Source: Flavobacteriaceae bacterium (lineage in GTDB: Bacteria > Bacteroidota > Bacteroidia > Flavobacteriales > Flavobacteriaceae). Taken from it: DNA of 44,047 nucleotides. The DNA lies in the NCBI GenBank assembly GCA_002707745.1, contig PANU01000027.1:1-44047 (forward strand), in the 5' to 3' direction. Position 1 is the first letter of the stretch. Every line of letters starts with the position of its first letter. Positions 1-44,047 of this stretch are shown here, piece by piece. Both the position numbers and the translations under genes were made by a program. Under the pieces are notes generated by a model. The model worked only from the letters and a program-made list of their open reading frames with translations. It did not search any database and had not been told where the DNA came from.

Positions 1-21
1 ATGCTAAAGAGAATCTAATTA

Positions 22-543
22 ATGAAAAGTTTGATACAAACTATACAAAGGAATGGAGAGCAGGTACCGCTTGTGGAAAAAACCACTCCGCTCTTTACCA
101 GCTCCCAACCTCAGGAAAAACCCAATTTTTTCACCTCTCCTCTATTTGTGTTCATTCTCATTGCAGTACTACTAATTGGAATAACATACAGAGACCTAAA
201 ACGCAACCATAGAACCCGTAGCCTGGATGTGGCAATTTTTGTTATCACCGGTGTGGTTGGAATTTTACTGGCACTACTTTGGTTTGCAACAGACCACAGC
301 GCCACTGCAAACAACTACAATTTATTATGGGCGTTTCCATTTTCAGTCCTCCTTTCTTTTGCCATTGCAAAAAAACAACCTAAAATCTGGGTACGCAGGT
401 ATGTACTGTTTTTAACGCTTATGCTAGCGTTGTTAGTGATGCACTGGGTTACAGGAGTTCAGGAATTTGCATATGGTTTTATTCCTCTATTTATAGCGTT
501 AGGAGTTAGGTATTTGTATTTACTGAAAGTTTTGAAACAATAA
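22..543 (+). CDS. C-terminal membrane part of a DUF4105-type protein (fragment)
   Basis: This 173-residue reading frame has about five hydrophobic segments (roughly residues 39-56, 69-89, 101-117, 125-143 and 150-168). The stretch WFATDHSATANNYNLLWA (87-104) resembles the C-terminal membrane part of Bacteroidota DUF4105 proteins (Lnb N-terminal periplasmic domain), as I remember them. Those proteins are usually about 380-400 residues, so the large N-terminal domain is absent here. An in-frame TAA at 16-18 lies just upstream of the ATG. Frame 3 of the first bases reads Ala-Lys-Glu-Asn-Leu, which would fit the upstream part of such a protein, so a frameshift near position 16-20 or a sequence error at the edge is possible. 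The gene is convergent with the sugar transferase that follows. Function is unknown. It may be the tail of an intact gene cut by the window, or a pseudogene. Confidence 0.5.
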   Translation: MKSLIQTIQRNGEQVPLVEKTTPLFTSSQPQEKPNFFTSPLFVFILIAVLLIGITYRDLKRNHRTRSLDVAIFVITGVVGILLALLWFATDHSATANNYNLLWAFPFSVLLSFAIAKKQPKIWVRRYVLFLTLMLALLVMHWVTGVQEFAYGFIPLFIALGVRYLYLLKVLKQ

Positions 544-566
544 ACTATTACTATAAACTGCAACTA

Positions 567-590
567 ATTCACTGATTCACCGATTCACTG
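567..590. repeat. Three tandem 8-bp units (ATTCACTG type)
   Basis: The units ATTCACTG, ATTCACCG and ATTCACTG follow each other without a gap, between two convergent genes. The third unit contains the TGA stop codon (585-587, minus strand) of the sugar transferase. The origin may be slipped-strand expansion. No clear terminator hairpin is visible in the remaining 41-base gap. Confidence 0.7.
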
Positions 591-1979
591 TCCTCTAAAG
601 AAGATAATAGTACTCAACGTTTTAATAACGATACTTATATCCAGAAATAAACTTCTTCTTTTAATATAGTAAAGATCGTATTGAAGTTTTTCCAGAGCGT
701 CTTCCTGCGTCATTCCGTATTTAGCATTTACTTGTGCCCAACCTGTTACACCAGGTTTTACGAGATGTCGGACTTCATAAAAAGGGATTTTTTCGGAAAG
801 TTGCTTTATAAAAACTGGTCTTTCCGGGCGTGGGCCTATCACACTCATATCTCCTTTTATCACATTGATAAACTGCGGAATTTCATCGAATCGGGATCTT
901 CTTAAAAATCGGCCAAACTTAGTTACGCGCACATCTTTTTTTGAAGCAAACTGAGCGCCGTTTTCTTCGGCATTGGTAACCATGCTTCGGAGTTTATAGA
1001 TCTTGAAGTGTTTGCCATTTTTCCCCACCCGTGTTTGGGTATAAAATACGGGACCCCGATTGCCTATTATATTTCCCACTAATATAAACGGACTAATAGC
1101 CAGCCCAAACGCCAGTCCGATTACAGAGAACAAAAGATCTAAAATACGATGAAAGAACAAATACAACTTATTTTGGTTACTTCGGCTAAAAGGAAAGTAT
1201 CTGTAAAAGTCCTGCTCTACAAACTGTACAGGGATTCTATGCGTAAGTTCTTCATAAACCTGCGTATATTCCCTAATAGGTACTCCTCGCTCCAGCAAGG
1301 CTACCAATTGGTTATTTACTTCAATTGTCATTGCCTGGTCATGTGGAGTGGCTACAACTATTTCAGAAATAGAAGCGGTAGCCACTGTAGCTGCAATGTT
1401 TTCAGTAGGGTAAAGAGGTAAATCTACAGGGAAATGTGGAGGTAAAGAGGTGTTTTCAATATTAATAAAACCAACAATCTTGTAATTTGGATCCGATTTT
1501 TGGAGTGCCTCTAAAATAGGCAGTACCGAAGCTGAGTTTGTTATAAGCAATACTTTTTTAAAAAACCTTGGGGTTGAAATAAGTGCAATGTAGGCATACC
1601 TCCAAACAAACAATGCCACATTAATAGCTAAGAAAAAATAAACTATTTGCATCCTGTTCGAAGGAAGCTCTGGCGTATAAAAGGGTGTAAGCAGGTAAAA
1701 AAGTACGGTAACCGAAGAAGTTAAGATGATGTTTTGCACTACTATTTCAAACTTGGCGGCTTTTTGAAGGTTGTAAAGTTCAAAAATAGTTGCAAAAATG
1801 GTTAGGTACAATGCCAGTACTATGGACCAGACCCAACGGGTTGCATCTATCCTAAAATAATCGAATTTAAATACCATTCCCACCACGTACAGCAGACCTA
1901 GCACGGAGCCTATATCCAACAAACGCAAAAGGACTTTACGTTCAGAAATATCAAAATGAATATTCGACTTCTGGGACAT
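585..1979 (-). CDS. Large polyprenyl-phosphate sugar-1-phosphate transferase (WcaJ/WbaP type)
   Basis: This enzyme would start repeat-unit synthesis by moving a sugar-1-phosphate from a UDP-sugar to undecaprenyl phosphate at the inner membrane. The 464 residues match the full-length family. The N-terminus has about four membrane segments (near 21-38, 51-69, 80-100 and 110-132), followed by a CoA-binding-like fold (about 140-250). The re-entrant helix is at 279-303 and the transferase core contains KIYKLRSM (326-333), the catalytic Asp-Glu pair (365-366) and GPRPE (382-386). It is the last gene of the long minus-strand locus, 36 bases after the GT4 gene. The sugar cannot be read from the sequence. 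A second, short transferase of the same family lies at 38092-38682, so the locus has two possible initiators. Confidence 0.92.
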   Translation of the reverse strand: MSQKSNIHFDISERKVLLRLLDIGSVLGLLYVVGMVFKFDYFRIDATRWVWSIVLALYLTIFATIFELYNLQKAAKFEIVVQNIILTSSVTVLFYLLTPFYTPELPSNRMQIVYFFLAINVALFVWRYAYIALISTPRFFKKVLLITNSASVLPILEALQKSDPNYKIVGFINIENTSLPPHFPVDLPLYPTENIAATVATASISEIVVATPHDQAMTIEVNNQLVALLERGVPIREYTQVYEELTHRIPVQFVEQDFYRYFPFSRSNQNKLYLFFHRILDLLFSVIGLAFGLAISPFILVGNIIGNRGPVFYTQTRVGKNGKHFKIYKLRSMVTNAEENGAQFASKKDVRVTKFGRFLRRSRFDEIPQFINVIKGDMSVIGPRPERPVFIKQLSEKIPFYEVRHLVKPGVTGWAQVNAKYGMTQEDALEKLQYDLYYIKRRSLFLDISIVIKTLSTIIFFRGQ

Positions 1980-2015
1980 TTTTAATGGTTGATTTGGCGG
2001 TTTAAAAGTAGGTAT

Positions 2016-3041
2016 TTATTGCGACAATAGCGTAATCCATTGTGTTTTCACCACTTTCCAGTCAAATTGCTCCGTTTTTTTACGTGCTGCGAGGGCTATG
2101 TTTTGTGCCAGTTTGGGGGTTTGCACTAATTTTTCAATTGCTTCGGCAAACGATGTAACGTTCTTAGGAGCCACCAGCAAGCCTTCTACTGAAGACTCAA
2201 TTAAATAAGGCAAGCCACCCACATTGGTAGAAACCACAGGTAATCCAAGTGCCATAGCTTCCATAACACTCACCGGGGTATTATCGAAATTGGTAGTATT
2301 TATAAAAATATCGTGACGTGCGGACAAATAAATCCATGCTTCTTTAGATAGTATTCCTGTAAAAGTAACGGGAAGGTTTTCCTTTTTGGCGCGTGTTGTA
2401 CATTGCTCAAAACTTATATCTTTTGCCGGCCCCACCATAGTTAAGGTAGCATCGTACCCTTTATCTCTTAACATCGCCAGTACGTCCAAAGCCATTTGCG
2501 GATTATAAAGTTGGGCAAATGAACGTACCCAAAGTAGTTTGGGTTGTAACGATTTTCGCAGCAAAAAAGGATAGTTTTCTAACTGCAGCGTATTAGGTAT
2601 AAATACAAGATTTTTGTAGCCGTGGTCTTTAAAAGCTTCCATTAAATACTGAGATGGCGCCACGTTTACATAAGCTCCCTTAAAAAGTGCACTGCTTTTT
2701 TTAGGGCTGTTTTTAAGTCGGAAAGGAAGGTTGCCGCCGTGTAGAATGGGTATATAGGGTAGTTTTAACTTTCGGCATAGTTTAGCAACAGTAAAAGCGT
2801 AATAAAAATTAAGAGTACTATACGTATCAATTAAAACAAGGGAAGTGCTTTTTCTATATTTCCAAACTGTATGCAACATTTCCAACATACGCCATGCTTT
2901 TATCTTTTTGTCGGAAACTGAGCGTACCACAAACCCTTCTTTTTCAAGTTTAGGAGCTAGCACATCAATAGCTGTGGCCGTATACCCTCTATTTTTCAAT
3001 TTGTTCCCTATGTACAGGAGTTTCTTTTTTTCCATAGTCAA
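2016..3041 (-). CDS. Glycosyltransferase family 4 (GT-B fold)
   Basis: A retaining GT4-type enzyme expected to add one sugar to the lipid-linked repeat on the cytoplasmic side. The 341 residues show an N-terminal Rossmann half with HGGNLP (101-106), a linker-region motif LWVRSFAQLYNP (170-181), and the donor-binding signature around NTPVSVMEAMALGLPVV (254-270), with the expected Glu residue and a GG turn after it. The first codons overlap the end of the polymerase gene by 53 bases. A second ATG two codons downstream is an equally good start. Donor and acceptor are unknown. Confidence 0.9.
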   Translation of the reverse strand: MTMEKKKLLYIGNKLKNRGYTATAIDVLAPKLEKEGFVVRSVSDKKIKAWRMLEMLHTVWKYRKSTSLVLIDTYSTLNFYYAFTVAKLCRKLKLPYIPILHGGNLPFRLKNSPKKSSALFKGAYVNVAPSQYLMEAFKDHGYKNLVFIPNTLQLENYPFLLRKSLQPKLLWVRSFAQLYNPQMALDVLAMLRDKGYDATLTMVGPAKDISFEQCTTRAKKENLPVTFTGILSKEAWIYLSARHDIFINTTNFDNTPVSVMEAMALGLPVVSTNVGGLPYLIESSVEGLLVAPKNVTSFAEAIEKLVQTPKLAQNIALAARKKTEQFDWKVVKTQWITLLSQ

Positions 3042-4323
3042 TATTCAACAAAGATAAACCATAAATAAAGGCGGGTGCAGCTATGCGCATAGAAGAATGG
3101 GCAATGGTTAACAGCCAAAAAATGATAAACGGGTAAAAATAAATATTTTTTCTACCATTAAGTTTTGTTACCAAGGGTGCAAACAGCAATATAAGCAACG
3201 CTAAAATCCCTAATAGCCCATGTTCAGAAAGCATGCGTGATACTTCATTATGACTAGGTAATTCTATATTTAATTCTTCTTCATAAAACACACTTGAACG
3301 TCCAACCCCCAATCCAAAAACGGGGTACTTACTAAAAGCTTTTAGATCTGCGTTTACCAAGTGAACTCTACCCGTAGTTACATCTTCTTTTTCTCTACCT
3401 AAAGCATCTTTATTGGCATACCTATTTGCGATAAGCCCTCCCGTTTGTAACACAGAAAAAGTCCATATTGCAATACAGGCACCTAGTACTGCGACTACTC
3501 GAGAAGTAATCACAAATTTGGTTCGTATTTTTGAAATAAAGTAATAAATAATAGTAAATACAACTACCATTATAATTCCAACAAAAACCCCTCCCCTGGA
3601 AAAAGTAATTATAGCTCTATGGGTAAAAGCCAATAACATAAACATCATTACTAAATGAACCAGTTTATTTTTATAAGGGATTAAAAATCTACTGTATAAA
3701 ATAAAAACTCCCAAACCGAGGATGGTTGCCACTTGATTGGGACCATACCCCCCCGAAGTAGCTGAGGTAGATGCAGTTCCTGTAATAACATCTCTAATGT
3801 TTACATTATAGAAATAAATATATATGGTCATTGAAATTAACGGATAAATCATAAAGTTCAAACAAGTAAAGAACTCCTTTAACTTTAAAGACCTGCCGTA
3901 ACAATACATAGCTGCAGCGGTTAAACAAAGCGGACCGCTTAAATTAAATAAAATAGTTTGACGAAAAGTAGTATCAAACTCCTGATTTAAAAAAGAAATG
4001 TATACACCAGGCAACAACAACAAGAGATAGGTAACATACGTTAATGAGCTTCTTTTAAATCCGTTATAAAACATCCCTATTACCAAAAATACAATTACCA
4101 TGTATTTTCCAGTTTCATACAAAAAGTAAGCCTTTGTCATTCTAAAAAAGACCTCAGCACCAACTATATACGATGTAGCGATAAGAACCTCCAAATGTTT
4201 ATTTGGCAAACTAAATACTCTATATAGTAAATAAGATACCACCATAAAAAAGTAAATCACCATAGCTTCTCTAAAAACAGTAGCCATCAAACCGATCCCC
4301 ACATGAAAAAACACGAAGAACAA
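2989..4323 (-). CDS. O-antigen polymerase/ligase family protein (Wzy/WaaL type)
   Basis: A polytopic inner-membrane protein of 444 residues with about eleven or twelve hydrophobic segments. Such proteins either join repeat units into a chain in the periplasm (Wzy) or attach the finished chain to an acceptor (WaaL). Family marks are GPNQVATILGLG (194-205), TFSRGG (240-245), a large periplasmic loop containing GLGVGRS (337-343), and SHNEVSRMLSEHGLLG (357-372), the Wzy_C-type loop with its conserved His. It sits among glycosyltransferases next to the terminal sugar transferase, which favours a Wzy role, but the family does not distinguish the two by sequence alone. Confidence 0.85.
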   Translation of the reverse strand: MFFVFFHVGIGLMATVFREAMVIYFFMVVSYLLYRVFSLPNKHLEVLIATSYIVGAEVFFRMTKAYFLYETGKYMVIVFLVIGMFYNGFKRSSLTYVTYLLLLLPGVYISFLNQEFDTTFRQTILFNLSGPLCLTAAAMYCYGRSLKLKEFFTCLNFMIYPLISMTIYIYFYNVNIRDVITGTASTSATSGGYGPNQVATILGLGVFILYSRFLIPYKNKLVHLVMMFMLLAFTHRAIITFSRGGVFVGIIMVVVFTIIYYFISKIRTKFVITSRVVAVLGACIAIWTFSVLQTGGLIANRYANKDALGREKEDVTTGRVHLVNADLKAFSKYPVFGLGVGRSSVFYEEELNIELPSHNEVSRMLSEHGLLGILALLILLFAPLVTKLNGRKNIYFYPFIIFWLLTIAHSSMRIAAPAFIYGLSLLNIDYGKKETPVHREQIEK

Positions 4324-4359
4324 AGGGTGATTTATTATTTTGGTAGTTGCTGAAATAGG

Positions 4360-5484
4360 CTAATTATTTATCGTTAAAATATCCTGCAAAATGCGTTGAT
4401 TGTAATGTGCAAAAGTAAACTTAGATGAAGTGGTGTATCCCTGGACAGCTTTTCTTTTTAATATATTGGGATTCTCTTTATAAATTTCATTGATGATAAT
4501 TTCTAAATTGCTTGCAGTTGTGTGACTCAGGACATACCCATTTTTACTATCTATATATTGCCCAATACTGGACACATTAGAAACAATTGGGATACACCCA
4601 AAATTCATCCCCTCTGCAATCACTTTTGGAAATCCCTCAGATGCAGTGCTCGGCAGTAATAAAAAATCACTTTGTCTATAAATCTCAAAAACTTCGTTTC
4701 TGGGTAAAAACCCGTGAAATACCGCAGGCAACCCAAGCGATATACAGTGTAACTTATAAGTTTCTAACTGTTGCCCATTTCCAATAAAATGTATATTTTT
4801 TACACCCGACAACTTTATTTTAGAAAAGGCATCTATAATTCGTTGTACTCCTTTTGCATCATCCAACCTTCCCACAAAACAGAATGTAAACGGCGTTGTG
4901 TAATTCTTATTTTTAATAACAGCAACACCTTCCTTTCGTTCTGTTAGTGTCAAGCAAGGATTTTCAAAGGTATAGCAATGCGAAGGTTGATCTGGCCAAG
5001 CACCATTAATAGTTACTTTTCTGTCTTGTTTTAAGAGCATATTTTTTTGAAGTTTATAGCCCAACGGCGCATTTTTTTGATTCCAGTTGCCTGCATATTT
5101 ATACCACCCCTGTCTCCTATTTAAATAAGTAAGATAAGGGATAAGAAAAACTCCTATACCTGTAGGTACTCGTAGTTGAAAAGCATCCACTTTCTTCAAT
5201 GTTTTTCGTACTGCAGCAATCGTCTTTGGTGCCTGCCAAAGTATGTTTAATTTGCTAAGTAGTGTCTCCCCCCCGGAAGGAGGCAATGGTACAAATACTA
5301 TATTAGAATGAATATATGGTAAAGAACTTGGTGGAGCTTTAGTATTGTGTAGCATGGCCACATGATAAATAGTCTCAAAATGTTCGGCTAGATGATTGAG
5401 TTCACTTACCGTAGGCCCCCAACCTACGATCCTACCCTGGACATCTTTATAATGTTCGGTATGCGAAATAATAGCTAGTTTCAT
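4360..5484 (-). CDS. Glycosyltransferase family 4
   Basis: A 374-residue GT-B enzyme. The C-terminal half carries the usual GT4 marks FVGRLDDAKGV (203-213) and EGFPKVIAEGMNFGCIPIVSN (283-303). The N-terminal half is less conserved, as expected for acceptor recognition. The start codon overlaps the stop of the upstream GT4 gene as ATGA (5481-5484), so translation of the two is probably coupled. It would act on the lipid-linked sugar in the cytoplasm. The linkage is unknown. Confidence 0.88.
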   Translation of the reverse strand: MKLAIISHTEHYKDVQGRIVGWGPTVSELNHLAEHFETIYHVAMLHNTKAPPSSLPYIHSNIVFVPLPPSGGETLLSKLNILWQAPKTIAAVRKTLKKVDAFQLRVPTGIGVFLIPYLTYLNRRQGWYKYAGNWNQKNAPLGYKLQKNMLLKQDRKVTINGAWPDQPSHCYTFENPCLTLTERKEGVAVIKNKNYTTPFTFCFVGRLDDAKGVQRIIDAFSKIKLSGVKNIHFIGNGQQLETYKLHCISLGLPAVFHGFLPRNEVFEIYRQSDFLLLPSTASEGFPKVIAEGMNFGCIPIVSNVSSIGQYIDSKNGYVLSHTTASNLEIIINEIYKENPNILKRKAVQGYTTSSKFTFAHYNQRILQDILTINN

Positions 5485-6569
5485 AATTGCACAACTTTGA
5501 TATAGTCTTTTATCACACTATCCCAAACAAATTGTTTAGACCAAGTAACGGCACAATTCGAATAGGCATCATACTCTTTTATAATAGTTTGTAAGGCTAT
5601 AACAATAGCTTTTGAATTATAATAATCCACTAAAATACCAGAGTTATTGTGGGAAATTGCATCCTCGATTCCGCAATTTTTAGAACCTATAGCGGGAACC
5701 CCAACTGAATTTGCCTCCAAAATAGCAATTCCAAACCCCTCTACATCACCTGTAGCAGTAGTTTGACTTAACATAATAAACACGGTCGATTCCTGTAAGA
5801 GCTTTATTTTTTCTTCTTCTGAAACCTTACCGTGAAAAATTACAGCATGTTCCACATTTAGTTTTTTGGTAAGATGTAACAAATTTTCTATTTCAGTAGG
5901 AATGCCTACAATATTGTAAATAGCATCAGGAAACTTTTGAAGTATTTCAGGTAGGGCCTTAATAACATTCTGTTGTCCCTTACGTTCGGTAACATTGCCA
6001 ACGGTTATAAGCCGTATAGGTTTTAAACTTTTATTTCCGTTTACAGGAGCAGATGCTAAAGAAAAACCATTGGGAATTACCTCTATATGCGCTAAGTCCC
6101 AATCTGCAATAAGGGACTTGGTATACTTAGAGACTGCAATTACTACTGTAAGTTGTCTTACGCACCACTTGGTACATACTTTCCTGAAAGAAGCTGGCAT
6201 GGCAACTTCAGATCCATGCACCACTCCTATTATCTTTTTGGAAGAAATAAGGCTAAGTAGACCTCCAATCCAAAGAGAAAACTTACCCGATACAAGTATC
6301 ACATCGTTTTTATTACATAAGGCAACTGCACTGTAAATTCGTTTTAAATAGGTAAGCAACATAAACTTCTTCCGAGGAATTCTTTTGACTTTGTACGCTT
6401 GCTTGAAATCAAAATTACGTTCTTCTTGTCCCAAAGCCGAACGCATATCGGTTAACACGGTAACTTCAAAATTATTTTTAGTAAGAAATTTTGCTAAATT
6501 ATGGGCGTGTGCTCCTATGCCACCAGGCTGAGGAGGAAATTCAGAAGTTATGAGCAGCAGTTTAGTCAA
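5481..6569 (-). CDS. Glycosyltransferase family 4
   Basis: A 362-residue GT4 enzyme with a classical N-terminal acceptor loop FPPQPGGIGAHAHNLA (11-26), HGSE (118-121), AVSKYTK (145-151), GNVTERKGQ (191-199) and the donor site VEGFGIAILEANSVGVPAIG (276-295). The Gly-rich loop and both Glu residues of the EX7E motif region are intact, so it should be active. It overlaps the next gene by an ATGA and the preceding GT2 gene by 8 bases. These overlaps show one transcription unit. Donor sugar is unknown. Confidence 0.9.
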   Translation of the reverse strand: MTKLLLITSEFPPQPGGIGAHAHNLAKFLTKNNFEVTVLTDMRSALGQEERNFDFKQAYKVKRIPRKKFMLLTYLKRIYSAVALCNKNDVILVSGKFSLWIGGLLSLISSKKIIGVVHGSEVAMPASFRKVCTKWCVRQLTVVIAVSKYTKSLIADWDLAHIEVIPNGFSLASAPVNGNKSLKPIRLITVGNVTERKGQQNVIKALPEILQKFPDAIYNIVGIPTEIENLLHLTKKLNVEHAVIFHGKVSEEEKIKLLQESTVFIMLSQTTATGDVEGFGIAILEANSVGVPAIGSKNCGIEDAISHNNSGILVDYYNSKAIVIALQTIIKEYDAYSNCAVTWSKQFVWDSVIKDYIKVVQL

Positions 6570-7893
6570 GGGATTGAATTAAAGGGCCTTCTTTTAACTT
6601 TTTACCAGCCTTGTTCCAAGAAATAAGAATTTGTACTATAATAAAAGGTAGTAGTAAGATAGAAACAAAGATACCCAAAAGGAGTAATTTTTTATTTTTT
6701 TTGAAACGATAATGAATAATGGAAGGTGGCACAGCTTTTAATAAGGCGAAAAGTACACGTTTCGTTTCAAAATAACTACGATAAAAATATAAAACACTAG
6801 GTATAGGCCTAGGAGAAAAAAGCTTTGTTGTTCTAAATGCATCCCAACTGCCCATTTGACGCAAGCCGCCTGTTCCTACTTTAAGATGCACCCTGGAAGC
6901 AAAGGGATTGCTTATGTTTTTATAGTCATTTTTATACATTCGCATTCCAAACTCCCCATCGCCCATCCGTTGTTTTTCAAACTGCCTGTCGTACAAGCCA
7001 ATCGCTTTAAAAACTGATTTTTTCAACAATACATTTCCGGTATCTAACTGGTCTGAAATTCTGAAGTAAGAATAATGCTCCGGGATAGCATCTCCAACGG
7101 TAGAGAGTGACACTCCGGAAGACCCTTCGGCGTTAAAATAATCCAGACACTTCAAATGCTGCAAAATCCAATCTTTAGCCACCCTGCTATCGTCATCAAA
7201 AAACAACAGGAGTTCTCCCTTTGAAACTTCTACAGCTGTATTTCGTGCCAACCACAGTGCCTTTTCTTTTTGATGGATTAGATTAATTTCTAAATTGAAA
7301 CCTTTGTAAAATGAAGCTGAAAATTTATCGGATTGATCTACTATAATGACTTCAAAATGGGGGTACGTTTGTTTTTCCAGATCTTTTAAAACGTCCTGCA
7401 GGTAATCGTATCGGTTTAAAGTAGGAATAATCACCGAAACCATAGGTTTTGATGCCACCAGTGTACTTTGAAACTCAGGAAAGTTGGTACGTTGTATAGC
7501 CTTTTTAGCCAGTTGTTGTTTTTTTACAGACCTTGCATACCAAAAGGCTCCTATTTCAGCAAAAGGATTTTTAAGTCCACCCAACCGTAGCAGGAGCACG
7601 TATAATGACCATACCGGGTTAAAGTAAGACCGTAAAAATACATATTCATCTTTAATGGGGAGCGGGTCAAAACTTTTATAAAAGGTAGCTCCCTGGGTAT
7701 AGCCTATATGAATGGCCTGCCACACCAGATCATAATCTCTTGCGCTCTGCGAGGTGTATTTTGCGTTCGGTTGCAACCCCTCGAGGATGTTAATTGGAAT
7801 GCTTTCAAGTTTTGGATAGATATACGAACCGTTTAGCCTGGGAACGGAAAAATATCTAACGGGCTGTAGGTACAGTAAAAATCTAAAAGGCAT
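6562..7893 (-). CDS. GT2 glycosyltransferase with a long N-terminal region and a C-terminal membrane helix
   Basis: The GT-A domain begins only at about residue 151 (VSVIIPTLNRYDYL) and contains the metal-binding FFDDDSRVAKDW with DDD at 233-235. The first 150 residues do not match a domain I recognise. They have Trp/Tyr-rich stretches but no clear signal peptide. A hydrophobic segment at about 403-425 could anchor the protein in the inner membrane. At 443 residues it is well over the usual 280-330 for the simple GT2 genes in this locus. It starts 15 bases after the SGNH gene ends. It probably transfers a sugar in repeat assembly. The role of the N-terminal part is open. Confidence 0.85.
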   Translation of the reverse strand: MPFRFLLYLQPVRYFSVPRLNGSYIYPKLESIPINILEGLQPNAKYTSQSARDYDLVWQAIHIGYTQGATFYKSFDPLPIKDEYVFLRSYFNPVWSLYVLLLRLGGLKNPFAEIGAFWYARSVKKQQLAKKAIQRTNFPEFQSTLVASKPMVSVIIPTLNRYDYLQDVLKDLEKQTYPHFEVIIVDQSDKFSASFYKGFNLEINLIHQKEKALWLARNTAVEVSKGELLLFFDDDSRVAKDWILQHLKCLDYFNAEGSSGVSLSTVGDAIPEHYSYFRISDQLDTGNVLLKKSVFKAIGLYDRQFEKQRMGDGEFGMRMYKNDYKNISNPFASRVHLKVGTGGLRQMGSWDAFRTTKLFSPRPIPSVLYFYRSYFETKRVLFALLKAVPPSIIHYRFKKNKKLLLLGIFVSILLLPFIIVQILISWNKAGKKLKEGPLIQSLD

Positions 7894-7908
7894 ATACGAA
7901 GGTACACT

Positions 7909-8787
7909 TTAGGGTTGTTCTGAAAAATAGGTTTTTATAAAAATTTCGGTAAAATTCCTGGCGCCTTCAGTATTTAAATGTACTTGATCGCTATAGAGTC
8001 TACGCTCGTTAATGCGATGCGAGAAATTGGTATAATTAGGTAAAAAGTTTTCCAGCTTTTTAATATTGCCTTTAAACCTATAGTAAGGTGATGTAAAAAA
8101 ATGAATTTCAATATTGTTCTTTTTGCACAGCGCGATCAGGTTATTATACAGCTTGTTTTCAGTTGTCACTGTTTGTTCCGGAGCAAAATCTTTATCCTCT
8201 GCCAGCCTCCCGTACAGGGGTATATAGCCTCCAGATTCCTCATAATTAAACCCGCTACCCATAAGGGACGAAATGGCTTCCCTAGCCCCTATGCGCGCCC
8301 CAAACTTTTGGTACCTGTAAAAAGGGACATATCTATAGGTTGGATACGGACCTTTATAGGGTTTAAAGTGCTTGTATACTTCCTTTTCGTGCAAAAAAGG
8401 CATCCAGGGAATTTCCCCAACCGGATCCGGGGTATTATTTTCGTATTGAATGTCTACCTGTACATACACTGCAGCCGTTTTTCTAATTTTTAAAAATTCT
8501 TCCAGGAGGGCTATTGTCTCCACAACGTTTGTAGCATTCATCCCCAAGTTATACCCTTTTTTACCCGTCTGTGCTTCAATGAGTTCGGGTTGCAAGGCAT
8601 AGTTAACACGGGAAGACCCAAGAAGCAGGTAGTCTACAGGAGTAGTATCTTCCATGTCCCTAACCCACATAATTTTACTTCTATGTGCCCCGGTATGGTA
8701 AATGGTAGTAAAAATAACATCCAGCAACACCATAACCACCACGGTAAAGCCAACCAGTAAGAACGTATATTTTAAGAACCCACGCAT
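7909..8787 (-). CDS. Membrane-anchored SGNH-type protein, partner of the MBOAT acyltransferase
   Basis: The 292-residue product has one N-terminal hydrophobic segment (7-28) that should anchor it with the rest in the periplasm. SGNH marks are visible: LLLGSSR with the probable nucleophile Ser58, NLGMN (80-84), and SDQVHLNTEGA near the C-terminus with Asp267 and His270. In known pairs (AlgI/AlgJ, PatA/PatB, DltB/DltD) an MBOAT protein brings acyl groups across the membrane and an SGNH-like protein passes them to the polymer. Here the start codon overlaps the MBOAT stop as TAATG, which fits that pairing. It probably O-acylates the polysaccharide. The acyl group, most often acetyl, is not shown by the sequence. 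Confidence 0.82.
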   Translation of the reverse strand: MRGFLKYTFLLVGFTVVVMVLLDVIFTTIYHTGAHRSKIMWVRDMEDTTPVDYLLLGSSRVNYALQPELIEAQTGKKGYNLGMNATNVVETIALLEEFLKIRKTAAVYVQVDIQYENNTPDPVGEIPWMPFLHEKEVYKHFKPYKGPYPTYRYVPFYRYQKFGARIGAREAISSLMGSGFNYEESGGYIPLYGRLAEDKDFAPEQTVTTENKLYNNLIALCKKNNIEIHFFTSPYYRFKGNIKKLENFLPNYTNFSHRINERRLYSDQVHLNTEGARNFTEIFIKTYFSEQP

Positions 8788-10217
8788 TAAAATCTGAAAT
8801 AATAAAATTGTTTTACTTCTTCAAAGTTGCCAAAAACAACAATAAAGAGAATGACAACAGCAGTCTTTAAAAGTTGGGGTTTGGTTGAAAACAATGGAAA
8901 CTCCTTATTCCTGCTGTACCATTCCCACCATAACATTATCAAAATAAGTGGAATAAGCTCTACCGAGTACCTGTATATTCCTAAATAATCAAGCCGTATG
9001 GAAAATTCGGCAATTTGACCAAGGTACAAAAAGGCTTCCTCCAAACTTATGGTTCTAAAAAAGATCCTTGTAAAAGCCATACATACAAACACCAGGCCTA
9101 TTTCAAAAAAAGCACGTATACTCGGTAATGTATTTGGGTTTACCGCAACATACGAATGTTTTTTCTTGCTCTTAAAACTGAACAGGACATACAGAACCCC
9201 ACAAATAAAACCCCAGAAAATAAAATTCCAGGAAGCTCCATGCCAAAACCCGCTAATTAAAAAAACGACCATTACATTGGCAATAGTTCTAAGTTTGCTT
9301 GCCCTACTCCCTCCTAAGGGAAAGAAAATGTAATCGCGAAACCAGCTGGAAAGGGTTATATTCCATCTGCGCCAGTATTCGGCAATGTTTCTCGAAAAAA
9401 ACGGATACCTAAAATTGGTAGTCAGCCTAAAGTCGAAAAGTCTTGCGGTTCCAATAGCAATGTCGCAATACCCGGAAAAATCCCCATAAATACGCACCGC
9501 GAAGTATACAACGCCCAGTATTAATGTAGCACTGCTATAAGACTCATAATTATCGAAGATATCACTGGCATATTGTGCACAACTATCGGCAATGACCAAT
9601 TTTTTAAACAATCCCCAGATAATTTGTTTTATTCCAATAATAGCCTGGTCTTTCTTAAAGGTTCTTTTTTTAAAAAACTGAGGTAAAAAATGGACGGCAC
9701 GTTCTATAGGCCCTGCTACCAGTTGTGGAAAGAAAGACACGAACGCCATAAACGCAATAAAATTGGTGGTGGCCTTTAATTTCTTTTTGTAGATATCTAT
9801 GGTGTAGCTCAACGTTTGGAAGGTATAAAACGAAATTCCCACCGGCAAAATAATATCTAAGGTATTGGCTTTAAAGTTCATTCCGAAGAAAGAGAATGCT
9901 TCTACAAAATTTTCCAGAAAAAAATTGAAGTATTTAAAAAACCCCAGCAAGCCAATATTAGTAGCAATGCTTATAAAAAGGTAAAATTTTCTTTTATTCT
10001 TTTGTTGTGCTTTGTTGAGCAGAAGCCCCACTCCATAGTTAACAAGCGTACTAAAGAGTATTAAAAATAAAAACCGCCAATCCCACCAACTATAAAAAAC
10101 ATAGCTAGCCAGTACCAGCAAGATGTTTTGTGCTTTTATACTTTTACCAAATACAAACCAATACAGTATAAATACTATGGGCAGGAAGATGGCAAAATCT
10201 AGGGAGTTAAAGAGCAC
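8787..10217 (-). CDS. MBOAT family membrane-bound O-acyltransferase (AlgI-like)
   Basis: A polytopic protein of 476 residues, the usual length for the AlgI/DltB group. Family motifs include YGDFSGYCDIAIG (244-256), the amphipathic stretch EYWRRWNITLSSWFRDY (280-296), PLGGSR (300-305) and FWHGASWN (324-331) with the conserved catalytic His326. It is expected to channel an acyl group from the cytoplasm to the periplasm for attachment to sugar hydroxyls. It is immediately followed by the SGNH partner (TAATG overlap) and lies 5 bases after the FkbM methyltransferase gene. All key residues are present. Confidence 0.93.
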   Translation of the reverse strand: MLFNSLDFAIFLPIVFILYWFVFGKSIKAQNILLVLASYVFYSWWDWRFLFLILFSTLVNYGVGLLLNKAQQKNKRKFYLFISIATNIGLLGFFKYFNFFLENFVEAFSFFGMNFKANTLDIILPVGISFYTFQTLSYTIDIYKKKLKATTNFIAFMAFVSFFPQLVAGPIERAVHFLPQFFKKRTFKKDQAIIGIKQIIWGLFKKLVIADSCAQYASDIFDNYESYSSATLILGVVYFAVRIYGDFSGYCDIAIGTARLFDFRLTTNFRYPFFSRNIAEYWRRWNITLSSWFRDYIFFPLGGSRASKLRTIANVMVVFLISGFWHGASWNFIFWGFICGVLYVLFSFKSKKKHSYVAVNPNTLPSIRAFFEIGLVFVCMAFTRIFFRTISLEEAFLYLGQIAEFSIRLDYLGIYRYSVELIPLILIMLWWEWYSRNKEFPLFSTKPQLLKTAVVILFIVVFGNFEEVKQFYYFRF

Positions 10218-10222
10218 AACAG

Positions 10223-11086
10223 TTAATTAGGGATGCAAAAAATATTTAGTGGTAAAGTTTCTTTTAAGTCAAAAGCTTTTAGATTCATATCTAACAACGT
10301 GTACCTTTTCTGCTGTAAATAATTGCAAATTGCTTTATCTCCGTTCATTTCAACTACTACTATGGGACGCAATTTATCCAGGATGGAACTTGCTCCTTGT
10401 AATATTTGCAGTTCAATTCCATCTACGTCTATTTTGATAAGGTCTAACCTATCCATTTCTTTAAAATAATGGTCAAGACATATCATGGGTACCGTGGTCG
10501 TTTCTTTTAATTGGACATCTGTAACCTCACCCTTCTTGGTATTAGAGGTGGTGCTTGCTAACGAAATTGACACACTTCCTTCTTCTTTTCCCACAGCTAC
10601 ATTGTTTGCCGTAATAATAGCTTCCAGATTGTTAAGAGCAATAGCTTTTTTAAAAGACTTAAATATAGTTGGGTGTGGTTCAAACGAATATACTTTGCCC
10701 TGTTGGCAAACCGAATTAGCCCACACCAAGCTTAAAAAACCAAAATTTGTTCCTACATCTGCTATTATATAATCATTTGTGGGGCGGTTTTTTTGTGCTT
10801 TCAATAATGCCAGTGTATTACGCAAAAGTGTTGTTTCAATACCGCGTTCTTTAGCTTTTGATGCTATTTGAATGGAGCCCACAAACTGAAATTTCACTTT
10901 ATAAGTGCCGTATTTTTTTAAGATGGGTACTTGTAATTCTCTAAACCCAGATCTGGTTCTAAAAAAGGAGTCTCGTATAGGTTTCAACAATTTCGATCCA
11001 CCCAGGTTTTTACGCCATGATTTGGGTATGCTTTTATAAATAAAGGCTCGTAAACTATTCATCTGCATACGTTTTAAAGAATCCAC
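10223..11086 (-). CDS. FkbM family methyltransferase
   Basis: A SAM-dependent methyltransferase of 287 residues with the FkbM layout: motif I ADVGTNFGFLSL (109-120), the acidic YSFEPHP (133-139) that contacts SAM ribose, and IKIDVDGIELQILQG (217-231). Members commonly methylate sugar hydroxyls in surface glycans, and this context supports that role. The first ATG overlaps the exostosin-like gene by 32 bases. ATGs at codons 7 and 9 shorten the overlap and are also possible starts. A second FkbM gene lies at 32346-33125. The two are only distantly alike, so they probably act on different positions or sugars. Confidence 0.88.
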   Translation of the reverse strand: MDSLKRMQMNSLRAFIYKSIPKSWRKNLGGSKLLKPIRDSFFRTRSGFRELQVPILKKYGTYKVKFQFVGSIQIASKAKERGIETTLLRNTLALLKAQKNRPTNDYIIADVGTNFGFLSLVWANSVCQQGKVYSFEPHPTIFKSFKKAIALNNLEAIITANNVAVGKEEGSVSISLASTTSNTKKGEVTDVQLKETTTVPMICLDHYFKEMDRLDLIKIDVDGIELQILQGASSILDKLRPIVVVEMNGDKAICNYLQQKRYTLLDMNLKAFDLKETLPLNIFCIPN

Positions 11087-12104
11087 CCAAAGTTAACTGT
11101 TCTTGCCAAAGGCTGCGGTTTTGTTGTTGTAAATCTTGAAATTGTTTGTGACTTAGCCTTTTATGAAAATTTAATACTTTTTCTGACACTCGGTCTCTAT
11201 CTTCGTAATTTACCCAAACCACCTGCTTTTTCCAATCTATCTTGTTAGGCAAAGGCAATAAGCAGTTGGTATTAATAAAAACTGGAATTCTTCCCATTGC
11301 CAGGGTCTCGTAAAATCGTACCGAAAAATTTCCCGCCCCTCTCGCACAGACTACATAGTCGCTATCCCGAATATTTTCGTAAAACTCCAATGTCGTTTTT
11401 TTGCGGGTTTCAGCGGTGGTAGCACCAGCACGATATTTTTTCCGCAGGATGAAATTGGTTGTAATGCTAGGGCTTTTCTCCAGCTGTCTCAAAACATTAG
11501 CCCGAAAATACGATGTGGACAAGACTTGTTGTCCGGGTGCTTTGCTCATTCCCAGAAATGACTTTGTATTTCTTGCAAGTGTTTTTAAAATTTCAGTACT
11601 GGCGTTTCCAATAGAACTAGTTGCTTGTCCACAAAAACCAACGGTTGGTGTTTCCTGATAGTCCCGTAATGGAAGTGTTTTTGTTTTAATATATTTTGGC
11701 AGGGGGTCTTCTATAAAAGCAGGAAGTCCTTGGTGGGTATTTGGAAGTTTTGAACGCTCGCCACTTTGACGAAAAACAATAACATTGGGATACTCTTTAA
11801 TTTTTACACCAAAATCTCCCACCATAAAAGACAGTACTTTTTTATTGGCTTTTAAAGACTCATCAATAACCTTTTCAACTGGTTTTATTGCATCCTGAGC
11901 CAGGTAAAAGTTCCATGACATAGGCAACACTACATAGTCGGCTTCCTGGACAGCTGTAACAAACTTGATTTCCTTTTCTGAAATATCATACATACGTAAC
12001 CTCTCTTCATCTGTAAATCTATCTCCCTTCTCAAAAGGTTTTAGCAACGGAAATATATGGCGCCGTTTGGGGTGTACTGGTAAGGCTACGTATAAATGTA
12101 TCAT
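11055..12104 (-). CDS. Exostosin-like glycosyltransferase (GT47 family)
   Basis: The C-terminal third matches the exostosin fold: SDYVVCARGAGNFSVRFYET (248-267), followed by LAMGRIPVFINTNCLLPLP (268-286) and the IDW motif. The Arg-rich ARGAGN loop and the Glu in YETL are the typical donor-binding positions. The 349 residues lack a signal or membrane segment, so it should work in the cytoplasm. The family is best known from eukaryotic heparan sulfate synthesis but also occurs in bacterial glycan loci. It overlaps the upstream GT4 stop codon by ATGA. Its specificity is unknown. Confidence 0.83.
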   Translation of the reverse strand: MIHLYVALPVHPKRRHIFPLLKPFEKGDRFTDEERLRMYDISEKEIKFVTAVQEADYVVLPMSWNFYLAQDAIKPVEKVIDESLKANKKVLSFMVGDFGVKIKEYPNVIVFRQSGERSKLPNTHQGLPAFIEDPLPKYIKTKTLPLRDYQETPTVGFCGQATSSIGNASTEILKTLARNTKSFLGMSKAPGQQVLSTSYFRANVLRQLEKSPSITTNFILRKKYRAGATTAETRKKTTLEFYENIRDSDYVVCARGAGNFSVRFYETLAMGRIPVFINTNCLLPLPNKIDWKKQVVWVNYEDRDRVSEKVLNFHKRLSHKQFQDLQQQNRSLWQEQLTLGGFFKTYADE

Positions 12105-13276
12105 TGTGTTTCCGTATAAAATGACACAAATTCCTGTTGCTGTTTTTTAATTGTAAAGTGATTGGCAATACGGTCCATAGCTTGCTTTGTTATCTCGTTT
12201 TTGTCCTCGTAGGAAAGATTCATACAACTAACCATTTTTTCAGCCAGTGCCTGGGCATCTTCCACAGGGAACAACCACCCGGTTTTGCCATCTTTAATAT
12301 TTTCTGGCAGACCGCCTACATTACTTGCAGCAACTAATTTTCCTAATGCCTGTGCTTCCAAAACTGCGTTACAAAAACCTTCATTTAAGCTGGGTTGTAC
12401 ATATACATCGGTTTGTTGTACTATTTGTAACGCTTGAGTATGGGTTTGTTTGCCGTGAAAGGTAATATGTTCCTGTAAGCCCAATTCATAAGCCTGAAAC
12501 ATATACCGCTCAGTATCTTTAGTAGTCCCTTCGCCAATAATATGATACTGAAAAGAAATGCCCCGTTTTTTTAATAGTGCCATGGCAGCAATAGCCGTAT
12601 CAATACCTTTAATCCAATGTAAACGCGCAATGGTTGCTATTTGAAAAACAGGATTTGAGGTTGATATAGTTTCCGGAAGCTTACCCATATCCACTGCAGG
12701 GGTTATAATGTTGTGAGGAACATCTGTAGCAAGACCTAACCGGATTGCTTTCCCGTACAAATACTGCGAAATACTATGAATTTTATCAACATGCTTCCAA
12801 GTTTTATCATAACAGCCAGGGTGTTTTAAAGGATATACGTTTAAATCGAAACCACGGAAACTCACCGCCATCTTAGCCCCGATGGCTTTTGCAACAAGCT
12901 CGCTACCCAACGCCTGCGTGGCAAATCCAAAATGTACCCAATCCAGTTTGGAACGTAACAAATGTGCGTTTAAGTATAGTTTCTTTACAATAGCCGTATA
13001 AGAAGTGGCTTCTTTTTTTTCCAGCCGAATATATTTTAAAACCGCTCCCACGTTAGGTAGCAAGGTAAGAAAGACCCACAGCATGGCAAAACTCTGAAAC
13101 AGTGAAAACCGATATACTTTTGGCGCCTTGTGAACCGGGCACAAATCAAACTGCTTTGCTTTTTTTTGCACAAATAATTGCACCGTAAATCCACGCGCTT
13201 GCAGCCCTTTTATTTTACTCGTGAAAAAAGTTTCGGAGTAGCCGGGTGTTTGAGAAAGTACAATGCCAATACGCAT
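12101..13276 (-). CDS. Glycosyltransferase family 4 (colanic-acid type)
   Basis: A 391-residue GT4 enzyme. It shows SFRGFDLN (139-146), ARLHWIKGIDTA (217-228) and the donor site PSLNEGFCNAVLEAQALGKL (295-314) followed by NVGG. The ArgLeuHisTrp-x-LysGly form of the linker motif also appears at 17375-18565, so these two genes are probably related within the locus. It lies 3 bases from the sulfotransferase gene upstream and overlaps the GT47 gene by ATGA. The substrate is unknown. Confidence 0.9.
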   Translation of the reverse strand: MRIGIVLSQTPGYSETFFTSKIKGLQARGFTVQLFVQKKAKQFDLCPVHKAPKVYRFSLFQSFAMLWVFLTLLPNVGAVLKYIRLEKKEATSYTAIVKKLYLNAHLLRSKLDWVHFGFATQALGSELVAKAIGAKMAVSFRGFDLNVYPLKHPGCYDKTWKHVDKIHSISQYLYGKAIRLGLATDVPHNIITPAVDMGKLPETISTSNPVFQIATIARLHWIKGIDTAIAAMALLKKRGISFQYHIIGEGTTKDTERYMFQAYELGLQEHITFHGKQTHTQALQIVQQTDVYVQPSLNEGFCNAVLEAQALGKLVAASNVGGLPENIKDGKTGWLFPVEDAQALAEKMVSCMNLSYEDKNEITKQAMDRIANHFTIKKQQQEFVSFYTETQ

Positions 13277-13279
13277 TTG

Positions 13280-14134
13280 TTAGAAGGTTTGTCTGGGATA
13301 CATAGTTACCGCAAATGTATCCAAAATACGGTTGATAGCACTAAGTTCTTCACTACTGAACTTCTTAAAAACCGCCTCTTCATCTCTTATTACACTTTTT
13401 GGATGCGTTTTAGAAGAAGGTTTTTTATACTCTTCCGCAATATTGGGTAAGGGTTTAAGGTTAAAATCCTTACACAATTCTAAAAATAATTCCAGGTTGT
13501 TTCTAAGGTCTTCATGCTTTATAATTCTATAGTTTAAATTTTCTGTTTGCTGAATAGTAACAGGCACCACATTTTCTATACTCCAGCGTAATGCCAGCTT
13601 TTCTATTTCAGTATAATTCTCCAGCGGCTTAAACTGAAAATTGAACTCCTTTTGAAGGACAGCAACTAATTTTTTATCATTGGCAAACCTCCTCAGATCA
13701 TACAGCCAGGGAAAATTCACCCGTTGTTGGGAGTGCAGTACCTCGTACGGATTTCTAATAATATGCACTACAGGAATACCAAATATCTGGTTCATATAAT
13801 GAGCAGCAAGGTTGCAGCGTACAAACTTAATTATAAACTTTTTAGGGATAAGAGGCCACAGATGTCGTTTCCACTTTCGGTTGCTGTTTTGGGCAATCCA
13901 GTTGTTATCCACCCTATTGGCAAATACTTTTTTAAGATAGGCGTGTCCTGCTTCAAAATCTTCTTTTTGAGTGACCAATCGGTCGCACAGCAGGTGTCCT
14001 TTAGATGTATTAAACTCGTGTTCCGGTTCAAAAAGGCTTCGGTACCGGTGCTGTTTGGCAATGGTTTCGGCCAGCCAGCTCGTTCCGCTCCTAGCAGAAC
14101 CTACAATGATAATATGTTTGTTAAAACCTGTCAT
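13280..14134 (-). CDS. Sulfotransferase family protein
   Basis: A PAPS-dependent sulfotransferase-like protein of 284 residues. The 5'-phosphosulfate loop reads VGSARSGTSW (11-20) and the 3'-phosphate site is IIRNPYEVLHS (125-135). Both are standard for the family. Its place between two GT4 genes suggests that it sulfates a sugar of the repeat or its precursor. It is directly adjacent to the upstream GT4 gene (stop at 14135, start at 14134). Together with the second sulfotransferase (27136-27987) it suggests a sulfated polymer. Genes for PAPS synthesis are not in the window. Confidence 0.88.
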   Translation of the reverse strand: MTGFNKHIIIVGSARSGTSWLAETIAKQHRYRSLFEPEHEFNTSKGHLLCDRLVTQKEDFEAGHAYLKKVFANRVDNNWIAQNSNRKWKRHLWPLIPKKFIIKFVRCNLAAHYMNQIFGIPVVHIIRNPYEVLHSQQRVNFPWLYDLRRFANDKKLVAVLQKEFNFQFKPLENYTEIEKLALRWSIENVVPVTIQQTENLNYRIIKHEDLRNNLELFLELCKDFNLKPLPNIAEEYKKPSSKTHPKSVIRDEEAVFKKFSSEELSAINRILDTFAVTMYPRQTF

Positions 14135-15190
14135 TTAGCATAAAAGCGAAAGATACAATTCTTTATAGGCGTTCACTTCTTTTTCAATGCTGAAATGTCT
14201 TTTAACCCGTTCCCGTCCTTGCGTTCCCAATTGGTTTTTTAATGTTGGATTATCATATAGCCGAAGTACTTGTGAAACCAATTCATTTTTGTTTTCAAAT
14301 ATAAATCCGCCAGCATCGTCTTTTAATAAATAGCGAGCACCGCCACCACTATTTGAAGATAAAACAGGTACTCCGCAAGCCATGCCTTCGATAATTGATA
14401 ACGGCAAGCCTTCATTTTTACTGGCCAGCACCAGCACATCAAACCCAGCCATTGCAGTTGGGATTTCGTGGTTCTCAATAAAACCCTTAAAAAAAACACG
14501 GTCCTGTAAATTATGTTCAGTTACATAAGATTTCAATATTTCTATATAGACTTCATCACCTTTTCCGTAGCACACAAGGTGTATGTCTGGCGGCAATCTG
14601 GTAAGTGCCTTTAATATTAATAACTGATTTTTATTTTCACCTAATACACCAATACAACCCACAACAAATTTGTTGCTTTTCCCTGTTTCAGGCATAGGCT
14701 TAAACACCAAAGTATCCACCCCATGCGGAATAAAAGTAATTTTATTTTTCAGCAAAATACCCGAGAAAAACCGTTCTTTCATATCCGGATTATTGTACAC
14801 AATATAGGAGGACAACACACTTTTGGCAAACCAACGTTTAGACCACGCATTGTTTTTTTTGGTATACACATAGCGAACACCGGCTTTTTTACACGCCAGG
14901 GCTTCAATACTGTTGCTTTTATAGTCCCATGAATGTAAGAGGTGAATTTTCTTTTCTTTTAAAAGCTTCGCCAGAGTAGTAATATAGCTTCTTTTCCCGA
15001 CATGGGTTGTAAGAAAAAGACGTTCGTTTTCTTTTATTTCGGCAGGAAATATATCAGGAAATTTTTCCACCAGGACATAAGGGTTAAACAAGGTTCTGTC
15101 AATTCGTTTGTACAGTTCTAACAATACAAATTGGCTACCCGCAGTTTTAAAATTTGGGATGGTGTAGAGTATGTTCTTTTTTTCACCCAT
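14135..15190 (-). CDS. Glycosyltransferase family 4
   Basis: This 351-residue enzyme has an N-terminal acceptor loop near IPNFKTAGSQF (11-21), IPHGVDTLVFKP (154-165), GVLGENKNQ (181-189) and the donor site ASKNEGLPLSIIEGMACGVP (256-275). All GT4 landmarks are present. It overlaps the end of the asparagine-synthase-like gene by 8 bases, so the two are cotranscribed. It would extend the lipid-linked oligosaccharide. The sugar added is unknown. Confidence 0.9.
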   Translation of the reverse strand: MGEKKNILYTIPNFKTAGSQFVLLELYKRIDRTLFNPYVLVEKFPDIFPAEIKENERLFLTTHVGKRSYITTLAKLLKEKKIHLLHSWDYKSNSIEALACKKAGVRYVYTKKNNAWSKRWFAKSVLSSYIVYNNPDMKERFFSGILLKNKITFIPHGVDTLVFKPMPETGKSNKFVVGCIGVLGENKNQLLILKALTRLPPDIHLVCYGKGDEVYIEILKSYVTEHNLQDRVFFKGFIENHEIPTAMAGFDVLVLASKNEGLPLSIIEGMACGVPVLSSNSGGGARYLLKDDAGGFIFENKNELVSQVLRLYDNPTLKNQLGTQGRERVKRHFSIEKEVNAYKELYLSLLC

Positions 15191-16574
15191 GTTTTAACTG
15201 CTTCATTTTTAAGGCCAGTGTTAACAACATACTTAAGGGGTGGGAATAGGTTACGGCATCTACATGCTTAAATTTATTATAATACTGAGCCAACAACGGT
15301 TTTGAAATAAACGGGTGTAAATTTTCAGCAAAAAGATAGTCCTGTAAAGCAGCGTCGTTTTCCATCCCTAAAAACTGCAGTTCCCAATTGCGTTGTATAT
15401 AAGGTTTACCAAGTTTAGCTTGCACTTCTCTTTTCAGTTTCTGTGCAACTCTGTAGGGCAAGTTGTTTGGGCTCTTGTTTTGCTGAAAGGTATACAAATT
15501 AAAAGGCTTATGTTGTTCCCATCTAATTTTTGCAAGTGCCGGATTGCGTTTTTTTATGTAAGCAATCTGAAGTTTTCTATCGGCCAGGTATGCTTCGGGA
15601 ATTTCACAAATAAACTGACACATCCTGTTGTCAAAATACGGCAACGAGATAGGGTGTTGTGTTTCAAAAACGGCCAGATTGGGGGCGGACCATCGAGGAG
15701 CCCAATACAAACTTTTAAAAGCTCTTATTTTAGCACTCGTGTCCTGTATTTTTATCTTTTTCAGCAGGGTTTCAACTCTATTTTGAAGATACTTTGTAAA
15801 GGTTTCTTCCAGTTTCCATTCTTCCCACAGGGAGTTAGCAAGCTCCATCCCTCCTTTTTTCAGTATTTTTTTAAGTACATAAGATACTAGTTCTGTTTCT
15901 GAAAGTTGGCTGTTAACACCACTACCATCAAAAAGCACATCTCCCCAATGCCCTAAGGAAAATAGCTCACCCATGGTCGCATATTCCTTGACCAGAGCCA
16001 TTTGTCGTGGGTGTGTAAACTCGCTATAACATTGATTTATGGTAGCCAGTTCTTCAATACAATCCCACAAATAGCCTTTTTCGATATGGTATGCTGCAAA
16101 ATTAAAATCACATTCCTGAGCAATTTGTTTACCAATACCCGTTTCGGGGTAGCCTCCCTTAAAATCGTAGCTATATGAATTTACATCTTTCTCCAAATAC
16201 CTCAGCGCAGTAGCCTGAGTCCGGCTGTCCAGCCCGCCAGAAAGTGGCAAGATCACCTTTTTAGCTCCAATTTGCTCATCTATAATTTTTTCAAACAGTT
16301 GGGTAAATTCTTCCAAAGCCTCTTCAAAAGTCAGTTCCCTGGGATTGTGATACCATTGAAACCAAGGTGTACTTTTTATGAAATATCCTTCCGCATCCAC
16401 TTCACAATTGGAAGCGGGTGGCAGCACCATTAAATCTTTAAAATACGTATCGGTGTCTAAAAAGAACCCAGTGGCTGCAAACACACAAATTGCCTTTTTA
16501 TCCAACTCATGAGGTGCCTTAACATTAGCAAAGGTTGGGCGAGAAGGAATGATTGGAGTTTTAATAGTAGGCAT
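15183..16574 (-). CDS. Asparagine-synthase-like amidotransferase lacking the glutaminase domain
   Basis: The protein carries the AsnB ATP-pyrophosphatase fold, with the PP-loop PLSGGLDSRTQ around residues 110-120 and GHWGDVLFDGSG near 208-219. A true AsnB has an N-terminal Ntn-hydrolase domain starting Met-Cys and is about 550-630 residues. Here only the end of that domain is recognisable (about residues 30-75), the catalytic Cys is missing and the length is 463. In sugar loci such enzymes often amidate uronic acids, which would fit the UDP-HexNAcA genes at 35263-38072, but this is inference. An upstream in-frame ATG at 16640 lies inside the flanking repeat hairpin, so the ATG at 16574 is preferred. 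As first gene after the DUF559 insertion it may have its own promoter. Confidence 0.83.
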   Translation of the reverse strand: MPTIKTPIIPSRPTFANVKAPHELDKKAICVFAATGFFLDTDTYFKDLMVLPPASNCEVDAEGYFIKSTPWFQWYHNPRELTFEEALEEFTQLFEKIIDEQIGAKKVILPLSGGLDSRTQATALRYLEKDVNSYSYDFKGGYPETGIGKQIAQECDFNFAAYHIEKGYLWDCIEELATINQCYSEFTHPRQMALVKEYATMGELFSLGHWGDVLFDGSGVNSQLSETELVSYVLKKILKKGGMELANSLWEEWKLEETFTKYLQNRVETLLKKIKIQDTSAKIRAFKSLYWAPRWSAPNLAVFETQHPISLPYFDNRMCQFICEIPEAYLADRKLQIAYIKKRNPALAKIRWEQHKPFNLYTFQQNKSPNNLPYRVAQKLKREVQAKLGKPYIQRNWELQFLGMENDAALQDYLFAENLHPFISKPLLAQYYNKFKHVDAVTYSHPLSMLLTLALKMKQLKHG

Positions 16575-16628
16575 TGCTGATTTTTGCAGAAAGTAAAAGT
16601 AAGTATTTATTTGTAGAGTGGGGACAAA

Positions 16629-16782
16629 AAAACTCCCCATCCCGCCATAGGCGGGATACCCCTCTTTGGAAAAGAGGGGAGCTTTTGGGTTTTATTAAAA
16701 ATAAAACTGTAGGTTTTAAATAAAAAGCTCCTCCCTTAGCATAAGGGAGGTGTCTCGCCTATGGCGAGACGGAGGATTCAGT
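16629..16782. repeat. 154-bp repeat copy A with four hairpins
   Basis: This copy is a near-identical direct repeat of 17226-17379. Four perfect inverted repeats are visible: ATCCCGCC/GGCGGGAT (16639-16657), CCCCTCTT/AAGAGGGG (16659-16679), CCTCCCTTA/TAAGGGAGG (16730-16750) and GTCTCGCC/GGCGAGAC (16752-16770). An AT-rich centre separates the two hairpin pairs. The copy lies between the asparagine-synthase-like gene and the DUF559 gene, and its right edge touches the proposed DUF559 promoter. Confidence 0.92.
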
Positions 16783-16812
16783 TGACCTCTATCCTAAAAT
16801 TTAGTATCTTTA
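16782..16812 (+). promoter_or_regulatory. Likely promoter of the DUF559 gene
   Basis: A TTG at 16782-16784 is followed after 20 bases by TATCTTTA at 16805-16812. This matches the Bacteroidota -33 TTG and -7 TAnnTTTG elements except for the last base. It would give a leader of about 20 bases before the ATG at 16837. The -33 element overlaps the last base of repeat copy A. Confidence 0.42.
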
Positions 16813-16836
16813 ACAGCCTCCCCGATCTAATTTACC

Positions 16837-17202
16837 ATGATGATAAAAAAGATCCATACCCTTAAACATTTAAAAACCTTTCGAAAAGAACTACGTGAAA
16901 ACATGACCCCTGCGGAAGCGTTTTTATGGTCCAAACTAAAAGCCAGGCAATTTCAAAAAACTCGATTCACGAGGCAGCATAGCATAGAAAATTTTATTGT
17001 AGACTTTTACTGTGCAAAACATAAACTGATCATTGAATTAGATGGCCAAGTACATTTTAATCCTAAAGCTCAGGAATATGATGCCGCTAGAACAGCAAGA
17101 TTGAATGAACTAGGTTTTACCGTAATCAGATTTGAAAATAAAATGGTTTTTGATTTTTTGCCATCTGTACTGCTGGAGATTAAAGAGTATATTGGGAAGT
17201 GA
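16837..17202 (+). CDS. DUF559 family endonuclease-like protein
   Basis: A 121-residue protein typical of DUF559 (related to very-short-patch-repair and other PD-(D/E)xK nucleases). Visible conserved positions are TPAEAFLWSKLKARQF (24-39), then the core with Asp56 in FIVDFYCA, Glu67 and Asp69 in LIIELDG, His73, and VIRFE (96-100). The candidate metal-binding residues are intact, so it may be an active nuclease. It lies on the strand opposite to all neighbouring genes and between two 154-bp direct repeats, splitting the glycan locus. This suggests arrival as a unit together with the repeats. Substrate and role are not established. A second ATG at codon 2 is possible. Confidence 0.88.
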   Translation: MMIKKIHTLKHLKTFRKELRENMTPAEAFLWSKLKARQFQKTRFTRQHSIENFIVDFYCAKHKLIIELDGQVHFNPKAQEYDAARTARLNELGFTVIRFENKMVFDFLPSVLLEIKEYIGK

Positions 17203-17225
17203 ATGGTAATTTGGGAAAGTATCAC

Positions 17226-17379
17226 AAAACTCCCCATCCCGCCTAAGGCGGGATACCCCTCTTTGGAAAAGAGGGGAGCTTTTGGGTTTTATTAAAAATA
17301 AAACCGGAGGTTTTAGAAAAAAAGCTCCTCCCTTAACATAAGGGAGGTGTCTCGCCTATGGCGAGACGTAGGGTTCAGT
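17226..17379. repeat. 154-bp repeat copy B with four hairpins
   Basis: This is the direct-repeat partner of 16629-16782, with only scattered differences. Hairpins: ATCCCGCC/GGCGGGAT with loop TAA (17236-17254), CCCCTCTT/AAGAGGGG (17256-17276), CCTCCCTTA/TAAGGGAGG (17327-17347) and GTCTCGCC/GGCGAGAC (17349-17367). The right end contains the TGA stop codon (17375-17377, minus strand) of the neighbouring GT4 gene. Loop bases differ between copies (TAA and ATA in the first hairpin) while the stems are unchanged. Confidence 0.92.
17256..17294 (+). terminator. Possible terminator after the DUF559 gene
   Basis: An 8-bp GC-rich stem CCCCTCTT/AAGAGGGG with loop TGGAA is followed by AGCTTTTGGGTTTTATT, a T-rich stretch. 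It lies 54 bases after the DUF559 stop. The same hairpin also occurs upstream of the gene in copy A, so termination may be secondary to its role as part of the repeat. Confidence 0.35.
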
Positions 17380-18565
17380 CCACCCCCAGTACCTCAAAAT
17401 ACAAGGCTTCCATTCCCGCTACCATCTGCTTCTCACTATGTTTAGACATTACCCGCTTCCTAGCTTGCAGTCTTTGTTCATTTATAATAGGCAGAGGAGT
17501 TTTGGCAAAGGAACGTATGGCTTGAGCCATCCGCTCGGCATCCCGGGTTGGGATAAGAATACCTGTAGTTTCGTCCACCAATTCGTTAACACCACCACAA
17601 TTTGTAGCAACTACGGGCACACCCAACGCCATGGCTTCTATTAATACATTAGGTAATCCTTCTTCCAAAGAGGGAAGCAAAAAAATATCACTTTGCATCA
17701 TAAGCTCATAAACTTTTTGTTGATTCACTTTTGGCAAAATAGTTACAGAGGCTTCTAAGTTGTAGTTAGCTACCAGGTATTCCAGTTCTTCATTTCCGCT
17801 TCCACCAACAATATTATAGTGAAATAAAACCCCTTGTCTCTGTAATAAGTTCATTGCTTTTAAGGCGTAATCGTAGCCTTTTTTCCAATGTGGCCTGCCT
17901 ATAGAGATGATCTGTAACTTTTCATTTCTCGTATACGTTTCGGAAAAAGGAAGCTGATTAAACGTAAAGCCAGAATATACAACCCTGTCTATTTTTTGAG
18001 GGTTTGCGTACACTTTATTGCTTGTTTTGGTCATGGCTTTGGAAACCGAGTGAAATCCATGAATCTTCGGATATACTTTTTGTAAATAGGTTAGATTTTC
18101 CACATCTACAAAGGGGCGTACATTATTTTGATAGCCACGCTGACTTAACACAACCTTTATAGCAGGATTTTCAAATAACTTTTCGCACCACGGAAGCAAC
18201 GATGGCCATTGTATGTGAAAAATATGAGGTTTGTATAGGGATATGGCAGTTAAAAGGTTTAGCTGTTGTAACCGTTGTTTTTTAAAGGTGAACATCCCGT
18301 TTATATATGTAATAAAAACACTAAAATCGCCTTTTAGAAACAAAGCCTTAACCGCAAAACCAAAGCTAAGCCAATACAGTCTGGCGGTATGGGAAGTACT
18401 ACCTAAAGCGACATAAGTTACATTCGGGATTTTATGGGAAAGTTGTTCGTTAAAACCAAAAACAAATACATTTTGGGTAGTAGAAAGCCCATGAATTAAT
18501 CTATTGATAAATGCCGTGGTCTTAAATGTACCATCAAAAATTGCTATGTTCAATCCCGTTCTCAA
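17375..18565 (-). CDS. Glycosyltransferase family 4
   Basis: A 396-residue GT4 enzyme. Landmarks are SVSKAMTK (173-180), GRPHWKKG (223-230) and the donor site PSLEEGLPNVLIEAMALGVP (298-317) with CGG after it. The stop codon falls inside repeat copy B, so the last codon or codons may have been changed by the insertion, but the C-terminal helix looks complete. It overlaps the upstream GT92-like gene by ATGA. The 17.3-18.6 kb part is the last minus-strand gene before the DUF559 block, and its transcript meets the convergent DUF559 gene. Confidence 0.9.
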   Translation of the reverse strand: MRTGLNIAIFDGTFKTTAFINRLIHGLSTTQNVFVFGFNEQLSHKIPNVTYVALGSTSHTARLYWLSFGFAVKALFLKGDFSVFITYINGMFTFKKQRLQQLNLLTAISLYKPHIFHIQWPSLLPWCEKLFENPAIKVVLSQRGYQNNVRPFVDVENLTYLQKVYPKIHGFHSVSKAMTKTSNKVYANPQKIDRVVYSGFTFNQLPFSETYTRNEKLQIISIGRPHWKKGYDYALKAMNLLQRQGVLFHYNIVGGSGNEELEYLVANYNLEASVTILPKVNQQKVYELMMQSDIFLLPSLEEGLPNVLIEAMALGVPVVATNCGGVNELVDETTGILIPTRDAERMAQAIRSFAKTPLPIINEQRLQARKRVMSKHSEKQMVAGMEALYFEVLGVD

Positions 18566-19569
18566 AGGTTGTGTAGGTATTTATCAAAAACTTGTTGCAC
18601 TGAAGTAATTTCGGTTAATGGAGCTGGAGTTCTACTAAAAAAACCCAGGTATTTGTTCTTTTTCAGGTACTTCACTTCTTTTTGGGAAAACAGCAGGTTT
18701 TGCTTGAAATAAGCATATAATTCGTCCTGCTTCATACCGCTATTATTTACTATCTCACGCAATAAAAGCTTGAGGCTGTTTACGCTAGTTCCGCTTAAAA
18801 AAGTGGTGGGGCGATTGGAGAAATTAGTAAATTTCTTAATAAAGTCCGGTGCATCGTACGCATGGTAATGGAGCACATAACCTTTCTTAATACTATTTGG
18901 TTTTGTTCCATCTTTTTTTACGTACCTATGCACATTATGTGGAATAATATTGCGGCCTACCCTAACAGCTCCTTTCCCTAAATGTTGTCCAAACCAATAC
19001 GAATAGCGTTGCTGTTTCTTTGTGGCCGGGTTATACACTTTTTTGGTTATATTTTTGAATCGGTTCCCAAAAGCGGGCTGTGTCTTAAAAAGTGTTTCTT
19101 CCGAAAAAATCGAGTTGTACTCCACCCTTTGGGACAATACTTCGAGCGTTTTTAGGTACACAAGATCCACCGAAGGTTCCACCGTTTCAAAAAATGGTTG
19201 CACCCGAGATGGGGAGTCTTTTATCGTGCATACTAGTTCATCTGCATCTATCGAAATAAGCCAATCTATCCCCATGACTTCACTTTTACGCAAGGCATCG
19301 TAGGTATGCAGGCACTGTCTGGCGGTATGGTGTTCTGTAGCTTTACTGGTAAACTTTTCCAGAAAAGGAACGTGTAAAAAGGTGTTTGGAGACAACGAAT
19401 CCTGTATAGTTACAAAATCTAAATCCTGAATGGATGTTTTTCCCGAATCGGTGGTATTGTCAAAATACACAAACACATGACGTATGCCAATAGCGTGGTG
19501 GTACAGCAAATTGGAACGCAACAAACGCGCTTCATTTTTTACTGTTAACACCATGGCTACGTGTATCAT
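18562..19569 (-). CDS. GT92/Glyco_tranf_2_4-type glycosyltransferase
   Basis: The 335-residue protein begins with AMVLTVKNEARLLRSNLLYH (5-24), followed by a loop on HAIGIRHVFVYFDN. This is the signature of the GT92 (formerly DUF23) and Glyco_tranf_2_4 group. The metal-binding Asp-Ala-Asp is at 108-110 in SIDADELV. Two conserved His-rich positions (HNVHRYVKKDG and LHYHAYDAP) follow, as in that group. No membrane segment is seen. It probably transfers a hexose in the cytoplasm, but the donor is unknown. It lies 5 bases after a GT2 gene and overlaps the next GT4 by ATGA. Confidence 0.82.
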   Translation of the reverse strand: MIHVAMVLTVKNEARLLRSNLLYHHAIGIRHVFVYFDNTTDSGKTSIQDLDFVTIQDSLSPNTFLHVPFLEKFTSKATEHHTARQCLHTYDALRKSEVMGIDWLISIDADELVCTIKDSPSRVQPFFETVEPSVDLVYLKTLEVLSQRVEYNSIFSEETLFKTQPAFGNRFKNITKKVYNPATKKQQRYSYWFGQHLGKGAVRVGRNIIPHNVHRYVKKDGTKPNSIKKGYVLHYHAYDAPDFIKKFTNFSNRPTTFLSGTSVNSLKLLLREIVNNSGMKQDELYAYFKQNLLFSQKEVKYLKKNKYLGFFSRTPAPLTEITSVQQVFDKYLHNL

Positions 19570-19574
19570 ATTTG

Positions 19575-20462
19575 CTATCCTATAAACAATTTATATTGAT
19601 AGTAAAGATACAGCTTGAGGTACGTTAACGACAACTTTTCTTTCCTGGAAATCCTATCCCGCACCCGATGAAAAAAACGTTGTATATAGAGTGAGCTAAG
19701 AGCATCAACAGCTGGTCCTTCTACCTTTTGTACATAGGTAATAAATTTCATGTGTTCATAAAAATACCTAGCGAGGTACTGTAAATCTTTAGAGGCCAGA
19801 TGAGAAACCCCAGCTCCCTCTTTCCTAAAATAATTTGTTGTGGTTACGTTTAAATGTAGTTTTTTTCCTTGAAAAAATTCATAATAAAAAACACGGTCTC
19901 CTATGAGGGAGAAATTGGTAAAGATTGCTTTTCGCAATGCCGTGCTCTTTATTTGTTTAAACAAAGTGCTACTTACGTTTAGGATAGGGCAATATAAAAG
20001 GGACGCTATATCCAATACCGGGATGGTATCATCTTTAAACGCCGGATGTTTTACTTCTTTTCCGGGGCTGCCTTGTTGTAATGTTTCAGTATAAGCCACT
20101 GCCACATCGTACCTTTGAAGCGAATGTACCAGCTGCTCTAAGAGGTTTAACGCACAGGTGTCGTCACTCTCGGCAATCCAAAAATAATCGCCCTTAGCTA
20201 ACATCATACCCTTTTTCCATTGTAAAAAAGGTGAGCCACTATTTTCTCCGTTAATTACAAAATGAGCGGTTTTTGGATGGTTTCTATACTGTTCTAAAAC
20301 AGCAACACTCTCATCTGTGGAGCAGTCGTCCAAGAGGATCACTTCAATGTTTTTATAGGATTGGTTATAAATACTTGCTAACCGTTCTGGCAAAAACGCA
20401 GCGTGATTATAGTTGGGTACTATAATGGAAATCAAGGGATTTTTGGGAGGGGCTTCACTCAT
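19575..20462 (-). CDS. Glycosyltransferase family 2
   Basis: A single GT-A domain of 295 residues: LISIIVPNYNHAAFLPERL (10-28), VILLDDCSTDES (41-52) and the metal site WIAESDD (95-101). The SGSPFLQWKKG stretch after the nucleotide-binding half is shared with the GT2 gene at 25109-26035, so the two are paralogues within the locus. The start directly abuts the methyltransferase stop codon at 20463. It would add a sugar to the growing repeat. Confidence 0.9.
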   Translation of the reverse strand: MSEAPPKNPLISIIVPNYNHAAFLPERLASIYNQSYKNIEVILLDDCSTDESVAVLEQYRNHPKTAHFVINGENSGSPFLQWKKGMMLAKGDYFWIAESDDTCALNLLEQLVHSLQRYDVAVAYTETLQQGSPGKEVKHPAFKDDTIPVLDIASLLYCPILNVSSTLFKQIKSTALRKAIFTNFSLIGDRVFYYEFFQGKKLHLNVTTTNYFRKEGAGVSHLASKDLQYLARYFYEHMKFITYVQKVEGPAVDALSSLYIQRFFHRVRDRISRKEKLSLTYLKLYLYYQYKLFIG

Positions 20463-21170
20463 TTATTTCTTTTTTGCGAGCACGCATTGGTGTAGCCCAA
20501 ATCCCAGTTTAGACAACAAAGTATTACGTAGGTTTTCCAGCCCTAGTTTTTTTGCACCTCCAATAAAGAATCTGTGGTTTACCCATTTAAAATAGCCTAA
20601 GTTTCCGAAATTAAAAATGATGGTCTCATAAGTAATTATATCGAACTTTGCGTTTATCAGCTTTTTTAATTCGTCTGGGGTCAAAACTTTTTCAATGGGC
20701 TGTTGTGACCAGTTGCCTCCTTCCATATGGTCAAAAACTTTTTTATTAGGAGTGGTAAGTATTAAATAGCCTCCTTTTTTTAAAATAGCCGCTGCCACTT
20801 CAATATAGGCTGGTTGGTCTTCAATATGTTCAATAACCTCCTGAGAGATCACAAGATCGTACTGTTGTTGCTTAAATGGAAACTCCAAAACATTCCCTTG
20901 ATGAAACACCGTGTCTGGGTATTTCTCCTGGGCTATCCGCACTGCTTCTTCAGAAAGTTCAATACCTTCGGCTGGGGTAAATTCTCCTATAAAAGAGATA
21001 AACCTACCATCTCCACACCCCAGGTCTATTGTTAAGGGTAGTTTCAGCTTGCGTTTTACCACAGTGAAATACTCCATAATCTTAGTTGCACGGCGAAGCT
21101 TCAGCGAATTGAGAAAGGATTTCTTTGCCCACCGGTCGTCGTAAAACTTTATTTGATCTTTAATTTCCAT
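20463..21170 (-). CDS. Class I SAM-dependent methyltransferase
   Basis: A 235-residue enzyme of the Methyltransf_11/23 type: motif I DLGCGDGRF (49-57), the acidic end of strand 2 EGIELSEEA (68-76), and EVIEHIED (111-118) followed by GGYLILTTPN (133-142). The fold is complete. It is of a different type from the two FkbM enzymes. The target could be a sugar hydroxyl or carboxyl group, or a lipid carrier-bound intermediate. The position between two GT2 genes supports a role in glycan modification, but this is inference. Confidence 0.88.
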   Translation of the reverse strand: MEIKDQIKFYDDRWAKKSFLNSLKLRRATKIMEYFTVVKRKLKLPLTIDLGCGDGRFISFIGEFTPAEGIELSEEAVRIAQEKYPDTVFHQGNVLEFPFKQQQYDLVISQEVIEHIEDQPAYIEVAAAILKKGGYLILTTPNKKVFDHMEGGNWSQQPIEKVLTPDELKKLINAKFDIITYETIIFNFGNLGYFKWVNHRFFIGGAKKLGLENLRNTLLSKLGFGLHQCVLAKKK

Positions 21171-21173
21171 AGG

Positions 21174-22007
21174 TTAGCTCATAAGTTTTTTAGCTTCCTT
21201 CCACAGTTTATATTTGGAGCGCACGTAACTAAATTCTCCCACTGCCTTGTAAAATCTCCTTTTATACCTATTTAAAATAGATGTTCGTAGCGCTGCAGCC
21301 AATTCTTCCGAAAAATGTTCTTTACACATCCAATAAGAGTGTACATCCAACATTAAGGTACGGCTACCTATGTCTCTAGAGCCCCCTTCGGCGTTAACAG
21401 CGTGTAATAACTTGGCCTTGGCATTGTACCAAACCGGATAGCCCAATTTTAAACATTTAATAGCCAACTCACGATCTTCACCCGCTCCAGTTGGATCAAA
21501 ATCTTGATTGAATCCGCCAATAGCATCAAGTACCCCCCGTGTAATCGCCATACATCCTCCCGGTATGCCCAAAGTAATTCTCGATATACTATGGTTGGGA
21601 TTACTTACAATGACCTTTAAAAAGTTATCGCTTGGTTTGCTCAAGTAGTCGTGGGTATCGTTCACATAATTTCCTTCAGGATCGCAGATGGCTCCAGCCA
21701 CCACCGGAAACTCTCCCGACCGAATAGGCTGGGTTATTTCACGAATAAAATCGGCGCCAATTCGTGCGTCGTCATCTAAGAATACTAAAATATCGCCTTT
21801 TGCATTCGCAACACCTATGTTTCTAGATATGCAAGGGCCAGTAGCTTCTACCAAAATATGTTGGCAACCTTCAAGCGGTTCGGGCGAAGGCGACTGATCT
21901 ACAACAATCACTTCATAGACCGTTTCGACGTTTTGATTTAAAACATCTTGAAGCAGTAGTTTTATATATTCCGGTCTATTTCGAGTAGGTATTATTATAC
22001 TTATCAT
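21174..22007 (-). CDS. Glycosyltransferase family 2
   Basis: From the ATG at 22007 the protein begins MISIIIPTRNRPEY, the standard GT2 start. A longer frame to 22055 would need a TTG start and adds 16 residues with no family match, so it is not chosen. The metal site FLDDDARIGADF has DDD at 78-80 and a later GGFNQDFDPTGAGEDREL contains the catalytic-base region. At 277 residues this is a normal single-domain enzyme. It ends 3 bases before the methyltransferase. It differs in type from the ESDD enzymes nearby. Confidence 0.88.
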   Translation of the reverse strand: MISIIIPTRNRPEYIKLLLQDVLNQNVETVYEVIVVDQSPSPEPLEGCQHILVEATGPCISRNIGVANAKGDILVFLDDDARIGADFIREITQPIRSGEFPVVAGAICDPEGNYVNDTHDYLSKPSDNFLKVIVSNPNHSISRITLGIPGGCMAITRGVLDAIGGFNQDFDPTGAGEDRELAIKCLKLGYPVWYNAKAKLLHAVNAEGGSRDIGSRTLMLDVHSYWMCKEHFSEELAAALRTSILNRYKRRFYKAVGEFSYVRSKYKLWKEAKKLMS

Positions 22008-22055
22008 AAACGCACAACTTTCATCTGCAAAATAGAACTTTTTATTCCAAATCAA

Positions 22056-23057
22056 TTAACTATTGAAATCAAAATTTTCTAACATTTTCATTGCTTTCTC
22101 TTGAAAATGCACCCGAAGTTTATTAGTGGGCAAAGGAGCAAAACGGTTTACGGCAGCTACCCATCTCAATTGTTTATACAACGAATGGAACGATTTACCT
22201 AGGATGTGTTCTAATCTTTTAATTATGAAAACACTGGTGTGCCTATCATTGTGCTGTAACGCTGAAAAATAAATTCGGAGAATGCGTTTCAATCTGGTTT
22301 TGAAAATATCCTGATACTGCGTGGTTTTGCTCATCGAAAGCATATCTAGATAAATGGTTGCTCGCGACCATTTAAATTGGCTATTGTACTGTTCGTCCTT
22401 TTTAGATTTACTATCTTCTGTAAAGACATAAGAAAAAAGCTGTCTTTCAGTATATCCAATCTCGTTGGCTTCCACCACTTTGATTATCTGCAGCAGGAAG
22501 TCGGTTTCTTGTCCGCGGTGCAATTGCTCATCAAAACGAAGGTTATGCTGATGCACAAAATCCTTTTTAAGGATAAAGGCATTTGTGATAATTTCTGAGC
22601 TATTTTCGGCCACTTGGGTGAATAAATCTGCCTCAAAATTTTGGCGAAGTGGTTCTTCGGATTGGTCTAGCGGATTCATCTTCTTCCCTGAGCAAATACA
22701 GACTTGAAGTGTTTGGTTTTCTGAAAAAAGTTGCAGTTGTGCTTGAAGTTTATCGGGATGCATCCAATCGTCACTGTCGAACCAATTAATCAAGTTTCCT
22801 TTAGCAATATCCAGACCGTAGTTTCTAGCGCCATTCCCCCCGGATTGATATGAGTCTGGTCGGTGTACATACGTAAATCTGTCATCCAATTTACAGTAGT
22901 GTTTCATCAACTGATCAGTGTTATCTTCGCTACCATCATCTACCACAATACATTCCCAGTAGATATAGGTTTGCGCCAATACACTGTTTAGCGTTTTGCC
23001 TAAAATCGATGCGCGATTATAGGTGGGGATGATAATAGAAACCAAAGGGAGATACAT
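22056..23057 (-). CDS. Glycosyltransferase family 2 (paralogue of the next upstream gene)
   Basis: A 333-residue GT2 with VSIIIPTYNRASILGKTL (6-23), WECIVVDDGSEDNTD (34-48) and the metal site WFDSDDWM (92-99). It shares with 23073-24014 the order of these motifs and the phrases LAQTY, HWECIVVDD or YWECIVVDD and RFTYV-x-RP, so the pair probably came from a tandem duplication. The C-terminal 100 residues are more divergent, which suggests different acceptors. Confidence 0.9.
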   Translation of the reverse strand: MYLPLVSIIIPTYNRASILGKTLNSVLAQTYIYWECIVVDDGSEDNTDQLMKHYCKLDDRFTYVHRPDSYQSGGNGARNYGLDIAKGNLINWFDSDDWMHPDKLQAQLQLFSENQTLQVCICSGKKMNPLDQSEEPLRQNFEADLFTQVAENSSEIITNAFILKKDFVHQHNLRFDEQLHRGQETDFLLQIIKVVEANEIGYTERQLFSYVFTEDSKSKKDEQYNSQFKWSRATIYLDMLSMSKTTQYQDIFKTRLKRILRIYFSALQHNDRHTSVFIIKRLEHILGKSFHSLYKQLRWVAAVNRFAPLPTNKLRVHFQEKAMKMLENFDFNS

Positions 23058-23072
23058 AAAAAATCATTTGAA

Positions 23073-24014
23073 TTACAGCGCTTGTTTTTTAAAACTATTT
23101 CTAAAATAGTAGCCTTTATTAAACAGGCGTTTTGCATACAACATCATAAAAAAATTAGCTCTGGCGTTTCTAAAATTCGCTTGCAATGCTTTTAAAAACA
23201 ACGCCTTGTCTGATATAAAAAATTGCCCATGCCTAAAAATAAGCTTTATACATTTATACAGCAACTGCCGCTTCGTATCATCGGCCAAGGTTTCTTCAAG
23301 ATCTTTGTAGGTTTCCCAACACGAATGGAATACACTCTCTAGTTCTTCGTTTTTACTTTTTAAGGTACTGCGAATGGATTCGGTATGGATACGTCTTAAT
23401 GACACTTCCTTCGCTATAAAAATAGCATGATCGGATTTAGAAATTAATTTTGAAAAATAATTGTATTCCTGCCCAGATTTCAAGTTTTCGTTAAATCGAA
23501 TGGACGTTGCCAACTCCCTTTTTATACACACATCAAGGGTAAGCCAATTAATATTTTGAACGATATAATTGTGTGCGTTTATGGCGTGCTCATCGAAGGC
23601 ATAGTAATGTTTGGGCAGCGGTTTTCCTTCGGTTAAATTTTTTGTTTTTGTAATACAGTAATCACAGTCGTTTTTTAACATAGTTGCCACCTTTACTTCC
23701 ACATGGTTTGCCGTCATAAGATCGTCGCTATCAAAAAATATTACATAGGATCCTTTCGCTTTTTTTAATCCTATATTCCTGCATACATTGCCTCCTTTAG
23801 GACGTTGTGCAGGCCGCTTTACATATGTAAAACGATTGTCTTTTCTGGTATAGGCTGCCATGAGATCATCGGTAGCATCGGTACTGCTATCGTCAACTAC
23901 AATACATTCCCAATGGGTGTAGGTTTGCGCCAAGATAGAATCTAGGGTTTCTCCGATAAGATGGGCTCGGTTATAGGTGGGGATTATGATGGAAATTAAG
24001 GCGTTTGGTATCAT
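23073..24014 (-). CDS. Glycosyltransferase family 2
   Basis: A 313-residue GT-A enzyme: ISIIIPTYNRAHLIGETLDS (7-26), WECIVVDDSSTDATDD (35-50) and the metal site FFDSDDLM (93-100). It lies 8 bases after the GT4 gene at 24023-25105 and is followed after 15 bases by its paralogue. The C-terminus (residues 240-313) is basic and helical with no membrane segment. The sugar transferred cannot be inferred. Confidence 0.9.
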   Translation of the reverse strand: MIPNALISIIIPTYNRAHLIGETLDSILAQTYTHWECIVVDDSSTDATDDLMAAYTRKDNRFTYVKRPAQRPKGGNVCRNIGLKKAKGSYVIFFDSDDLMTANHVEVKVATMLKNDCDYCITKTKNLTEGKPLPKHYYAFDEHAINAHNYIVQNINWLTLDVCIKRELATSIRFNENLKSGQEYNYFSKLISKSDHAIFIAKEVSLRRIHTESIRSTLKSKNEELESVFHSCWETYKDLEETLADDTKRQLLYKCIKLIFRHGQFFISDKALFLKALQANFRNARANFFMMLYAKRLFNKGYYFRNSFKKQAL

Positions 24015-24022
24015 ACAAATTA

Positions 24023-25105
24023 CTAGAGTGCTTCCTTGAGTATTGTGGTTAATCCGTTAAGATGTGCTTGTTGCGAAAAATTCTTGGTAATATGTTCCTT
24101 ACCGGTAACGCCCATCGCTTTTGCTTCTTCAGGATTTCGCAACGTATGCAGCATATGTTGTGCCATGGCAGCGGCATCGCGTTCTTTGCAAAGCAGGCCC
24201 GTTTTTTTGTGGACGATCACATCTGGAATTCCCGCATGCGTTGTACTGATTACCGCCAAACCTGCGCCACTGGCTTCTAAAATAGAGACAGGCGTTCCTT
24301 CCATATCCCCATCGATAGCCTCTATAGAATGTTGCACATAGGCAATAGAATTTCGCAGGTATTCTTGATAGATTGTATGGTTAATTCTTCCTACAAAATC
24401 TACGGAACCCTCAACACCCATGGCATGTGCCAAATCTTTGGAACTATCGAGCAACGGACCATCACCTGCGCAAACCAGCTTCGCATCGGGGAACTCTTTT
24501 AAGACTTTGGAAAACGCGAGCAAGAGCACATGGGGCGCTTTTTTCTCTACAAACCGACCGATAAATACAAATTGCTGTGATGCATAGGTGGGTTGTACTT
24601 CTAAAAAGGAATCTGCAGGACCGTAAGTGTTATATCTGATCTTATCTTCAGGACAACCGAGGGCTACCAAACGTTTGGTCATTTCATGGCTTACCGAAAC
24701 CACCGTGGTCTTTTCATATGAAAACATTTTTGTATAGCACTTACCATACTTTTCCAAGACGCTCTTGCGCACGGCATCGTGACCGTGAAAGTGAACCACT
24801 AGGGGCAGGTTTAAAATGCTACAGCTCTCTAGCATCACTGTACCAATCATTCCGTATTGAGCTAGGACAACTTGAATGTTCTGTTTTTTAAATTCTTTGA
24901 TAATCCGCTTCTCGGGAGTAGCTTTATGCGAACGTACTTTTGAAAGTACTTTGCTAAAACCCAATTTGTTCGTAGTTTTTGACACAAAGGGTGCTTCTTT
25001 TACCCAATATTGAATGCAGTTGAACGGTAATTTATCAATTTGTGCTTTGATAAAGGTTTCACAAGTAGCGTAAGGTTTATTTGTTACAACAGCAATATTC
25101 AACAT
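24023..25105 (-). CDS. Glycosyltransferase family 4
   Basis: A 360-residue GT4: HFHGHD (105-110) in the acceptor half, SVSHEMTKRL (137-146), FIGRFVEKKAP (181-191), AGDGPLLD (213-220), and the donor site EGTPVSILEASGAGLAVIS (269-287). The longer acidic stretch EAIDGDMEGTP before the EX7E region is of the kind seen in GT4 enzymes of Bacteroidota capsule loci. Its start lies 3 bases from the stop of the upstream GT2. The donor is unknown. Confidence 0.9.
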   Translation of the reverse strand: MLNIAVVTNKPYATCETFIKAQIDKLPFNCIQYWVKEAPFVSKTTNKLGFSKVLSKVRSHKATPEKRIIKEFKKQNIQVVLAQYGMIGTVMLESCSILNLPLVVHFHGHDAVRKSVLEKYGKCYTKMFSYEKTTVVSVSHEMTKRLVALGCPEDKIRYNTYGPADSFLEVQPTYASQQFVFIGRFVEKKAPHVLLLAFSKVLKEFPDAKLVCAGDGPLLDSSKDLAHAMGVEGSVDFVGRINHTIYQEYLRNSIAYVQHSIEAIDGDMEGTPVSILEASGAGLAVISTTHAGIPDVIVHKKTGLLCKERDAAAMAQHMLHTLRNPEEAKAMGVTGKEHITKNFSQQAHLNGLTTILKEAL

Positions 25106-25108
25106 GGG

Positions 25109-26035
25109 CTACTTTTTCAATTTGAAGTTTAAGAACTCTAAAAGTAAAGAAAATCTATTTTTAGACGGTAGGCGTAATTTATAAAAACCGCTTTTAAAAA
25201 GTGACTTGACCGGATGGAGAGCAAACCATTTTTTTGTTAAAACGTCATTCTTGCTTTTATTAGTTAGTCCGAGTCTTTCGAAAACGTAATTTCTAATTGT
25301 GCATTCTTCTAATATACGTGTTTTCTTCTTTTTCTTAGTATCGTGTCTTCTTGTAATTGTGGTGTGATTTCGAAAATAATTTAGTGGTTCGGATTTAAAA
25401 AATAAATCGCTTTTTTCACATAACTTAATCCAAAAAAGCCAATCACCACACATTTTCATTTTTAAAAGGTTATCCGAAAATATGTTTTCATCAATTAAAT
25501 TGCGTTTGAAAAGCACCGCACTGGCATTAGGGATTACATTTTTTTCCAACATATATTTATTGATAAACTCAGTCCCTGTTAGTTCAAAATCATTTCGCCA
25601 GATATTTGGCCTGAATGATTTGGTGGTTGAAATTCTATTTAACAAAACTGCTCCTTTTTCATCCACATCGATGGTTTGTGTATAATAAACCCCTACATTT
25701 TTCCTAAGGCTGCCTACTAAGTGTTCTAAAAAAGTAGGCTCACAAAAGTCATCACTTTCAGCGATCCAAATATACTCACCCGTGGCGAGGCTAATACCCT
25801 TTTTCCATTGCATAAATGGACTTCCAGAATTGTGCGTATTTAAAACGAGATGTGCTACTTTCGAATGGCTTCTGAAACTTTTTAGAAATTCTTGGCTGCC
25901 ATCGGTAGAGGCATCGTCTAAAAGTATAACCTCATAATCTCCAAAAGTTTGATTAAATATGGAGTTTAAACGTTGCTCTAAGAACAGCTTATGGTTGTAA
26001 TTGGGAACTACTATAGAAATAAGTGAATTTACCAT
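25109..26035 (-). CDS. Glycosyltransferase family 2
   Basis: The 308-residue protein has LISIVVPNYNHKLFLEQRL (5-23), VILLDDASTDGS (36-47), SGSPFMQWKKG (70-80) and the metal site IAESDDFCEP (91-100). It is closely related to 19575-20462. The C-terminal end after residue 230 is rich in Lys and Arg, which could help membrane association. The gene lies 12 bases from the WbsX gene upstream. Confidence 0.9.
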   Translation of the reverse strand: MVNSLISIVVPNYNHKLFLEQRLNSIFNQTFGDYEVILLDDASTDGSQEFLKSFRSHSKVAHLVLNTHNSGSPFMQWKKGISLATGEYIWIAESDDFCEPTFLEHLVGSLRKNVGVYYTQTIDVDEKGAVLLNRISTTKSFRPNIWRNDFELTGTEFINKYMLEKNVIPNASAVLFKRNLIDENIFSDNLLKMKMCGDWLFWIKLCEKSDLFFKSEPLNYFRNHTTITRRHDTKKKKKTRILEECTIRNYVFERLGLTNKSKNDVLTKKWFALHPVKSLFKSGFYKLRLPSKNRFSLLLEFLNFKLKK

Positions 26036-26047
26036 AGACAGTTATTA

Positions 26048-27139
26048 CTAGATCAAAGCACGCTTTGTTGCCTCTAAGTATGCTCTACCATACTTTATGC
26101 AAGGTTCTAAATGATTCCCTTCTGCCCATTCATTCATTGCGTTGATGAATATAAAATTTTCTTCCTTAGAAAAAGGTGTAAAAGTACTTATTACTTGACT
26201 TAACCAATTTTCGTATAAGTTTGGACTACTACCTATGGCAGCTATACCGTTTTCTCCTTTTCTCGGAGTATTATCCCAAGCTGGCGTAACACTGCGATAC
26301 AACTTATAATTCGGTAATTTCCTACTTATAGCTTGTTCAACTCCTAAATTGAAATCACGAAAATCAATTTCGGAATCGACTTTTTTCGAATAAACAAGCT
26401 TACTGAGAAAACTACCATTGTTGATAGACTTTTTTATTTTATTTCTAATTACTGCATGCGGTGAAAATTCAACAGAAGCATCAAATCCTAATTCTAAAGG
26501 ATTCATGCGATCGTTAAAGCTTTCTGCAACCATTAAATAGAGTCCTTTCATCCCAAATTCGGTGGTAGCAATAGTGCGCCAGGTATCTAATGTCTTTGTT
26601 ATGTCTGGGAACAGATTGTGCCTATATATCATAAATACCGGCTTATCGTCTACCCGTATATACCGATGATCTGAAAACACGTTTTCACAAAGCCAACGTA
26701 TATGTTCTTTGTCATCTTCAGTGCCGTAATCTTGTCTAATCAACACTTCGTTTTCTAGACCATCCCACCTACGTGTCCAGTTTTCATTTGCCCAGCAATA
26801 TATAAACGGCATTTCCAAATCGTGTTGCTTCAACATACCATCGAGAGGCTTGTTTAATAAGCGCTTTCCATTAAACCAGTAATGATAATAACAAAATCCG
26901 TGGATTCCATATTCCTTGGCTAGTTTGGCTTGTTCAATTCTGGCTTCAGGTAATCGCAAGTCATAAAATCCTAAATCTGTAGGCAAATGAGGCTGATAAT
27001 GTCCAGGAAATAAAGGAGTTGCTTTGGTCACATTGGTCCACTCAGTAAATCCCTTTCCCCACCAAGAATCGTTCTCAGGTATTGGGTGAAATTGTGGAAG
27101 CACAAAAGCGATACTTCTAATATTCTTTGTGTTTGTCAT
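26048..27139 (-). CDS. WbsX-family (GH99-like) glycan biosynthesis protein
   Basis: The N-terminus contains the WbsX/Glyco_tran_WbsX marks FHPIPENDSWWGKGFTEWTN and, further on, YYHYWFNGKRLLNKPL and WANENWTRRWDG. The C-terminal FINAMNEWAEGNHLEP completes the family pattern. The TIM-barrel is distantly related to GH99 endomannosidases, but these proteins are found in O-antigen and capsule loci and their reaction is poorly defined. From the ATG at 27139 it has 363 residues and overlaps the sulfotransferase stop as ATGA. A TTG start three codons earlier is possible but less likely. It could be a glycosyltransferase or a glycosidase that trims or links the chain. Confidence 0.85.
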   Translation of the reverse strand: MTNTKNIRSIAFVLPQFHPIPENDSWWGKGFTEWTNVTKATPLFPGHYQPHLPTDLGFYDLRLPEARIEQAKLAKEYGIHGFCYYHYWFNGKRLLNKPLDGMLKQHDLEMPFIYCWANENWTRRWDGLENEVLIRQDYGTEDDKEHIRWLCENVFSDHRYIRVDDKPVFMIYRHNLFPDITKTLDTWRTIATTEFGMKGLYLMVAESFNDRMNPLELGFDASVEFSPHAVIRNKIKKSINNGSFLSKLVYSKKVDSEIDFRDFNLGVEQAISRKLPNYKLYRSVTPAWDNTPRKGENGIAAIGSSPNLYENWLSQVISTFTPFSKEENFIFINAMNEWAEGNHLEPCIKYGRAYLEATKRALI

Positions 27140-27987
27140 TTTAACCAATGATTTAAATCTCTTTGTAAAAACTCAGATAATCCCAATATTTCATCATTAT
27201 ATAGGTCTATTAGCTTTTGTTTTTCTCTAGCCTTCATTGTAGGTTTCGCATGAATTTTCTTTTTTAATGAATTTGGTAAAATTTTTGAAAAATTGAATTT
27301 TCGATCTAGTCTTTTCAAGTTTCTATATATTGGTCTAATTTCTACAGCATCATTTGTATTGAATCTTTTATTTAAATTTGGAGTAAATGAATCATCTATA
27401 TTTAAAAAGCCACAAACTTCTTTAAATAATTGATGGGGACTTGATTTTAAATCGTCATATAATAGAACCTTTATTTGTTCTTCACCAAAGGTACTTGAAT
27501 AAATTTGCAATGATTTCAAATAACGACCTAAATATATATATTGCTTACCCTGTGGTAATTCTTTACCTTCCATTTCATCCTTTAGCGCATTTTTAAAAGT
27601 CCTCTTTTCCTCACCCCAGCGTACATACATTAAATAGTTTGAAAAAGCCCTTTCTATAGGATTTCGAAGAATCGCTATTAATTTCATTGTCGGATTGAAG
27701 TCGTAGATATTAGCAGCACAATAGGGGTTTGCTAGATAAGAGGTTGAAGCTTCTCCACTTACCTTATAAGCTTCGCTTCCCTCAAATATTTTTCTGTATG
27801 AGGGAAAAGATTTGATTACTTTCTGTGTTCGGAATGCTCCATCTTCACCCGTTTTTTGGTAATAGTTAAAAAACATAGGTTCCTTAATTCTTGGCATAAA
27901 AACCTCTGGATGTTCTTTTAAATATTGAAAAAGGGATGTTGTCCCCCCTTTATTGCAACCAATAATCAAGAAATTGGGAGAATTCAT
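27136..27987 (-). CDS. Sulfotransferase family protein (NodH/heparan-type domain)
   Basis: The 5'-phosphosulfate loop is IIGCNKGGTTSLFQYL (8-23) and the 3'-phosphate motif AILRNPIERAFSNYLMY (105-121). The RIKEPMFFNYY stretch (33-43) is usual in this class, which includes carbohydrate sulfotransferases. The protein has 283 residues and no membrane segment. By eye this gene and the next one upstream are more AT-rich than the rest. It lies between a GT2 gene (1-base gap) and the WbsX gene. It differs clearly from the sulfotransferase at 13280-14134, so two separate sulfation steps are likely. Confidence 0.9.
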   Translation of the reverse strand: MNSPNFLIIGCNKGGTTSLFQYLKEHPEVFMPRIKEPMFFNYYQKTGEDGAFRTQKVIKSFPSYRKIFEGSEAYKVSGEASTSYLANPYCAANIYDFNPTMKLIAILRNPIERAFSNYLMYVRWGEEKRTFKNALKDEMEGKELPQGKQYIYLGRYLKSLQIYSSTFGEEQIKVLLYDDLKSSPHQLFKEVCGFLNIDDSFTPNLNKRFNTNDAVEIRPIYRNLKRLDRKFNFSKILPNSLKKKIHAKPTMKAREKQKLIDLYNDEILGLSEFLQRDLNHWLK

Positions 27988-27988
27988 A

Positions 27989-28909
27989 TTATAGTAATTT
28001 TTTAAAATTTTTTTTTGTTTTCAACCAGATTCTTTTATAGATTTCTCTGGTCAGGTCAGTTGTCGTTAAATTATCAATATTTTTATTCTCAGTATACCTT
28101 ATGTTATTTAGTGTTTTTTGAATAATATCCTTTTTAATGTATTCTGAATCAATAAATGACAATAGGCATATTTGAAATTGTTTCCCTATTATTTTCTTTT
28201 TTTTTACAGAAGCACTTGAGTAAATTCCATGTCCATACCTGTAAACTGCCATACATTCATTAATTCGATGAAGATAACCATGCTTTGATAGCAAAAAGTA
28301 TAAAAGGTAATCTCCCACTGGACTCAAATATAACTCCATTGGAAATTTCTTTACTACATTTTTAAAAACCACGGAAGGTGTATGAATAAAATTTGAATAT
28401 TTATAAAGAGAATCCTGCGTTATAGGAAACTTTTTTATTTTCTCGTACCGATTCTCTGTTATAAAATCATCGACTAAACCATTTTCTTTATCTAATATTT
28501 TTACTTTATGAAAACATAAGGAATAATCTGGATTCGCTTCTAAAAAGTCTACTTGCTTTTGAAGTTTATATGGGTCGGTCCAATAATCATCGCCTTCACA
28601 TAAGGCAATGTATTTCCCTTTTGCTTGCTTAAAGGTTTTCGGGAAAATCCTGTCGCCTTTCGAATATCTGTTTTCTTCCGATAGTATCAAGGTCACTGGA
28701 TATTTACAAGATTCTTTAAAAGACTTTAAAATCTCTCTAGAACCATCAGTTGAACAATCATCATAAATGATGACCTCAATTATAAAATCAATCTCTTGGC
28801 TATTGAAGCCCTTAAGTGTCTCAGGGAGAAAGCTATGTTGATTATAACAAATACAGCAAATACTTACCATGATTTCGGAAGTATTTTTCAAATAGTTTTC
28901 TTTTTCCAT
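27989..28909 (-). CDS. Glycosyltransferase family 2 (tandem copy)
   Basis: A GT-A enzyme with VSICCICYNQHSFLPETL, IIYDDCSTDGSREIL, SEENRYSKG and the metal site ALCEGDDYWTDP. It shares most of these phrases with the gene just upstream (28888-29757). The ATG at 28909 is chosen; the frame is open to a GTG at 28957 whose extra residues have no family match. The start overlaps the upstream gene by 22 bases. Length is 306 residues. The C-terminal half is rich in Lys and Ile and is more divergent and more AT-rich than that of the sister gene, which suggests that this copy has moved away in specificity. Confidence 0.85.
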   Translation of the reverse strand: MEKENYLKNTSEIMVSICCICYNQHSFLPETLKGFNSQEIDFIIEVIIYDDCSTDGSREILKSFKESCKYPVTLILSEENRYSKGDRIFPKTFKQAKGKYIALCEGDDYWTDPYKLQKQVDFLEANPDYSLCFHKVKILDKENGLVDDFITENRYEKIKKFPITQDSLYKYSNFIHTPSVVFKNVVKKFPMELYLSPVGDYLLYFLLSKHGYLHRINECMAVYRYGHGIYSSASVKKKKIIGKQFQICLLSFIDSEYIKKDIIQKTLNNIRYTENKNIDNLTTTDLTREIYKRIWLKTKKNFKKLL

Positions 28910-29757
28910 AGTATTCTGTAAATGGGACCAATTATTTTTTTCAGCTGCATCATACACCTTTCTTTTAAAGAAGGTTCTTTGTCTTTTCCTGCCAATTTAT
29001 AAAGTAACCTATTTTTTATCGCCTGAGGAAATTCTCCATTAGTTGCCAAAACTTCTACGGTTTTTCGAGAACCGGCTTTTTTCACGGTTTTGGTTTGAGT
29101 AGACCACATCGCACCTTCCCGCACTCTGTACACGGCCATAATATCGGGTAATTTTTTTATTTTTTTATCCTTTACCTGAATCATATATAAACTCCAATCG
29201 CCAATGACCACCTCTCTAAACCATTCTGGGAGTGTAAAGTTATTTCTAAGTATCACCGAAGGGGTATGGATATAATTACGCCCAACAAGGTTTTTAATAG
29301 TGGTAGTTTCAGGGACTTTACCAGTTATGGTGTCTTCTAGTATTTTACCAGTTTCACTATTATATATTTCTACATTGTGAAAACAGATATTATACCCCTC
29401 ATTAGCTTCCAGAAAATCAACTTGTTTCTGAAGCTTTAAAGGATCTGTCCAGTAATCGTCTCCTTCACACAAAGCAATATAAGTTCCTTGCGCTTTTGCA
29501 AAGGTTTTTGGTAAGATGCGCTCTCCTTTTGAATATCTGTTTTCCTCGGATAATAAGAGTGTAACGGGATGAGGACAACTTTTTCTAAAATTCCGCAATA
29601 GATCGCGAGTCGCATCCTGCGAACAATCGTCGTAAATAATAATTTCGATTGGAAAGTTAACTTTCTGAATTAAAAAGCCTTTTAAGGCATCAGGTAAAAA
29701 TGCTGCCTGGTTATAGGTAATGCAACAAATACTTACTAAAGGTTTTGATGTATCCAT
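28888..29757 (-). CDS. Glycosyltransferase family 2 (tandem copy)
   Basis: A 289-residue GT2: VSICCITYNQAAFLPDAL (8-25), IIYDDCSQDATRDLL (40-54), SEENRYSKGERILPKTF (70-86) and the metal site ALCEGDDYWTDPLKLQKQ (95-112). With the next downstream gene it forms a clear tandem pair. It lies 8 bases after the hexapeptide acyltransferase. The family transfers many sugars. The SEENRYSKG and EGDDYWTDP phrases are typical of a GT2 subgroup common in Bacteroidota glycan loci. Confidence 0.9.
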   Translation of the reverse strand: MDTSKPLVSICCITYNQAAFLPDALKGFLIQKVNFPIEIIIYDDCSQDATRDLLRNFRKSCPHPVTLLLSEENRYSKGERILPKTFAKAQGTYIALCEGDDYWTDPLKLQKQVDFLEANEGYNICFHNVEIYNSETGKILEDTITGKVPETTTIKNLVGRNYIHTPSVILRNNFTLPEWFREVVIGDWSLYMIQVKDKKIKKLPDIMAVYRVREGAMWSTQTKTVKKAGSRKTVEVLATNGEFPQAIKNRLLYKLAGKDKEPSLKERCMMQLKKIIGPIYRILWKKKTI

Positions 29758-29765
29758 TTTTGAGC

Positions 29766-30302
29766 CTATCTTATAGGTTTTGCAGGAATACCTATATAAG
29801 TTGTATTTTTTTTACAGTCTTTGTTTACAAATGCCATAGACCCAATAATAACACCTTCTTCTAACGTTATTCCGTACTGCAACACCGAATGGGTGCCAAT
29901 AAAACAATTATCACCGATATGTGCACCTCCGATTGAGCTCATCTCATCATCCAAATTATTCGTCATAACTCTGGGGCATAAATAGCAATTGTTTCCAATT
30001 TTCACACCTCTAGCCAATATTGTTCCATACCGTAATGATGTATTATTTCCAACGGAACAATTTCCAGAACTTGAAACCTTGGAATCTACATAGCAATCTT
30101 TTCCAATTATGGTATCTTCTCTAAGTTCTACATAACTCTTAATAACCGTATTTTCCCCAATTACAACTCCCTTTTTAAGGATATTATGATGTTCTATTAT
30201 TACATTGTCACCAATAACTACTCCTTCTTCAATCACACAAAAATGACCGATGATTACATTTTTACCAATTTTCGCTTTATCTGAAATATAACTTGTAATC
30301 AT
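29766..30302 (-). CDS. Left-handed beta-helix acyltransferase (hexapeptide repeat)
   Basis: Nearly all 178 residues form [LIV]-G-x4 hexapeptide repeats (for example IGKNVIIGHFCVIEEGVVIG), ending with the usual IGIPAKPIR cap. A His in IGTHSVLQYG is a plausible active-site residue. Enzymes of this shape acetylate amino sugars such as dTDP- or UDP-linked 3- or 4-amino-sugars. It follows the DegT aminotransferase and an LpxD-like protein, forming a short amino-sugar cassette. The sequence resembles FdtC- and WbbJ-like acetyltransferases, but the acceptor is not shown. Confidence 0.88.
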   Translation of the reverse strand: MITSYISDKAKIGKNVIIGHFCVIEEGVVIGDNVIIEHHNILKKGVVIGENTVIKSYVELREDTIIGKDCYVDSKVSSSGNCSVGNNTSLRYGTILARGVKIGNNCYLCPRVMTNNLDDEMSSIGGAHIGDNCFIGTHSVLQYGITLEEGVIIGSMAFVNKDCKKNTTYIGIPAKPIR

Positions 30303-30306
30303 GGTT

Positions 30307-31260
30307 TTAATTTTTATAGGGTTTTGGTACGCCCTTGGATTTTTTCAAATAGTTGTCTTTTTCTAAAATTTTAGCAGGCACCCCTACTAAGGTGGCAAAC
30401 GCTATATCGTTACTTTTATTTACAACTGCACCAGCACCTACAATACAATTTGCTGCTATGCGCACATTAGAGGATATAACACAGGCGCTTCCTAGAAAAG
30501 TACGGGTGCCAATATGAGCATTGCCAGCCAAACTAACATTATTGGCCATATGCACGAAAGCACCAATTATTGAACCGTGGCCAATCTTAGTACCGTGTGC
30601 CATGATAGTTCCTGAACCAACAACAGTATTTTCAGACAAAGAGCCACGCACAATAGTAATATCTGTACCAAAAATACAATCTGAGCCTATATGTACCCCA
30701 CCGAGTTGTGGCTGTATAACTCTTTTTCCATCTTCATCCCAAATCCAAGCCATACCCCTAGCACCAATTACGCTATTCCCTTCAATTACGGTACGCGCTC
30801 CAATTATGACATTGTCCCTAACAATTACGTTGTTGAGCAATTGTACACCGGCCTCAATTTTACATGCTTCAAGAACGCAGTATGGACCAATATAAGCAGT
30901 AGGATCTACCGACGCATTTTCAGATACAATAGCGGTAGAGTGTATACCATTTTTCATTTTTTCAGCGAATCTAGCGGCAATTTTGTAATGCACTCGTTGG
31001 GGGTTTTCAACCCAAACAAACACATTATTAGTGCCTTTACTTATTTCTTTAAGGGAAGCATCGGTTAACACTATACTTTTTTTTATAGTCGTACTTTGGA
31101 AAATATAATCTTGTGTGAGGTAGTAGCAACCGAATTCGACTTTGTTCTTAGTACTAGCGAACCTCAAAGGCTTATCTTCAAAATAAGAGGTATCCCCTTC
31201 TATTTCAAAAGTGATTTGTTCTGTACCAAGAAATTCTAAGATTTGGGGAACAAAAATCAT
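30307..31260 (-). CDS. LpxD-like acyltransferase with N-terminal sugar-binding domain
   Basis: The 317 residues divide into an N-terminal alpha/beta part (about 1-105) and a long left-handed beta-helix (about 105-300) ending VGVPAKILEKD. This layout is that of LpxD and related nucleotide-sugar N-acyltransferases. The His in IMAHGTKIGHGSIIG and AFVHMANNVSLAG is in the expected catalytic region. It overlaps the aminotransferase by ATGA (31257-31260). It could be an N-acyltransferase of the amino sugar made by the aminotransferase. Chromosomal LpxD for lipid A is normally in a separate operon, so this copy is likely specific to the glycan locus. Confidence 0.82.
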   Translation of the reverse strand: MIFVPQILEFLGTEQITFEIEGDTSYFEDKPLRFASTKNKVEFGCYYLTQDYIFQSTTIKKSIVLTDASLKEISKGTNNVFVWVENPQRVHYKIAARFAEKMKNGIHSTAIVSENASVDPTAYIGPYCVLEACKIEAGVQLLNNVIVRDNVIIGARTVIEGNSVIGARGMAWIWDEDGKRVIQPQLGGVHIGSDCIFGTDITIVRGSLSENTVVGSGTIMAHGTKIGHGSIIGAFVHMANNVSLAGNAHIGTRTFLGSACVISSNVRIAANCIVGAGAVVNKSNDIAFATLVGVPAKILEKDNYLKKSKGVPKPYKN

Positions 31261-32339
31261 GTGCGTTTCGCTATGCCATTAATAATCGTCTTACTTACTT
31301 CCGCTATGACCGAAGTGGGTAAATCTGGATATAAAGGTAAACATAATATCCTTTTACTAATATCTTCAGAAATTGGCACCTCACACTTTGCCACATACGG
31401 CAACGTATTAAGAGATGGATAAAAGTATCTTCTAGAATAAATTTCTTTTTTGCCCAGTGTCTTTTGGATTGCTATGGTAATTTTTTCTGACGGAAGTAGT
31501 ACCGGGAAATAACTATAGTTCCAAACTGCTCCTTCACGTACTTGCATAAAAGTAACCGTGGCTACAGATAGTAAAGTTTCGTAGTGTTTTATTACTTTTA
31601 TTCGTTTAGACAAAATTTCATCCATATAGGGTAAAACTGAAAGCCCCATAGCAGCTTGCAATTCACTCATCTTGGCGTTGATTCCTATTCCTTGAAAATC
31701 TACTTTGCCTTTGTGACCAAAGTTATGGTGAGAGAACATTTTTTCACGAAGTTCCTCGTTACAGAAAAGTGCCCCCCCTTCTCCAGTATGAAATAATTTT
31801 GTTGCGTGAAAGCTGCACGTACTGACATCGCCGTATTCAAAAATAGATTTGCCTTTGTATTGTACTCCAAAACTATGGGCTGCATCATAAATCACTTTTA
31901 AGTTGTGTTTTTTTGCAATGCTTTCAATTTCTTCGATAGCGCAGGGATTTCCAAATACATGCGTGGCTAAAATTGCGGATGTTTTGTCTGTAATAGCGGC
32001 TTTAATCTTAGATTCGTCTATAGTGAGGTGTTCTGGATGAATGTCTACAAAAACAGGGGTACACCCTTCCCAAACAATACTACTCGTGGTCGCCACATAA
32101 CTAAAGGGGGTAGTAATGATTTCACCCGTTAAACCGAGTGCTTTAATCGCAATCTGTAAAGGCAAAGTGCCATTGGTCATCGCAACCATGTGCGATACTT
32201 TCAAATACGTTTTCAATTTTTCTTCAAGCTCTTGTACCAAGGAACCTCGATTGGTAATCCAACCCGCATCCCAAGCGCGTTTTAACTGGGCATTGTACTC
32301 TTCTTGGGGCGGTAAGAAGGTTTTGGTTACTTGAATCAT
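31257..32339 (-). CDS. DegT/DnrJ/EryC1-type PLP-dependent sugar aminotransferase
   Basis: A 360-residue aminotransferase. Seen are the TNGTLPLQIAIKALGL stretch (55-70) that binds the PLP phosphate, TTPFSYVATTSSI, YDAAHSFG with Asp152, and FHATKLFHTGEGGA with the Schiff-base Lys181. It would install an amino group on a keto-sugar nucleotide, giving a 3- or 4-amino-sugar such as those made by FdtB, VioA or WecE. The two acyltransferases that follow would then acylate it. The genes that make the keto-sugar (RmlA, RmlB, FdtA or similar) are not in the window, so they must lie elsewhere if the cassette works as proposed. Confidence 0.9.
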   Translation of the reverse strand: MIQVTKTFLPPQEEYNAQLKRAWDAGWITNRGSLVQELEEKLKTYLKVSHMVAMTNGTLPLQIAIKALGLTGEIITTPFSYVATTSSIVWEGCTPVFVDIHPEHLTIDESKIKAAITDKTSAILATHVFGNPCAIEEIESIAKKHNLKVIYDAAHSFGVQYKGKSIFEYGDVSTCSFHATKLFHTGEGGALFCNEELREKMFSHHNFGHKGKVDFQGIGINAKMSELQAAMGLSVLPYMDEILSKRIKVIKHYETLLSVATVTFMQVREGAVWNYSYFPVLLPSEKITIAIQKTLGKKEIYSRRYFYPSLNTLPYVAKCEVPISEDISKRILCLPLYPDLPTSVIAEVSKTIINGIAKRT

Positions 32340-32345
32340 GTTGAC

Positions 32346-33125
32346 TTATTTTACAATTTTATAATTATCTACAAACCCGTCGTTTTTAATAAAGACAAGT
32401 TCAACCAACCATAGAACTTTTGTTCTAAATGGTCTATTCAAATCGGTTATGTCAAAAAGTTTATACCCCACGTTATCCATATAATTAATAACTCTCATAA
32501 CTGTATTGGGCACATTTGGATTTACAACTGCCGCTTCTATTAAATAAATTTCGGTTTTACCAAAAAAATTATTTGCCCCTTCCAGTACTTCCAAATCTAA
32601 GCCTTCCGCATCAATTTTAATGATATCGGGACAGGGTAAGTTTTTTTCATTAATGAAATCGTTCAAGGTTACAACCGGAAGATCAATTTGTTTAAATCCT
32701 CTGTTTTTCGCTTCTTCTTCAGAGTATTTAAACGAACAACTATCATCCCTATCAACAATAGTGAATTTAAACGATCCTTTTTCCTTTCCAACCCCAAAAG
32801 GATTAAATTGAACGTTACTGTTTGTGTCTGTAATATCCCTAATAGATTCTCTTAACCAGTATTGAGGTTCAAATAAGCTAAATTGCGCATCGGGAAAGTG
32901 CTGTAGTGCCTCTCGCGTCCAAGTTCCACGATTTGCACCTATATCGACAATGTGGCCAGGTTTAAAGTCCATTACCTTAAGTAAAGCATAAAAATTATTT
33001 AATAGCCCATTTTTTGAGTTGCTAGATAATTTTTTAAGCTTTTTGGAGTTCGGCATTACATATCCTAACTTCGAAGCGAAAGGCTTAGTTAATTTAATTA
33101 AAAGTTTTTTTATAGTTCTTTTCAT
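32346..33125 (-). CDS. FkbM family methyltransferase
   Basis: A 259-residue SAM-dependent methyltransferase. Motif I is VDIGANRGTWTREAL (60-74), then FSLFEPQYWLRESI (82-95), and the FkbM pair PDIIKIDAEGLDLEVLEGAN (166-185). These resemble bacterial FkbM proteins near ABC-exported glycans. The start overlaps the Wzt stop as TAATG (33125). A role such as methylation of a terminal sugar to stop growth is known in some ABC-dependent O-antigens; whether that is the case here is not visible. Confidence 0.88.
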   Translation of the reverse strand: MKRTIKKLLIKLTKPFASKLGYVMPNSKKLKKLSSNSKNGLLNNFYALLKVMDFKPGHIVDIGANRGTWTREALQHFPDAQFSLFEPQYWLRESIRDITDTNSNVQFNPFGVGKEKGSFKFTIVDRDDSCSFKYSEEEAKNRGFKQIDLPVVTLNDFINEKNLPCPDIIKIDAEGLDLEVLEGANNFFGKTEIYLIEAAVVNPNVPNTVMRVINYMDNVGYKLFDITDLNRPFRTKVLWLVELVFIKNDGFVDNYKIVK

Positions 33126-34336
33126 TATTTTACTTCTGTTTCTTCAAAGTTAGAATTTAATAAAAATGGTACCCATGTTTCTTCTGGATGTGTAATCTGA
33201 AAAGATAGTATATCAGTAACGGTCAAAACCGGTTCTTTATTCAGACCCTTTCTGACAACAACTCGTATTGAGTAAACACCTTTAGACAATTGTATATTAT
33301 TATGACTTACGAAAAAGCTTATTTCCTTTTCCTGGCTATTACCAATAAAAATTTCCTCGTTTCTTGTCAATTCGGCTACTGGTCGCTGCTCCTTATCGAA
33401 GATTATTGTACTAAAAACAAAAGGAATAAGTTTATCTCTATATTTAAATTTATAATACAATTTAAAATCGCCGCCCCAATCAAGTTCGTCTATTTTCACA
33501 TTTGTTTTCTCGTTAACGAGCTTCACATTCATTAATTCCAAATTCCCATCGTCAAATACGACATGACTTACATTATCTGCAAATCTCTTATAATAAATGT
33601 CAATGGCTTTAGAAACATCACTTCCTTGAAATTTCGCTTCTCCCCGGTCCATGAGTATAATATGGTTACAGATACGGGACACCATTGGCATAGAATGCGA
33701 GACAAAAATGATAGCAGTTCTTGGCAAAATAGTATCAATAGTTTTAAAACACTTCAACACAAACCCCAAATCCCCTACTGCCAGCACCTCATCTATGATC
33801 AAAACATCAGGTTCCATTTGGGCGGCCACGGCAAAGCCTAATCGTACTTTCATCCCACTGCTATAGTTTTGTACGGGCATATCTATAAACTCGCGCAGCT
33901 CGGCAAAGTCTATGATCTCCTCTACCTTGGCAGCTATCTCCTTACGGGTAAAACCGAGGATGGCACCGTTGTTATAAATATTTTCCCGGCCACTTAAGAT
34001 AGGGTTAAAGCCGGCAGCCAACTCGATCAGGGCCCCTACACGGCCCTTTATGGTTACTTTTCCTGCATCTGGGTTTATGAGTCCGTTAATGATTTTGAGC
34101 AGGGTCGATTTCCCTGCCCCGTTATGGCCTATTAATCCGATACATTCGCCGCGTCTTAATTCAAAACTAATGTCCTTTACCGCCCAAAACTCCTTGGGGC
34201 GTAAATCCCTTGCGTTTTTATTACCAGTGGCATTAGAGAACAAGTCTTTTACGCCATACCACAGGCTGGTCTTTAAATCTTTACAGAACTTTTTGGACAG
34301 TCCTTCTACTTTTACTAAAACTTCTTTCTCTTCCAT
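33125..34336 (-). CDS. wzt: ABC transporter ATP-binding protein of polysaccharide export, with carbohydrate-binding C-terminal domain
   Basis: Walker A GHNGAGKST (70-78), ABC signature YSSGM (158-162), Walker B VLIIDEVLAVGD (178-189) and the switch His214 are all intact. The GRVGALIELAAGFNPILSG stretch is typical of the Wzt/TagH group. Residues from about 258 form an extra beta-rich domain as in O-antigen Wzt, which reads chain-end modification in E. coli O9a. At 403 residues it has the long form. It follows Wzm by 1 base and would power transport of the lipid-linked chain across the inner membrane. Confidence 0.93.
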   Translation of the reverse strand: MEEKEVLVKVEGLSKKFCKDLKTSLWYGVKDLFSNATGNKNARDLRPKEFWAVKDISFELRRGECIGLIGHNGAGKSTLLKIINGLINPDAGKVTIKGRVGALIELAAGFNPILSGRENIYNNGAILGFTRKEIAAKVEEIIDFAELREFIDMPVQNYSSGMKVRLGFAVAAQMEPDVLIIDEVLAVGDLGFVLKCFKTIDTILPRTAIIFVSHSMPMVSRICNHIILMDRGEAKFQGSDVSKAIDIYYKRFADNVSHVVFDDGNLELMNVKLVNEKTNVKIDELDWGGDFKLYYKFKYRDKLIPFVFSTIIFDKEQRPVAELTRNEEIFIGNSQEKEISFFVSHNNIQLSKGVYSIRVVVRKGLNKEPVLTVTDILSFQITHPEETWVPFLLNSNFEETEVK

Positions 34337-34337
34337 A

Positions 34338-35186
34338 TTAAGCGCTCATCCGTTCAACAATAATTGGAATGGAAATACGATACAGCACCAAACCTATAAA
34401 AAACAGCGGCACACAAATGGCTATCACGATGCCAAAGTAGCTCAGATATTCTGGGTTACTCCCCACTAAAAAGTCTCTTGCCGTCACCAATATGGGTGAA
34501 ATGGGGTTGAGCTCCATCAAGGTTTTTAGAATGCCTTCTTCCGCTGGGATGGCAAACACCACAGGTGTGGCATACATTAAAAATTTGAGCCCCATGGAAA
34601 TCATTTTTGAGATATCCTTATACAACATGCCAATGGGAGTAAGAAAAAACCCGATGGTGGTTCCAAAGAAAATAGCACCCAGTAAAATAACCGGAAACAA
34701 TAGCATAGAAAGCTGAAACGAAACCCCGTAAATAACCATAAAAATAATCATAATTAAAACTTTGGGTAACGCATTAAAGAGGAGTTTAAAAACCCCGGAA
34801 ACCACCAAGGCCTCCTTTGGAAAATTTATTTTACTTAAAATTCCTTTAGCACCATTGGTACTTGAAATGGGTGAATTGATAGCTTCGGTAATGATGGCCC
34901 ACAATAAGGTTCCGGAAATTACAAAGATTGGATAAGGCAAACCGGTATCTGTGATGCGTACGGCGCCCGAGCCATTTAGGATGATCCACACCAAGGCGGT
35001 GACCAAGGGGGTAATAAAAGCCCACAAAATGCCCAAAAAGGATTGTCTGTACTGAGCCGTGATATCGCGCGTAGCTAGCTGTCTTGCCAAAAATAACGAG
35101 GACCGTATGTCGCGCAAGCTTTCTTTTAAAATCTTAAAAAAGCTCAGGGTTTGTTCCTTTTGGTATATTCTGGTAGGCAGTTCCAT
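34338..35186 (-). CDS. wzm: ABC transporter permease of polysaccharide export
   Basis: A 282-residue permease of the ABC-2 type with six hydrophobic segments. TAQYRQSFLGILWAFITPLV (43-62) is the N-terminal family signature. It forms the channel with Wzt for undecaprenyl-linked glycan. It is the first gene after a TAnnTTTG promoter element (35219-35226), so the export and downstream glycan genes may be transcribed separately from wza-wzc-tviB. Confidence 0.92.
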   Translation of the reverse strand: MELPTRIYQKEQTLSFFKILKESLRDIRSSLFLARQLATRDITAQYRQSFLGILWAFITPLVTALVWIILNGSGAVRITDTGLPYPIFVISGTLLWAIITEAINSPISSTNGAKGILSKINFPKEALVVSGVFKLLFNALPKVLIMIIFMVIYGVSFQLSMLLFPVILLGAIFFGTTIGFFLTPIGMLYKDISKMISMGLKFLMYATPVVFAIPAEEGILKTLMELNPISPILVTARDFLVGSNPEYLSYFGIVIAICVPLFFIGLVLYRISIPIIVERMSA

Positions 35187-35218
35187 TTAGAAAGTATAGT
35201 TTGATAGACGTGGGTGGT

Positions 35219-35226
35219 CAAATATA
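35219..35226 (-). promoter_or_regulatory. Likely promoter -7 element upstream of wzm
   Basis: On the minus strand the sequence reads TATATTTG, a full match to the Bacteroidota -7 consensus TAnnTTTG. It would give a leader of about 25 bases before the wzm ATG. A good -33 TTG is not evident, so strength is uncertain. It lies in the 76-base gap after the epimerase gene, the widest gap between wzm and its upstream neighbour. Confidence 0.45.
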
Positions 35227-35262
35227 ACGAATCTGCAAAAAATAAAGCAGTGTTGCCTATGG

Positions 35263-36237
35263 TTAAAATTGCTCCCATGTAACTTCCAACCCATCCTTCA
35301 CCGAGAATAAAGGATCATACCCTAATAAGTTCCGGCCTTTTTCAATATTTGCCAGGGAGTCCCGGACATCTCCCTTTCTATCGGGACCAAAATGAGCCGG
35401 GAGCGTTCTTCCTGAAATGGCTTGCAAATTATCCCAAAGGGTGTTTAAACTTATGCGTTCGCCATAAGCAACATTAAAAACTTCGTTTACGGCTTCATCT
35501 CCTGCAAATAGCGCTTTTACATTGGCTTGCACGGCGTTCTCTACAAAGGTAAAATCACGTGTTTGTTCGCCATCGCCGTTAATAGTGGGGGAAGTATTCT
35601 CTTTTAAAGCCTGCATAAACAAAGGAATAACCGCTGCGTAAGCTCCAGTAGGACTTTGGTTAGGACCAAATACATTAAAATAACGCAACCCTATGGTCTG
35701 TGTTTTATAGGTTTTATGAAACACATCGGCATACAATTCGTTTACCAGTTTAGTTACTGCATAGGGAGATAAAGGGTTCCCTATGGTATCTTCTACCTTG
35801 GGAAGATTTTTACTGTCGCCATAGGTACTACTACTGGCAGCATACACCAGGCGTTTTACGGTAGCACTTTCGTTTTGTGCCACCAGCATATTTAAGAAAC
35901 CCGACACGTTTACATCGTTACTGGTTATGGGGTCGTTTATACTTCGCGGCACACTACCCAAGGCTGCCTGGTGCGAAACGTAATGTATTCCTTCCATGGC
36001 ACGCTTGCATGTTTCCAAATCTCTTATATCGCCTTCCAGTAATTCAAAAGCGGGATGGGTTTCAAATTTTTTCAAATTCTCACGAAATCCCGTGGCAAAA
36101 TTATCCAGCACCCGTACTTTCTTAGCGTTATATTTCAGCAAATACGCCACCAGGTTGGAACCAATAAAGCCTGCGCCTCCGGTTACTAAAAATGAATACT
36201 CTGAAAGGTCTTTGGTATGGTATTTTGTGTTGTACAT
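35263..36237 (-). CDS. tviC: NAD-dependent UDP-sugar 4-epimerase (TviC/WbpP-like)
   Basis: A 324-residue short-chain-dehydrogenase-type epimerase: NAD loop TGGAGFIGSN (19-28), catalytic Ser-rich AASSSTYGD (133-141) and Tyr159/Lys163 in LSPYAVTK. The SVPRSINDP stretch (95-103) is the form seen in TviC/WbpP enzymes that act on N-acetylated hexosamine uronates. With the dehydrogenase at 36783-38072 it would convert UDP-GlcNAcA to UDP-GalNAcA as in Vi antigen synthesis. The two genes are separated by the four-helix-bundle gene and its repeats, which must have inserted later. The symbol is given by similarity. Confidence 0.83.
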   Translation of the reverse strand: MYNTKYHTKDLSEYSFLVTGGAGFIGSNLVAYLLKYNAKKVRVLDNFATGFRENLKKFETHPAFELLEGDIRDLETCKRAMEGIHYVSHQAALGSVPRSINDPITSNDVNVSGFLNMLVAQNESATVKRLVYAASSSTYGDSKNLPKVEDTIGNPLSPYAVTKLVNELYADVFHKTYKTQTIGLRYFNVFGPNQSPTGAYAAVIPLFMQALKENTSPTINGDGEQTRDFTFVENAVQANVKALFAGDEAVNEVFNVAYGERISLNTLWDNLQAISGRTLPAHFGPDRKGDVRDSLANIEKGRNLLGYDPLFSVKDGLEVTWEQF

Positions 36238-36243
36238 AAGTTG

Positions 36244-36352
36244 GGTTGTTGGTTGTGGGTTATCGGTTCTCGGTTCTCGGTTGTGGGTTGTGGGTTGTGG
36301 GTTATCTGTTATCTGTTATCTGCTCTCGGTTGTGGGTTGTGGGTTGTGGGTT
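36244..36352. repeat. 7-bp tandem array (GGTTGTG type), 15 units
   Basis: Fifteen full 7-bp units and a partial one follow in register: GGTTGTT, GGTTGTG, GGTTATC, two GGTTCTC, three GGTTGTG, GGTTATC, two TGTTATC, TGCTCTC and three GGTTGTG. The pattern shows block-wise variants, so groups of units were probably copied together. The array ends in the TAA stop codon (36351-36353, minus strand) of the four-helix-bundle gene and fills the gap to the epimerase start. Confidence 0.92.
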
Positions 36353-36713
36353 AGACTTTCCAGTCTTTTTCTACATATTTTATAAATGCATAAATTTTTG
36401 CTCCTAGTGCATCATACTTAGCTATTAAATGAGATGTAGGAATCTCTGAATACAATGTATGAATCATCTCAAGTTGGGATATGCATTCCAATAAAGAAGC
36501 GTGTGCGTATATTAAAAACTTTATAAAGTCCTGTTTATATTTACGTCTTCCATACCCTTCCACAATGTTATCCTTAATTGATTTAGAAGATCTTCGTATT
36601 TGACTGCCTTGCTCATACATCTCATACTTTGGTAACTTTAGAGACATGGTATGGACTTCAATTGCATACTCAAAAGCCAAATTGTAAATATCTAAATCCT
36701 TATAACTTTTCAT
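36351..36713 (-). CDS. Four-helix-bundle protein (S23/23S rRNA intervening-sequence type)
   Basis: A 120-residue helical protein with the family pattern: YKDLDIYNLAFEYAIEVH at the start, then LPKYEMYEQGSQIRRSSKSI and NIVEGYGRRKYKQDFIKFL, then ASLLECISQLEMIH. This matches the four-helix-bundle proteins first described as encoded in 23S rRNA intervening sequences. Here it is in no rRNA, but inside a glycan operon and between 7-bp arrays facing opposite ways. The function is not known. A TAAAATTG stretch 17 bases after a TTG upstream (minus strand) could be its promoter; the TTG is inside the right array. Confidence 0.88.
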   Translation of the reverse strand: MKSYKDLDIYNLAFEYAIEVHTMSLKLPKYEMYEQGSQIRRSSKSIKDNIVEGYGRRKYKQDFIKFLIYAHASLLECISQLEMIHTLYSEIPTSHLIAKYDALGAKIYAFIKYVEKDWKV

Positions 36714-36741
36714 GATACGCTATGTCAATTTTATAAAACCT

Positions 36742-36776
36742 GACCACTGCCAACAGACAACTCACAACAGACAACC
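36742..36776. repeat. 7-bp tandem array, five units, inverted relative to 36244-36352
   Basis: Read on the minus strand the units are GGTTGTC, TGTTGTG, AGTTGTC, TGTTGGC and AGTGGTC. They match the GGTTGTG/TGTTATC type of the larger array but in opposite orientation, so the four-helix-bundle gene lies between inverted arrays. The array also lies between the stop codon of the dehydrogenase gene and the four-helix-bundle start. Confidence 0.75.
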
Positions 36777-36782
36777 GTTACA

Positions 36783-38072
36783 CTACAAACACCCGTCTAC
36801 TTTGTCCTTTGGTAAAAATCCTTTTACATCAAACACCACCGAGGGTGATGCCAGGTGCTTTTCAAAATTGAAATCTGCAAATTCACTATGCCCAACGGTC
36901 AAAACTACAGCCTCGTAATTCTCTTTTAACTGGTCTGTACTGGTGAGTAAGTGCAGGCCAAATTCGTTATAAACTTCGGTAGCATTTGCCCAGGGGTCAT
37001 ATACATCTATGTGCAGGTTGTACTTTCTAAGTTCTTCAATAACATCTATTACTTTACTGTTGCGTATATCGGGACAGTTTTCTTTAAAGGTAATCCCCAT
37101 TAATAACACGTGACCGTTCTTTACTTTGCACTCTTTCTGGATCATGAGCTTCACTACTTCCTGGGCTACGTAATTTCCCATCCCATCGTTCATGCGTCTT
37201 CCTGCCAGAATAATCTCTGGATTGTAGCCTTCTTCCTGTGCTTTTTGTGCCAGATAGTATGGATCTACCCCTATGCAATGCCCACCTACCAGGCCTGGGG
37301 TAAATTTTATAAAGTTCCATTTGGTAGCGGCTGCTTCTAAGACAGCGTGTGTGTCTATATTCAGCAAACGGAATATTTTTGACAATTCGTTTACAAAAGC
37401 AATATTTATATCCCGTTGCGAATTCTCTATCACTTTGGCAGCTTCGGCCACTTTAATACTTGGGGCTAAATGTGTTCCAGCCGTAATTACCGAGGCATAC
37501 AGGGCATCTACCTCCCTGGCAACTTCTGGGGTAGAACCTGAGGTTACTTTTAGGATTTGAGTAACGGTGTGCTTTTTATCTCCCGGATTGATCCGCTCTG
37601 GTGAATAGCCGGCATAAAAGTCGGTATTAAACACCTTACCAGAGTGCTCTTCCAGAATTGGCACACAAATTTCTTCGGTCACACCTGGATACACGGTAGA
37701 TTCGTAGATAACCACATCTCCTTTTTTTAACTGCTTTCCAATAGTTTCACTAGCTTTAATAAGCGGTGTTAAAACGGGTTGGTTGTATTTATTGGTTGGA
37801 GTAGGTACGGTTACAATATATACCGTTGCCTCTTTCATCTCTTCGGCTTTGGTAGTTACCGTTAACGAGCCTTTGGAAGTACCGGCCAATACTTTTTTGA
37901 GATGCTCGTCGCTTACTTCCAGGGTATGGTCTGTTCCCTGGTTCAGTTCAGAAATACGGGCTTCGTTAATATCGAACCCTATTACCTTATATTTCTCGGC
38001 AAAGGCAACAGCCAGTGGAAGGCCTACATAGCCCAAACCTATAATTGCGATGGTTGGTTTTTCTTGTATCAT
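36783..38072 (-). CDS. tviB: UDP-N-acetylhexosamine 6-dehydrogenase (TviB/WbpO-like)
   Basis: A 429-residue UDP-glucose/GDP-mannose dehydrogenase family enzyme: NAD site IIGLGYVGLPLA (10-21), VTVPTPTN (87-94), YESTVYPG (123-130), YSPERINPGD (156-165) and the catalytic Cys266 in GGHCIGVDPYYLA. The sequence is of the TviB/WbpA/WbpO group that oxidises UDP-GlcNAc or UDP-GalNAc at C6. It would supply a HexNAcA precursor, to be changed by the epimerase downstream. It lies 19 bases after the small sugar transferase. The symbol is by similarity; the exact substrate is inference. Confidence 0.88.
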   Translation of the reverse strand: MIQEKPTIAIIGLGYVGLPLAVAFAEKYKVIGFDINEARISELNQGTDHTLEVSDEHLKKVLAGTSKGSLTVTTKAEEMKEATVYIVTVPTPTNKYNQPVLTPLIKASETIGKQLKKGDVVIYESTVYPGVTEEICVPILEEHSGKVFNTDFYAGYSPERINPGDKKHTVTQILKVTSGSTPEVAREVDALYASVITAGTHLAPSIKVAEAAKVIENSQRDINIAFVNELSKIFRLLNIDTHAVLEAAATKWNFIKFTPGLVGGHCIGVDPYYLAQKAQEEGYNPEIILAGRRMNDGMGNYVAQEVVKLMIQKECKVKNGHVLLMGITFKENCPDIRNSKVIDVIEELRKYNLHIDVYDPWANATEVYNEFGLHLLTSTDQLKENYEAVVLTVGHSEFADFNFEKHLASPSVVFDVKGFLPKDKVDGCL

Positions 38073-38091
38073 ACTTTTTAATTATCCTAGG

Positions 38092-38682
38092 TTATCCAAA
38101 TACAGATTGCAAAATATAGCTTACATCTGCTTTTAAACTCCAGTTTTTTATATACGCTTTATTAATTTGAACTTTATCCGGCCATAGCACAGTATCATTA
38201 TACTGTAACGGTTCTTTTTGCTGAAGGAGTATTGCATCCTCGTGCTTATATTTTAAGGTGGCAGGTCCTGTGATCCCTGGTTTTAAATTTAAAATCACCC
38301 GGTCTTCACCTTTTAATTTATCTGCATAACCCGGGACATCTGGTCGTGGACCTACCCAACTCATTTCGCCTTTAAGCACATTAAACAATTGTGGTAATTC
38401 GTCCAACTTGCTATTGCGTAACCACCTCCCAAATGCCGTTGTGCTGTTTTTAATGGCTACAATATCGCGATGGCTGGTTCCTCTTAACGAACGTATTTTG
38501 TACAGTTGGAAAGCTTTCCCAAACTGCCCGATACGGGTTTGCACAAACAACCCGTTGGCGCCCGTAACCAAGGTTGCAATAAGCAGCAGCAAAAGTACAG
38601 GAATTATCACAAATGGAAGCACAAGTATTGCTAGAGATATATCAAATAATCGTTTAGTACGCTGTTGCTTTTTGGTAAGCAT
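38092..38682 (-). CDS. Short initiating sugar-1-phosphate transferase (PglC type)
   Basis: A 196-residue monotopic transferase consisting of the catalytic domain only: re-entrant helix 12-38, YKIRS (61-65), catalytic Asp94-Glu95 in SKLDELPQ and GPRPD (111-115), then LKPGITGPATLKYKHED. It transfers a sugar-1-phosphate to undecaprenyl phosphate. It differs in size from the large enzyme at 585-1979, so the locus has two initiators. It lies 22 bases after wzc and 19 bases before tviB, in the early part of the operon. Confidence 0.9.
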   Translation of the reverse strand: MLTKKQQRTKRLFDISLAILVLPFVIIPVLLLLLIATLVTGANGLFVQTRIGQFGKAFQLYKIRSLRGTSHRDIVAIKNSTTAFGRWLRNSKLDELPQLFNVLKGEMSWVGPRPDVPGYADKLKGEDRVILNLKPGITGPATLKYKHEDAILLQQKEPLQYNDTVLWPDKVQINKAYIKNWSLKADVSYILQSVFG

Positions 38683-38704
38683 AAGGAACGGGAGTTTGGG
38701 ACCG

Positions 38705-41176
38705 TTATTGTTTCTTTCGGCGAAAGCGTTTTAGAAAACGTTGCAGATAGCCTGTACGTTTTTCCTCTTCGTGATAGCCATTACCATACTTGCCATAACC
38801 TCCGTACCCATAGCCATAGCCATAGCCATATCCGTAACCATATTTGGCCTTTTCCTGGTAGTAGTTTAATACAAAGCTAATATTCTTTACTTCTCCCCGT
38901 TTGTATTTTTCATTAATCATGGCCAACATACGTTTGCGGGTATAGTTTTGGCGCACCATATAGATAGTGGCATCTGCATATTTCAATAATTCTAAAGAAT
39001 CTGCTACCAAGCCCATAGGCGGGGTATCCAGGATAATATAGTCGTATGCTTCTTTTAATTTTTCTATTAACACTTCCATGCGCTCACTCATCAATAATTC
39101 GGATGGATTCGGCGGAACGGGGCCAGAGGTAATCACATCAAGGTTTGAAACCTTTGTTTGCTGCACAATATCGGCCACGGTAGCATCGTTCACCAGAAAA
39201 TTAACCACTCCGGTGGCATTGTTTATATTGAAATCGTCAAAGATCTTAGGTTTCCGAAGATCGAGCCCTACCAGAACGGTCTTTTTCTGGCTTAACGCAA
39301 ATACCGAAGCAATATTAATAGAAGTGAATGTCTTTCCTTCTCCACTTACCGAAGACGTAATAAGTACTGTTTTACAGCCTTCTATCCCCTGCTTTCTGTA
39401 CAAAAACTGAAGCCCGGATCGCAAAGCCCTAAATCCTTCTGCAATAGCCGACTTAGGTTTTGTAAGCACTGCCAGGTTACCATCCATCCGGCTTTTACCA
39501 ATCACCCCGAGAATAGGTATTTTAGAATTTCGTTCTATATCGTTTAAATGATGCACCTTGGTATCAAAAAATACTCTAAGAAACACAAAAACAAACGGTA
39601 CAATGAGTCCAACCAATAATGCCATTACATAATTTAACTGGGTATTGGGACCTATTTTCCCACCTCCTGTATCTTTGGCTTCATCAATAACCTGCACATC
39701 GCTTACATTGGCAGCTTTTACCAGATCTGCCTCTCCTTTTTTAGCTAAGAAGAGATTATATACACGCTCGTTTAAGCTATACTGTCTTTCTATTTTAAGC
39801 AGGTCCTGTTGCTCTTTTGGTAGTTTTCTTATCTGAAATTCTAAGGCACCAATCTCCCTGTTTATATCTCTTAACTCCTGATTTTTAAGTCCTTTTGTAG
39901 AGGTAATGTTTTCCAGCAAGACGTTTTTTACCGCATCAATTTGTCTGTCTATATCCAGTAAGGGAGTAGCGCCTTCCTTATAGGAGTACTCCAGGGTGCT
40001 TCTTTTTTGTGCCAATTGCACTATTTGAGCTACCCCATTAACAATACTACCCTCATTTATGCCTGCAACCGATGGAGCTGGAACCTCCGTATAATCATTT
40101 CGGGTGCGTAAATACTCTTCTAAGGTTATATAGTATTTAAGTTCTCTGTTAACCTCTTCTTTTCTTAAATCTAAAGCAGTTAATTTTCCTTTGATTTCAG
40201 CCCCTTCCGCATTTAAATCAAAAATATTATTCTTATCTCTGAACGCATTAAGTTCCTTTTCAACATCTTTTAACTCCCTGGATTTTACTCCCAGACTGCT
40301 ATCTATAAATTTAATGGTCTTGGTGGCAAAGAGATTTTTACGCTCCAGCATATTATCACTTAGCACTTTAACAGAAGTATTTAAATAGTCTACAATTCGT
40401 GCTTTATTTTTACCAGTCAAACTCAAATTTAAGACCGAAGACCCCTGCGTAGCAGGATTTACGGCAACATTCAAATAACCTTTTACAGCAGTATCAAAAT
40501 TGGTGAAACTGAAATAGTATGGTTTATTAGGTGTTACCAGCATGTCTTCGTTTGGCAGGAAGGTGCCATAAAAATACGGTGTTGCAATTGGAACCCCAAT
40601 TTTAAAAGTTTCCATATATGATCCTCCTGGGACAAACCGACGAAGCTTTTCCTTCTCCTTATTGTAAATCTGAAATGTTTTATTACCTTCATTTTCATTT
40701 ATAAAAGATAAGGTAAAGTTTACTGAATCCTTAAATACTACTTTAAATTGTTGCCCTAACACTTGAGGTTTTGTAGTATCTACAGCTACAAAAAAAGGGG
40801 TTTGCTTATACGCATCTACCAATTGGTATTTCCCATCCCGTTTGTAATTTATATAATATTGCAAACGATCCACCACTTTTTCAGTATGGGAACGGGAGTT
40901 GAGCGTTACTATGGCGGTATTTACCTTATCGGTAGTCCCGCCCCAGTTAAAGGTTAAACTTGTATTAGCAGTGAAAAAAGGATTTTGATCGTCTTTGATA
41001 GTTACCAGGGTATCCAGTCGGTATACTGCCAGTTTCCGAACATTAATATAATAAGCGATTCCAAATGTAATTGCCAAAGAAATTAAAAAGAGCGGCCAAT
41101 AGCTTAACAACTTATACAAAAACCCCTTAAAATCGAAGTTTATCTGTACGTCGTTTATGTTAAAGTCTTCGCTCAT
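38705..41176 (-). CDS. wzc: Polysaccharide co-polymerase with tyrosine autokinase domain (Wzc type)
   Basis: An 823-residue inner-membrane protein: first membrane helix about 27-45, long periplasmic coiled-coil part, second helix about 526-548, then a BY-kinase domain. Visible are Walker A in SVSGEGKTFTS (near 610-617), Walker A' in VLVGLDLRKPKI (near 635-647) and Walker B in YIILDTPPMGL (near 717-728). The C-terminus carries a tyrosine-rich tail with a run of about seven Tyr-Gly dipeptides (near 777-790) and further Tyr residues, the autophosphorylation cluster. It controls chain length together with Wza. It overlaps wza by TAATG. Confidence 0.95.
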   Translation of the reverse strand: MSEDFNINDVQINFDFKGFLYKLLSYWPLFLISLAITFGIAYYINVRKLAVYRLDTLVTIKDDQNPFFTANTSLTFNWGGTTDKVNTAIVTLNSRSHTEKVVDRLQYYINYKRDGKYQLVDAYKQTPFFVAVDTTKPQVLGQQFKVVFKDSVNFTLSFINENEGNKTFQIYNKEKEKLRRFVPGGSYMETFKIGVPIATPYFYGTFLPNEDMLVTPNKPYYFSFTNFDTAVKGYLNVAVNPATQGSSVLNLSLTGKNKARIVDYLNTSVKVLSDNMLERKNLFATKTIKFIDSSLGVKSRELKDVEKELNAFRDKNNIFDLNAEGAEIKGKLTALDLRKEEVNRELKYYITLEEYLRTRNDYTEVPAPSVAGINEGSIVNGVAQIVQLAQKRSTLEYSYKEGATPLLDIDRQIDAVKNVLLENITSTKGLKNQELRDINREIGALEFQIRKLPKEQQDLLKIERQYSLNERVYNLFLAKKGEADLVKAANVSDVQVIDEAKDTGGGKIGPNTQLNYVMALLVGLIVPFVFVFLRVFFDTKVHHLNDIERNSKIPILGVIGKSRMDGNLAVLTKPKSAIAEGFRALRSGLQFLYRKQGIEGCKTVLITSSVSGEGKTFTSINIASVFALSQKKTVLVGLDLRKPKIFDDFNINNATGVVNFLVNDATVADIVQQTKVSNLDVITSGPVPPNPSELLMSERMEVLIEKLKEAYDYIILDTPPMGLVADSLELLKYADATIYMVRQNYTRKRMLAMINEKYKRGEVKNISFVLNYYQEKAKYGYGYGYGYGYGYGGYGKYGNGYHEEEKRTGYLQRFLKRFRRKKQ

Positions 41177-41970
41177 TATAGTCTGGTAAATAATAAATAC
41201 GTGGTTACCAAAGCTGTAAACACCGTAAGAATAGTTGTAAATGACTGCAATCCCGTTGTTCCGGTACCTAATGTTTTTTGTGGTAATGGATTTATTAGAA
41301 TAAGATCATTAGGTTGTACCCAATAATAAGGCGAATTCATAGCATCTATACGTAATAGATTTATATGATGCACCTTTTGGCCTGCAGGATATTGGCGTAT
41401 AATAATAACATCTTCCCTATCGCCTGTAACTGTAATATCTCCACTATTAGCAATGGCTTCCATAATGGTAATGGCATCACGGTAAATAATTTTTGATCCA
41501 GGAGCTCCTATCTCCCCATTAATGGTATAGCGTATCCCGGCTAGCTTTACTGTAATAAATAGCTCTGCTTCTGGCTTAAAATATTCTTCGGTGAGTTGTT
41601 TTTCTATCTTCTGACGTATTTCGTCTACGGTGAGTCCTAAAACAGCTACTTCACCAAGCTTAGGAATTCTTATATCTCCGTGAGGATTTACCACAAAACC
41701 TTCATAATAAAGTTTTTCTTCACCTGTAGCATTTGGGTTGGCATCGCTGGTAGGGTTAAAAGTACTTACAAACTCTGGGTCCAGTGCTTTACCCCGAATA
41801 CTTAACAGGTCGTTTACCTGTACCCGATACGGTTCTTGTTTTTTCTGAAGGGTATACAAACTATCCACGGCATTCTCCTCTTCCTGAAGGTACACCAACT
41901 GTTTTGTAGAGATACACGAAGTAAAACCCAGGGCTATCACTACTAGTAAAAACAGGTATTTACAGTTCAT
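41176..41970 (-). CDS. wza: Outer-membrane polysaccharide export lipoprotein (Wza/OPX type)
   Basis: The product begins with a lipoprotein signal ending in LGFTSC, lipidated Cys at residue 19. It then shows the Poly_export domain (about 48-130) and an SLBB-type domain (about 150-200), as in RYTINGEIGAPGS and later YWVQPNDLILINPLP. A C-terminal hydrophobic segment (about 243-260) could span the outer membrane. At 264 residues it is shorter than E. coli Wza (379), as is common in Bacteroidota. It is the first gene of the minus-strand locus, 14 bases or so after a likely transcription start. It would form the exit channel together with Wzc. Confidence 0.93.
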   Translation of the reverse strand: MNCKYLFLLVVIALGFTSCISTKQLVYLQEEENAVDSLYTLQKKQEPYRVQVNDLLSIRGKALDPEFVSTFNPTSDANPNATGEEKLYYEGFVVNPHGDIRIPKLGEVAVLGLTVDEIRQKIEKQLTEEYFKPEAELFITVKLAGIRYTINGEIGAPGSKIIYRDAITIMEAIANSGDITVTGDREDVIIIRQYPAGQKVHHINLLRIDAMNSPYYWVQPNDLILINPLPQKTLGTGTTGLQSFTTILTVFTALVTTYLLFTRL

Positions 41971-41990
41971 AAGGGTAGGTACTATTGCGA

Positions 41991-41998
41991 CAAATATA
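41991..41998 (-). promoter_or_regulatory. Likely promoter -7 element of the wza operon
   Basis: On the minus strand the sequence is TATATTTG, a full match to TAnnTTTG, placed about 20 bases before the wza ATG. No good -33 TTG is seen at the best distance; TTTC lies 19 bases upstream. The gap between wza and the ABC-F gene is about 104 bases, so this region must serve both directions. On the plus strand TATTTTG at 42053-42059 may serve the ABC-F gene. Confidence 0.5.
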
Positions 41999-42074
41999 AA
42001 CCAACCATCACAATAATGAAAGGTATTTTATGGGTTCTCCCTAAAAACACCTTATTTTGCTAAAAATTGTATAC

Positions 42075-44047
<1,973 letters not shown>

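Follow-up and report, generated by a model that had tools for sequence, protein, structure and literature searches.

A DUF559 nuclease gene between hairpin repeats in a Flavobacteriaceae genome: a probable small mobile element with triplex-type ends

The repeat-gene-repeat block and its nuclease

Inspection of the window, a 44,047-nt stretch of a Flavobacteriaceae bacterium genome (contig PANU01000027.1), revealed an intact DUF559 gene between two copies, A and B, of a direct repeat (Table 1). A preliminary description of this DNA had called the copies equal in length, nearly identical and alike in orientation, with four shared perfect stems in matching order and with variable loops, and had placed the gene on the strand opposite to the surrounding glycan genes. 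All of these points are borne out. A and B align on the same strand over 154 nt without gaps at 94.2% identity, and the repeat can be extended to 159 nt at 93%. Each copy holds perfect stems of 8, 9, 9, and 8 bp, in that order, all closed by 3-nt loops; two of the four loops vary between the copies (ATA/TAA and GCA/ACA), the stems being unchanged. The DUF559 gene is antisense to long open reading frames on both sides and is the sole frame of at least 80 aa within the block, which carries no known transposase. Of six neighboring proteins scanned, five match glycan-type families and one matches none. Within 16400-17600, no Rfam RNA family matched at the gathering threshold.

Folded as single-stranded DNA, copy A reaches -43.5 kcal/mol, compared with a mean of -17.3 for shuffled sequences (z = -9.5, with none of 200 shuffles as low). 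Compared with its own inverse, the 154-nt unit forms a 68% inverted repeat over 136 nt, and each copy reads as a putative mini-element in which a short spacer separates a left end from an inverted right end. In each end in the window, the outer block lies outermost, followed by an accessory hairpin and, innermost, the C-first main hairpin. The outer blocks (AAACTCCCC at the left; GGAGGATTC or GTAGGGTTC at the right) complete a triplex pattern: read on the purine strand and set against the main hairpin's purine arm as a third strand, they make nine of nine triads at the left ends and seven of nine at the right ends, in both copies. Owing to the intervening accessory hairpin, 20 nt separate the G-arm from the third block, outside the loops of 1-6 nt used in the ITxF search. 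On this reading of the sequence, the DUF559 gene would lie between two miniature elements of the same orientation, each with a left and a right end. The right outer block of copy B overlaps the stop codon of the adjoining minus-strand glycosyltransferase gene (ORF 17375-18565).

Table 1. Features of the block in window coordinates
Feature	Position	Strand	Remark
Copy A, read as a whole mini-element, with left and right ends around a short spacer	16629..16782	+	94% to B; 68% self-inverted repeat; fold z -9.5
Copy A, putative left third-strand block, AAACTCCCC; purine strand reads GGGGAGTTT	16630..16638	+	9/9 triads with main-hairpin purine arm
Copy A, accessory hairpin H1, 8-bp stem	16639..16657	+	L026 1270-1288
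Copy A, left main C-first hairpin H2, 9-bp stem	16659..16679	+	L026 1290-1310
Copy A, right main C-first hairpin H3, 9-bp stem	16730..16750	+	L026 1361-1381
Copy A, accessory hairpin H4, 8-bp stem	16752..16770	+	L026 1383-1401
Copy A, putative right third-strand block, GGAGGATTC	16771..16779	+	7/9 triads
DUF559 (PF04480) Vsr-fold nuclease gene, 121 aa	16837..17202	+	Pfam E = 2e-33
Copy B, read as a second mini-element, orientation as A	17226..17379	+	repeat comparison with A
Copy B, putative left third-strand block	17227..17235	+	9/9 triads
Copy B, accessory hairpin H1	17236..17254	+	L026 1867-1885
Copy B, left main hairpin H2	17256..17276	+	L026 1887-1907
Copy B, right main hairpin H3	17327..17347	+	L026 1958-1978
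Copy B, accessory hairpin H4	17349..17367	+	L026 1980-1998
Copy B, putative right third-strand block, GTAGGGTTC	17368..17376	+	7/9 triads

The AlphaFold model of the window protein has a pLDDT of 90. Using this protein, Foldseek returned 3hrl, a DUF559-like Neisseria endonuclease-like protein (7e-8), 3r3p, which is I-Bth0305I (4e-5), and Vsr (1cw0, 1e-2; 1vsr also, more weakly), and a profile search gave 3hrl at 2e-28 and 3r3p at 2e-4. Residues D56, E67, D69, and H73 are among the invariant columns over 38 aligned sequences, the window protein included, in agreement with the earlier proposal that the PD-(D/E)xK residues are kept. The window protein has the PD-(D/E)XK Vsr-like fold with its conserved acidic residues. 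It resembles Vsr and the homing endonucleases such as I-Bth0305I, whose motif is named EDxHD, in fold and in similar acidic and histidine residues. The genomic setting is different, DUF559 being tied to repeat-bounded elements, the homing enzyme to introns, and Vsr to the dcm methylase gene. No methyltransferase family was found among the six neighboring proteins of the window, linkage to a cytosine methyltransferase being a Vsr trait. The excerpted text of PMC1189080 already links YcjD and Vsr within the PD-(D/E)XK superfamily.

Hairpins beside DUF559 genes in Bacteroidota

The preliminary description had suggested that DUF559 may process or spread these hairpins, an idea that it took to be refuted if the 154-bp unit were absent elsewhere. 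In its own genome the unit occurs as A and B only, and a search of 99 genomes (own included) gave matches in seven: the own genome, the congeneric G003, which gave two long matches, and five others with stretches of 23-64 nt. The G003 block is orthologous to that of the window since the flanking sequence is the same; the gene, A, and B are each 90-95% identical between the two. Outside its own genome, the full-length unit is found only at this orthologous site; by the yardstick of the preliminary description the unit as such is not spreading, and we rejected it as a dispersed repeat. Concerted evolution of A and B was also rejected, their 94.2% identity not being above the 94.5% between B and its G003 counterpart. 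What recurs is the end motif, an outer C block with a C-first hairpin, rather than the 154-bp copy. The proposal of a small mobile or domesticated unit is supported, DUF559 and hairpins being strongly and recurrently associated and having been duplicated together once (see below), but the 154-bp copy is not the recurring part.

Two more strong DUF559 genes are present in the own genome, C57 with such a hairpin upstream and C16 with C-first hairpins downstream. A stricter hairpin pattern marks seven sites there, four of them inside the block, and the reversed pattern none. The solo site on C25 resembles, by reading, a left and right pair. Another solo hairpin of this family, on contig C28 near 28754 (L056), falls inside an apparent open coding sequence.

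PF04480 is present in 38 of the 99 genomes and, at E 1e-10, in 110 of 299 family genomes (own included in both). For comparison we used 80 loci taken from the best 80 of 566 confirmed relatives, a selection that favors the clade of the window. Among these best 80, C-rich-arm hairpins lie within 350 nt of DUF559 on both sides at 48 loci, on one side at 22, and on neither at 10. By script, locus L251 also has no clear ends. Across the best-80 set, hairpins number about 6 per kb within 100 nt of the gene on each side; beyond 700 nt downstream their density is 0-0.13 per kb, and beyond 600 nt upstream 0-0.5 per kb. Of windows around the same best-80 loci, 118 of 160 element windows contain C-rich-arm hairpins versus 2 of 154 control windows. 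Because many of the 80 loci are orthologous, they were grouped by their flanks into 39 sites, one shared flank sufficing to link two loci and each site being counted by the majority of its members. Of these 39 flank-independent Bacteroidota sites (from the best 80 of 566), 35 have hairpins on one or both sides, and 25 have them on both. Same-strand direct repeats flank 44 of the best 80 loci and none of 153 control windows of the same size, so that the repeat-gene-repeat layout of the window is common.

When the downstream flanks of ten loci, drawn from two unrelated sites, are aligned, they follow one plan, in which the arms and the outer block are conserved and the accessory hairpins variable. 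Beside GIY-YIG nuclease genes of the same relatives, reading of the 30 returned loci revealed no C-rich hairpin. Small GIY-YIG genes of three relatives (L231, L238, and L241) share a hairpin of another kind in their vicinity, ATGCTGAA..TTCAGCAT, which may be a second pairing of nuclease and palindrome.

Genomes with DUF559 (n = 19) contain more hairpins than those without (n = 41; p = 0.0014, with p = 0.40 for the reversed-pattern control), part of the excess arising because the flanking hairpins are themselves counted. In this typing, G017, with two broken pieces (best E 2.3e-10), was taken as positive and the weakly matching G005, G007, G022, and G036 as negative. Dispersed hairpins of this kind do exist, as in G011 and in G027 with 43 sites. 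The similarity of nucleases and that of arms are weakly correlated (Mantel r 0.16; 87 of 5000 permutations as high). In G031, an array of CCTCCCTTCGAAGGGAGG-type hairpins with a spacing of mostly 111-149 nt surrounds DUF559 on C5 (12211-13348), and a second on C7 (91344-91651), spaced at 69-73 nt, has no DUF559 match. Decaying copies of the gene also occur, as the DUF559 matches at L022 (G044) and L035 (G048) contain an internal stop codon.

The triplex pattern, other phyla, and ycjD

The tested triplex plan comprises a C-arm, a loop, a G-arm, a short link, and a third block of G, A, or T, with G.GC, A.AT, and T.AT triads. Counting one locus per site, a perfect third block of 6-8 triads accompanies 78 of 87 hairpins at the Bacteroidota sites, compared with 2.9% when the flanks are shuffled. 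At many loci other than the window the ends are of a short type, with about 3 nt between the G-arm and the third block. Judged by this pattern, the ends flanking DUF559 fit the three-block intrastrand triplex known as boxC/PIT/TM.

A protein search of plasmid records found DUF559 in 41, among which 16 loci were picked for taxonomic spread before the flanks were inspected. Some of these are closely related to one another (two Picosynechococcus and three Deinococcus), as are two E. coli in the 18-locus set. Across these 18 loci of Cyanobacteria, Deinococcus, and Proteobacteria, a hairpin is present on at least one side at 17 and on both sides at 11, and the third block is perfect for 29 of 52 hairpins versus 2.6% after shuffling. 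By reading, a DUF559 gene of N. gonorrhoeae also lies between direct repeats of this kind. On Deinococcus plasmids of three species (L246, L248, and L249), DUF559 with its ends occupies differing positions in an hpa gene cluster. At L254, on a Pseudanabaena galeata plasmid, DUF559 with triplex ends lies within one annotated 4866-nt ORF, the downstream part of which resembles, by eye, a DNA methyltransferase.

These counts bear on whether the association could be passive, the hairpin repeats being recombination hot spots or terminators at which a small selfish gene settled by chance. Direct repeats can indeed amplify or delete intervening DNA, and hairpin arrays such as that on contig C7 of G031 exist away from DUF559 matches. 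The enrichment nonetheless far exceeds that in control windows and at GIY-YIG loci, the same motif is found in distant phyla, and the triplex geometry is conserved; a role as terminators is further disfavored by elements lying within coding genes. We regard a passive association as highly improbable.

boxC repeats have been known from E. coli since the 1990s and, to our knowledge, remain unexplained. The DUF559 gene of E. coli K-12 is ycjD, located between sapF and fabI. In the gap between ycjD and fabI, a stretch of 36 nt (L260 2317-2352) agrees letter for letter with TMECO no. 9 as tabulated by Holder et al. 2015 (PMC4666352, Table 1), from which the letters of the window differ. The motif is present on the downstream side of ycjD only, the upstream palindrome being a different one. 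The remaining 22 of the 23 TMECO copies published for K-12 MG1655 lie away from ycjD, as given in the portion of PMC4666352 consulted. The same portion reports that TMECO triplexes form in vitro, that TM motifs are linked with genome instability in E. coli, and that the gene contexts of TMECO never revealed mobility-conferring activities; the available main text contains no mention of DUF, nuclease, ycj, sapF, or fabI. Among the genomes listed as lacking the ycjD part, each has two to five matching places and one record matches the boxC-like stretch only; taking those places to be boxC, the repeats seem to persist without ycjD. E. coli strains lacking ycjD were rejected as clean empty sites, since the three fetched carry efflux genes there; eefRABCD has been reported at this place in E. 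coli (PMC12817139, in excerpt).

The ends described here share with boxC/PIT/TM(ECO) the C-arm, the G-arm, and a G third strand of the class II purine motif, as well as close inverted pairs of two types and many copies in many genomes (PMC4666352, consulted portion). They differ in three respects. Here the motif is the end of a DUF559-carrying element; the window and other Bacteroidota loci have an accessory hairpin between arm and third strand, which boxC/PIT/TM has not; and some DUF559 elements lie in coding genes, whereas the same portion describes TMECO as always intergenic. A partial likeness exists to the CGTC-tagged REPs (Rickettsia RPE-4 and RPE-6, Neisseria dRS3), which, in the portion of Di Nocera 2013 (PMC3733652) consulted, are defined by a CGTC tag, an 8-9 bp stem starting with AT pairs, and a CCA tail, are known from in-frame insertions, and are said to have no dedicated transposase. 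In the long end type, CGTC bounds the accessory hairpins in 8 of the 10 left rows and 9 of the 10 right rows of one alignment, counted manually, and CCA-like tails are present. By reading, ends of the short type (metH, recG, E. coli) have no such tag, and the stems differ. DUF559 may be the missing partner of the CGTC-tagged REPs.

Insertion, duplication, and a proposed mode of working

DUF559 domains also occur within longer reading frames, with at least 44 PF04480 matches in frames of more than 300 aa. They lie in frame within genes that we take, by sequence recognition in these genomes, to be leuS, metH, and recG, and at the start of hemD and the end of hisD, named in the same way. Each host gene is occupied at one place, except for a second metH place in G257. 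In this genome a single metH reading frame (L139) has two in-frame DUF559 elements 410 codons apart, each of 418 nt from AGCCCCCC to GGGGGGCT, which are 82.5% identical without gaps, and the identity of their 60-nt flanks is at chance (21/60 and 15/60). Opposite ends of the two copies match in inverse orientation along 27 nt (96% identical); these elements thus have terminal inverted repeats, a trait of IS and MITE elements. At the second metH place, G218 has an apparent solo end and G299 has none. No other recent DUF559 pair within a genome was found among 12 genomes searched, with the loci of 13 compared.

A domain tree was built from 94 rows after removal of identical domains, domains shorter than 95 aa, and several duplicate loci, with a single locus kept per flank cluster; in this tree the two G257 metH copies are sisters (97/74). 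The in-frame copies group by host gene (recG 100/97, hemD 100/99, and metH 100/99 with the second copy included), with leuS copies in two or three groups, so that most in-frame copies may go back to a small number of old insertions. Orthology across genera is frequent among the loci, so that moves are rare and vertical inheritance is dominant. As the G257 duplication and the tree indicate, gene and ends moved together as a unit at least once and otherwise descended mostly vertically.

Filled and empty sites exist side by side. The recG gene has DUF559 in G003 and is empty in its congeners G000 (the own genome), G001, G002, and G004; across 22 recG genes, a set that leaves out three filled (G290, G300, G010) and three empty ones (G023, G036, G309), 21 are empty with exactly 84 nt between the anchors. 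Both forms are also found for metH and leuS. At the metH element site of G283, a 45-nt insert consists of a left and a right end without DUF559. No target-site duplication is visible at the recG, metH, leuS, or second metH site, where variable linkers could hide a short one. The leuS linkers of G290 (L200) and G308 (L196) contain other small palindromic inserts of the CACCCTGAA..AGGGT type, and this linker looks like a general spot for in-frame insertion. At a DsbA-SMC site, Shinella has a form without DUF559; S. meliloti Ak57 was rejected as an empty version, being an internal deletion that retains part of DUF559. Presence and absence in A. brasilense was likewise rejected, since all seven records covering at least 80% of the locus match over 99-100%. 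In a Legionella evolution experiment, segments with DUF559 and a transposase are among the recombination hot spots (PMC12308824, in excerpt).

Could DUF559 instead be a site-specific homing endonuclease like I-Bth0305I, which cuts the unfilled leuS, metH, and recG alleles, with the ends as flank remnants or tolerated linkers? The fold match, the repeated use of one host position with clades specific to host genes, and the empty and filled alleles at one site would all suit such an enzyme. Yet the ends accompany DUF559 at 35 of the 39 independent sites (from the best 80 of 566) and in several phyla, and the two copies in one metH share an exact end-to-end unit at unrelated targets. Phages are the usual carriers of homing-type enzymes, but the window query found DUF559 in only 3 of 50,697 phage records, on which we rejected a phage carrier. 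Homing is thus an unlikely account of these loci.

A different possibility is that the triplex hairpins are independent unstable repeats near which DUF559 is kept as a VSP-like repair nuclease, the two forming a stabilizing, addictive pair that is not mobile. The Caulobacter DUF559 protein named VsrA has a part in a phenotype of DNA damage that is connected with a cytosine methyltransferase (excerpts of PMC12907096), and the instability linked with TM motifs (PMC4666352, as above) and the long vertical retention at single sites point in the same direction. Such a pairing leaves unexplained the inverted ends on both sides, the exact end-to-end duplication, and the in-frame insertion into leuS, metH, and recG, and we consider it quite improbable.

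With a common architecture, recurrence in several phyla, one duplication of gene plus ends, filled and empty sites within one genus, and miniatures that lack DUF559, we consider it probable that the block represents a widespread small mobile element, composed of a Vsr-fold DUF559 gene and inverted ends with a C-first hairpin and a third purine block. DUF559 itself presumably cuts or moves these ends. Its binding to the hairpin or triplex ends would probably take place during replication, while these are extruded or single-stranded, and would be followed by a nick or cut at or beside them; host repair would then copy or lose the element. Since the covalent tyrosine link of RAYTs is not expected of a Vsr-fold enzyme, cutting or nicking at the ends followed by copying through host repair is the expected course. 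The miniature left-right forms would be non-autonomous derivatives moved in trans. The usual state would be one to few copies, inherited vertically at a site and rarely moving, as is the case for RAYTs.

The parallel with REP/RAYT systems drawn in the preliminary description is apt for this mode of working, although the nuclease is of another fold. As in REP/REPIN-RAYT systems, small palindromes in inverted pairs flank a nuclease gene and dispersed non-autonomous copies exist. The enzyme is a Vsr-fold DUF559 here and an HUH tyrosine enzyme there (Y1, IS200/IS605 superfamily), and the triplex-type hairpin end has no regular GTAG tag: GTAG stands at the foot of one of the eight window hairpins (H4 of B), copy A and both G003 copies reading GGAG by inspection. 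By this analogy, the element is best read as working like a REP/RAYT pair without being a member of that group. The wider proposal is that DUF559 proteins, YcjD included, are dedicated nucleases of boxC/PIT/TM, which would recognize the extruded hairpin or triplex at inverted ends and spread the repeats in several phyla; we hold its chances to be evenly balanced. As part of that same evenly balanced proposal, the DUF559-boxC system would be a selfish or domesticated, structure-guided counterpart of REP/RAYT with unrelated chemistry. In the literature searched, with most subscription journals outside its scope, no work was found that joins DUF559 or ycjD to palindromic or triplex repeats, and the DUF559-boxC link appears unreported there.

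If this interpretation is correct, DUF559, a widespread family with little known function, would gain a role, and the small mobile elements would gain a class that combines a Vsr-like nuclease with a triplex-forming end and enters essential proteins such as LeuS in frame. In E. coli K-12, ycjD would provide a candidate nuclease that makes the origin of boxC repeats and the associated instability directly testable.
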